A stretch of 48,744 bases of DNA from Peptococcaceae bacterium (lineage in GTDB: Bacteria; Bacillota; Desulfitobacteriia; Desulfitobacteriales; Syntrophobotulaceae), in assembly GCA_012517475.1 (NCBI GenBank), contig JAAYUV010000013.1, forward strand, positions 1 to 48,744, given 5' to 3'. The notes below the pieces were generated by a model that saw only the letters and a program-made list of their open reading frames with translations, searched no databases and was not told where the DNA came from. The position numbers and the translations under genes were made by a program. Each line of letters begins with the position of its first letter. Position 1 is the stretch's first letter. Of this stretch, positions 1 through 48,744 are shown piece by piece.

Positions 1-230
1 CCTATCACTAATTATAAGGAATTTTTTTGTGGTTTTACAGGAATAATCAGGAATTTCTTCTGTTTTTGTTCAATCTCTTCGTTTTAGACTCTTAAGCAAG
101 AGTTGACATTTAAATTTTATTTTTATGCAACGCTAATGAAAAAATACCAAAACTATATCATAACTGAATATCCAGCAATGCAATAAATATTAAATAAAAG
201 CAAGAAAATGAAACACCTTTTATGTAGATA

Positions 231-259
231 ATGACAGACTAACTCTATAAGTGTATACT
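231..259 (+). promoter_or_regulatory. Putative sigma-A promoter of the dCMP deaminase gene
   Basis: A -35 like hexamer ATGACA (231-236) and a -10 like hexamer TATACT (254-259) are separated by 17 bases, and the gene starts 35 bases further on. Each hexamer differs from consensus at one position. Apart from this the first 230 bases are AT-rich with no gene that I can support. Confidence 0.45.
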
Positions 260-293
260 AAAATATGATAAAGTCAGTTTTAGGAGAAAAGAC

Positions 294-749
294 ATGGATA
301 ACCATACCAGGCCGTCTTGGGACGAGTATTTTTTAGACATTGCCCGTTTGGTTGCTAAACGATCGACTTGTCTCAGAAGGAATTACGGGGCCGTGATAGT
401 AAAAGATAATATTATAGTCAGTACGGGATATAACGGTGCCGCCAGGGGCGAACCAAATTGTATTGACACCGCTCAATGCACCCGGGAACAATATAATGTT
501 CCGAAAGGGGAAAGGTATGAATTGTGTGTGGCTGTTCATGCCGAGCAAAATGCAATTATCGCGGGTGATCCCGTAAAAATGCAGGGAGCTACAATTTATA
601 TTTCGGGCTATGAGCGAAACGGTCAACATGCATCTGCCGAACCTTGTCTTTTGTGTAGGCGGATGATTAAAAATGCGATGATTAAGAGAGTAGTTTTCCT
701 GGACGAAAACGGTAAAAAGAAAAACATTCGGTTTGGGGTCAGTGAATAA
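294..749 (+). CDS. dCMP/cytidine deaminase family protein (ComEB-like)
   Basis: This is a zinc-dependent deaminase of the dCMP deaminase / ComEB family, which converts dCMP to dUMP in the cytosol and feeds thymidylate synthesis. The 151-residue protein shows the zinc and catalytic signature: His82-Ala-Glu84 and a Pro-Cys-x-x-Cys motif at residues 117-121, plus the family-typical N-terminal SWDEYF and an extra Cys-rich segment around residues 56-78. The ATG is preceded by an AGGAG ribosome binding site. A terminator follows at 788, so it is probably transcribed alone. Whether the substrate is strictly dCMP cannot be told from sequence alone. Confidence 0.88.
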   Translation: MDNHTRPSWDEYFLDIARLVAKRSTCLRRNYGAVIVKDNIIVSTGYNGAARGEPNCIDTAQCTREQYNVPKGERYELCVAVHAEQNAIIAGDPVKMQGATIYISGYERNGQHASAEPCLLCRRMIKNAMIKRVVFLDENGKKKNIRFGVSE

Positions 750-787
750 ATTAGGTTGTGAAACAGCATCATCTAAACTGGCAGTTG

Positions 788-811
788 AGCGCCCAATACC
801 GGCGCTTTTTT
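788..811 (+). terminator. Intrinsic terminator after the dCMP deaminase gene
   Basis: A hairpin AGCGCC/GGCGCT (788-793 with 801-806) is followed by a run of T. Confidence 0.75.
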
Positions 812-944
812 GCTTAATTTATTATAGTGTGCTTAAAAAAAACAGTGGTATTGTTTCATGTATTTAGTTATTTCAGTTATAATATTTGAAATACGGTAAA
901 ATATAAGATTTGAAAGAATTTAGCTGTCGGATAATCGGAGGAAA

Positions 945-2093
945 ATGATTGTGGAGAAAAGAAGAGTCAAAGTCATGACGGTTTTTGGGACAAGACCCGA
1001 AGCCATCAAAATGGCACCGGTAGTAAAAGCTTTGGAGAAACAGGAATTCGTTGAAAGCCGAGTTGTTGTGACTGCTCAACACCGGGAGATGCTCGATCAA
1101 GTAGTAAACCTTTTTAAAATTAAGCCGCATTATGATCTTGATTTAATGAGACACGGACAAACCTTAGCAGGGTTGACATCGGGTGTTATGGAAGGCATGG
1201 ACCGCATTTTGTCCGAGGAAAAACCGGATATGATTTTGGTTCAAGGGGATACGACAACAACATTTGTATCTGCACTGGCTGCTTTTTATCATAAAGTACC
1301 CGTTGGTCATATCGAAGCCGGACTACGGACAGGAGAAAAATATTCACCATGGCCTGAAGAGATTAACCGAAGGCTTACAACAGGATTGGCTGATTTGCAT
1401 TTTGCTCCTACCGAAGTATCCCGAAATAATCTATTGCGCGAAGGAATACCTCAGCAAAATATTTTTGTAACGGGAAATACCGTTATTGATGCGCTCTTTG
1501 CAACAGTCAAGCAGAATTTTCGCTTCCAAGATGAGGAGCTGGAACGTATCCTTTACTCCAACCGGGAAAAACGTTTAATTTTAATGACGACACACCGGCG
1601 GGAAAATTGGGGAGAACCGATGCGTCAGATATATCAGGCTTTGGAAACCGTTCTCAGCCAAAATTCAGATACATATGTTATCTTTCCGGTACATAAAAAT
1701 CCTACTGTCAGAAAAGTGGTTGCAGAGGTTTTGGGTAACAATGACCGGGTATTTCTGGTGGAACCGATGGATTATGAACCATTTGTCAACCTGCAGGCAA
1801 AAGCGTACTTAATTTTAACAGATTCCGGAGGAATACAGGAAGAAGCACCATCTCTCGGCAAGCCGGTTCTTTGTGTAAGGGATACGACGGAGCGTCCCGA
1901 AGCGGTTGACGCAGGCACCGTATTATTGGTCGGGACAAAATATGAGGACGTTCTGGCTAATCTGACAAAACTGCTTTCCGATGAGGAGGCTTATAGAAAA
2001 ATGTCACAGGCTGCTAATCCCTATGGAGATGGCACTGCCAGTGAAAAGATTGCAAAAATTGTCGTAAAATATCTAAACGATTGCCAAATCTAG
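945..2093 (+). CDS. wecB: UDP-N-acetylglucosamine 2-epimerase (non-hydrolysing)
   Basis: The enzyme interconverts UDP-GlcNAc and UDP-ManNAc and supplies ManNAc for wall teichoic acid linkage units or other surface polysaccharides. The 382-residue length is normal for the family. Visible motifs are GTRPEA at residues 15-20, QGDTTT near residue 100, HIEAGLRT near 125 and TDSGGIQEE near 290, the last forming part of the nucleotide-binding site. The ATG lies just behind a CGGAGG ribosome binding site. The TagA/WecG-type glycosyltransferase at 14881 uses UDP-ManNAc in homologous pathways, so the two may act in one wall-polymer route although they are not in one operon here. Confidence 0.93.
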   Translation: MIVEKRRVKVMTVFGTRPEAIKMAPVVKALEKQEFVESRVVVTAQHREMLDQVVNLFKIKPHYDLDLMRHGQTLAGLTSGVMEGMDRILSEEKPDMILVQGDTTTTFVSALAAFYHKVPVGHIEAGLRTGEKYSPWPEEINRRLTTGLADLHFAPTEVSRNNLLREGIPQQNIFVTGNTVIDALFATVKQNFRFQDEELERILYSNREKRLILMTTHRRENWGEPMRQIYQALETVLSQNSDTYVIFPVHKNPTVRKVVAEVLGNNDRVFLVEPMDYEPFVNLQAKAYLILTDSGGIQEEAPSLGKPVLCVRDTTERPEAVDAGTVLLVGTKYEDVLANLTKLLSDEEAYRKMSQAANPYGDGTASEKIAKIVVKYLNDCQI

Positions 2094-2271
2094 CAAGAAT
2101 TATAGAAAGATTTTAAGGAAATTTATATCGAAATTACTTGATTTATGACCGGAAATGGTAGAAAATTATAACTAGCAAAAAATTTTCATGCAATTAAAGG
2201 AATTCAGATTATTTCGTGAAGGAAATCCGATTATTTTGGCGAAGCTATGTAGGAATTGAGGGGGATCCCCG

Positions 2272-2502
2272 ATGGCTGATAAAAAAGTCAGCAGCTGGGT
2301 GAAGTATATGGCTCTGGGGTCGACAATTGCTACAGCCCTTGCCGGCCTGGTAGGGGGAGCATATTTTTTGGGGAATTTTTTGGATTCCCTTTGGGGGACA
2401 GATCCTTGGCTCAAAATTGTCTTAATGATTTCCGCTGTAATCCTGGGTGTGGGATATCTTATAACATCCTTGAGCAAGTTAGGAAAAACGGATAATGAAT
2501 AG
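2272..2502 (+). CDS. atpZ: AtpZ/AtpI-family small membrane protein of the ATP synthase operon
   Basis: This 76-residue protein has two predicted membrane helices (about residues 12-35 and 45-67) joined by a short loop, the layout of the AtpZ family found in front of atpI in many Firmicutes. AtpZ/AtpI proteins are thought to help c-ring assembly or Mg uptake for the F1Fo complex. Its stop overlaps the start of the next gene by 8 bases, which suggests translational coupling. A GAGGGGG-type ribosome binding site precedes the ATG. The name rests on position and membrane topology more than on diagnostic residues. Confidence 0.75.
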   Translation: MADKKVSSWVKYMALGSTIATALAGLVGGAYFLGNFLDSLWGTDPWLKIVLMISAVILGVGYLITSLSKLGKTDNE

Positions 2503-2854
2503 CAGATCAGTAATTATCTTACTAGGATCTTTTTCAGCGGCCATCTTTATAGGAATCTCCTTAACGAATCAGTATACTTTATTAGGCATACTCATCGGTT
2601 TCACAGCAGGTCTTGTGAATATCCAGTGGCTGTTCCGGGATGCAAAAAAGGCATTGGACCAAGAGCTGTATGTTGCTCTAAAGATCTATTATAAAAGCCT
2701 GTTTTCCAGACTGGGGATGATAACCCTGGTTGTGGCCACGATCGGCAGATTCAGACCGGAGTGGCTTTTCTATCTGGCTTTGGGTATCGCAGTGGGTGTA
2801 ATAATACCCCTGATATTGGCAATAAGACAACAGCTTATGCGTGGAAGGGGGTGA
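2495..2854 (+). CDS. atpI: ATP synthase subunit I
   Basis: A 119-residue protein with four hydrophobic segments, lying between atpZ and atpB, as expected for AtpI, a non-stoichiometric assembly factor for the c-ring. The ATG sits inside the 3' end of atpZ. The charged loop between the second and third membrane segments carries WLFRDAKKALDQE, similar to AtpI family members. It ends 8 bases before atpB. The family is poorly conserved in sequence, so the call leans on context. Confidence 0.8.
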   Translation: MNSRSVIILLGSFSAAIFIGISLTNQYTLLGILIGFTAGLVNIQWLFRDAKKALDQELYVALKIYYKSLFSRLGMITLVVATIGRFRPEWLFYLALGIAVGVIIPLILAIRQQLMRGRG

Positions 2855-2861
2855 GCAATGA

Positions 2862-3605
2862 ATGCATGAAATTATTACTTGGCAGGTTGGCAATGGAACA
2901 GTACATGCCAAAACTTTGATCATGACCTGGACGGTTATGGCACTCTTATTGATTTTTGTTTTTCTGGGGGTGCGTAACCTGACAAGCGGAAAGCCGGGCA
3001 AACTCCAGAATATTTTGGAATGGGTTGTCGACTTTGTTCGAAAACTTGTTTCTGATAATATGGATTATAAAAAAGGCGCTCCGCTTCTGTCCTATCTTGT
3101 TACCCTGATTATGTTTATTTTCTTTTCCAATATGATTGGCCTTATTCCGAATTTTGTGGCACCGTTATTTAAACACGTCGAAGCAGCTAAACTCAATGCA
3201 ATTTTAGGGGGAGCAACCCTAATGTCTCCAACGGCGGATATCAATACGACGTTAGCCTTAGCAACCCTGACAATTATCTTAGTAATTGGATTGGGTGTAA
3301 AGCATAAAGGAGCACATTATTTCCATCATTTCATCGAACCACATCCGGTCTTCCTGCCGATTCACCTTATTGATATTCTGGCAAAACCGATGACACTTGC
3401 CTTCCGTCTTTTCGGAAATATCTATGCAGGTGAAGTTCTGATCGCAGTTATCTTACTGTTACCCGGTCTCGCAGTCTTTGGCGGCGGAATTATTCCGATG
3501 CCGGTATGGCTAGGTTTCAGTATATTCATCGGGGCGATCCAATCTTTTGTCTTTACGGTACTGACTATTGCTTATATTGCTCAGGCCGTGGCACAGGACC
3601 ACTAA
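2862..3605 (+). CDS. atpB: F1Fo ATP synthase subunit a
   Basis: Subunit a forms the two half-channels that carry ions to and from the rotating c-ring in the membrane. The 247-residue protein has five or six membrane segments. The essential arginine lies in the segment LAFRLFGNIYAGEV at about residues 178-191, and the C-terminal helix AIQSFVFTVLTIAYIAQAV is typical. The start ATG follows a GGGGGTGAG ribosome binding site. The 152 bases between this gene and atpE carry two hairpins (separate entry). Confidence 0.95.
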   Translation: MHEIITWQVGNGTVHAKTLIMTWTVMALLLIFVFLGVRNLTSGKPGKLQNILEWVVDFVRKLVSDNMDYKKGAPLLSYLVTLIMFIFFSNMIGLIPNFVAPLFKHVEAAKLNAILGGATLMSPTADINTTLALATLTIILVIGLGVKHKGAHYFHHFIEPHPVFLPIHLIDILAKPMTLAFRLFGNIYAGEVLIAVILLLPGLAVFGGGIIPMPVWLGFSIFIGAIQSFVFTVLTIAYIAQAVAQDH

Positions 3606-3671
3606 GGAAAAGTTAATAGGGAAGGGTATCATTTTTAGGGACAAGTTTTTTAGTTTCAACAGTTCCTCAAT

Positions 3672-3712
3672 GGTCTTAGTGGTAAGACCGGTATAATGAT
3701 CAGCAAAGTGCT
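3672..3712 (+). promoter_or_regulatory. Two hairpins in the atpB-atpE gap
   Basis: Within an otherwise tight operon, the 152-base gap before atpE holds a perfect 7-bp hairpin GGTCTTA/TAAGACC (3672-3678 with 3683-3689, loop GTGG) and a 5-bp hairpin CAGCA/TGCTG (3701-3712 region). Between them is a TATAAT hexamer without a convincing -35. By analogy with other atp operons this could be a processing or stabilising region that raises c-subunit output. No T-run follows the stems, so a terminator is unlikely. Confidence 0.4.
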
Positions 3713-3739
3713 GAGTAAAAAAAGAATTTGTTTTATTAA

Positions 3740-3991
<252 letters not shown>

Positions 3992-4050
3992 GGCATGACC
4001 AAATTAGAATGCAATCATTTAAACTTGCTTAGAGAGGAGGGGAGGACCGA

Positions 4051-4607
4051 TTGAATCCCTTTGGAATTGGCTTTGCATACACGATTGCCTCTGCTGCGGC
4101 CTCTGAAGGCGGCGGTGGAGGTAATCCCGTTGCGATAGATTACACGTATCCTTCTCAGATTCTTTCATTTCTTATTTTAGTTTTTATTCTGGCTAAATTT
4201 GCTTGGAAACCCCTGATGGAAATGATGGAAAAACGCCGTCAGAATATTGAGGACAACCTGGCAAATGCTGAAAATGAGAGAAAAGAAGCAGAAAGAATCA
4301 GACAGGAATATCAGGCTGAAATGCTGAAAGCGCGTCAGCAAGCTCAGGGAATTATTGAAAAGGCTACTAAAAATAGTGAAGAACGCGCTTCAGAAATCCT
4401 TGCCGAAGCACGCAAGGAAACTGAGAAGATGAAGCAGGCTGCCCTTGCTGATATCGAGCGTGAGCGCGATAAAGCCATCGCAGATGTAAGAGCTCAGGTA
4501 GTAGATATGTCCATCGCGGTTGCTGAAAAGATTATTCAGCAGAAGTTGGATATAAAGGGTCAGGAGGCACTCATTGAACAATTCATTCAAGAGGTAGGGG
4601 ATAGGCC

Positions 4608-4614
<7 letters not shown>
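4051..4614 (+). CDS. atpF: F1Fo ATP synthase subunit b
   Basis: The peripheral stalk subunit: a short N-terminal region with a single membrane helix (about residues 33-52) and then a long charged helix rich in Glu, Lys, Arg and Ala for the coiled-coil stator. It is 187 residues, a little long because of a glycine-rich N-terminal extension (SEGGGGGNP) before the helix. The start is a TTG behind a strong GGAGGGGAGG site. The last 7 bases overlap atpH. Confidence 0.92.
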
Positions 4615-6693
<2,079 letters not shown>

Positions 6694-6712
6694 GAAAGAG
6701 TAGGTGAGCGAA

Positions 6713-7561
6713 GTGGCAGGAGTACGCGATATTCGCAGACGAATTCGCAGTGTGTCGAATATGCAGCAGATCACGAAAGCTATGAAGATGGTTGCTGCGG
6801 CTAAACTGCGTAGGGCTCAGGAAAAAGTCATCGCTTCCCGCCCGTATGCCAAACAAATTCAGGATGTTCTGTCTCGTCTGGTTCAAGCCCAGACTGATGT
6901 GAGCCATCCCCTCCTGGAAAAGCGTCCTGTTAAAAAAATAGGATATATTCTGGTTACATCGGACCGCGGTCTGTGCGGTGGCTTTAATGCCAACTTAATC
7001 AGAATGACCCGTTCGGTTCTCGATGAACAAAAGAATGCTGAAACTGGGCTGGTTGCGGTAGGCCGCAAAGGCAGCGACTATTTTGGAAGACGTAAGGTTG
7101 AGATCATATCCCGGTTTACTGGTCTTGGCGATAGTCCGGATTTTAACCAAGCCAGACAAATTGCTGGAGAAATCATCGGGCTATATACTTCGGGTCAATT
7201 AGATGAGGTTTACCTCGTTTATTCCAAGTTTATATCAGTCCTGACCCAAGAACCCACCTTGGCAAAAATATTGCCGATCGAGCCTTCTGAGGAAGAGGCC
7301 GGAGGTCAATATATCTTTGAACCTTCTCCTCAGCAAATGCTGGAAAGTCTATTGCCAAATTATTTGGAAAGTCAGATTTTCAGCGCTTTACTGGAAAGTA
7401 AGGCCAGTGAAATGGGCGCAAAAATGACGGCAATGGATTCGGCTACTGAGAATGCCAAAGAAATGATTGAAAAACTGACGCTGGCAATGAATAGAGCCCG
7501 CCAGGCAGCCATCACCAAAGAGATTTCTGAAATCGTCGGGGGAGCTGCGGCTCTTGAGTAG
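6713..7561 (+). CDS. atpG: F1Fo ATP synthase subunit gamma
   Basis: The central rotor shaft of F1. The N-terminal coiled coil [22 protein letters not shown] and the C-terminal helix with [22 protein letters not shown] are both present. I chose the GTG at 6713, giving [11 protein letters not shown], because the family normally begins like this and an AGGTGAG ribosome binding site lies 5 bases upstream. A GTG at 6704 in the same frame would add three residues but has a weaker site. The length is 282 residues with the chosen start. Confidence 0.94.
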
Positions 7562-7598
7562 CTGCCGGATTGAGTACCTTAACAAAGGAGGTTGCTAG

Positions 7599-9005
<1,407 letters not shown>

Positions 9006-9008
9006 AAC

Positions 9009-9407
9009 ATGGCAGGAACTTTTAATTTTAATGTCGTTGCACCGGACGGCCAAGTCCTGAATAAGGATGTTGAATTCGTCGTTGTACCAGGTGAGAATGG
9101 CGAATTAGGTATCTTACCCAATCACGCTCCGCTCATTGCCGGTTTAGGAATTGGTGTGATTCGTTATACCGAAAACGGCAAAATCAGTAAAGTTGCCATC
9201 AGTGGCGGTTTTATGGAAGTTGTCCATAATAAGGTCACCGTTCTCGCCAATACCGCTGAGACAGCTGAAAACATTAATGTTGAGAGAGCGCAGGCAGCAA
9301 AAGACCGGGCTGAGAAACGCCTGAAAGAACGGCAACCTGACACGGATCTAGTTCGGGCTGAAACAGCCTTGAAAAGAGCTTTAGCCAGGATTAAAGCAGT
9401 AAGCTAA
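9009..9407 (+). CDS. atpC: F1Fo ATP synthase subunit epsilon
   Basis: The last gene of the operon: a 132-residue protein with the N-terminal beta-sandwich (GENGELGILPNHAPLIAGL at about residues 28-46) and a C-terminal helical hairpin (VERAQAAKDRAEKRL onward). The C-terminal helices can extend into F1 and inhibit ATP hydrolysis in homologues. A strong terminator follows about 46 bases downstream. Confidence 0.94.
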   Translation: MAGTFNFNVVAPDGQVLNKDVEFVVVPGENGELGILPNHAPLIAGLGIGVIRYTENGKISKVAISGGFMEVVHNKVTVLANTAETAENINVERAQAAKDRAEKRLKERQPDTDLVRAETALKRALARIKAVS

Positions 9408-9453
9408 CACGGAAAAACTGTAACTGAACAAAGGTAAATCGATTGATTCTATG

Positions 9454-9486
9454 AGCCGCCGACAAATAGTTGGCGGCTATCTTTTT
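9454..9486 (+). terminator. Intrinsic terminator of the atp operon
   Basis: A hairpin of about 10 bp (AGCCGCC with GGCGGCT, extended inward through a G-T wobble and AC/GT, loop AAATA) is followed by ATCTTTTT. Confidence 0.88.
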
Positions 9487-9510
9487 AGGGTATAGGCGGA
9501 CTATTATCAA

Positions 9511-9551
9511 GGAAAAAACCTGAAGGATCACATACTTGTGAACTTCAGGTT
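9511..9551 (-). terminator. Intrinsic terminator of the csoR-like gene (minus strand)
   Basis: On the minus strand AACCTGAAG (9543-9551) pairs with CTTCAGGTT (9517-9525) and is followed by a T-run (the A-run at 9513-9518 on the plus strand). It is placed about 65 bases past the stop of the minus-strand gene. Confidence 0.8.
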
Positions 9552-9615
9552 CTTAGCTTACAATGCTGTTATCCGAAGAGTAGGAAAAAAGTTGGATTTT
9601 AGTGTATCTAATGTG

Positions 9616-9900
9616 CTATTTGAGAAATTTATCTATCGCATCATTTAGTTTATCAATCACTTCCGTATTATTTTCCTCGTATGCATGGATAAGACAATGA
9701 TTGATATGGTCACTCAATATGATCTTGCCGGTGCTGTTGATAGCTGAACGGACGGCAGATAATTGAATTAATATCTCACTGCAATCTACATCGTCATCGA
9801 TCATCCGCTTAATTCCTTCCAAGTGCCCGATTACCCTCGATAAACGGTTAAGGACACTTTTTTTGTTAGGATGCTGATGAGAATGGTCATGACTCTCCAA
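9616..9900 (-). CDS. csoR: CsoR/RcnR-family metal-sensing repressor
   Basis: A 94-residue all-helical repressor of the CsoR family. The copper-sensor fingerprint is intact: Cys40, His65 and Cys69 have the same spacing (25 and 4) as the ligands of characterised Cu(I)-sensing CsoR proteins. A His-rich N-terminus (HDHSHQH) could add metal sites. The start is TTG behind an AAAGGGG ribosome binding site. No copper transporter or chaperone gene is adjacent, so the targets must lie elsewhere. A persulfide-sensing (CstR) or nickel/cobalt-sensing (RcnR) role is less likely because of the Cys-His-Cys pattern. Confidence 0.85.
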   Translation of the reverse strand: MESHDHSHQHPNKKSVLNRLSRVIGHLEGIKRMIDDDVDCSEILIQLSAVRSAINSTGKIILSDHINHCLIHAYEENNTEVIDKLNDAIDKFLK

Positions 9901-10075
9901 CTAGAACGACCCCTTTCAACCTTAAACAAAGATCATCACGCTTTTCATCATATCATAAAAATACAGGCCTGATAACATTTTGAAAGATTAACGAGGAAAT
10001 AAATATAAGTACCCCATTTTATGTTTTGGTTGAAAAGAGATTGGTCAAACTAGTATTGGATAGGGAAGTGAAGAA

Positions 10076-10714
10076 ATGTTTTATAGAGGTTTTCGCTCAA
10101 AAAAGATCCTATTAACCGTTATATTCATCATGGTGTTTTTAACCCCAACCTTGTTATTTGCCGAAGTAATGAAAACAACCCGGGTTAATACAGAGTTACC
10201 CCTTTTGCTTAACTCAGGGCTTGCGGATTGTAACGAAGCTGCAGTAAAGTATATTGTGTGGACAGAAGATCCGGGGAAAACAGATGAAATCGAAAATATT
10301 TTACCATCAACGGGCTTAATCTGGCAGAAACAAATTCTCAGTGATTTTGCCGGAAAAAAAGTTTTTCAATACATGACAGCACAGAAAATAAATGAAGAAG
10401 AAGAAAGACAAGCATTCATTCTTTATCATTCTCTTTATACCGTGTCCATGGATGGAAAAGCTCAAGTGTTCTTTGAGGAGCGCGTTGGTGAAGCAATTCA
10501 TGCTGAAAACTATTTTGAATATAACCATATTTCCCGGAAGCAAAATATCATCATAAATGATATGATGTCTATTGGTGGTTTTGACCAAAGACTGCCTGGC
10601 GGGGTAAAAGCCGGGGAAGATAAAATAAATATCCAGATGGTCACTAAAGGGGAAAATAAAACAGGCAACGGCAAAACCGTATTGGCCTTGCCGGCTTTAA
10701 TGGAAGAATTTTAA
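10076..10714 (+). CDS. ywmB: YwmB-like secreted protein
   Basis: A 212-residue protein with an N-terminal signal sequence or membrane anchor (basic KK then a hydrophobic stretch, residues 9-29, ending LLFAE). The body is predicted to be mixed alpha/beta without catalytic motifs that I recognise. Identification rests mainly on synteny: in Bacillus and many clostridia a YwmB family gene sits just before murA and spoIID, as here. The function of YwmB is not established. It may share transcription with murA, which starts about 140 bases later. Confidence 0.6.
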   Translation: MFYRGFRSKKILLTVIFIMVFLTPTLLFAEVMKTTRVNTELPLLLNSGLADCNEAAVKYIVWTEDPGKTDEIENILPSTGLIWQKQILSDFAGKKVFQYMTAQKINEEEERQAFILYHSLYTVSMDGKAQVFFEERVGEAIHAENYFEYNHISRKQNIIINDMMSIGGFDQRLPGGVKAGEDKINIQMVTKGENKTGNGKTVLALPALMEEF

Positions 10715-10856
10715 GCAGGAAATCCTTCCTTTGCAGGAAAAATGACAGAAAAAAAGAAATAGTAATGATACTAAGGATAAAAAACTATATAATGATATGT
10801 AACCTCCCTTTCTGCCAGGACAAGTGACGGAATCGGAGGTAGAAATATGTCAGGAG

Positions 10857-12119
10857 ATGACAGCAAAATTGAGAAAATTTATCGTAACAGGCGGGAAGGA
10901 ATTACAGGGGAAAGTTGATGTCAGCGGTGCAAAGAATGCGGTTTTGCCTATTATTGCAGCTTCCCTTTTAACACAAGATAAAGTTGTTCTTGAAGAAGCA
11001 CCCGATTTATTGGATGTACAGGTCATGAATCAGGTGATTGAATCACTTGGAGGAAAAGTGAAAAGAAACGGCAAAAAGCTATATATCTCTGTTAAAGAGA
11101 TTGAAAGTATAGAAACTCCATTTGACTTAATTTCCAAAATGAGAGCTTCAATTTTTATTATGGGTCCAATGCTGGCCCGTAAGGGCAGGGTTAGGATTTC
11201 TCATCCCGGAGGGTGTGCTATTGGCTCCAGACCAATTAACTGGCACTTGAAAGGATTAGAAAGCCTGGGTGCCCAAGTCAGGATGGATCATGGCTTCCTG
11301 GATGTAATTGCACCAAGGCTAAAAGGAGCCAGAATCTACCTTGATTTCCCGAGCGTCGGGGCAACGGAAAATATTATGATGGCCGCGGCCTGCGCCGAAG
11401 GGACAACAATCATAGAAAATGCTGCACAAGAACCGGAAATTGTTGACCTGGCTAATTTTTTAAATGAAATGGGCGGTAAGGTCCGGGGCGCAGGAACAAA
11501 TATCATTTATATTGAGGGAGTAAAAGAATTTCACGGAACTACCCACACCGTGATTCCGGACCGGATAGAAGCCGGGACATTTATTCTTATGGCCGCAGCG
11601 TGCGGGGGAGAAGTTTTAGTTCGAAATGTCATTCCAGCACACCTTAAATCGCTGTTAGCAAAGCTGGATGAGGCAGGAATCATCTACCGGGAAGAGGATG
11701 ACGGAATCAGAGTAATTGGAAAAGGCTGCTTTAATTCTGTGGATATTAAAACCCAGGTACATCCTGGATTTCCGACTGATTTGCAGGCGCCGATTCTGGC
11801 TATGCTTACCCGTGCCAAAGGGACTGCGGTAATTACGGAGACTGTTTTTGAAAACCGGTTTATGCATGTCGATGAATTAAAAAGAATGGGTGCGGATATC
11901 AAAATTGAAGGAAGAAGCGCCATCGTTCAGGGGATAGAAAATATGCACGCAGCCACAGTAGTTGCAAGTGATTTGCGCGCCGGTGCGTCATTAATATTAG
12001 CGGCACTTACAGCAAACGGGACTTCAGAAATCCGGGAAATTCATCATATTGAAAGAGGTTATGAAAAACTCGATGAAAAATTAAGAGGGCTTGGTGCGGA
12101 AATAATAAAATCAGAATAA
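10857..12119 (+). CDS. murA: UDP-N-acetylglucosamine 1-carboxyvinyltransferase
   Basis: MurA transfers enolpyruvate from PEP to UDP-GlcNAc, the first committed step of peptidoglycan precursor synthesis in the cytosol. The catalytic cysteine is in GGCAIGSRPINWHLKGLE, so fosfomycin sensitivity at that residue is expected. The substrate-binding segment SGAKNAVLPIIAASLL is also present. The start is uncertain: ATG 10857 is listed, TTG 10869 would give the canonical MRKFIVTGG with AGGAG 12 bases upstream, and GTG 10824 would add 11 residues. All give roughly the family length of 416-431. Confidence 0.93.
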   Translation: MTAKLRKFIVTGGKELQGKVDVSGAKNAVLPIIAASLLTQDKVVLEEAPDLLDVQVMNQVIESLGGKVKRNGKKLYISVKEIESIETPFDLISKMRASIFIMGPMLARKGRVRISHPGGCAIGSRPINWHLKGLESLGAQVRMDHGFLDVIAPRLKGARIYLDFPSVGATENIMMAAACAEGTTIIENAAQEPEIVDLANFLNEMGGKVRGAGTNIIYIEGVKEFHGTTHTVIPDRIEAGTFILMAAACGGEVLVRNVIPAHLKSLLAKLDEAGIIYREEDDGIRVIGKGCFNSVDIKTQVHPGFPTDLQAPILAMLTRAKGTAVITETVFENRFMHVDELKRMGADIKIEGRSAIVQGIENMHAATVVASDLRAGASLILAALTANGTSEIREIHHIERGYEKLDEKLRGLGAEIIKSE

Positions 12120-12190
12120 GAGATAGAAGAATATCCTTCATTTTCCCTGCATAAAAATATCTTAAAGCTTGTACTGCGGGAGGATGGGAT

Positions 12191-13129
12191 GTGAGTCTAA
12201 GTATAAAAAAGACAACGGCTGCGATTATGGCCGTTATTTTCTTAATAGGGATATTTCCCTATTTCTTATCGAATTTTTTCGGAACAAGTTCTAAGAAACA
12301 AGGTTTATTAGTCCGGCTATCCATGCCCAATGGCGAGATAAGGAGTATACCTTTAGAAGATTATCTCGTGGGTGTTGTAGCCGCAGAAATGCCCGCAGAA
12401 TTCGAGGTCGAAGCGTTAAAAGCTCAAGCAGTAGCATCTCGGACTTATGTTCTGAAAAGAATGGAAAACAAAACCCCGGAACAGAATTATGATGTGGATA
12501 CAACCGAGAAAACACAAGCATGGAACTCGAATCAGGAAATGTTTAGAAAATGGGGGATTCTTAATTACTTCAAATATCATCGGAAGATTGCTCAAGCCGT
12601 GGAAATGACGATGGGAAAAATCGTAACATATAACGGGCAAAAAATTGATGCTGTCTATTATAGCAGCAGCGGCCGCAAAAATACGGAAAGAGCGTTTGAT
12701 GTTTGGGGAAGAGATACCAATTATTTAAATAGTGTTTCTTCAGGAGAGGAAACGCCGTTAAGATTTGTAAAACATCAGGTTTTTGATATTAATTCATTTT
12801 ATAAAGCACTAGGCTTTAGTCAATTCCCTTCAGAATTTACGGAAAGTGATTTAACCGTCCTCGAACGAACCAAAGCAGGAAGGGTCAAAACTTTAGCGAT
12901 AAGAAATAAGGTATTTGAGGCTACCGATTTTAGAACCAAGCTGCAATTGCCGTCAACCGATTTCGAATGGCGTATACAGAGCAAAAAGATTGAGCTGATC
13001 TCCTATGGCAAAGGCCATGCGGTCGGAATGTCACAGTATGGGGCGAATGATCTGGCCAAAACCGGAAAAAAATATGAAGAGATCCTTACACACTATTACC
13101 AGGGAACAAAAATTGAAAAGATATATTGA
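12191..13129 (+). CDS. spoIID: Stage II sporulation protein D (lytic transglycosylase)
   Basis: SpoIID cleaves glycan strands during engulfment of the forespore together with SpoIIM and SpoIIP in homologues. The 312-residue protein has an N-terminal membrane anchor (about residues 8-30), the catalytic Glu66 in GVVAAEMPAEF, the KAQAVASRTY motif and the C-terminal GKGHAVGMSQYGAN motif, all typical of the SpoIID domain. The start is a GTG 7 bases after GGGAGG. A terminator follows at 13185. Confidence 0.93.
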   Translation: MSLSIKKTTAAIMAVIFLIGIFPYFLSNFFGTSSKKQGLLVRLSMPNGEIRSIPLEDYLVGVVAAEMPAEFEVEALKAQAVASRTYVLKRMENKTPEQNYDVDTTEKTQAWNSNQEMFRKWGILNYFKYHRKIAQAVEMTMGKIVTYNGQKIDAVYYSSSGRKNTERAFDVWGRDTNYLNSVSSGEETPLRFVKHQVFDINSFYKALGFSQFPSEFTESDLTVLERTKAGRVKTLAIRNKVFEATDFRTKLQLPSTDFEWRIQSKKIELISYGKGHAVGMSQYGANDLAKTGKKYEEILTHYYQGTKIEKIY

Positions 13130-13184
13130 TGAAATGGCTAAGTACACCAGAAAGTTCATATATGTGCAGGAATTACCAGCAAAG

Positions 13185-13210
13185 GACATCCTTTTAAGGA
13201 TGTCTTTTTT
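13185..13210 (+). terminator. Intrinsic terminator after spoIID
   Basis: GACATCC (13185-13191) pairs with GGATGTC (13198-13204) and is followed by six T. Confidence 0.88.
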
Positions 13211-13268
13211 AATTGAACCGGCATATAAATGAACTAAATATTGCGGATTTAAAAAGGGGAGAGGGAGC

Positions 13269-13529
13269 GTGCAGGAACATATCAAAAGAAGAGCACTGGA
13301 TATCGGGAACTACATCATAGAATCAAGCTGTACTGTGAGACAAACAGCGGAAGTGTTTGGAGTATCAAAAAGTACGGTACATAAAGATGTAACCGAACGG
13401 CTGCCTCATATCAACAAGCAGCTTTCATCACAGGTTAAGCATATATTGGATAGTAACAAAGCAGAAAGACATATCCGGGGCGGAGAAGCAACCAAGAAAA
13501 AATACAAGCAAAGCATCGACAAGTTATAA
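13269..13529 (+). CDS. spoIIID: Sporulation transcription factor SpoIIID
   Basis: A mother-cell DNA-binding regulator of 86 residues. The helix-turn-helix CTVRQTAEVFGVSKSTVHKDVTERL at about residues 20-45 is strongly conserved in the SpoIIID family, and the basic C-terminal tail (KKKYKQ) matches the DNA-contacting tail of the Bacillus protein. The start is a GTG behind GGGGAGAGGGAG. It is a separate unit between two terminators. In many relatives an M23-type spoIIQ gene lies between spoIID and spoIIID; none is present here. Confidence 0.93.
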   Translation: MQEHIKRRALDIGNYIIESSCTVRQTAEVFGVSKSTVHKDVTERLPHINKQLSSQVKHILDSNKAERHIRGGEATKKKYKQSIDKL

Positions 13530-13615
13530 AATAGGAAAAAAAGTAAAAATAAGGTTAATTTATAAGGAAAGAAAGAGGAAAACAAAAAAATTCAGCGAAT
13601 AACTATGAAAAAAAT

Positions 13616-13640
13616 ATCTCCCAATCGGGAGATTGTATTT
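13616..13640 (+). terminator. Possible weak terminator after spoIIID
   Basis: ATCTCCC (13616-13622) pairs with GGGAGAT (13627-13633), loop AATC, followed by TGTATTTTGT, an imperfect T-tract. Confidence 0.55.
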
Positions 13641-13729
13641 TGTCTGATTAAAAGACACGCCTGTTATGTTAGTTTACTACCAACGGACAAGCCTTTTTCA
13701 AATTAACGGAAACGAAAGGGGTATCTTCA

Positions 13730-14719
13730 ATGTTTAGTACGGACATGGGGATTGACTTAGGGACAGCCAGTGTCCTTGTATATGTCCATGGCAAAGGGAT
13801 TGTTCTTCATGAACCTTCCGTTGTTGCCATCGACAAGAACACGGGCAGGCGAATTGCTGTAGGTGAAGAAGCCAGGATGATGCTGGGGAGGACCCCGGGA
13901 AATATTACAGCAATAAGACCAATGAGGGATGGAGTCATCGCAGACTATCAGACAACTGAGATTATGCTGAAATACTTGCTGAAAAAGGCGGGCATCAAGA
14001 ACTGGCCATTCTTTAAGAACAGGGTGGTAGTATGTATCCCTTCAGGAGTAACTGAGGTAGAAGAACGGGCAGTAAAACAGGCTGCATATAAAGCGGGTGC
14101 GGGTCATGTCAAGGTAGTGGAAGAACCCTATGCTGCGGCACTCGGTGCGGGTCTTGACATTAATGGACCTGAGGGCAATATGGTTGTTGATATTGGCGGA
14201 GGAACCACAGATATAGCGGTATTAAGCCTCGGAGGCATTGTGTCCAAGAGAAGTATCCGGCTCGGAGGGGATAAGCTGGATGAAGCAATTATTCGTTTCG
14301 TGCGCAGGGAACATAACCTGATGATTGGAGAGCGGACTGCGGAAGAAATTAAAATCAGAGTCGGATGTGCGGTTCCGGAAGGCAGAAAAGACAATGATAC
14401 AATGGAAGTGAAAGGGCGAGATTTACTTACCGGGCTGCCGAAGACCGTAATCATAGATTCAAAAGCCACTTTCCGGGCAATGGAAGAGTCTATCGACGCG
14501 ATAGTAGCCAGCATTAAAGATGTCCTGGAACGTACCCCTCCTGAATTAGCCGCTGATATCATGAGCAAAGGAGTAATCATGACCGGGGGCGGTTCCTTGG
14601 TAAATTCCCTGGATCTTAGAATCTCCAGAGAAACAGGGCTCACCGTATCAATAGCCGATAATCCGATTTCCTGCGTAGCTTTGGGAACCGGACAAGTGCT
14701 AAAATCGAGCTTTAAATAA
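13730..14719 (+). CDS. mbl: MreB-family cell-shape protein (Mbl)
   Basis: A 329-residue bacterial actin that guides the cell-wall elongation machinery at the membrane. Nucleotide-binding motifs are clear: phosphate 1 loop MGIDLGTASVLVY at residues 5-17, phosphate 2 loop MVVDIGGGTTDIAVLSLGG near 147-165, and the adenosine motif GVIMTGGGSLV near 283-293. Its position directly after spoIIID matches mbl of Bacillus, which is why I prefer Mbl over MreB. It starts with ATG after GAAAGGGG. Confidence 0.9.
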   Translation: MFSTDMGIDLGTASVLVYVHGKGIVLHEPSVVAIDKNTGRRIAVGEEARMMLGRTPGNITAIRPMRDGVIADYQTTEIMLKYLLKKAGIKNWPFFKNRVVVCIPSGVTEVEERAVKQAAYKAGAGHVKVVEEPYAAALGAGLDINGPEGNMVVDIGGGTTDIAVLSLGGIVSKRSIRLGGDKLDEAIIRFVRREHNLMIGERTAEEIKIRVGCAVPEGRKDNDTMEVKGRDLLTGLPKTVIIDSKATFRAMEESIDAIVASIKDVLERTPPELAADIMSKGVIMTGGGSLVNSLDLRISRETGLTVSIADNPISCVALGTGQVLKSSFK

Positions 14720-14733
14720 TAAAGGGATATCTG

Positions 14734-14808
14734 ACGTGGCAGTGTTTATTCAGCGGAATGCCTTTGCGCCAATTGCAAAAGGTAACAGGATATAACGCCA
14801 CGTTTTTT
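14734..14808 (+). terminator. Large branched terminator-like element after mbl
   Basis: ACGTGGC (14734-14740) pairs with GCCACGT (14797-14803), directly followed by TTTTTG. The 56-base interior contains a second stem, CCTTTGC (14761-14767) with GCAAAAGG (14775-14782). It would end mbl transcription, but the branched fold is larger than the usual terminator. Confidence 0.6.
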
Positions 14809-14880
14809 GTTTAAAAAAGGTTATTTATAATCGTACAAGGCTATAATGTAGGAAAGATCATTAGGAGTGCACGGCAAAAA

Positions 14881-15591
14881 ATGAACATCTTGGGAACAAG
14901 AATAGATAATGTTGGCTTGGATGATTGCCTGATCTTTATTTTCGAGGCCTTGGCAAAGGGGCATGAAATAAGGATCGTCACGGCCAATCCGGAACTGATC
15001 TATAGAGCTCAAAAGGACAATGAATTGTTGGAGATTTTAGATTCAGCCGATATGGTTCTTCCGGATGGAATAGGAGTTGTCTGGGCTGCGAGACAATTGG
15101 GCGGGGTTCTTAAGGAACGGGTAACAGGAATAGATCTCACATATGAGATATTAAAGGAAGGGGACAGATGCCGCTGGCGTATATTTATGCTGGGTGCAAA
15201 GCCGGGGATAGCAGAAAAAGCTGCGATTGAGCAATCCCAAAAATACCCGGGAATAATTTTTGACTCTCACCATGGATACTTCACCCAAGAGGAAGAGCCG
15301 TTTGTATTGGAAAAGATCCGAAGGTTTAATCCGGATATCCTATTAACCGGATTAGGAGCCCCCAGACAAGAAGTATGGAATTACAGGAACAAGGGGATAG
15401 CCAAAGTAAGAATAGGGGTTGGAGGCACAATTGACGTGTTATCGGGACAAGTCCGGCGTGCTCCAAGATTTTTTCAGGAGAATAACCTGGAGTGGTTCTA
15501 CCGGCTGCTTAAGGAACCTTCAAGAATCTCCCGGCAGAGCATCTTACCATTGTATGTATTGAAAGTTCTTCAAACAAAATACTTCAACTAA
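14881..15591 (+). CDS. tagA: WecG/TagA/CpsF family glycosyltransferase (GT26)
   Basis: A 236-residue enzyme of the family that adds ManNAc (or ManNAcA) to lipid-linked GlcNAc in wall teichoic acid or related polymer synthesis. The family motifs are present: TANPELIYRAQKD near residue 34, the catalytic-region ADMVLPDGIGVVWAA at about residues 56-70, and GLGAPRQEVW near 155. The C-terminal segment RAPRFFQENNLEWFYRLLKEPSR is typical. An AGGAG site precedes the ATG at a long spacing. The donor could come from the wecB product. Confidence 0.9.
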   Translation: MNILGTRIDNVGLDDCLIFIFEALAKGHEIRIVTANPELIYRAQKDNELLEILDSADMVLPDGIGVVWAARQLGGVLKERVTGIDLTYEILKEGDRCRWRIFMLGAKPGIAEKAAIEQSQKYPGIIFDSHHGYFTQEEEPFVLEKIRRFNPDILLTGLGAPRQEVWNYRNKGIAKVRIGVGGTIDVLSGQVRRAPRFFQENNLEWFYRLLKEPSRISRQSILPLYVLKVLQTKYFN

Positions 15592-15598
15592 AAAGAGA

Positions 15599-15636
15599 GG
15601 TATCGCTGCTTAAAAGTAGTTAGCGATATCTTTTTT
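15599..15636 (+). terminator. Intrinsic terminator after the tagA-like gene
   Basis: GGTATCGCT pairs with AGCGATATC (15622-15630) with one G-T wobble, followed by TTTTTT. Confidence 0.85.
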
Positions 15637-15683
15637 CTTTAATGGCTGTTCTTTGTATGACTTAATAAACCGGATCAGGGCAG

Positions 15684-15914
15684 GGCTACGTAATGTATAG
15701 ACGCTTTCGGCAGCGTAAAGGCCTGCCAGGCCTTTACGGCCATCCTTGGCCGCTGCTCCATGTCATCCTGACATCGCAGCACTAGGCCATCCTTGGCCTT
15801 CGAAACAGCCGCGCTCCGCAGTCGATTGCTTTGTCATCCATGACGCATTCGACACTAGGCACTTCCTGTGCCGTCGTCCGTGCTCCGCTTGCGCTGTCTA
15901 TACATTACGTAGCC
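15684..15914. repeat. Structured repeat, copy 1
   Basis: A 231-bp element closed by a perfect 19-bp inverted repeat, GGCTACGTAATGTATAGAC at 15684-15702 with its complement at 15896-15914. Inside is a row of separate hairpins: a 10-bp stem at 15715-15737, then stems at 15738-15751, 15760-15774, 15784-15799, 15833-15844 and 15858-15872. Five of the six loops read TCC on this strand (TCCT, TCC, TCCT, TCCA, TTCCT), hence GGA on the other strand; the first, GCC, does not. Sequences just outside are also shared with the other copies (AGGGCAGG on the left, CTAGT then TCTGG on the right). No protein is encoded. Copies 2 (inverted) and 3 are at 20700 and 47339. Confidence 0.85.
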
Positions 15915-15939
15915 TAGTCTCTGGATTTAGGAGAAGGCC

Positions 15940-16206
15940 GGATGGTTAGGCGAGAACTACTAACCCCAAGGGCTTGTTCGCCTCCAAATAGTCATTTAGC
16001 AGCATAACTTGACATCCTACAGAAGAGATAAGACTGTTCTTTTTTTAGAAGAACTGCCTTTGGAACAATCCTAAACAAAGAAAACACTAACAAATCCTGA
16101 TTTTCGGGAAAGGAAATTCATTTTTGGGCTAGAAAAAAGACTGATAACTCGTATTCAATTGGGGAAATTAGTTCTTTGAATCCCCATAGTGCCGTTTGGC
16201 GGCTTC
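15940..16206. other. Non-coding stretch left of the attC array
   Basis: No supported gene. There is a small hairpin near 15957-16003 (AGGCGA with CGCCT) and a GGGGA/TCCCC hairpin at 16161-16185. In the cassette orientation proposed here this would be the start of a further cassette whose gene is lost or was never present. Confidence 0.4.
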
Positions 16207-16302
16207 GTTCAACACTATTGTATCTGAAATTGAGTAATGAATTTCGGAGGTATAATTGTAGGAAGCCCGCTCAAATTCAGATACAATACTATGACGTTAT
16301 GC
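16207..16302 (-). other. attC: attC-like recombination site 1
   Basis: Two core-like boxes, GTTCAAC (16207-16213) and GTTATGC (16296-16302), bracket a long imperfect palindrome. A perfect 13-bp stem, TATTGTATCTGAA (16216-16228) with TTCAGATACAATA (16276-16288), extends inward through ATTGAG/CTCAAAT with a bulge. This is the architecture of integron attC sites (R box, L box, variable centre, L' box, R' box). In the orientation of the cassette genes (minus) it is the attC at the 3' end of the hicA-hicB-secB-like cassette. No integrase gene is in the window. Confidence 0.65.
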
Positions 16303-16314
16303 GAAATTGCCGAA

Positions 16315-16339
16315 GAAAAAAACTCCCTTTTCAGGGAGC
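16315..16339 (-). terminator. Terminator of the TAC cassette (minus strand)
   Basis: On the minus strand AGCTCCCT and AGGGAGT flank a GAAA loop and are followed by seven T. The stop codon of the SecB-like gene lies inside the hairpin, so the gene, terminator and attC are packed together. Confidence 0.75.
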
Positions 16340-16777
16340 TTCATTAACATCTTCTTGGGATTTATTTGGAAACATTATTATTGGTAATGTAACAAACCTT
16401 TCAGTAACAAAAGCAATTACTAATGATGCATATGAATATAGTGGAGTAGCGAGTTCGTCAAGCTCATTTTCTATATCAGATTCTGATAGTTTCCCTTTAA
16501 ATCTGTAAGTTCCCAAAATTTCTATATCAAGTCTAAAAGGTCCTCCTGGAGTAAAGAATAGATGTTCTGAGAGTTTAATTTTAATATCTTTGTCGTTAAT
16601 TTCTAATAGAGTGACATTATTTTGACGAGTAAATTTCACTGGATCCACAGGAGGTTCAGTCGTTAATAATTGGCCATTTATACTTAACAGTTGAACATTA
16701 ATTAAAGTCAGTTTATTTTCTATTTTTGATACACTCTTTTTCTTATTACTTTTTGGTGTTTCATTTTTTGTTACCAT
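16331..16777 (-). CDS. SecB-like chaperone of a toxin-antitoxin-chaperone module
   Basis: A 148-residue protein with a lysine-rich N-terminal tail and then alternating beta strands and a C-terminal helix. It resembles the SecB fold: FTRQNNVTLLEINDKDIKIKL strands, then ELATPLYSYASLVIAFVTERFVTLPIIMFPN, which matches the SecB pattern of a long helix ending near a conserved Pro. In known TAC systems a SecB-like chaperone folds and protects the antitoxin. Its ATG overlaps the hicB stop by 7 bases, and it is the third gene after hicA and hicB. The assignment is by pattern and context; the fold should be confirmed by profile search. Confidence 0.6.
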   Translation of the reverse strand: MVTKNETPKSNKKKSVSKIENKLTLINVQLLSINGQLLTTEPPVDPVKFTRQNNVTLLEINDKDIKIKLSEHLFFTPGGPFRLDIEILGTYRFKGKLSESDIENELDELATPLYSYASLVIAFVTERFVTLPIIMFPNKSQEDVNEAP

Positions 16778-17310
16778 CTTTTAATACCACCTGCCTGTTG
16801 AGAAGTATTTGAAGGCCATGTCTGCTCGATATTTTGTAAAAACGGATTGTAATTCTTTTTAATATCTAATTCAGATTTACTATAAATGAAGACATTCAAA
16901 TTATTGCTTTCTTTGATTTGGTTTTTCCCAATAACCTTGCCAAAATTTAAAGAGATTAAAGAAAGCAAATAGGAATTTAAACTCATATTATCCTTTTTTG
17001 CGGCTAAAGAAAGCTCCCTATGAAGAAAGCTGGGTAAACGTAATGTGAATTTTCCACTATACTCTTCATCTTCTTGACTACTAGGCAATGGAATTATTTG
17101 ATTTCTCTTAATAGCTGTTTTGATCCAAGCTACTTTTGCATCTTTAAGGTTATTTAAAGCTTCTTGTTGATTTTCGCCGTCCGACATACAACCCTTTAAT
17201 TCGGGAATAGTAGCTAACCACCCACCTCCATCTTCTTCACTAAGCGGAGTCAACACTACTTGATATGGTAAATCAAGGTAGTATTGAATATCCTTGGTCA
17301 TTTTAGTCAT
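16771..17310 (-). CDS. hicB: HicB-family antitoxin with C-terminal extension
   Basis: A 179-residue antitoxin. Residues about 10-70 form the HicB partial RNase H-like domain (GGWLATIPELKGCMSDGENQ, EALNNLKDAKVAWI). Residues about 86-118 look like a ribbon-helix-helix DNA-binding domain (GKFTLRLPSFLHRELSLAA, then SLNSYLLSLIS). The last 45 residues or so are an extra tail with aromatic and hydrophobic positions (NVFIYSKSEL, NPFLQNIEQTW). In TAC antitoxins such a tail is the chaperone-addiction segment, which may explain the SecB-like partner. It overlaps hicA by 8 bases. Confidence 0.85.
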   Translation of the reverse strand: MTKMTKDIQYYLDLPYQVVLTPLSEEDGGGWLATIPELKGCMSDGENQQEALNNLKDAKVAWIKTAIKRNQIIPLPSSQEDEEYSGKFTLRLPSFLHRELSLAAKKDNMSLNSYLLSLISLNFGKVIGKNQIKESNNLNVFIYSKSELDIKKNYNPFLQNIEQTWPSNTSQQAGGIKRW

Positions 17311-17551
17311 CCTCCTTAATTTCCTCTATCATCGCAATTAATTTTTTAATATAAATTGGTTTTACTCTGTTATTGTGAACAGGAATGCTCAGATTAACAT
17401 CTGAATCATCGTGATATACCACCCAGTGACTGCTTCCATCAGGTTCCTCATACTTTATATCAAAGAATCTCAAAATAGGAAGTAGTTCATCCCATTTTAT
17501 ATCCTTGGGGTTCTGGAGTAGCCTTTCAAACCTTTTTCGGATTTTTGACAC
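17303..17551 (-). CDS. hicA: HicA-family mRNA-interferase toxin
   Basis: An 82-residue toxin with the double-stranded-RNA-binding-like HicA fold. The start SKIRKRFERLLQNPKDIKWDEL is typical of longer HicA proteins. The catalytic histidine is His42 in DGSSHWVVYH, followed by the strand and VKPIYIKKLIAMIEE helix of the family. HicA toxins cleave mRNA and tmRNA without ribosomes. It is the first gene of the three-gene unit, behind its own promoter at 17628-17656. Confidence 0.85.
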   Translation of the reverse strand: MSKIRKRFERLLQNPKDIKWDELLPILRFFDIKYEEPDGSSHWVVYHDDSDVNLSIPVHNNRVKPIYIKKLIAMIEEIKEDD

Positions 17552-17627
17552 TCTTTATCTCTCCTATATTATATACATTGATATTATATCTGATACCAAA
17601 AGTGTAAAATAATATTTGGTATTACAT

Positions 17628-17656
17628 ATGATACTATTTTCTGATAAGTATGTCAA
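17628..17656 (-). promoter_or_regulatory. Cassette promoter and operator of the hicA-hicB-secB-like unit
   Basis: On the minus strand TTGACA (complement of 17651-17656) and TATCAT (complement of 17628-17633) are exactly 17 bases apart. Between this and hicA lie two operator-like palindromic stretches (around 17618-17633 and 17579-17595, both with GATA/TATC half-sites), as expected for HicB autoregulation. The promoter lies inside the cassette, so expression would not need an integron Pc promoter. Confidence 0.6.
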
Positions 17657-17657
17657 T

Positions 17658-17737
17658 GGCAATTTCGCATAACAAGGTGTTACCGTAACTTAGCGAAGAT
17701 GAAAGTAGTATGACGCTACGGTAACACCCAGACGTTA
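17658..17737 (-). other. attC: attC-like recombination site 2, split by a group II intron
   Basis: GCATAAC (17667-17673) and the remnant GTTA (17734-17737) bracket a perfect 12-bp stem, GGTGTTACCGTA (17676-17687) with TACGGTAACACC (17717-17728). The outer 16 bases 17658-17673 are the exact inverted copy of GTTATGCGAAATTGCC at 16296-16311, as expected when the ends of one circular cassette rebuild a single attC. The right-hand core is interrupted after GTTA, where a group II intron starts with GTGCG. Confidence 0.65.
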
Positions 17738-18987
17738 GTGCGCCAAGCAAAGCTTGGTACTTCTTGCAAGGTGAGAGTCCTTGCTGGGTAAGGTTTAGCC
17801 AACCACCCATATCGAGTGTTGCACTGAAACTGGAAACAGTAAGGTGAAGCGTACACAGAGAACCATATAGGCCATAGGGAGAACCGTAGCTCCTGAAGCA
17901 TATTCAGCCTCGTTAGCGAGAAGAGAGCAGATGGCGACGTGTTTAACGTCACGGAAGCTAACACAGAGGAATCGCCTTGGCGAGATTTCCGAGGATCTGC
18001 CGGGGTCAGAGAACGTGCCATGTATGGAGAGAAGTAGCAGGAACTTGGGAGACCCTGTCGGTTCCGGCACTGCCGGTAGGACTTACCAATCGAAAAAGAG
18101 GAAGGCTGATGACTGACAGGGAGTCGGATTAACCCATAATACTCTGAGGTCGGGAAAGCCGATTACAAGGGGAAGGGGTTAACAGGAGTATGCAGCCTGC
18201 AAAGGAAACATCAACCGGACATGCAGGATCGGAACAATTGATGCGAACCTCCCTGCAGGGAATAGCAAAAAAAGCGAAAAGACTCAAAAGCTACCGATTT
18301 CGGAACCTATACCAGTTGCTAAACTACAATTCACTTGCAGAAGCGTGAAAAAGAAATAACAAGAAGGCATCTGCAGGGGTTGATAGAATAACAACCAAAG
18401 AATTTGCTAAAGAGCTTAAACAAAACCTGACAAACTTGGCGGGTCAACTGGAAAGGAAAAGATATCGGGCAAAACTGGTTCGAAGAAGTGGACATACCCA
18501 AAGGAGAAGGAAAAACCAGACCACTCGGAATACCTGTAATATCGGACAAACTCGTTCAGGGCGCTGCTGCAAAGGTACTGGAAGCCATATACGAACAGGA
18601 CTTCTGCTCAAGTAGCTATGGCTACCGACCAAATATCAGTGCTCATGCAGCAATCAAAGACTTAAGCAAAGAATTAAACTTTGGTGACTACAGCTACATA
18701 GTAGAAGCAGACATCAAAGGATTTTTCCAAAACATCAATCACACCTGGCTTATAAGAATGCTGGAACAACGAATAGAGGACAGGGCGTTCCTGGGACTCA
18801 TCAAAAAGTGGCTCAGAGCAGGAATCTTAAAGCAGGATGGAGAGGTGGAACATCCGGTAACAGGAAGTCCGCAGGGCGGATCATCAGCCCAATATTAGCT
18901 AATATCTATCTGCACTATGTTCTGGATCTATGGTTTGAAAAACTAGTTAAACTACACTGCGAAGGAGAAGCTTATTTGTGTAGGTAA
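17738..18987 (+). mobile_element. Truncated group II intron, attC-targeting class C type
   Basis: The 5' end GTGCG at 17738 matches the group II consensus, and the next 450 bases carry group II ribozyme-like sequence (for example GGTGAGAGTCC at 17770-17780 and AACTGGAAACAGTAAGGTGA near 17829-17848). A maturase/reverse transcriptase frame follows. The intron sits inside an attC core and runs opposite to the cassette genes, as described for group IIC-attC introns. Domains V and VI and the 3' splice site are missing; the intron ends next to the hicB stop at 18992, so splicing and mobility are lost. Confidence 0.8.
18190..18987 (+). pseudogene. Broken group II intron reverse transcriptase/maturase
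   Basis: The reading frame starts at ATG 18190 (MQPAKETS, then SLQGIAKKAKR, YRFRNLYQLL). It meets an in-frame TGA at 18346 where relatives usually have Trp, continues through SAGVDRITTKEFAKELKQNL and KRYRAKLVRR, and shifts to the +1 frame near 18485. It then reads VDIPKGEGKTRPLGIPV, SSYGYRPN, VEADIKGFFQNI and GSPQGG. A second shift near 18880 returns ISPILANIYLHYVLDLWFE. It ends at TAA 18985, directly before the place where the catalytic YADD should follow. The sequence style is that of IEPs from attC-inserted class C introns. Confidence 0.88.
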
Positions 18988-18991
18988 GGAA

Positions 18992-19420
18992 TTAAAGAGT
19001 GCTTTTACCTTTTTTAGGTGGATAGTCATGGACACCAAGATTTTCTTTAAGAGCATTCTGTAAGAGCTGAGAGAAGTTCACTTTTCTTTCTTCACCTAAA
19101 TCGTTTAGCCACTTTGGAATAGTCAATGTTTTTTTGACAGCTTTATTTGCCATTTCATCTCTGATCAGAGGCATATAAGCTTCTACTAGTGTTACAAATG
19201 AATCTTGTTCAACTTTTATAGTTTCAGGTAATGAGGGTTTAGGGATTTCGTCATTATCTTGTTCCATTCCATATAAATGTAATTCAATTGCATCCTTGGC
19301 CATTAGATATGCTTCCTCTAGAGTTTCACCACAAGTGATGCATCCAGGTAAATCGGGAAAAGTAATTGTGTAACCATCCTTGTCGTGTTCAAATATAGCA
19401 GGATAAATATATCTATCCAT
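18992..19420 (-). CDS. hicB: HicB-family antitoxin (second pair)
   Basis: A 142-residue antitoxin. The N-terminal HicB domain (YIYPAIFEHDKDGYTITFPDLPGCITCGETLEEA) is followed by a linker and a C-terminal ribbon-helix-helix type region (KKTLTIPKWLNDLGEERKVNFSQLLQNAL). It follows its toxin gene by 20 bases. Unlike the first HicB it has no long tail, and no chaperone gene follows. Its stop codon lies 5 bases from the truncated intron end, so the original 3' flank is lost, but the gene itself appears complete. Confidence 0.9.
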   Translation of the reverse strand: MDRYIYPAIFEHDKDGYTITFPDLPGCITCGETLEEAYLMAKDAIELHLYGMEQDNDEIPKPSLPETIKVEQDSFVTLVEAYMPLIRDEMANKAVKKTLTIPKWLNDLGEERKVNFSQLLQNALKENLGVHDYPPKKGKSTL

Positions 19421-19440
19421 TGAAATACCTCCTTTGTTAT

Positions 19441-19641
19441 TTACTTTATGTTATCAAGGTTAGCTTGTTTCATTATTGCTTGGACAGTTTTTTGAGGGAG
19501 ATCCTTATTCGGATGCGGTACTGTAACTTTGCCTTTTTTTGTTGGATGCTCAAGTTGTACATGAGAACCGCGTTGTCTTTTTACTGTCCAACCATCTTTA
19601 AGTAATATTTGGATTACATCTTTTGAAGAGGATGATGTCAT
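19441..19641 (-). CDS. hicA: HicA-family mRNA-interferase toxin (second pair)
   Basis: A compact 66-residue HicA toxin: VIQILLKDGWTVKRQRGSHVQLEHPTKKGKVTVPHPNKDLPQKTVQAIMKQANL covers the whole fold, with catalytic His27 in the RGSH motif and the family-typical HP-x-K-DLP turn. It is transcribed from a strong promoter whose -10 overlaps an inverted repeat (next entry). It forms a plain two-gene module with the HicB downstream. Confidence 0.92.
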   Translation of the reverse strand: MTSSSSKDVIQILLKDGWTVKRQRGSHVQLEHPTKKGKVTVPHPNKDLPQKTVQAIMKQANLDNIK

Positions 19642-19663
19642 TTAGTAAATACACATCCTTACT

Positions 19664-19708
19664 CTATAATATACAACTAATTATAGCACGTGTGAATATA
19701 CGTGTAAA
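19664..19708 (-). promoter_or_regulatory. Promoter and operator of the second hicAB pair
   Basis: On the minus strand TTTACA (complement of 19703-19708) and TATAAT (complement of 19680-19685) are 17 bases apart. CTATAAT at 19664-19670 and ATTATAG at 19680-19686 form a 7-bp inverted repeat over the -10, a likely HicB operator. Confidence 0.65.
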
Positions 19709-19719
19709 GAAGTGACGTC

Positions 19720-19791
19720 AGATAACGAGAATTGCCGAAACTTTGCAAAGGGGAAGGTACTTGTGATGCTTCGGCAATTCTCAAGATTATA
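19720..19791 (-). other. attC: attC-like recombination site 3 (degenerate)
   Basis: A perfect 13-bp stem, GAGAATTGCCGAA (19727-19739) with TTCGGCAATTCTC (19770-19782), is bracketed by AGATAAC (19720-19726) and GATTATA (19785-19791). In the cassette orientation the R' box reads GTTATCT. The outer box on the right is poor. Position upstream of hicAB promoter and spacing fit an attC at the border of the second cassette, but the evidence is weaker than for sites 1 and 2. Confidence 0.42.
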
Positions 19792-19919
19792 AAATCGCGC
19801 ACAGGAACGCGGCCACATCGTGTGGCGGATTTAGATAGGGAAAGAATTTGTGGTCAATAGAATGAATTTCAGATAAGACCGTCGATAAAGTCATCTTCAT
19901 CGACGGTCGATTACTCACA

Positions 19920-20264
19920 TCACAGCCTCTGCGCTATCTTCCCAAGTAACTGGCTTACCTCACTTTTATACTTTTCATGCGTTTCCGGATCCGCTGGGGC
20001 TATCTCGGTGAGTTCCTTGAGCAGTTCATCGAATCCTTTAACCATGTTATCGAAGTGAACGGCGACTTTGTTGGCGGACACCTTGGTTTGCGCGGCTTTG
20101 AGGTCTTTTTCCAGCGCGGCGATTCTCTCGGCGGATATGCCGTCTTTTTTGGCCGCGGCCAGCTCCTGCCGCAGTGTCCTGCTGTCGAAGGAGTCGAGCT
20201 GGTTGGACCTATTCAAAGCATAAAATTGCCGGCAAAGATGACTTTGTCGGCAGTATGGAATCAA
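19920..20264 (-). pseudogene. Gene fragment, coiled-coil C-terminus of unknown protein
   Basis: About 80 residues on the minus strand form a credible protein end: LRQELAAAKKDGISAERIAALE, then FDNMVKGFDELLKELTEI and a C-terminal helix, mostly helical and charged. The composition is more GC-rich than the surroundings, suggesting transfer. The apparent N-terminus runs into a hairpin at about 20229-20253 and has no ribosome binding site, so it looks like the remnant of a larger gene. I do not recognise the family. Confidence 0.4.
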
Positions 20265-20699
20265 GTTATGTTGCTTGAAAACGGTTTTGTCTTCAGTCTG
20301 GGAGGAGCAAATTTGCTCCTCTTATTTGATTATTTTTGTCCAAAAGAATTCTGTTTTGGTCTAATTATAGGGGCCGACCTCCTGTCGGCCTCTGTATTTG
20401 AGGGCGCGCGACTTTACATAACAGAATGTTTCCAAAATATGGTATAATATAAATGTGCTCTAACCAGACTTCGGGAGTTCACGGGACGTTAACTGACATG
20501 CTAAGCCTTGAATGGAAATAGAAGATGTGGGAAAAGGACAGTGGAGCGGAAGGAAAGATGAGGCCTTTATAGAGCCTTTTAAACATCCTAAAAACCGTAT
20601 TTTTCGGGAGAAAGTTGTAGAATAGGGATTTTCTGAAGGTATTGACTTGTAAGTTTGCAGGCATTTAAGACCACAAACTAATCTCTGACCACAAACTAG
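20265..20699. other. Non-coding stretch with hairpins and a tandem repeat
   Basis: A perfect 20-bp palindrome lies at 20302-20321 followed by TTATTTGATT, and a GGCCGAC/GTCGGCC hairpin lies at about 20371-20389; both could act as terminators. A TATAAT hexamer occurs near 20443 without a good -35. An 18-bp direct repeat beginning GACCACAAACTA occurs at 20669-20686 and 20687-20704, the second running into structured repeat copy 2. No gene is supported. Confidence 0.5.
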
Positions 20700-20909
20700 T
20701 CTCCGCAATGTATAGACAGCGTAAGCGGAGCACGGACGACGGCACAGGAAGTGCCTAGTGTCGAATGCGTCATGGATGACAAAGCAATCGACTGCGGAGA
20801 GCGGCTGTTTCGAAGCTCAGGAAGAGCTAGTGCCGCGGTGCCATGGATGGCAATGAGCGGCTCGCCATGGATGGCGCAATTTGCCGAAAGCGGCTATACA
20901 TTGCGGAGA
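20700..20909. repeat. Structured repeat, copy 2 (inverted relative to copy 1)
   Basis: A 210-bp element closed by a perfect 16-bp inverted repeat, TCTCCGCAATGTATAG at 20700-20715 with its complement at 20894-20909. Its first 100 bases are almost identical to the reverse complement of the right half of copy 1. On the plus strand five hairpins display GGA in the loop: 20741-20755 (AGGAA), 20769-20780 (TGGA), 20814-20828 (AGGAA), 20839-20852 (TGGA) and 20863-20876 (TGGA). The closing arms differ from copy 1 but still match each other. Confidence 0.85.
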
Positions 20910-20979
20910 CCTGCCCTGATAAAAGGAACTATGGCAATAACCCATTTCAAAAAGAGTCTTTTTATAAGATAAACCGAGT

Positions 20980-22107
20980 TTATTTTTGACTAAGAATATG
21001 ATGGTAAAAGGCGGTTGTATCTTTTGCCATTTTATCAATTGTAAATTCCAATGCTTTCTGCCGGGCATTGATTATGAAACGTCGGGATAAATCCGGATCA
21101 TTCAGCATCCGGCTGCAGGATTTCGCTAAATCAGCAGGATCGCCAGGGTTGGCAAGCAAAGCTTCGGAATTGTCTTGAAATAGTTCCGGAATCCCTCCTA
21201 CCCGGGAAGCAACAATGGGAATCTCGGCTTGTGCCGCTTCCAGAAGCACCAGACCCATTCCTTCAGATAAAGACGGAAGTACAAAAAGATCCATGGCCGG
21301 GAGGGTTTTCCACGCATCCGGGAGATAGCCTGCTAACGTGTAGGGGATTTGGTAGGAAATAAGAAGCCTTTCAAGCTGTTCATGGCTGGGTCCTTCCCCG
21401 ATGATGACCAGATGCAGGTCAGAACGATCCGTCATAAGGAGTTTCATCGCTTCAATCAGGAAGAGATGCCCTTTGACCGGATGTAATCGGCCAATAGATC
21501 CAACGAGTTTACAAGACGGAGAAATGTTCCACTTCTTGCGGAAATCGGAACGCATCTGCTCCCGGCAAGAAAAGTCTAGACGATTTACCCCGTTATAAAT
21601 GGTTTTGGCAGGTAATTTTAATCCTTGATGATTCAGGCGAAAAGCAAGGTTCTCTTGAATATTGGCCGAAACAGCAATAAATCCTGATGTCAATGGCAAG
21701 GTGAGATTGTCGATCTTCAGGGCAGCTTGTCCTTTCCAAACAGCGGGATAGTCCCATTCCGGTAAGCTATGGACAGTAGAAATGCAAGGCAAAGAGGAGA
21801 TTTTAGCAGCCAGCCTGCCAACAAGATTGGCACGTGTTCCATGGCAGTGGATTAGATCAATTCTGTGAATCCTGCAAGACTTTACAATTTGAAATATTGG
21901 AAAGATATCCAGAGCAAAGCGCATAGGGAAGACAATGCTTTCAATCCCCAAAGACCGGGCCAAAGCGGCAAAAGGGGATTTCTTAACAAGACAGCCCAAT
22001 ACTGCAAAAATATCTTCCTGGGAAGAATGGCGTAAGAGATTGAGAACATGATGTTCTGCACCGCCTAGCTCTCCACCGCCTATCAAGTGCATGACGCGGA
22101 TTGTCAT
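20980..22107 (-). CDS. Glycosyltransferase family 4 protein
   Basis: A retaining GT-B glycosyltransferase of about 375 residues. The N-terminal domain begins MTIRVMHLIGGGELGGAEHHVLNLL, the usual glycine-rich start. The C-terminal donor-binding domain has GSIGRLHPVKGHLFLIEAM, then LVIIGEGPSHEQLE and the E-x7-E motif in PSLSEGMGLVLLEAAQAEIPIVAS. I chose ATG 22107, which has GGGGGG 10 bases upstream, over a TTG at 22125. It is divergent from the O-antigen-ligase-like gene. Its substrate is unknown; surface polysaccharide is the likely product. Confidence 0.9.
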   Translation of the reverse strand: MTIRVMHLIGGGELGGAEHHVLNLLRHSSQEDIFAVLGCLVKKSPFAALARSLGIESIVFPMRFALDIFPIFQIVKSCRIHRIDLIHCHGTRANLVGRLAAKISSLPCISTVHSLPEWDYPAVWKGQAALKIDNLTLPLTSGFIAVSANIQENLAFRLNHQGLKLPAKTIYNGVNRLDFSCREQMRSDFRKKWNISPSCKLVGSIGRLHPVKGHLFLIEAMKLLMTDRSDLHLVIIGEGPSHEQLERLLISYQIPYTLAGYLPDAWKTLPAMDLFVLPSLSEGMGLVLLEAAQAEIPIVASRVGGIPELFQDNSEALLANPGDPADLAKSCSRMLNDPDLSRRFIINARQKALEFTIDKMAKDTTAFYHHILSQK

Positions 22108-22203
22108 ATCCTTATATCCCCCCAAACGTTCGCATAAATTTCCTATTTTACAATAAATATGATAGAGAAATATGTTTGGACTTGCAAGTCATGCGGAGGG
22201 GTA

Positions 22204-23388
22204 ATGTTTCTTTCATGGCGGGAAGAAGACGTATTAACAGGGTTTATGTTCCTGGGCCTTATCTGTCATGGAATATTCTTTGCCCGGGAATGGCTTATTT
22301 TCGGGGCAATGCTCATTATATACCTGCTCATCCGTTGGGCCCAACGGGTTGGCCGCAGTAAAAATAGTAAAAGAAAATTTGGTGTCTCATCTAAGAATTT
22401 GGTTGGGCCGATCAGTATTTTTTGCCTGCTAATTATATTTTCTCTTATCGGTCTGCTTCATCCGGTCAGAAAAATCGAAGGATGGCTCGAAGCTTTTAAA
22501 TGGTTAATATTTTTGTTGGCTTATCTTTGGGGAAGACAGCTGGCAGTCCGGGAAGAAATGAAAGATATTGTACTCAATAGAATGATAATTACAGCATTGA
22601 TCAGTACACTTTTGGCTTGGCTGCCAGGAAGTGAGATGATTTGGGCTCCTGGGATTCCTGAGGATGGAAGGTTTGCATCTACATGGGGATATGCCAATGC
22701 GGCAGCCAGTTTTCTCGGCTGCCAATTACTCCTTTTACACAAGGACCGTAAAATAAAAATACCGTATCTGACTGTTTTTATGATCAGCATGATAAGTACA
22801 GGATCCAGGGCAGCAATAGCACTTGTTATAGTTTTCTGGGTATTGCTTATTCTGAAAAGAATACATCTAAAATTGATAATAGATTTTAAGCCTCCCAAAC
22901 TAAAAGAACTCGGTTTTTGGTTTTCGGTACTGGCTATCATGATCATTATGATTCAACAAACGGGTATGCGGTATCAGGATTCAGTACAACATCTTTTAAA
23001 TTGGACACAGACCACCTTTTCGGAGAGATTGCTATACTACGCCGACTGTTTAAAACTTGCACAGACAGCTCATTTTTTACCGCAGGCAGGAGGGTGGCTT
23101 GCTTTCCCTTTCATTCAGACCATACCCTATTTTACGCTTTATCCCCACTCTTCAATTTTCCAGGTCCTGCTCAACCAGGGTTTGGCAGGAGTAATATTAT
23201 TATCTTTTTGGGCATGCAAAGGAATAAAACAGTATATCTTTGATCTTCGGAACAGCAGCGATTTGACAAATATTTGCAGCAAAACCGCTGTCCTCTACTT
23301 AGGAATACACAGCCTGCTGGATGTTGATTTTTCCTTCGGTATTTTGGGCGTAGTGTTTTGGCTACTGGCAGGAATAAATAGCAGATGA
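22204..23388 (+). CDS. O-antigen ligase/polymerase-like membrane protein
   Basis: A polytopic membrane protein of about 394 residues with around ten hydrophobic segments. A central segment GRFASTWGYANAAASFLGCQLLL and a large extracytoplasmic loop before PYFTLYPHSSIFQVLLNQGLAG match the Wzy/WaaL (O-antigen ligase) type, including the conserved H near the end of the loop (YPHS). The ATG at 22204 has a GGAGGGG site, whereas an upstream ATG at 22159 does not. With the divergent glycosyltransferase it probably makes or attaches a surface glycan. Confidence 0.75.
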   Translation: MFLSWREEDVLTGFMFLGLICHGIFFAREWLIFGAMLIIYLLIRWAQRVGRSKNSKRKFGVSSKNLVGPISIFCLLIIFSLIGLLHPVRKIEGWLEAFKWLIFLLAYLWGRQLAVREEMKDIVLNRMIITALISTLLAWLPGSEMIWAPGIPEDGRFASTWGYANAAASFLGCQLLLLHKDRKIKIPYLTVFMISMISTGSRAAIALVIVFWVLLILKRIHLKLIIDFKPPKLKELGFWFSVLAIMIIMIQQTGMRYQDSVQHLLNWTQTTFSERLLYYADCLKLAQTAHFLPQAGGWLAFPFIQTIPYFTLYPHSSIFQVLLNQGLAGVILLSFWACKGIKQYIFDLRNSSDLTNICSKTAVLYLGIHSLLDVDFSFGILGVVFWLLAGINSR

Positions 23389-23428
23389 ACCATATTCTCA
23401 CCTGCAGCATATCTTAAAAAAAAGGCAG

Positions 23429-23839
23429 GTGAATTATTTGCATATTGCGGTTTACTTATTATTCTGGGGAATGATACTGGGTCTATGGATATTTGCAGGA
23501 AAGTTTGAGTGGATCATTCCGGATTATCTGGCTGTAGGTATTCGGGGTATGAGCAGCAAAAAACACGAGAACTTGTTCCAGGATGCATTGGTTCTTAACT
23601 TTGAAACAAGAGAATTTATTCAGGATGACATAGAAAAGGAAATCTACGTCATCAGAAGATCAACCGGGAAAAAAAATCAACCCATCGTCATGAATGTAAA
23701 AATTCATGGGACAGAAAATTTCCTGGAAAAGGATGAGAAAGAAAAGGCCAAACAACGCCTCGAAAAGCGTTTTCCGGGTCTTGTCGTGAACTATACAAAT
23801 GGAGAGGGGGAAAAAGATGCTGTTTTATACACTGATTAA
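23429..23839 (+). CDS. Unknown membrane-anchored protein before comFA
   Basis: I do not recognise this protein of about 136 residues. It has one N-terminal membrane helix (about residues 7-27) and a charged soluble domain (NFETREFIQDDIEKEIYVIRR, later DEKEKAKQRLEKRF). The GTG at 23429 is listed; a TTG at 23438 with AGGTGA 5 bases upstream is an alternative start. Its 3' end overlaps comFA by 23 bases, so the two are translationally linked, which hints at a link with DNA uptake or an envelope role. Confidence 0.6.
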   Translation: MNYLHIAVYLLFWGMILGLWIFAGKFEWIIPDYLAVGIRGMSSKKHENLFQDALVLNFETREFIQDDIEKEIYVIRRSTGKKNQPIVMNVKIHGTENFLEKDEKEKAKQRLEKRFPGLVVNYTNGEGEKDAVLYTD

Positions 23840-25559
23840 TGATAGCGGAGAAGTCCGCTTTTCCCCGGCTCCTGAGGTGGACAAGCTGTTAGGGAATGTT
23901 ACGGTATTAAATCTAAGGCTTCCGCTGGAGGTTTTATGGAGAAATCTGGAGGAAATTATTCACATAAAGCCATCGGAAATTCCAACTCCTTTGGAAGAAT
24001 TAAAAAGCAGAATAGTTAATCGGCTGAAGCCAGCCCTGGAAAAAGAGGGTAATCTCAATATAGAAGAATTCGAATGGGACACCCCTGATACCAATGATAA
24101 AATAACAAACGAAAAATGCAGGTTGGTTCTGGGAAACGAAAGGCTGTTTACAGATTTTATAGCTAGAGTTCAAGGCAGGCAGCTGGCGGAAGGTGAACTC
24201 ACATCTCTGCGGGGAAGTATGCATTGCGATGAGCAAACCATTACGGTACTGATGCAGAAGGCGGTATTAACCAATCACCATGTATGGGTGCCGGCGATAA
24301 GGAGAATTAAAGGGTACTGGGTATGTCAACGCTGCGGAAGTATACATTGTCAGGAGTGGACTTCTATTTACGGCTATGCCGCCACCTGTCAAGAGTGTAA
24401 AAGCATTGGTCCGCTTAACTCTCTTCAAGTGCTCTTTCGCTGTCAGCCCCTACAAAACCAAAATCCCCAAAAAGTTAAACACCATACATATCCGTTTGAT
24501 TTTAGCCCGTCACAAAAAAGAGCGGCGGAGCAATTACTTGAGCTTAGCCAAAAAGACGGAGTACATGAAATACTTGTTTGGGCCGCTTGCGGCGCTGGAA
24601 AAACAGAGGTTAGTTTTCCTGCAATTCGCAAGTATCTCAGCGAAGGGAAAAGAGTATTATTTGCCGCTCCCAGACAAGATGTGGTTCATGATGTCCAGCT
24701 GAGGCTGCAAAGGAGCTTTCCGGATCATATGGTAAAAATACTCAGCGGGGCAGCAGCTCCGGACTGGGAAGATTCCTTACTTATCGTGGCAACAACACAC
24801 CAGCTCTTACGGTTCTATCGAGCTTTCAGTCTGGTTGTTTTCGATGAAATGGATGCGTATCCCTATGCCGGGAACAAGATATTGGAATTCGGTTTAAAGC
24901 AGGCTATAAGAGAGGATGGGAGACTGATCTATTTAACGGCAACTCCATCGGAGGAACTATTAAAAAAATTTGGGCAAGAGGACTTCCCGGTAATTCGGTT
25001 GCCCCTGAGATATCATGGAAGACCGGTTCCAATTCCGGAATGGATAGAGGTGAACTTTCCGGATAAGAATCTCAAAAACTTAGAGCTTAGCGATAAACCA
25101 TATTTTATTACCCTGAGCAAAGTCTTGCGGGAATTGGCCCAAGACGGCCCGTTGCTGGTCTTTGTACCAACCATTTCACTGGTTCCTATCTGGACAGAAA
25201 TTCTAAAGAAAGTCTTCAGCAACAAAAGGGTAGAAGGTAGTTGGAGCTCAGACCCTCACAGAAGGACAAAAGTAAGCAGTTTTTTGAAAGGAAGCTGTGA
25301 TGTGTTTATCTGCACTTCAATATTGGAACGAGGGATTACTGTGAATAAGGTGCAGGTGGCTGTTCTCTTTGCCCATCATGAGCAATATGATATAAGATCT
25401 TTGGTTCAGATGGCAGGCCGGACAGGGAGAACTTCAGAAAATCCGACAGGAAGAGCGGTTTTCTTTGCGCCAAGGAAAACCAGAGAGATGATAAGAGCAA
25501 TAGACTGGATCAGAGAGCAGAATTCCATCGCGAAAGGGGGATCCTTCCATGAAGAGTGA
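23817..25559 (+). CDS. comFA: ComFA-like DEAD-box DNA helicase/translocase
   Basis: A superfamily 2 ATPase of about 580 residues, related to ComFA, which drives single-stranded DNA import during transformation at the inner face of the membrane. A zinc-binding four-cysteine motif is present (VCQRCGSIHC, later CQEC, around residues 170-195). Helicase motifs follow: Walker A AACGAGKTE, DEMD box in VVFDEMDAYP, TATP, and motif VI QMAGRTGRT. The ATG at 23817 has GGAGAGGGGG in front; an ATG at 23799 lacks a site. It overlaps comFC by 11 bases. Confidence 0.92.
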   Translation: MLFYTLINDSGEVRFSPAPEVDKLLGNVTVLNLRLPLEVLWRNLEEIIHIKPSEIPTPLEELKSRIVNRLKPALEKEGNLNIEEFEWDTPDTNDKITNEKCRLVLGNERLFTDFIARVQGRQLAEGELTSLRGSMHCDEQTITVLMQKAVLTNHHVWVPAIRRIKGYWVCQRCGSIHCQEWTSIYGYAATCQECKSIGPLNSLQVLFRCQPLQNQNPQKVKHHTYPFDFSPSQKRAAEQLLELSQKDGVHEILVWAACGAGKTEVSFPAIRKYLSEGKRVLFAAPRQDVVHDVQLRLQRSFPDHMVKILSGAAAPDWEDSLLIVATTHQLLRFYRAFSLVVFDEMDAYPYAGNKILEFGLKQAIREDGRLIYLTATPSEELLKKFGQEDFPVIRLPLRYHGRPVPIPEWIEVNFPDKNLKNLELSDKPYFITLSKVLRELAQDGPLLVFVPTISLVPIWTEILKKVFSNKRVEGSWSSDPHRRTKVSSFLKGSCDVFICTSILERGITVNKVQVAVLFAHHEQYDIRSLVQMAGRTGRTSENPTGRAVFFAPRKTREMIRAIDWIREQNSIAKGGSFHEE

Positions 25560-26274
25560 AGTAGTCCCTATGATCAAAAAACTGGGGTCTTTACTCTGGT
25601 ATGATCAAGAGGAAAGCTGTTTGCTTTGTTCGGCAAAGTCAGTGGAGCCTATATGTTCGGGCTGCAGGGAGGAGTACTTTCAGCCTCGAAGCAGCCGGTG
25701 TCCTTCATGTGGAAAGCTTATCGGAAATTTGTCCGAAAGGTGTAAGGATTGTTCATCCGGAATAGGCCCCAAAACGCTGGACAAGGTTGTCTCGTTAGGC
25801 TATTACGGAGGAGCATGGCGGGATTTGATATGTAACGTAAAATATAAGGGGCAGCCCTATCTGCTCTTGCGCTTATCGGATTATATGATCTCCTGTACGG
25901 TGAATAATCTCCCGCCCCCCGATGCGGTTGTACCTATCCCCATGCATCCCAATAAACTTGCGGAAAGAGGGTTTAATCAAACAGAAGTATTAGCGTCAAT
26001 TCTATCCGGGAAACTGGGAATACAGTTACGTCATTACCTTATCAGAACCAAAGATACCGCCCCTCAAACTTCTTTAGGAAGAAACGAACGGATTCAAAAT
26101 CTTCGGGGGGTATTTCAGGTTAAGGAAGGGGTAAAGCTTAAAGACAAAATTATTTGGCTGGTGGATGATGTCATTACAACAGGAGCAACTCTGGGGGAAA
26201 GTGCAAAAATACTAAAGGAAAATGGCGTAAAAGAAATTTACGCTTTCTGTCTTGGAGCAGGAAAAGAGGAATAA
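25549..26274 (+). CDS. comFC: ComFC-like phosphoribosyltransferase-fold protein
   Basis: A 241-residue protein of the ComF/GntX family, which accompanies ComFA in transformation of single-stranded DNA. The N-terminus has a zinc ribbon with Cys pairs (CLLC, CSGC, CPSC, CKDC within residues about 24-65). The C-terminal half has a type I PRTase fold with the PRPP-type loop WLVDDVITTGATL and the segment AVVPIPMHPNKLAERGFNQTEVLA typical of ComF. The start lies within the last codons of comFA. Confidence 0.92.
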   Translation: MKSEVVPMIKKLGSLLWYDQEESCLLCSAKSVEPICSGCREEYFQPRSSRCPSCGKLIGNLSERCKDCSSGIGPKTLDKVVSLGYYGGAWRDLICNVKYKGQPYLLLRLSDYMISCTVNNLPPPDAVVPIPMHPNKLAERGFNQTEVLASILSGKLGIQLRHYLIRTKDTAPQTSLGRNERIQNLRGVFQVKEGVKLKDKIIWLVDDVITTGATLGESAKILKENGVKEIYAFCLGAGKEE

Positions 26275-26396
26275 TGACCAAGGAAATAATATAATCAAGA
26301 TTTTTGGCGGAAAGAATAATAAATCCGCGAAAAGTAGTAGGACCATGGAACCAATTCCGGTTGGGATAAGCGACAGAAAAATTTCTGCCCACAAAT

Positions 26397-26472
26397 TTAT
26401 CCACATCCAAAGGGGGAAAATCAACCCCAAAAATGAAAGTTATCAACAATATCCACAGGGTGCTGTGTATAA
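26397..26472. promoter_or_regulatory. Cluster of DnaA boxes
   Basis: Four DnaA-box-like 9-mers lie within 76 bases of a 353-base intergenic region: TTATCCACA (26397-26405, perfect), TTATCAACA (26440-26448, one mismatch), ATATCCACA (26449-26457, one mismatch) and TTATACACA on the minus strand (26464-26472, perfect to TTATNCACA). The rest of the region 26275-26627 holds nothing else that I can name. The region could titrate DnaA or regulate the next transporter gene. Confidence 0.6.
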
Positions 26473-26627
26473 CTTTGGAGGTATTTGAAACCAACAAAAT
26501 CCCCGAATATATTTTGAAATCAAAAATGGCTGCCCAGTATTGTAGAAAATATGAAGGAGATGTATAATTATTCATCAGAAAGAAGGTTGTCCAACCACAA
26601 AAAAGGGTAATGAAAGGAAGGGGAAAA

Positions 26628-27425
26628 ATGAAGAAAGGTCTTCGTATCGCTTTAATTGTGATGCTCGTCGTCAGCCTGGTCGCTGTAGCAGGCTGCGGAA
26701 GCAGTACTCCGGCTCCCACCCCGGCTCCAACACCAGCTCCTGCGGAAGTAAAGGTACTTAAAGTTGGATCGGATGTCGCTTATGCACCTTTTGAGTTTTT
26801 TGACGAAAAACAAAAGGCAACAGGTTTTGATATTGATCTGATTAATGCAATCGCGGAAGATTTAGGGTATAAGACTCAAATCGAAACTTCTGCCTTTGAC
26901 GGCTTGATCCCGTCCCTCCAGGCAGGAAAATATGATTGCGTCATTTCCGCAATGACAATTACCCCCGAACGTGCAAAAAGTGTTAAATTCAGTGACCCTT
27001 ACTTTAAAGCAGTTCAATATATTGCTTTCAAAAAGGGCGGAAAATACCAAAAAATTGCTGACCTCAAAGGTAAAAAAGTCGGTGTTCAGCTGAACACAAC
27101 AGGCCAATTTGCTGTTGAAGATAAAGGGATTACTACAAAGAAATTTGATACTACTCCCGATGCTTTGAATGCGCTCCTTATTGGCGGAGTCGATGTCGTT
27201 GTAGCTGACAACCAGCCGGTACTTAGCTTCATTGAAGCCAATAAAGCAGGTAATATTGAATGTGTTACAGCAGACACTGCAGACGAATTCTACGGAATCG
27301 CATTTAAAATTGATAACACCCAATTAGCAGATAAAGTAAATGCTACTCTTAAGAAATTCAAAGAAAACGGCAAATATGCCGAAATCTACAAGAAATGGTT
27401 TAAGGGAGAAATTCCTAAATTCTAA
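26628..27425 (+). CDS. Amino-acid ABC transporter substrate-binding lipoprotein
   Basis: An extracytoplasmic solute-binding protein of family 3 (polar amino acids such as glutamine, arginine or histidine), about 265 residues. It has a lipoprotein signal with lipobox VAGC, Cys23 from the chosen start, and then a proline/alanine/threonine linker. The domain motifs are typical: GSDVAYAPFEFFDEKQKATGFDIDL, the signature region AITPERAKSVKFSDPY-like (here MTITPERAKSVKFSDPY), and GKKVGVQLNTTGQ. The ATG at 26628 follows AGGAAGGGG; the ATG at 26610 has no site. Confidence 0.93.
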   Translation: MKKGLRIALIVMLVVSLVAVAGCGSSTPAPTPAPTPAPAEVKVLKVGSDVAYAPFEFFDEKQKATGFDIDLINAIAEDLGYKTQIETSAFDGLIPSLQAGKYDCVISAMTITPERAKSVKFSDPYFKAVQYIAFKKGGKYQKIADLKGKKVGVQLNTTGQFAVEDKGITTKKFDTTPDALNALLIGGVDVVVADNQPVLSFIEANKAGNIECVTADTADEFYGIAFKIDNTQLADKVNATLKKFKENGKYAEIYKKWFKGEIPKF

Positions 27426-27467
27426 GATAAATCTTTACTTGTAAATACTTTTTGTTCATATACCAGG

Positions 27468-27499
27468 AAGGCTGTCTATTATATCGGACAGCCTTTTAT
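27468..27499 (+). terminator. Intrinsic terminator after the binding-protein gene
   Basis: AAGGCTGTC (27468-27476) pairs with GACAGCCTT (27487-27495), followed by TTATTT. The binding-protein gene is therefore probably transcribed apart from its permease. The remaining bases to 27740 hold only the promoter listed next. Confidence 0.82.
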
Positions 27500-27634
27500 T
27501 TATGCAAAATCCTAAAAATGCAATTTAAACCAATAAATATCATTATTTGTCAAAGAGATCAGGTTTAACAAGAGGGATTCGACATAAAAATGGTAGATAA
27601 AAAAAGATTTGCTCCAATAAACTCTTATGCTATC

Positions 27635-27663
27635 TTGAACTGGATTGTGAATAACTGTATAAT
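27635..27663 (+). promoter_or_regulatory. Sigma-A promoter of the permease-ATPase pair
   Basis: TTGAAC (27635-27640) and TATAAT (27658-27663) are separated by 17 bases, 78 bases before the permease start. Confidence 0.7.
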
Positions 27664-27740
27664 GTCGAAGAAAGTAAATTTATTTCTTTAACATATTAAA
27701 TATAAATTTTACTATTTTTCCAATAGGGGAGGAGACCTGC

Positions 27741-28418
27741 GTGAATATAAACTGGGGGCTTGCTCTGGATTCTTTTCCATATTTGATGCAAGGGGCAAAA
27801 ATAACGCTTCAGTTTACTATCGTTTCAGTATTATTTGGAATGGTTTTGGGACTTATCTTTGCACTGGGCAAGTTAGCACAGAATAAGCTTATTAGATATA
27901 TATCTTCAGCTTATGTCGATTTTTTTAGAGGAACGCCGCTTTTAGTACAAATCTTTTTGATTTATTTTGGCGTTCCTCAATTATTTTCTTTCACCCTTCC
28001 GGACAACTACCAATACATTGCAGGGGCCATTGCCTTAAGTCTAAACTGCGGGGCGTATACTGCAGAGATTTTCCGCTCCGGGATACAGTCAATCGATTAT
28101 GGACAGACCGAAGCAGCCAGGTCCCTGGGAATGAGTCATTTTCAGGCTATGCGCTACATTATTCTTCCTCAGGCATTTAAAGTTGTTGTTCCCCCCCTTG
28201 GAAATGAATTTATTGCTATGCTTAAAGATTCTTCTCTCTTGGCGATTATTGCAATTGAAGAGTTGATGTACACAGGGAAGATTATTACCGGCCGTACATT
28301 TCAACCAATGCCAATCTATTTAATGGTTGCATTAATTTATCTGGTTATGACAATGGCATTGTCCATGCTCGTAAACTACACGGAAAAGAGGTTGGGCAAG
28401 AGTGATATACGTAAGTAA
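27741..28418 (+). CDS. Amino-acid ABC transporter permease (His/Glu/Gln/Arg type)
   Basis: A 225-residue membrane protein with about five helices. It carries the HisM/GlnP-family features: [16 protein letters not shown] near the start, [20 protein letters not shown], and the EAA loop [35 protein letters not shown] that docks with the ATPase. The start is a GTG behind GGGGAGGAG. It overlaps the ATPase gene by 17 bases and would work with the binding protein at 26628. Confidence 0.94.
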
Positions 28419-29121
28419 TCTCCATAAGTATTTCGGTGCACTTGAAGTTTTAAAAGGGATAGATATTCATATTAAAGAACGTGAAGTTGTCGTTGTAATT
28501 GGGGCGAGCGGTTCAGGTAAAAGTACATTCCTTCGTTGCCTGAATAAACTGGAGGATATTACAAGCGGGGAAATCGTTATAGATGGAATTCCATTAAATT
28601 CTGAAGCAAATGTCAATGCCATCCGCAGAGAAGTAGGTATGGTATTTCAAAGATTTAACTTGTTCCCGCATATGACTGCCTTAGAAAATGTTGCCCTGGC
28701 CCCGCAAATTGTGCGAAATTTAAGTAAGCAGGAAGCCAATCAAATCGGAATGGAACTGTTGATTAAGGTTGGTTTATCTGACAAAGTGAACGAATACCCA
28801 AGGCGTTTGTCAGGTGGTCAACAGCAGAGGGTGGCTATTGCCCGCGCCCTTGCCATGCGGCCAAAAGTAATGTTATTCGACGAGCCGACTTCTGCACTTG
28901 ACCCGGAAATGGTCGGAGAGGTATTAGCCGTTATGCGTGATCTGGCCAGGGAAGGGATGACTATGGTCGTTGTTACTCATGAGATGGGTTTTGCCAGGGA
29001 AGTAGGAGACAGGGTCATATTCATTGATGAAGGAGTTATTGTTGAAGAAGGAAATCCCGTGGAAGTCTTCAGTAATCCTCAAAACCCGAGGACACAGGCT
29101 TTCCTCAGTAAAATACTGTAA
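28402..29121 (+). CDS. Amino-acid ABC transporter ATP-binding protein
   Basis: A 239-residue ATPase of the polar amino-acid uptake family (GlnQ type). Walker A is GASGSGKST near residues 33-41, the Q-loop lies in [18 protein letters not shown], the ABC signature is LSGGQQQR near 134-141, and Walker B is [13 protein letters not shown]. The start is a GTG inside the permease gene, so translation is coupled. A terminator follows. Confidence 0.95.
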
Positions 29122-29144
29122 ATTGATACAAAGAAAAATTTTTA

Positions 29145-29175
29145 GAAAACATCCTTGTTAGGATGTTTTCTTTAA
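29145..29175 (+). terminator. Intrinsic terminator after the ABC transporter ATPase
   Basis: GAAAACATCC (29145-29154) pairs with GGATGTTTTC (29161-29170), followed by TTTAATTT. Confidence 0.82.
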
Positions 29176-29275
29176 TTTGGGCAATAATATACCGTACCCT
29201 TAGACAATATGTGGCAGGAATTTTAGAATTTAGGGTGAATACTAAATATAATATCAGGCGAAAGGGGTTGAGATT

Positions 29276-29806
29276 ATGAATATTAACGTTCGAGGCAAAC
29301 AGATTAAAGTTACGGATGCCCTCAAAGACTACGCTGAAAAAAGGGTAGGAAAGCTCGAAAAGTATTCGGATGATTTTATGGATGTCCAAGTAACACTAAC
29401 CGTTGAAAAAGAACGTCAGAGAGTTGAAGTTACTGCCCCGCTCAATGGTTTTATTCTTAGAGGTGAGGAAGAGACAGATGATATGTATTCCTCCATCGAC
29501 CTGGTAGTGGATAAACTTGAAAGACAAATAGAAAAGTACCGTAAGAAAATCGGTAAAAAAAGAGTGAAAGCGCTGAAAGATGAACCGAATTTCATACTTG
29601 AAGCGGATGAGGAAATTTTAGATAAGGATAGTATCGTGAAAACCAAGAGGTTTCCTGCTAAATTGATGTCTGTTGAAGAAGCGGTTATGCAGATGAATCT
29701 GATCGGACATAGCTTCTATGTTTTTATGAATTCGGACACAGAGCTGATGAGCGTGGTCTACCGGAGAAAACATGGCGGTTATGGACTGTTGGAACCGGAG
29801 TTCTAG
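29276..29806 (+). CDS. hpf: Long-form ribosome hibernation promoting factor
   Basis: A 176-residue protein with two domains: the N-terminal YfiA/HPF domain (residues 1-95, starting MNINVRGKQIKVTDALKDYAEKR) that binds the decoding region of the 30S subunit, and the C-terminal domain (about 120-176, IVKTKRFPAKLMSVEEAVMQMNLIGHSFYVFMN) that dimerises ribosomes into 100S particles. This two-domain form is the norm in Firmicutes. It starts with ATG after AAAGGGG and lies before secA, a common arrangement, with a strong terminator between. Confidence 0.94.
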   Translation: MNINVRGKQIKVTDALKDYAEKRVGKLEKYSDDFMDVQVTLTVEKERQRVEVTAPLNGFILRGEEETDDMYSSIDLVVDKLERQIEKYRKKIGKKRVKALKDEPNFILEADEEILDKDSIVKTKRFPAKLMSVEEAVMQMNLIGHSFYVFMNSDTELMSVVYRRKHGGYGLLEPEF

Positions 29807-29835
29807 GGAAAAACCTTTTTGCAAGAGCTATTTGT

Positions 29836-29866
29836 AATTGCCTCGATATCGAGGCAATTTCTTTTT
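29836..29866 (+). terminator. Intrinsic terminator after hpf
   Basis: A perfect palindrome of 24 bases centred at 29847/29848 (stem AATTGCCTCG with CGAGGCAATT) is followed by TCTTTTT. Confidence 0.88.
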
Positions 29867-30005
29867 AATTGAACCATTAGGGCGTGAGTGTTAAAATATA
29901 ATAATAGGTTATTAATGTTACATTAAGAATTTGGAGATATTATGAATATTATCAGAATCATTAATCAATAAGATACCAATACTGATTGGCGAAAGGTGGA
30001 CCACA

Positions 30006-32513
30006 ATGAGTTTTCTCAAGAACCTGTTAGATGAAAATGCCAGGGATATCAAAAAATATATGAAGAAAGTAGACCGAATCAATCAGCTCGAACCTCAGAT
30101 GCAAGGGCTGTCTGATGAAGATTTAAGCGCTAAAACGGTGGAATTCAGGCAAAGGCTGGAGAAAGGGGAAACCCTTGATGATTTATTGCCTGAGGCTTTT
30201 GCTGTTGTAAGAGAAGCTGCAAAAAGGGTACTTGGCCAACGACATTACGATGTACAGCTAATTGGCGGAATGGTTCTTCATGACGGGCGGATAGCGGAGA
30301 TGAAAACAGGAGAAGGAAAAACCCTGGTTGCAACGCTTCCTACGTATCTGAATGCATTAAGCGGTAATGGAGTTCACGTCGTAACGGTAAATGATTATTT
30401 GGCTACACGTGACGCGCAATGGATGGGGCAAGTATATCATTTTTTAGGATTGTCGGTTGGCTTGATCGTTCACGGGCTTACTCATGAGCAGCGGAGAGAG
30501 AGTTATCTTGCAGACATTACTTATGGTACAAATAATGAATTTGGTTTTGACTACCTCAGAGACAATATGGCTGTCCATCCGGGATCGGTGGTTCAAAGGG
30601 AACTGAATTATGCGATTGTGGACGAAGTGGATTCAATCTTAATCGATGAGGCCAGAACCCCGTTGATTATTTCCGGGGAAGCGGATAAACCCACGGAACT
30701 ATATTACCGGGTAGCTAAGGTCATTCCCCGTTTGAAAGCAGAGGAAGATTATCATGTCAATGAGAAAGACAGAGTTGTAACCCTCACGGAAAAAGGGGTA
30801 TCCAGGGTTGAAACCATGCTTGGAGTGGACAACCTGTATGATGATTTGCACAATGAGGTTGCCCACCATGTCAACCAGGCATTAAAGGCGCATACCCTTT
30901 TTAAGATAGATCGGGACTATGTCGTGAAAGACGGACAAGTAATTATTGTGGATGAATTTACAGGGCGCCTTATGTTTGGGCGAAGATACAGTGAAGGGCT
31001 GCATCAGGCCATTGAGGCGAAAGAAAACGTTAAAATCGAGAGAGAATCCCAGACCCTGGCAACGATTACATTCCAGAACTTCTTCCGGATGTACAAGAAG
31101 CTTTCCGGTATGACAGGTACGGCACGAACAGAAGAGCAGGAATTTATTAATATTTACCGGTTGGATGTTGTTGAGGTTCCTACCAATTTACCCATGATCA
31201 GAAATGATCTTGCCGATATCATTTACAGGACGGAAGAGGGTAAATTCCATGCGGTAGTTGAAGATATCACATCTAAAAATGCCAAAGGCCAGCCTGTTTT
31301 AGTCGGTACGATCTCTATTGAGAAATCTGAGAAGCTTAGCGAAATGCTCAAAAAGAAAGGCGTTCCACATCAGGTGCTTAACGCCAAATACCATGAATTA
31401 GAGGCTCAAATTGTTTCAAAAGCAGGTCAGCCCGGAATGGTGACAATTGCCACCAACATGGCCGGGAGAGGAACGGATATTGTACTCGGCGAAGGTGTGA
31501 AAGAACTGGGCGGCTTGCATATTATTGGTACGGAAAGACATGAATCCCGAAGAATTGATAATCAGTTAAGAGGACGCTCCGGACGTCAGGGAGACCCCGG
31601 GTCTTCCCAGTTTTATATTTCTCTGGATGATGACCTCATGAGATTATTCGGAGGAGAAAATCTCGCCGGACTGATGGACAAACTGGGAATGGATGACAGC
31701 ATCCCGGTGGAATCCAAAATTGTAAGCAAAAGTATTGAGACTGCCCAAAAACGAGTTGAAAACAGAAACTTCGATATCCGTAAACACGTTCTGAACTATG
31801 ACGATGTGATGAACAAACAGCGTGAAATTATTTATTCACAACGCCGGGCGGTTCTCACAGGGGAAAATCTGAAAGACCAGGTTTTGGAAATGATTGATAA
31901 GGTTATCTCTGATACGGTTACCCGGTACAGCGGGAATAGCCCTTATCCCGAGGATTGGGACCTTTTAAGCTTCCTCGAATATGTGGAGAACGTCATTATT
32001 CCGGATCATGACTTTACGCCAGAAGAGATTGGGAACATGGCCAAAGAGGAAGTTGAAGAATTTTTGCAGGATAGGGCCAGAGAGTTGTATGAAAGCCGGG
32101 AATCCCAATTCGGCTCTGAACTGATGCGGGAGATCGAAAGAGCGGTAGTTCTACAGGTGGTAGATACCCGCTGGAAAGATCATCTGGATGCCATGGACAG
32201 TCTCAGGGAAGGGATTGGTTTACGGGCTTACGGTCAGAAAGATCCTCTGATAGAATACCGCAATGAAGCCTTTGAAATGTTCCAGGGAATGATCGAGGCC
32301 ATTCAGGAGGATGTTGCCACTTACATTATGAGGGTAACACCCAGGATTACGACCCAGGTACCGGAGCAGCCGCAAAACGTCTCCGAAAACCGTTATGAAG
32401 AAGAGGAGCAGGTCAAAAGACCGCATCGTTCCGGGGAACAGGTTGGGCGAAATGACCCTTGCCCCTGCGGAAGCGGGAAAAAATATAAAAAATGCTGCGG
32501 AGTAAACAGTTAA
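30006..32513 (+). CDS. secA: Preprotein translocase ATPase SecA
   Basis: The motor ATPase for Sec-dependent protein export, 835 residues. Visible features are Walker A MKTGEGKT near residues 99-106, [19 protein letters not shown] in NBD1, [11 protein letters not shown] and [16 protein letters not shown] in NBD2, and a C-terminal zinc-binding tail [17 protein letters not shown]. The last, the SEC-C motif, binds SecB-like chaperones or ribosomes in other species. The start follows GCGAAAGGTGG. Only one secA is seen in the window. Confidence 0.97.
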
Positions 32514-32650
32514 CTCCTCATCCGATTGAAATACGGTTTGATAATGCAAAAGAAAACCGGGTAAAATGATTGTGTAAAGGGAAAAGTTCCTTTATACTTA
32601 CAAATGGTTTATCAGAAACTTTTTAGAATATGATTTTTAGGAGTGGTTAC

Positions 32651-33761
32651 ATGCTGGCTGACTGGAAGAAAGAGATCGAGAATTTAAGGATGCGTTTGGC
32701 AGATTTGAGGGTTTCTCTTTGACGTTGCAGGAAGACAACTTAAGATAAACGAATTGGAAGAAAAGATTAATCAAGCTGATTTCTGGGAAGATCCCGGTTC
32801 GGCTCAAAAAGTGATGCAGGAGCTGACCCGTCAGAAAGATAAAGTGAATGTGTATGACGAGCTTAGACAGGAAACCGAAGATACGGCTGCACTTTGGGAA
32901 TTAGCGGTAGAAGAAGATGATGTTTCCCTTGAAGAAGAAATCGAGAAGGCAATCAAAAAGCTTAGAAATCGCTATACTCAATTGGAACTGGAAATCTTGT
33001 TAAGCGGTCCCTATGATCGGAACAATGCGATCATCACGTTACATTCCGGAGCAGGCGGGACGGAATCTCAAGACTGGGTCCAGATGCTCTACCGGATGTA
33101 TGTGCGCTGGGGAGAACGCAGGAAGTATAAGGTTGAAACACTCGATTTGCTGCCCGGGGAAGAAGCCGGTATTAAAAGCGTTACTTTTTCACTGGCCGGG
33201 GAAAACGCCTATGGATATGCAAAATGTGAAAAGGGAGTACACAGGTTGGTGCGAATATCCCCATTTGACGCTTCCGGCCGGAGGCATACATCATTTGCTT
33301 CGGTAGACGTTATGCCTGAAGTAAACGAGGAGATGGAGATATCAATTGACCCCGAGGAACTTAAGGTAGATACTTACCGGTCAGGCGGAGCCGGCGGCCA
33401 GCACGTGAATAAAACGGATTCTGCGGTCAGGATCACGCATATTCCTTCCGGAATAGTTGTACAGTGCCAAAGTGAGCGGTCTCAAATACAAAACAGAGCA
33501 TACTGTATGCGTATTCTTCAAGCCAAGCTTTTAGAGTTAAAAAGGAAACAACAAGAGGACGAATTATCGGAGATTCGCGGTGAATTAAATGACATTGCCT
33601 GGGGGAGTCAAATCAGGTCCTATGTTTTTCACCCCTATAGCATGGTTAAAGATCATAGAACTAACGTCGAGGCAGGGAATGTCAATGCAGTCATGGATGG
33701 CGAAATAGACCAGTTTATTTCCGCCTGTTTACAGCATAATGCAGGCCAGGCCAATCAATAA
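32651..33761 (+). CDS. prfB: Peptide chain release factor 2, programmed +1 frameshift
   Basis: RF2 ends translation at UGA and UAA codons. Translation starts at ATG 32651 and runs 23 codons ([23 protein letters not shown]) to an in-frame TGA at 32720. A +1 shift at CTT TGA C continues with [18 protein letters not shown] to the stop at 33761, giving about 369 residues. The GGQ motif is in [17 protein letters not shown], and the tripeptide region for stop recognition (SPFD) is also visible. The shift makes RF2 regulate its own synthesis. Only the second part is visible as one long frame. Confidence 0.95.
32706..32723 (+). promoter_or_regulatory. RF2 programmed frameshift site
   Basis: The sequence TGAGGGTTTCTCTTTGAC contains the slippery CTT TGA C and an upstream GAGGG that can act as the internal Shine-Dalgarno-like stimulator. 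Compared with the classical AGGGGG-TAT-CTT-TGA-C the purine run is shorter and slightly further away. Confidence 0.85.
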
Positions 33762-33775
33762 GACCTTACGCTTAT

Positions 33776-33805
33776 ACCCCGGCTCTATTGTGGAGCTGGG
33801 GTTTC
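33776..33805 (+). terminator. Probable terminator after prfB
   Basis: ACCCCGGCTC (33776-33785) pairs with GAGCTGGGGT (33793-33802) with one G-T, followed by a short TTTCAAT tract. Confidence 0.6.
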
Positions 33806-33837
33806 AATAGATCAATTCATTTGAAAGGGGTAACAAA

Positions 33838-34659
33838 ATGACCATTATCGAAGAAATGGCACGCAAGATCCGTATAGATATCATTCAGATGCTGGCGGCT
33901 GCCAAATCCGGACATCCGGGCGGCAGTCTTTCCGCAGCTGATATTTTGGCGGTACTCTATTTTAAGGAAATGCGGGTCGACCCGGAAAATCCGCATTGGC
34001 CGGATCGCGATCGCTTTGTTCTCAGTAAGGGGCATGCCGCTCCGGTACTCTATGCAGCCCTGGCCGAAAGAGGATTCTTTCCAACGGAAGAATTGCTCCA
34101 ATTAAGGAAGACCGGACACTTTCTTCAGGGTCACCCGGATATGAAAAAGGTTCCGGGGGTAGATATGTCCACCGGTTCGCTGGGACAAGGGATATCAGCA
34201 GCGGCTGGAATGGCATTGGCAGGAAAAATTGATCATAAAGACTTTAGAGTTTTTACTCTGCTGGGAGATGGCGAAATTGCGGAGGGATTAGTCTGGGAAG
34301 CCGCAATGGCTGCCGCACATTATAAATTGGATAATCTGGTTGCCATTTTGGACTATAATGGACTTCAAATCGACGGTCGTAATGAAGATGTGATGAATTC
34401 TGCCCCGGTGGCTGATAAATGGAGAGCTTTCGGATGGAACGTGATCGAAGTGGATGGGCATGATCTGGAGCAATTAATGAATGCTTTTGAACTAACCAAG
34501 AATTTAAGAGGAAAACCTTCCATCATTATTGCCAAAACAATAAAAGGTAAAGGGGTTTCTTTTATGGAAAATCAAGCCGGTTGGCACGGAAATGCTCCAA
34601 GTCCTGAACAGGCTGATAGCGCGCTAAGGGAACTGAAAGGCGGTAAGGACCATGAGTGA
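33838..34659 (+). CDS. Transketolase, N-terminal (TPP-binding) subunit
   Basis: A 273-residue half transketolase that binds thiamine diphosphate. The signature GDGEIAEGLVWEAAMAAAHYKLDNLVAILDYN contains the GDG...N cofactor motif. The N-terminal part has GHPGGSLSAADILAVLYF and SKGHAAPVLYAAL, typical of transketolases. The split organisation, with the C-terminal half as the next gene overlapping by 8 bases, is common in Firmicutes and Archaea. It would link sugar phosphates in the non-oxidative pentose phosphate pathway, probably supplying ribose and erythrose phosphates. Confidence 0.94.
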   Translation: MTIIEEMARKIRIDIIQMLAAAKSGHPGGSLSAADILAVLYFKEMRVDPENPHWPDRDRFVLSKGHAAPVLYAALAERGFFPTEELLQLRKTGHFLQGHPDMKKVPGVDMSTGSLGQGISAAAGMALAGKIDHKDFRVFTLLGDGEIAEGLVWEAAMAAAHYKLDNLVAILDYNGLQIDGRNEDVMNSAPVADKWRAFGWNVIEVDGHDLEQLMNAFELTKNLRGKPSIIIAKTIKGKGVSFMENQAGWHGNAPSPEQADSALRELKGGKDHE

Positions 34660-35617
34660 AAAAATTTTGAACAGCGGGGAAAAAACTGCAACCAGGGACG
34701 CCTACGGGAAAGCCTTAGTAAAACTTGGCGGAGAGAATCGGGATATTGTGGTTCTTGACGCAGACTTGTCTAAATCCACCAAGACAGCCGACTTTGCTAA
34801 AGTTTTTCCGGAACGTTTCTTTAACATGGGGATTGCCGAACAGAATTTAATCGGGTTTTCAGCGGGTTTAGCGGCGTCAGGTAAAGTGCCTTTCGCCAGT
34901 ACCTTCGCGGTTTTTGCCACTGGCAGGGCATTTGAACAGATCCGCAATTCTGTAGCTTATCCCAAATTAAATGTCAAAGTGGCCGCAACTCATGCCGGGA
35001 TCAGTGTCGGCGAGGATGGAGCTTCACACCAAGCCATTGAAGATATCGCTGTCATGAGATCTCTGCCCAATATGACGGTACTTGTGCCAGCAGACGCTCA
35101 GGAAACATATCAGGTTATCAAAAAGGCAGCTGAATATCAGGGGCCGGTTTATATCCGGATGGGAAGACTAGCCGTACCTGTCCTCTTTGACGAAACATAC
35201 AATTTTAAGATTGGTCAGGCAAACATAGTCAGGGATGGGAAAGACGCAACTGTTTTCGCTATTGGGTTAATGGTTCATGAAGCGATAAAAGCTGCGGAGG
35301 AGCTTAGCAGTCAGGGTATAGAAATTGCAGTGGTCAATTGTGCTTCCATTAAACCGATTGATCGGGAAATGGTTATCAGGATGGCTAAACAAACCGGTGC
35401 AGTGGTTACGGCCGAAGAGCACACAATAATTGGAGGACTCGGAAGTGCTGTAGCGGAGATTTTAAGCGAAAACTATCCGGTGCATATGGCCAGGGTTGGA
35501 ATAAAAGATGTTTTCGGGGAATCAGGGAAACCCGATGAGCTTTTGGTTAAGTATGGACTAACCTACAGCGAGATTATTAAGGCCGTCAAAGATGTATTGG
35601 CCAAAAAACAAAGCTAA
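34652..35617 (+). CDS. Transketolase, C-terminal (pyrimidine-binding) subunit
   Basis: The 321-residue partner of the preceding gene. It holds the pyrimidine-binding domain (RDAYGKALVKLG, then ERFFNMGIAEQNLIGFSAGLAASGK with the conserved Glu that activates TPP) and the C-terminal domain (VTAEEHTIIGGLGSAVAEIL). It starts within the last codons of the N-terminal subunit gene. Together the two equal one full transketolase. A deoxyxylulose-phosphate synthase is less likely because of the split and the order of domains. Confidence 0.93.
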   Translation: MSEKILNSGEKTATRDAYGKALVKLGGENRDIVVLDADLSKSTKTADFAKVFPERFFNMGIAEQNLIGFSAGLAASGKVPFASTFAVFATGRAFEQIRNSVAYPKLNVKVAATHAGISVGEDGASHQAIEDIAVMRSLPNMTVLVPADAQETYQVIKKAAEYQGPVYIRMGRLAVPVLFDETYNFKIGQANIVRDGKDATVFAIGLMVHEAIKAAEELSSQGIEIAVVNCASIKPIDREMVIRMAKQTGAVVTAEEHTIIGGLGSAVAEILSENYPVHMARVGIKDVFGESGKPDELLVKYGLTYSEIIKAVKDVLAKKQS

Positions 35618-35718
35618 TTCGACAATTTTCCTTTGATTTTGGATCGGCAATATTTATATCGAGCCAGTTATTTTATATGAAGACCGCTGACTGAAAAAGT
35701 TTGATTTAAATTTCTGGA

Positions 35719-35745
35719 AGGGCCTGGATGCAGGCTCTTTCTCTA
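35719..35745 (+). terminator. Intrinsic terminator after the transketolase pair
   Basis: AGGGCCTG (35719-35726) pairs with CAGGCTCT (35731-35738) with one G-T wobble, loop GATG, followed by TTCTCTATT. Confidence 0.65.
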
Positions 35746-35897
35746 TTCGGCAGAAAGAAAAAGTGATTATAAAAAAATAACCAAATTTATGCCAAATGTT
35801 TAATTTTTCTAGTTTTAATCAACAGGAAATCAAAGTAAAATGTCGAAGTAAGAAATAAAAGCAGTATTAGGCCGTCCGTGGCCGTTGGGAGGACAGA

Positions 35898-36584
35898 ATG
35901 ATTAAGCTGAGAAATGTATCGAAAATATATCCCAATGGAGCCCGTGCCTTGTCCAATATTTCTCTTGAAATTGCGAAAGGAGAATTTGTTTTTCTGGTTG
36001 GACAAAGCGGGGCTGGAAAATCGACACTGATTAAACTGCTGTACCGGGAAGAAATTGCTACCCGGGGACAGGTGTTTATTGATAACATAAATCTTGTCAG
36101 GCTTAAACCCCATCAAGTTCCAAAGGTCAGACGCAATATTGGGGTTATCTTTCAGGATTTCAAGTTATTGCCGACAAAGACTGTTTTTGAAAACGTTGCG
36201 TTTGCTCAACACGTCATTGGCAAAAACAAACATGAAATTAAAGCAAACACCGAAAACATTTTAGAGTTGGTTGGTCTGGGAAAGAAAAAGGATTCTTTTC
36301 CTTCTGAACTTTCCGGCGGCGAGCAGCAAAGAGTTTGTGTCGCAAGAGCACTGGTCAATCATCCCAGTCTTCTGGTGGCCGATGAACCCACAGGGAATCT
36401 GGATATTGAAACCGCTTGGGGTATTATGGAACTTTTAAACCAGATTAATAGGCTCGGGACAACAGTGGTCATGGCTACGCATGCATTGCAAATTGTTCAG
36501 CAAATGAACAAGAGAGTTGTGCGAGTGGAAGAAGGAAAAATAGCCGAGGATACTTCAGGGGGGGCATACAGATTTGGCTTTTGA
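35898..36584 (+). CDS. ftsE: Cell division ATP-binding protein FtsE
   Basis: A 228-residue ABC ATPase that with FtsX activates peptidoglycan hydrolases at the membrane. Walker A is GQSGAGKST near residues 35-43, the signature is LSGGEQQR, and Walker B is LLVADEPTGNLD. The start MIKLRNVSKIYPNGARALSNISLEI is typical of FtsE. It overlaps ftsX by 11 bases. The gene for the M23 protein with a coiled coil, the likely target, lies directly downstream. Confidence 0.95.
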   Translation: MIKLRNVSKIYPNGARALSNISLEIAKGEFVFLVGQSGAGKSTLIKLLYREEIATRGQVFIDNINLVRLKPHQVPKVRRNIGVIFQDFKLLPTKTVFENVAFAQHVIGKNKHEIKANTENILELVGLGKKKDSFPSELSGGEQQRVCVARALVNHPSLLVADEPTGNLDIETAWGIMELLNQINRLGTTVVMATHALQIVQQMNKRVVRVEEGKIAEDTSGGAYRFGF

Positions 36585-37458
36585 TTCAGCAAAATATGTT
36601 TTGATTCAGGCCTTGTTATCACTAAAAAGAAATATATGGCTTAGCATCGCATCCATTATGACGGTAATGATTTCTTTGACCCTTCTGGGATGTTCCGTCC
36701 TATTCCTCGCAAATACCTCTCACATCGCAAAAACGTTCGAATCACAAGTAGAAATCGCGGTATTCCTGAATGAACGCCTGGAATCTGCCCAGATAACCGA
36801 ATTGCAAAACAAGATCGAAAAGTTGGATGGAGTTTCTGTAGTAACATTAACGACAAAAGACCAGGCTATTTTAGATTTTCAAGAGTCTATGGGGTCCAAA
36901 TCACTGCTGGAGGATTTGGGGGGCGTTAACCCTTTCCCCAATAAATTCACGATTACGGCAAAGGATGCACGCATGGTAGAAACCATTGCATCACAGGTTA
37001 CCGGAATGGCCGGAGTTGATAAAGTCCGCTTTGGACAAGGAATGCTGGAAAAGCTGATTGTATTTACAAACTGGCTGCGCTGGATCGGTATTGGTGTAGT
37101 GGCAGCATTCAGTTTTGCATCCATTCTTTTAATTACCTTAAATATTAAAACCAACGTCAATTCAAGGGAAAAAGAGATTCACATTATGCGTTTGGTAGGC
37201 GCCAGCAACGGCTTTATTCGGTGGCCGTTCTTCCTGGAAGGATTAATGATAGGGTTAATAGGAGCCGTAATGGCGATCATCGTTGTTGGCACTGCTTATA
37301 CATGGTTGATGCAGTATATTATCAATACGCTGGCTTTTATGCCGGTTGTCGCTGATCAGGGATTCATCATGCTGGTTCTCTTTATTATGCTCTTGTGCGG
37401 CATGTCAATGGGGGCCCTGGCAAGCGCATTTTCAGTCAGAAAGTTCCTTCGGGTCTAA
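36574..37458 (+). CDS. ftsX: Cell division protein FtsX
   Basis: A 294-residue permease-like membrane protein with the FtsX topology: one N-terminal helix (about residues 21-44), a large extracytoplasmic domain that contacts the hydrolase (about 50-165), then three helices with the cytoplasmic loop KEIHIMRLVGASNGFIRWPFFLEG between the second and third. The start is a TTG behind a run of seven G. Translation is coupled to ftsE. Confidence 0.93.
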   Translation: MAFDSAKYVLIQALLSLKRNIWLSIASIMTVMISLTLLGCSVLFLANTSHIAKTFESQVEIAVFLNERLESAQITELQNKIEKLDGVSVVTLTTKDQAILDFQESMGSKSLLEDLGGVNPFPNKFTITAKDARMVETIASQVTGMAGVDKVRFGQGMLEKLIVFTNWLRWIGIGVVAAFSFASILLITLNIKTNVNSREKEIHIMRLVGASNGFIRWPFFLEGLMIGLIGAVMAIIVVGTAYTWLMQYIINTLAFMPVVADQGFIMLVLFIMLLCGMSMGALASAFSVRKFLRV

Positions 37459-37566
37459 AAACTAAAAAGTAAAGAATTAAAGCATTCAAATATTTTTGAC
37501 GATATAAAACGTGCTGTGTTTTGTTGTATTCATTACCAAGAATTGATCTGATACAGGAGGAAAGAG

Positions 37567-38700
37567 ATGGTAGGGAAATCAAGGGTAAAAACCCTGCTTG
37601 TGACAGTTCTGATCGTTTTTATTTTGGTTATGCCGGTGTCGGCGGATGATCTGACGGATGCGCTCCGGAAACAGGAAGAGATATTGCAGCAGCAGAGCAG
37701 AGCCGAGAGCTCATTGAAAAACCTGACAACAAAAGCACAACAAATGGAAAAACAAATTAAGCAGCTTACCAACCAAATTACCGCTGCGGAAGTGGACTTG
37801 GATAATAAGGAAAAAGCCTATGCCAAGTCGCAAGATGATGTGGTCATCATTCAAAAAGAAGTTGATGCGAAGCAGAAAGAGCTTGAGGCAAGGCAGCAAA
37901 CTCTGCGGAAGCGAGTTCGTTCGATATACGAAGTAGGTCAGGTTAGCTACCTGGAAGTGGTATTTCAATCTACAAATATATCCGATTTTATTTCCAGGGT
38001 AGAATATATGGGAAGTCTGGTCGAGAATGACCAAAATATTTTATCGGATATTCGCACACAGAAAAAGGACCTGGATAATAAAAAATTAGAATTGATAGCC
38101 AAAGTGGATGAAGCTCAAAAACTTAAGGACCAGGCAGAGGCGGCCCGTGTATATTTGAATGACAGCAAGTCTAAAAAAGAAGTTGCTTTGGCAGAAAACA
38201 AAAAGGACCAGGAAGACCTGATTATCCAAATCGATAAGCTGGAGAAGGATTCTAAAGAGCTGGAGTCCAAAATCCGGGAACTTCAGAAAAATAATCCCGG
38301 CGGAGTAAAAGGATCGGTCAGTGTCTGGCCTGCCCCCGGTTATTGGTATATTACCAGTCCGTTCGGTTACCGGGTACATCCCATTACCCGTCAATACAAG
38401 CTCCATACCGGTGTAGATATCGGTGCTCCTTATGGAGCCAGAATTATATCCGCGGGAGCAGGAGTGGTGATTTTCTCCGGATGGTACGGAGCTTACGGAA
38501 ATGCAGTGATTATTGACCATGGCAATGGAATTTCGACTTTGTACGGTCACATGTCTTCCAGAGCCGTTAGTGCTAATCAGACATTGGCGCCGGGGCAAAC
38601 GATTGGTTATGTTGGGTCAACAGGATGGAGTACCGGACCGCATCTCCATTTTGAAGTCCGTAAAGATGGAGTTCCCACCTCTCCAATGGCGTATTTCTAA
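37567..38700 (+). CDS. EnvC-like M23 family peptidase with coiled coil
   Basis: A 377-residue secreted protein: signal peptide (about residues 1-27, ending PVSADD), a long coiled coil (about 30-245) and a C-terminal LytM/M23 domain. The zinc ligands appear intact: HTGVDIGAP supplies His and Asp, and HLHFEVRKDG supplies the last His pair, with GYRVHPITRQYKLHTG before. In homologous systems FtsEX controls such coiled-coil M23 enzymes (PcsB, CwlO, EnvC), and the gene directly follows ftsEX. It is therefore probably a daughter-cell-separation endopeptidase itself rather than only an activator. Confidence 0.92.
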   Translation: MVGKSRVKTLLVTVLIVFILVMPVSADDLTDALRKQEEILQQQSRAESSLKNLTTKAQQMEKQIKQLTNQITAAEVDLDNKEKAYAKSQDDVVIIQKEVDAKQKELEARQQTLRKRVRSIYEVGQVSYLEVVFQSTNISDFISRVEYMGSLVENDQNILSDIRTQKKDLDNKKLELIAKVDEAQKLKDQAEAARVYLNDSKSKKEVALAENKKDQEDLIIQIDKLEKDSKELESKIRELQKNNPGGVKGSVSVWPAPGYWYITSPFGYRVHPITRQYKLHTGVDIGAPYGARIISAGAGVVIFSGWYGAYGNAVIIDHGNGISTLYGHMSSRAVSANQTLAPGQTIGYVGSTGWSTGPHLHFEVRKDGVPTSPMAYF

Positions 38701-38760
38701 GCTGCAAAATGTATATAATACAATAGGACAAACAAGTAAATATGGGGAAGGGGAATACCA

Positions 38761-39939
38761 TTGTCCAACGGGATAAATTGGAAGAGAGCAATAAAGCAGG
38801 CCGTAGCAGTCGGCCTGATACTTTTGGCGGGATTATCATTTCTTTTGGGAGGACTGATCCTTACCAATTATGATAACCTGGGGAGATTACTGCGGGTTGT
38901 TTACCTTATTGACAGCCAGTATCTTACTGATACCCCTGCGGCCAAACTGATTGACGGAGCGATCGAAGGTATGGTTGGCTCCCTCGATCAATATTCTTCT
39001 TTCCAGGATGCCGAAGAAAATAAAGCGCTGATGGATTCAATCAAAGGCACTTTCGGGGGGATTGGAGTACATATCAGCACAGCTGATCCCACTCAACTGG
39101 TCATTATGCGTCCGATCAAAGGTTCTCCGGCTGAGAGAGCGGGATTGGAAGCGGGAGATATTATTTTAAAAATTGATAATACGGATGTATCAACCATCAG
39201 TCAGGACAGGGCGATCGCGATCCTCAGGGGAGAACCCGGAACTAAAGTGACTGTGGGAATTTACCGTCCGAAAACGAAACAGGATTTTTCCGTGAGCCTG
39301 ATTCGTGACAATATCAGCGTACCCACTGTTGAAGGAATGGCGCTTCCGGGTAACAAGGATATTGCATTAATTGACATTTCAAGTTTTTCAGTACAAACCG
39401 GGGATGATTTAGAGAAAGTATTCAAGGATCTTAAGATTGAGCAATACAAAGGATTTATTTTAGATCTCCGCTACAATTACGGCGGGGAAGTGAATGCAGC
39501 CATAAAAGTGGCCAGTCTGTTAGTTCCCCAGGGAGATATTGTCCATATCGTTGATAAATATGGAAGAACCGACACCAAAAAATCTACTGCAAAATATATC
39601 AATAAACCATTTGTTGTCCTAACCAACGAGTATTCGGCTTCATCCGCGGAAATTGTAGCTGGGGCCATTAAAGATTATGGAAGCGGGACTCTGGTTGGAA
39701 CAAAAACATTTGGCAAGGGTGTTGTGCAAACAGTGTTTCCGCTGGATAATAATACAAGTGTAAGATTAACTACGGATAAGTACCTGACTCCCAAGAAAAA
39801 TGACATTCATAAAAAGGGTATCGAACCGGATGTGAAAGTTGAACTCAAGGAAGGGGAAAAGGCCACCATTCTTCCTCAAAAACCTGTTTTTGACAGTCAA
39901 CTCAGTAAGGCGGTAGAAATACTTCTCAAAAAAATCTAG
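38761..39939 (+). CDS. C-terminal processing peptidase (S41 family, CtpA-like)
   Basis: A 392-residue protein with an N-terminal membrane anchor (about residues 10-35), a PDZ domain (about 95-185, with GIGVHISTADPTQLVIMRPIKGSPAERAGLEAGD) and the S41 catalytic core. The serine is in NEYSASSAEIVAGAI and the lysine in GTKTFGKGVVQT, the usual Ser-Lys dyad. The start is TTG behind GGGGAAGGGG. In the ftsEX context it may degrade or tune the M23 enzyme, as other Ctp proteases do; this is inference. Confidence 0.92.
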   Translation: MSNGINWKRAIKQAVAVGLILLAGLSFLLGGLILTNYDNLGRLLRVVYLIDSQYLTDTPAAKLIDGAIEGMVGSLDQYSSFQDAEENKALMDSIKGTFGGIGVHISTADPTQLVIMRPIKGSPAERAGLEAGDIILKIDNTDVSTISQDRAIAILRGEPGTKVTVGIYRPKTKQDFSVSLIRDNISVPTVEGMALPGNKDIALIDISSFSVQTGDDLEKVFKDLKIEQYKGFILDLRYNYGGEVNAAIKVASLLVPQGDIVHIVDKYGRTDTKKSTAKYINKPFVVLTNEYSASSAEIVAGAIKDYGSGTLVGTKTFGKGVVQTVFPLDNNTSVRLTTDKYLTPKKNDIHKKGIEPDVKVELKEGEKATILPQKPVFDSQLSKAVEILLKKI

Positions 39940-39978
39940 GCTTTTGCGAAAAATTCCAAGCCAATAATCTTAATCCGG

Positions 39979-40007
39979 CTGCCGGGGGAGAACCCCGGCA
40001 GTTTTTT
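39979..40007 (+). terminator. Intrinsic terminator after the ctpA-like gene
   Basis: CTGCCGGGG (39979-39987) pairs with CCCCGGCAG (39993-40001), followed by six T. It is one of the strongest terminators in the window. Confidence 0.93.
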
Positions 40008-40052
40008 GTGCATACAATATCACACAAAGTATGTTTGCTGGGAGGAATCATA

Positions 40053-41060
40053 GTGGGAAATACTGCCGGAGTTCGTCACTATTTTCTTGAGGCCTATACC
40101 CCTTTCGGCTATATCTCTTTTGTAGCCGGCTTATTAAAAGACATGAAACATACATATTATTTAACGGGCGGACCCGGGACCGGTAAATCCACTATGATTA
40201 AGCTGATCGGCATACAGCTTATTGACAGGGGATACGATGTGGATTATGTGCGCTCCACAAAAGAGCCCGATTCGGTTGCTGGACTATTTCTCCCGAAGCA
40301 CAGAATCTGTTTGCTGGATAAAAATGAATTTATAGAACAGAATTTATCGAGCGAGTATCATAGTCTGGTAGATTTTGACTCGTTTTGCAGAAAAAGCAAA
40401 ATGGAGCAGCATCAAAACCGTATCCGAGAATTAGACAGCATGCTGAAACAAATTGAGCTGATGATCATAAACCAGCTGTATAAAGATTATCAAGTTGAAA
40501 TACAGGATGCGGAAAAAGAGTTGTTGGGAAAAGAGCACATCAGTATTGAATCAATTTTTTCAACCAAAGAGGATGAGCCTGATCTTTCGGAAATTACGAA
40601 GATCCTGTCCAAGATAAAAAAGAATTACTTATGTTTTCATTTCCTCCACGGATTACAAATAGACGGGTGGCTTAATCTTGCGCCAAAATATATTCGGGAA
40701 TTTGACCGGATTTGTTTAGAAGGAGAAGACTCATCCAAAATTTTGAGAGATATCCTGCAAGAGGTAAAGTCTCTTGGGCAAGTTGTAGAAATCATTGTGC
40801 ATCCGTTAAAACCAAATACAACAGTAGGGGTTGTATTTCCGGAAAAAAATCTCGCAGTTTGGAAAGGAAACCCTTGCCGAATAGAAGAGCAAGGGTTCAG
40901 AAAAAAGCACAGTTCACAATTATCGGGTATACTTGAAGGGTATAAAAAGGTGAGGATTGAACTAAAAAGTCTTATCAATGATGCCTTAAACTTCCGCGGG
41001 CTTGATGAATTGCGCAATGAATTACTGAGCAGCATTCTAATGGATTTAAGGCAGGAATAA
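40053..41060 (+). CDS. P-loop ATPase of unknown function (PRK06851-like)
   Basis: A protein of about 335 residues. A P-loop TGGPGTGKSTMIK lies near residues 37-49 after GYISFVAGLLKDMKHTYYL. It resembles the PRK06851 family of Firmicute NTPases, though no second P-loop is obvious in the C-terminal half. The middle is helical and charged. The GTG at 40053 with GGGAGG upstream is chosen; a GTG at 40008 would lie inside the terminator of the preceding gene. I cannot assign a function. Confidence 0.65.
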   Translation: MGNTAGVRHYFLEAYTPFGYISFVAGLLKDMKHTYYLTGGPGTGKSTMIKLIGIQLIDRGYDVDYVRSTKEPDSVAGLFLPKHRICLLDKNEFIEQNLSSEYHSLVDFDSFCRKSKMEQHQNRIRELDSMLKQIELMIINQLYKDYQVEIQDAEKELLGKEHISIESIFSTKEDEPDLSEITKILSKIKKNYLCFHFLHGLQIDGWLNLAPKYIREFDRICLEGEDSSKILRDILQEVKSLGQVVEIIVHPLKPNTTVGVVFPEKNLAVWKGNPCRIEEQGFRKKHSSQLSGILEGYKKVRIELKSLINDALNFRGLDELRNELLSSILMDLRQE

Positions 41061-41103
41061 TATTCCCGGTTGGATTTCATTGCTAAGATATCCCAGCATG
41101 ATA

Positions 41104-41132
41104 TTTACAAAGTATAATGTTATAATTAAAAT
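41104..41132 (+). promoter_or_regulatory. Putative promoter of uvrB
   Basis: TTTACA (41104-41109) and TAAAAT (41127-41132) are 17 bases apart. A hairpin with a T-run (41163-41199) lies between this promoter and uvrB, so either that hairpin only ends upstream readthrough or it attenuates uvrB. Confidence 0.45.
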
Positions 41133-41162
41133 AATTAAAACAAGCAGTGAAGTAATTTGATC

Positions 41163-41199
41163 AGGCGAATGCGAAACAGAATTCGTTCGTTTTTTTATT
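41163..41199 (+). terminator. Hairpin with T-run in the uvrB leader
   Basis: An imperfect stem (CGAA with TTCG and CGA with TCG around a bulge) is followed by seven T (41193-41199 region). The stem is short, so its strength is uncertain. Confidence 0.4.
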
Positions 41200-41224
41200 T
41201 GGTTTACGGGAAGGGGAATATAAT

Positions 41225-43282
41225 ATGGAATTTCGGCTGCGGGCGCCCTATCATCTTTCAGGAGATCAACCTCAGGCCGTGGACAAGCTGGCAAAAGGGA
41301 TCCTGGACGGGAAAAAGCACCAGGTTCTTTTAGGGGTTACAGGTTCAGGAAAGACTTTTACCATGGCCAGTATCATCCAACGGGTTCAGAAACCAACTCT
41401 TATACTCGCCCATAACAAGACGCTTGCCGGACAGCTCTACTGTGAGTTTAAAGAGTTCTTTCCGGATAATGCGGTTGAATACTTCGTAAGCTATTATGAT
41501 TATTACCAACCCGAAGCCTACGTTCCCTCAAATGATTTATACATTGAGAAAGATGCTTCTATCAACGAGGAAATTGAAAAGCTTAGACACTCCGCAACGG
41601 CAGCCCTTTTTGAGCGTAAAGACGTCATTGTGGTGGCGAGCGTTTCTTGTATTTACGGTATGGGTTCTCCGGATGAATATCGTGACATGGTCTTGTCTCT
41701 CAGACAGGGTCAGGAGATTGAACGAAACCACATGCTTAGAAAACTTGTAGAGATCCAATATGATCGAAACGATATTGCCTTTGTTCGAGGAACTTTCCGG
41801 GTTAGGGGAGATGTCGTTGAGATATGTCCGGCATCCTCCAGCGAAAAGGCCATTAGAGTTGAGATGTTTGGAGATGAAATTGAGCATATTTTTGAAGTAA
41901 ATATTCTAACGGGAGAGATCTTGGGGGAAAGAAAACACGTCTCCATATTTCCAAATTCCCACTATGTAACTGAAAGAGAAAAGCTGATGGCAGCAACGGA
42001 AAACATAGAACGTGAACTCGAAGAGAGATTATCGTGTTTCCGTTCCATGGAGAAGCTTCTGGAAGTACAGCGCTTGGAACAAAGAACACGCTATGATATA
42101 GAAATGCTGAGGGAAATGGGTTTTTGCAACGGTATTGAGAACTATTCAAGGCATCTGACTTTCAGAGCACCGGGCGAGACTCCCTATACCTTGCTGCACT
42201 TTTTTCCTAAGGACTTCTTATTATTTGTTGATGAATCACATCAGACCCTTCCTCAAGTCAGGGGAATGTATGAAGGGGACCGTTCGCGCAAGGCAACATT
42301 GGTTGAGCATGGATTCAGACTGCCATCAGCAATGGATAACCGTCCCCTCCGTTTTACGGAATTTGAACTCTTAACTTCTCAGAAGGTATATGTCAGTGCA
42401 ACACCAGGCCCTTATGAGAAGGAGCATTGTCCGGAAGTTGTTGAACAAATCATCAGGCCTACAGGTTTAATCGATCCCGAAATTATTCTCAAACCGACTA
42501 AAGGGCAGATTGATGACCTAATAGGGGAAATCAACGAGCGGATTGCCCGGGATGAAAGGATTCTTGTAACAACACTTACCAAAAGAATGGCCGAGGATCT
42601 GACAGATTATCTGAAACAACTCAATATGAAGGTCCGTTACCTTCATTCAGATATATCCACGCTGGAAAGGATGGAAATCCTGAGGGAGCTTCGTCTTGGG
42701 GAAATTGATGTCATTGTCGGCATTAACCTGCTCAGAGAAGGGCTGGACTTACCTGAAGTCTCCCTGGTGGCTATCCTGGATGCGGATAAGGAAGGCTTTT
42801 TACGGTCCGACCGTTCTTTGATCCAGACCATTGGCAGAGCAGCACGCAATGTGAATGGCCGGGTAATTATGTACGCGGATCATGTAACCGGATCAATGAA
42901 AATTGCGATTGACGAAACCAACCGCAGGCGGACCATCCAGATGGAATACAACCGTAAGCATGGGATAACGCCCCAAACCATCCGCAAGCAGATATATGAA
43001 GTGCCCGAAGCCACGAAAGTAGCGGAAAAGGGGCAGGCTTATGGAAGTAAGAACGGGGGATTAACACCGGACGAGAGGGAAACCCTGATTCGAACTCTGG
43101 AAGAAGAAATGTTAAAAGCTGCAAGAGAGCTTGACTTTGAGAGAGCGGCTGACCTAAGAGACACAATCATAGAACTAAAAGGGAATAAGGCGATGAAAAA
43201 CAAATCAATGGAGACCAGAAAGACAAAAGGGCGGAATTCAGGCGGGGGTTACAACCGGAACAGAATGAGCCAAAGAAGATAG
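41225..43282 (+). CDS. uvrB: Excinuclease ABC subunit B
   Basis: The damage-verifying subunit of nucleotide excision repair, 685 residues. Visible are Walker A GVTGSGKT near residues 37-44, the beta-hairpin region [16 protein letters not shown] that is inserted between DNA strands, helicase motifs [13 protein letters not shown] and [30 protein letters not shown], and a C-terminal UVR domain ([19 protein letters not shown]) that binds UvrC. The tail after the UVR domain is unusually basic and Gly/Asn/Arg-rich. No LexA box is visible in the 165 bases upstream, unlike uvrA. Confidence 0.97.
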
Positions 43283-43310
43283 AAGTTGCCCAAGAACAAA
43301 AGGCTTTATT

Positions 43311-43324
43311 CGAACGTATGTTTG
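43311..43324 (+). promoter_or_regulatory. LexA (SOS) box of uvrA
   Basis: CGAACGTATGTTTG matches the Gram-positive LexA operator pattern CGAACRNRYGTTYG at every defined position. It lies directly before a -10 like TATGAT (43328-43333), so binding would block transcription of uvrA. Confidence 0.85.
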
Positions 43325-43385
43325 TGATATGATATATATCGCAGATAATATAGATATCTGCTGCTGAAGAAAACCGGAGGTTAAA

Positions 43386-46205
43386 ATGACACAGGAATTT
43401 ATCAAAGTACGAGGTGCCAGGGTTCATAACTTGAAGAATATTGATATCGACATTCCGAGGGACAAGCTGGTTGTCATAACAGGACTTTCCGGTTCCGGAA
43501 AATCATCTTTAGCTTTTGATACGATTTATGCGGAAGGGCAGCGGCGTTATGTGGAATCTTTATCGGCTTATGCCCGCCAGTTTTTAGGCCAGATGGATAA
43601 ACCCGATGTGGACTATATAGAGGGACTTTCGCCTGCAATCTCGATCGATCAAAAGACTACGAGCCGCAATCCCCGATCCACAGTCGGGACGGTTACGGAG
43701 ATCTATGATTATCTTAGACTTCTTTATGCCAGAATTGGGCACCCCCACTGTCCAAAGTGCGGGAAAGAGATCAGCCGGCAGACAGTACAGCAGATGGTTG
43801 ATCAGCTTCTGTCCTACCCCGAAAAAACACGGGTACAGATTCTTGCCCCTCTGGTCAAGGGAAAAAAAGGCGAGCATACCAAAACTTTGGATATGGCCCG
43901 CAATAATGGATATGTTCGGGTTAGGATAGACGGGGAGGCCCGAGATCTCAGTGAAGAGATCACCCTGGAAAAAAACAAAAAACATACCATTGAAGTGGTT
44001 GTTGACAGGATATCTCTTAAACCGAATATTGCCCCCAGACTTGCTGATTCCCTGGAAACTGCTTTGAAGCTGGGGGAAGGCACGGTATTGGCGGATGTAA
44101 TGGAACATGAGGAAGTTCTTTTCAGTGAGAATTTCGCATGTCCTGATTGCGGGATTGCCATTGAAGAGCTTTCACCCAGGCTTTTTTCATTCAACAGTCC
44201 ATTCGGGGCATGTCCGGCCTGTACAGGTCTTGGGGCAAATCTGGAAGCGGATATCGACCTGATTATTCCGGACCGCAGTAAATCTATCAATGAAGGAGCT
44301 ATCGTTCCCTGGGCAAAATCAAGTTCATCCTATTATCCGGCTCTTCTCCAGGGGCTTTCTGAAAAATTGGAATTCAGTCTGGATAAACCGGTACGGGATT
44401 TAACCGAGGAACAATGGCAAGCGCTCATTTACGGCTCAGATATCCCCATTAAGTTTAATTATTATAATGTTTTTGATGAATATAAAACCTGGAAAGCTCC
44501 TTTTGAGGGGTTGCTTCCCTATTTTAACAGAAGATACAAAGAATCTACTTCTGATTATGTGCGGAGTGAGATCGAATGCTATATGACCGAGAAGCCATGC
44601 CCGGCTTGCGAAGGAAAGAGGCTAAAACCGGAAGCCTTAGCGGTAAGAGTGGGGGATATCTCCATCTACGAACTGACAAAGCTAACCGTCTCGGATTGTT
44701 TGGATTTTTTGAGTCATTTGCATCTTAGTGAAAAAGAGCAAACCATTGCCCGTCAGGTTTTGAAGGAAATCAAAGAGCGGTTAGGATTTCTGGTCAATGT
44801 AGGGTTGGATTATCTTACCCTGAACAGGGCAGCAGGAACATTATCGGGAGGAGAGGCACAAAGGATCCGGTTGGCTACCCAGATAGGATCCAGTCTAACC
44901 GGGGTTCTCTATGTTCTGGATGAACCCAGTATCGGTTTGCATCAGCGCGACAATGAAAAGTTGCTGAATACATTAAAGAACCTGCGCGATCTTGGAAATA
45001 CCCTGATTGTGGTGGAACATGATGAAGATACCATGCTGGCTGCCGATCATATCATTGATATAGGACCAGGAGCAGGGGCCCACGGGGGAATGATTGTCGC
45101 CCAAGGCGGCATGGAGGATATTATGGCCTGTGAGAATTCGATTACGGGCCAATATCAAAGCGGGAAAAGAAGAATTGCTGTTCCGGAAAAACGGAACCCG
45201 CCTAATGGGAAATGGCTGGAAGTGATTGGTGCAGCTCAAAATAATCTCAAAGATCTTTGTGTGAAAATTCCATTGGGAGTTTTAACCTGTGTGACAGGAG
45301 TATCCGGGTCCGGCAAAAGCACACTGGTCAATGAGGTTCTATATAAGGGACTTCAGGCTGAACTAAGGATCAGCAGCAAAGTGAAACCGGGATTATATCG
45401 GGAGATCAAAGGCTTGGAACATATTGATAAGGTGATCGATATTGACCAGTCACCGATTGGAAGAACCCCAAGATCTAACCCGGCAACCTATACCGGAGTT
45501 TTTGATTTCATCCGGGATTTGTTTTCGCAGACTTCTGAAGCCAAAGTCAGAGGGTACAAACCGGGAAGATTCAGTTTTAATGTCAAGGGCGGGCGATGTG
45601 AAGCCTGCCGCGGGGATGGGATTATTAAAATTGAAATGCATTTCCTGCCGGATGTTTACGTTCCCTGCGAAGTGTGCCGCGGACAGCGCTACAACCGGGA
45701 AACCCTGGAAGTAAGTTTTAAAGGGAAAAATATAGCCCAGGTACTCGACATGACGGTGGATGAAGCAGTGGACTTCTTCTCTGCAGTGCCCAGGATTGCC
45801 CGGAAGCTGCAAACCTTGCAGGATGTGGGCTTAGGATATATCAGACTTGGACAACCTGCCACCACATTGTCCGGCGGGGAAGCCCAGCGGATAAAATTAG
45901 CATCCGAGCTCTGCCGCCGGAGTACAGGCAAGACACTTTATATATTGGATGAACCTACTACCGGACTGCATATCGCAGATGTCGATAAACTCCTTGTCGT
46001 TCTCCATCGTCTGGTCGAGGCCGGAGATTCGGTTCTGGTGATCGAACATAATTTGGATGTAATCAAGACTGCCGACTACATTATCGATTTGGGACCGGAA
46101 GGCGGGAGCAGAGGGGGAGAAGTTATCGCCCAAGGGACTCCGGAAGAGGTAGTAAATAATTCTGCTTCATATACCGGTCAGTTTCTAAGAAAATATTTGA
46201 GATAG
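43386..46205 (+). CDS. uvrA: Excinuclease ABC subunit A
   Basis: The damage-recognition ATPase of nucleotide excision repair, 939 residues. Both ABC modules are complete: Walker [14 protein letters not shown] near residue 31 and [15 protein letters not shown] near 640, with ABC signatures [12 protein letters not shown] and [12 protein letters not shown]. Zinc-binding Cys pairs are visible in [18 protein letters not shown] with CPAC, and CEACRGDG with CEVCRG. It starts at ATG after CCGGAGG. The LexA box upstream indicates SOS control. Confidence 0.97.
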
Positions 46206-46254
46206 AGGTTGCTGCCATTGTGTATCTGAGCGGTGGAAAAGTGTAATCAAGGGG

Positions 46255-46283
46255 TAGACAATCCGGCCGTGATGGGGTATATT
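46255..46283 (+). promoter_or_regulatory. Putative promoter of panB
   Basis: TAGACA (46255-46260) and TATATT (46278-46283) are 17 bases apart, 68 bases before the panB start. Confidence 0.55.
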
Positions 46284-46351
46284 ATATGGGTAACAATTTG
46301 TATAGGGTAAAAAGAAGTTGCTGAACAAAAGTTTGTAGGGGGAGAGACTTA

Positions 46352-47200
46352 ATGAGACAGAAAGTTACCATTCATACGCTGCAGGGAAAGATCCATTCGG
46401 GTGAAAAAATTACCATGCTTACAGGTTATGATTACCCTATGGCTCTTTTGGAAGAAAAAGCAGGTATTGATATAATTCTTTGCGGAGATTCCATGGCAAT
46501 GACGGTGTTCGGACATGAGTCCACCTTAAATATGCAGATGGATACCATGGTTACCCATTCCAAAGCAGTCAGAAAAGGAGCTCCTTCAGCTTTTCTCGTA
46601 GGGGATATGCCCTACATGTCCTATCAGATCAGTAAGGAAGAGGCGATCCGCAACGGCGGACGCTTTATGGCTGAAGCAGGCTGTGACGCGGTGAAACTCG
46701 AAGGCGGCCAGAACATGGCCAAGACGATCGAAGCGATGGTAAATGCCACAATCCCTGTAATGGGTCATTTGGGACTTACCCCGCAGTCAATTGCGCAACT
46801 GGGAGGCTTTAAATCCCAGGGAAGAGATTGTTCGGGCGCATTGAAGATTATTGAAGATGCCAGAATTTTAGAAGAATCGGGTATTAGTTTATTACTTCTG
46901 GAAGCTGTTCCTCCCGAAGTTGCCGGAATTATTACCGAAAGGGCAAAAATACCCGTGATTGGAATCGGGGCGGGACCGCATGTCCATGGGCAGCTCCTGA
47001 TTGTTCATGATGCATTAGGCTTTTTTGACGCCTTTGTACCTAAATTCGTGAAGAAATATTTGGACTTGAATTCCGTCATTCTGGAGGCACTGGGGAATTA
47101 TAAAAGTGAAGTGCTGGAAGGGCAATTCCCGGAAGAGGAGCACTGTTATAAACTAAAAGACGGCGAATGGGAAAAGATTCAGAAGCAGTTAGGTCTGTAA
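46352..47200 (+). CDS. panB: 3-methyl-2-oxobutanoate hydroxymethyltransferase
   Basis: PanB makes ketopantoate from alpha-ketoisovalerate and methylene-tetrahydrofolate, the first step to pantothenate and CoA. The 282-residue barrel protein shows the family motifs: MLTGYDYPMA, LCGDSMAMTVFGHEST (metal-binding Asp), FLVGDMPYMSY, AVKLEGG and the catalytic-region LLEAVPPEVA, plus GIGAGPHVHGQLLIVHD near the end. No panC or panD is adjacent. It is preceded by GGGGGAGAG and followed by a terminator. Confidence 0.95.
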   Translation: MRQKVTIHTLQGKIHSGEKITMLTGYDYPMALLEEKAGIDIILCGDSMAMTVFGHESTLNMQMDTMVTHSKAVRKGAPSAFLVGDMPYMSYQISKEEAIRNGGRFMAEAGCDAVKLEGGQNMAKTIEAMVNATIPVMGHLGLTPQSIAQLGGFKSQGRDCSGALKIIEDARILEESGISLLLLEAVPPEVAGIITERAKIPVIGIGAGPHVHGQLLIVHDALGFFDAFVPKFVKKYLDLNSVILEALGNYKSEVLEGQFPEEEHCYKLKDGEWEKIQKQLGL

Positions 47201-47211
47201 AAAGGAAAGGG

Positions 47212-47241
47212 AAGCGTATATCGTGAGGATATGCGCTTTTT
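47212..47241 (+). terminator. Intrinsic terminator after panB
   Basis: AAGCGTATATC (47212-47222) pairs with GATATGCGCTT (47228-47238) with one G-T wobble, followed by TTT. Confidence 0.82.
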
Positions 47242-47338
47242 CTAGAAATAAATATAAAACGACTTTAATCTTATTGATTTGAATTTGTTGTTTCTAAACG
47301 ACTGGTTTTTTGCATGCCTTAATAAGCCATCACAAGGT

Positions 47339-47517
47339 AGGGCTGCATAATGTATTGACGCTTTCGGCAGATCGTGAAGGCCACTAGCCTTCACGCCTCC
47401 ATGGCGAGCCGCTCAATGCCATCCATGGCATCGCGGCACTAGGCCATCCTTGGCCTTCGAAACAGCCGCACTCCGCATCCTTGCTCCGTTGACGCTGTCA
47501 ATACATTACGCAGCCCT
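47339..47517. repeat. Structured repeat, copy 3
   Basis: A 179-bp element in the same orientation as copy 1. It is closed by a 21-bp inverted repeat (47339-47359 with 47497-47517, one mismatch). Both arms read GTATTGAC/GTCAATAC where copy 1 has GTATAGAC/GTCTATAC, so both sides changed together. Internal hairpins include a long stem GTGAAGGC/GCCTTCAC, where copy 1 has GTAAAGGC/GCCTTTAC, and ATGCCA-TCCA-TGGCAT, where copy 1 has ATGTCA-TCC-TGACAT. The segment from the last hairpins to the right arm is shorter than in copy 1. Confidence 0.85.
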
Positions 47518-47555
47518 AGTTTCTGGTTTTAGTTCAGGTGTTTCTTTTCCTTATA

Positions 47556-47891
47556 TCAGGCCGTTTTTAATGGATGAAGCAGTTTGCGTATGCGTCCATT
47601 TTGTATCTTGGTGTGTAGTTTGTTAACGTTATATCCCAAACATAATAAAATAAATTCATTCTTGACGCTGTTTTTTCCGCGTGTCAAGAACCGATTAAAG
47701 CAGTAATCATTCTTTAGAACTCCAAAGGCACCTTCCGAGCGGCTTACTCTTAACAGAATTCCTTCTTCCGATATGATATTTTCATACGGTACCTGACGTT
47801 TTTCTATGAACTTCTTGGATACCTCCATTCTCCGGTTGCCTTTTTCTTTGGTGTATCTAGCTTTATATGGCCAATCCCCGCAATCTTCACA
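47556..47891 (-). pseudogene. IS1182-type transposase remnant (C-terminal part)
   Basis: Reading on the minus strand from about 47891, a Cys-x-x-Cys segment (CEDCGDWPYKARYTKEKGNRR) leads into EVSKKFIEKRQVPYENI and the DDE transposase end SEGAFGVLKNDYCFNRFLTRG, then LCLGYNVNKLHTKIQ. This matches the C-terminal part of IS1182/IS5-like DDE transposases. The N-terminal two thirds and the inverted repeats of the element are missing, so it is a dead fragment. Confidence 0.75.
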
Positions 47892-47939
47892 TTATTTCAG
47901 CCCTAAAGCCGGTAGATGATTTTCCATTCTTTTTAAAAT

Positions 47940-48240
47940 CGACAGCTTGCTGATCTGGCAGAGATCCTGGATGAGATTAAGGACAAAAAGCTGGAAAACA
48001 GAAAAGCCGTCAGTAAGGACCTTGTAAAGAATGGTCAGCTCACTCAGGAACAAGCCGATACCATGATTAAAAACATGGAAACAAACATTGCGAATTGCAC
48101 TGGTATTGGTATGAACGGATATGCCTGCAGTAGGCAAGGCCAAGGCGCCGGAGGCATATTCGGCAGAGGTCGCGGAGGAATGGCCGCTGGCGACTACTGG
48201 GTGTTCCAGGAGTGGGGAATACTGCCCAACGGACATCCAA
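47940..48240 (+). pseudogene. Fragment of a DUF2680-like protein
   Basis: On the plus strand the frame reads RQLADLAEILDEIKDKK, then VSKDLVKNGQLTQEQADTMIKNMETNI and a Gly/Arg-rich part (GGIFGRGRGGMAAG). The part KDLVKNGQLTQEQADTM resembles short secreted proteins of the DUF2680 type. No start or signal peptide precedes it, because the sequence begins abruptly next to the transposase remnant. The open frame runs on through a terminator to 48386, so the native 3' end is also damaged. Confidence 0.5.
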
Positions 48241-48278
48241 CTAACAAACGAAAAAAGACAGAGGGCTCAGTAAAAGAA

Positions 48279-48314
48279 AACTGCCTCGGGCTTAAGCTTG
48301 GGGCAGTTTTTTAT
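48279..48314 (+). terminator. Intrinsic terminator near the right end
   Basis: AACTGCC (48279-48285) pairs with GGCAGTT (48302-48308) and the stem continues inward with G-T wobbles to a TTAA loop; a T-run follows. Confidence 0.8.
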
Positions 48315-48483
48315 CTTCGGATAAAGGTTGACAGGAATTGCCGAAAAAAAGAGAACGATTTATACTTAATCATTGTAATATTTTGATTGGTAGAATGTCT
48401 TAATAAGTGAAACAAAAAATATTGCTGTTTAAATCAAAGTGAATGAACTGTGTTATCATAGGCCTACGAGAAAGGAGGTTAAA

Positions 48484-48612
48484 ATGCAAATCGATTCTGT
48501 TATTAACCTGGGAGATGATATTGTCCTAGACATTCATATGGAACAACTCATTAAAGATAATCAATATATACCCCTCTCACGAATTCAGTTTAAGTTACTT
48601 TATTATGCATAG
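48484..48612 (+). CDS. Short ORF resembling the start of a winged-helix domain
   Basis: A 42-residue frame with a strong GAAAGGAGG ribosome binding site. The sequence (GDDIVLDIHMEQLIKDNQYIPLSRIQFKLLYY) resembles the first strands and helix of an OmpR/PhoB-type DNA-binding domain, in which LS-x-x-x-F-x-LL is typical. It stops with TAG just where the domain would continue, and a structured segment follows. It is probably a truncated gene, although the intact ribosome binding site leaves a real small protein possible. Confidence 0.45.
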   Translation: MQIDSVINLGDDIVLDIHMEQLIKDNQYIPLSRIQFKLLYYA

Positions 48613-48700
48613 TCCGGTCAATTCCGGCAGTGAAACTGCCGCAAAACCGACAGGCTAATCCGGAGTGATTCAGTCACCTCAGTGCTGACATGAATATAGC
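48596..48700 (+). ncRNA. Possible GEMM-like (c-di-GMP-I) riboswitch
   Basis: The segment contains GGCAG-TGAAA-CTGCC (a hairpin), then GCAAAACC-GACA-GGCTAA, which resembles the GEMM core GCAAAGCC...GGNCTAA. A third hairpin GGAGTGA/TCACC follows, and weak closing arms TATTATG and CATGAATA may pair. Several consensus bases deviate, for example GTCAATTCC where GGCAAACC is usual, so the call is tentative. Any regulated gene lies beyond the window. Confidence 0.33.
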
Positions 48701-48744
48701 AAAATTATCCGTGCGTGTCATCACCTTCTTTCATTGCTTTTTGC

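Follow-up and report, generated by a model that had tools for sequence, protein, structure and literature searches.

In chromosomal integrons of the Vibrio superintegron type, which have a canonical IntI, short cassettes stand in tandem, some of them toxin-antitoxin pairs; their attC sites combine AAC/GTT core boxes with bases left unpaired in the top strand's 5′ arm, the crossover lies at G|TT, and attI is found beside the integrase gene. The I2 helix has been called necessary for cassette capture and absent from non-IntI proteins (PMC7790495), and in a subgroup of integron-like tyrosine recombinases the IntI insertion is not fully conserved (PMC8138268). In archaea, attI lies directly downstream of intI and the IntI is of the I2 type (PMC9668308). 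Clusters in which several attC lie no more than 4 kb apart and the integrase is absent are recorded by IntegronFinder as CALINs, and integrons are called extremely rare in Firmicutes, with one complete example (Limnochorda pilosa) and a few CALINs (PMC9024848). A group II intron may also sit exactly at the attC core box, as in the group IIC-attC introns.

We analysed a window of 48,744 nt, contig C50 of the 3.68-Mb draft genome of a Peptococcaceae bacterium (115 contigs). A preliminary description had assigned it to a Firmicute, and the host indeed belongs to the Bacillota, in the order that includes Desulfosporosinus. Between 16.2 and 20.5 kb the window holds a small, decayed-looking CALIN of integron-type cassettes, which quite probably belong to a chromosomal integron-like system whose recombinase, encoded elsewhere in the genome, lacks I2 and carries a HARP-like domain. 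The Vibrio-type features named above are all shared by this system. Unlike a Vibrio-type IntI, however, the new recombinase is without the I2 segment (59 versus 100 residues) and bears an additional domain at its N terminus; the integrase gene is followed on its 3′ side by attI and an array that run the same way as the gene, whereas in the Vibrio type they are divergent on its 5′ side; and the attC sites are of one conserved 76-nt type with 1–2/5-nt spacers and a block of unpaired bases. An attI directly downstream of the integrase gene is shared with the archaeal integrons, but their IntI has the IntI-specific domain that the array-linked recombinases lack. The window cluster itself resembles the CALINs, but its genome holds an array-linked recombinase, of a type that a search for the IntI domain would reject. 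XerA/NF040815 ('site-specific tyrosine recombinase/integron integrase') is the best family match of this recombinase; in the text searched, neither attC arrays nor a HARP-like domain were found described for that family or for the PMC8138268 subgroup. We found no description of arrays beside an I2-less integrase in open-licence papers, and priority is uncertain.

Recombination sites of the window

Four sites lie on the plus strand of the window. Site 1 (16207–16302), of a long-loop type recognised by folding and by homologues in relatives, has an R″ ending in TTCAAC, the arms TATTGTATCTGAAatTGAG and CTCAaATTCAGATACAATA, and the R′ GTTATGC. Site 2 (17667–17740) reads AAC-AA-GGTGTTACCGTA on one side and TACGGTAACACC-CAGAC-G|TTA on the other, and scored 79.3 bits (E 2e-19) with covariance model R2. 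This model was trained on the sites of other genomes alone, the window's genome being left out because circularity had to be avoided. Site 3 (19720–19792) has a 13-bp stem, GAGAATTGCCGAA, and a degenerate R′ (GATTATA; 54.1 bits, E 3e-12), and site 4 (20416–20494) has one degraded arm (31.4 bits, E 7e-6). R2 gave no match to site 1, because the loop of that site is about 20 nt longer. The arms of site 1 have counterparts of 86–94% identity in five relatives, and its full-length alignment to the hairpin of one relative scored 159, against at most 84.5 for shuffles. Close relatives of site 2 occur in the same genome, on contigs C53 (88%) and C49 (83%).

Single-strand folding, which the preliminary description had proposed as a check, gave z-scores of −3.3 to −4.2 for sites 1–3 as DNA, with 0–1 of 200 shuffles folding equally well. 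The inverted copies of a 16-mer that it had pointed out at 16296–16311 and 17658–17673 are 100% identical. AAC..GTT core boxes, covarying arms and a variable loop, the marks of attC, are all found in hairpins of this kind. The window hairpins are confirmed as genuine gene-cassette recombination sites in a Bacillota host, as had been claimed.

Cassettes, genes and an intron

The cluster begins with a remnant of an IS91-like unit (15934–16215, plus strand) that ends in site 1; the unit, a tyrosine recombinase with an IS91-type transposase, is intact in relatives, and the remnant is 74% identical over 286 nt to copies in two of them. Site 1 is the closing end of an IS91-like cassette remnant, and in genome G046 an intact unit is positioned as a cassette between attI and an attC of the site 1 type. 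Cassette B (16297–17734, plus strand) starts with TTATGCGAAATTGCC and ends with GGCAATTTCGCATAAC followed by site 2 up to G|TT. It contains three minus-strand genes: one for a 148-aa protein without a family match (16331–16777), opposite to the attC sense; one for a HicB-like antitoxin of 179 aa (16771–17310; PF05534 7e-11, PF15919 3e-8); and one for its 82-aa partner (17303–17551), which is HicA-like by position and by eye and gave no match in Pfam. Cassette C is a HicAB pair closed by site 3, with a HicB-like antitoxin (18992–19420, minus strand; PF15919 1.4e-17) and a HicA toxin (19441–19641, minus strand; PF07927 3e-24). Cassette D has approximate boundaries (19788–20488, plus strand), both of its ends being like cassette ends of relatives, and is closed by the degraded site 4. 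A dispersed palindromic repeat of about 240 nt lies on the flanks of the cluster.

Directly after the GTTA of site 2 follows a 3′-truncated group II intron (17738–18989, plus strand; RF02005, 134 bits), which starts with GTGCGCC and whose reverse transcriptase, identified by an RT match, is a pseudogene cut before YADD. The same junction is found at seven other attC, on contig C66 of the same genome and in relatives, and in 8 of 8 distinct cases GTTA|GTGCGCC is found on one and the same hairpin side. The exact placement at an attC core box is shared with group IIC-attC introns; unlike these, which are found on the bottom strand at R″, the present intron lies on the cassette-sense strand at R′, in the direction of the attC sense.

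No integrase model found a match on C50, and the four attC include at least two within 4 kb with no integrase alongside. The window holds attC but no integrase, and its cluster is therefore a CALIN, as the preliminary description had it. The cluster may have arisen by off-site insertion or by rearrangement of a recombinase-linked array, and would afterwards have been hit by the group II intron and have lost parts.

attC sites in related genomes

Covariation in the stem is strong: in an alignment of 24 attC sites, 12 of the 13 base pairs of the stem are conserved as pairs in 23 or more sequences, and a single position may show as many as five kinds of pair. Covariance model R1 retrieved 17–18 attC from several contigs of the window's genome (E up to 1), where the preliminary description had suggested a search for other cassettes. 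In the host's order, 57 of 74 genomes had attC by R1, as had 18 of 22 genera, with a maximum of 64 per genome, while in a sample from the rest of the phylum only 12 of about 386 genomes had any. Such arrays, which the preliminary description had called rarely reported in Firmicutes, occur in many genomes of the order. A collection-wide pattern search with the site 2 stem found matches on three contigs of Gracilibacter sp. BRH_c7a and in Desulfosporosinus sp. Tol-M; seven site-2-like attC stand in tandem on a 5.9-kb contig of BRH_c7a. A covariance model built from relatives gave no match in two stretches around class 1 and class 2 integrase genes.

The segments between neighbouring attC have a median length of 792 nt (n=100). 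The ends of a cassette match their own partner at 7.16 of 9 nt, as against 4.53 (s.d. 0.11) for shuffled partners; complementary cassette ends and a crossover at G|TT, both expected of integron cassettes, were found. Terminators, REP elements or transposon ends could in principle give ordinary dispersed hairpins, a reading to which the palindromic repeat on the cluster's flanks and the fact that site 1 terminates an IS91-like element in relatives lend something. It is nevertheless extremely improbable, given the site-specific boundaries, the ends that are complementary cassette by cassette, the different genes between sites, the constant orientation, the spacing of about 0.8 kb and the copies, as many as 64 in a genome and largely in arrays; in G046, moreover, the IS91-like unit itself is placed as a cassette between attI and attC.

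A recombinase linked to the arrays

The window's genome encodes a tyrosine recombinase of about 366 aa (C98, 46489–47589), which lies after nrdD/nrdG-type genes (named by eye) and is followed by at least four attC reaching near the contig end. Proteins of this family are the best sub-threshold match to TIGR02249 in many genomes, in surroundings rich in attC. Eight further genomes have the same layout, with a broken gene in one of them (G032) and 13 attC within 10 kb at another locus (G021). A conserved attI-like site stands between each recombinase gene and the array just 3′ of it, the arrays all run in one direction, and an array is present wherever the contig continues far enough past the gene. 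Six array-less recombinase loci lie at a contig edge, and two genomes (G001 and G005) have the gene but no attC, both contigs stopping there. The median number of attC is 13 in genomes with the recombinase versus 3 in those without (p=2.6e-4). Very many attC yet no intact recombinase were found in G032 (broken copy) and G027 (none), and many further genomes have few attC and no copy of the recombinase.

Canonical integrases were sought with TIGR02249 and its cut-off in 61 genomes, the window's and 60 relatives, and none scored above the cut-off. The search for intI called for in the preliminary description accordingly returned no canonical IntI, but did lead to the array-linked, I2-less recombinase on C98. 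The claim of an integrase-less array in a Firmicute stands for the window and fails for the genome, where the C98 array lies beside a non-canonical recombinase of its own. A TIGR02249 match on C53 was rejected as an integrase, as it adjoins an IS91-type transposase; a 279-aa recombinase near arrays at three loci was also rejected, being part of an IS91-like unit and of another clade. A search of viral contigs for the array-linked recombinase gave no match.

The attI-like site and the sense of the cassettes

Past the recombinase gene lies an attI-like stretch with two boxes of the CCGCAA..TGCGG type, and (R)GAC|GTT at its end marks the start of the first cassette, 74–128 nt past the stop codon in most genomes examined. 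G012 and G023 share this stretch almost unchanged over 105 nt, and immediately after it their cassettes differ. Judged by comparison only, it has the properties of an attI, a primary site beside the integrase that takes up cassettes. A scan for a Pc promoter found 2 promoter-like sites, versus 5.4 expected in shuffles.

In the frame of the window, the crossover is placed at the G|TT that lies 3′ of each hairpin on the plus strand. In three within-genome cassette duplicates, the 3′ hairpin (in the recombinase sense) is identical up to G|TT and the 5′ side differs, and, where a cassette has one clear main ORF (n=97), this longest ORF follows the recombinase sense in 89 cassettes and opposes it in 8. 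From the duplicated cassettes, the position of attI and the ORF orientation we therefore conclude that the cassette sense is the recombinase sense. On this comparative reading the attC sense in the window is the plus strand, and the HicA and HicB genes run against it, as do those of the ORF minority. In two cross-species pairs, the cassettes are 93–97% identical, yet the hairpins differ on both sides, a pattern left unexplained by simple cassette transfer.

The preliminary description had the cassette genes of the window oriented with an attC behind each, which would make the cluster a stray CALIN of minus-strand cassettes. All clear array genes of the window are indeed on the minus strand, and the bottom strand of attC, opposite to the cassettes, is where canonical IIC-attC introns enter (PMC7923331); a minus sense here would agree with this. 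This orientation is nonetheless very unlikely: the three duplicated cassettes, the attI position and the 89 versus 8 ORFs favour plus, and the intron junction keeps to one hairpin side in all eight distinct cases. A minus-strand sense, as derived from spacer lengths alone, was overturned by the same three lines of evidence.

Domains and relationships of the recombinase

The catalytic set R..K..HxxR..H..Y of the recombinase is complete, with RKHRHY invariant in the alignment, and the match to PF00589 has an E-value of 1e-41. The span from KGxKDR to HxLRH measures 59 residues in every array-linked copy measured (60 in one fragment) and 100 in IntI1 and IntI2; what is missing is the 41-residue IntI segment that carries the I2 helix. 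When the recombinase is aligned to IntI4 (2A3V), the break falls at this same point, with 23 versus 65 residues and a gap of equal size. TIGR02249 matches the recombinase in two pieces and below its cut-off, unlike an IntI-type integrase, and because the IntI domain test failed we do not class the system as a canonical integron. The nearest NCBI family is NF040815, with 215.6 bits (215–221 in two members) for a cut-off of 220. In a small tree, whose deep branches are weak, the members of the recombinase family cluster together (94/95), separate from IntI1/IntI2 and XerC/D, with the recombinases of IS91-like units as their nearest neighbours.

HARP domains bind branched DNA. The N-terminal region of about 75 residues, with two invariant Trp, gave a weak match to HARP (PF07443), with E≤1 for 6 of 11 members and 1.5e-4 as the best value; the recombinase of the window's own genome gave none. 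A search of solved structures with a profile of this domain found no credible match.

These properties bear on another reading, that the cassettes are ordinary ones moved by a canonical IntI, either foreign or since lost from the order, and that the adjoining recombinase is a Xer-like bystander. The I2 helix has been described as required for cassettes to be captured (PMC7790495), off-target insertion or integrase loss is known to give rise to CALINs (PMC8618304), and the large arrays of G027 and G032 lack an intact recombinase. Yet none of the 61 genomes has an IntI above the cut-off, though attC occur in most genomes of the order; the arrays start at a conserved site at a set distance from the recombinase stop, with different cassettes at that very point; and the association of recombinase and array appears again outside the order and in Bacteroidota. 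We regard the bystander reading as unlikely. Cassettes queued behind an I2-less recombinase with an extra N-terminal domain suggest instead an undescribed variety of integron.

Proposed mechanism and significance

By all comparative signs the array system would work like an integron, and its activity is predicted. Weighing against the proposal are the genomes with attC but no intact recombinase, G032 and G027 above all, the two genomes with the gene but no attC, the two cross-species cassette pairs, the weak HARP match and the window genes opposed to the attC sense. Comparison among genomes shows the site structure, the cassette limits, the position of attI, the exchange of cassettes and the link to the recombinase; we infer that the recombinase is catalytic, that the sites fold as single strands in the cell and that the HARP-like domain has a part in this. 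The cassette unit would be TT..gene..AAC-hairpin-G; two attC folded as single strands would recombine at G|TT and so release it as a circle. Insertion of the circle at G|TT of the attI-like site 3′ of the recombinase gene would let the array grow behind the recombinase in the same direction, and the HARP-like domain may replace I2 in recognising the folded hairpin.

Within one Bacillota order, attC are present in most genomes, in many cases with arrays linked to an I2-less recombinase, which indicates an uncatalogued pool of cassettes, toxin-antitoxin genes included. If the I2-less system works, the rarity of integrons in Firmicutes is partly an effect of detection, because the tools search for IntI; I2 would no longer hold as a requirement; and the origin of integrons would become directly testable by comparing two enzymes that act on hairpin sites.

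Occurrence beyond the order

We lean towards a class of integrons, widespread among Bacillota and Bacteroidota, in which hairpin attC are handled by a HARP-like domain without I2 and attI and array lie 3′ of the gene; either single-strand cassette recombination would then have originated a second time, or such a class would represent a state near the ancestor of IntI. Among 398 genomes of the phylum sample, 23 have a close homologue of the recombinase, 18 of them outside the order. There, attC matches were found at 8 of the 14 recombinase loci with enough 3′ sequence, with 20 of 20 matches in the recombinase sense; some of these attC are longer, at 100–155 nt. A Chryseobacterium plasmid encodes a recombinase of 42% identity, N-terminal domain included, followed by cassette-like units in the same sense with matching ends. 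The IntI1 control showed the classical layout, with the cassette on the 5′ side and on the opposite strand.

Elements at the attC sites

Eight distinct insertions of a single family of group II introns were seen, each of them after the GTTA of the attC R' core box and with the intron on the cassette-sense strand, namely at window position 17734 and, in the other DNA stretches examined (L numbers), at L027 6026, L101 10885, L076 621 and L079 13312 and in L102, L107 and L115. Known IIC-attC introns, in contrast, occupy the bottom strand (PMC7923331), at R''. An IS91-like unit, comprising a tyrosine recombinase and an IS91-type transposase, has limits like those of a gene cassette, starting with GTTGAAC and ending with an attC of the site-1 type (L076 10200-12642, L104 11665-14097, L090 and window 15934-16302); in genome G046 it lies directly at attI.

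A dispersed palindromic repeat of ~240 nt, with ends CTACGTAATGTATAGAC / GTCTATACATTACGTAG, has copies at window 15674-15925, 20689-20920 and 47333-47477 and at L027 4689-4909. Inverted copies of it lie on either side of the cassette cluster, and it is also present elsewhere in the genome.

Related and isolated cassettes

Identical cassettes are common to two arrays of opposite direction in genome G042 (L072 12000-18500); the pair is an inverted duplication adjoining the recombinase. Cassettes of separate genomes can be 93-97% identical, yet their attC hairpins differ on both sides (L032 573-1241, minus, versus L085 2491-3159, minus; L032 3733-4615, minus, versus L079 11499-12380), as if gene and hairpin were separately exchangeable. 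One more isolated cassette, on contig C49 of the same genome as the window (L026 10253-11090), carries AbrB/RelE-type toxin-antitoxin genes inside matching cassette ends, GTTATCTGAAGGTCGGC / GCCGACTTTCAGATAAC.
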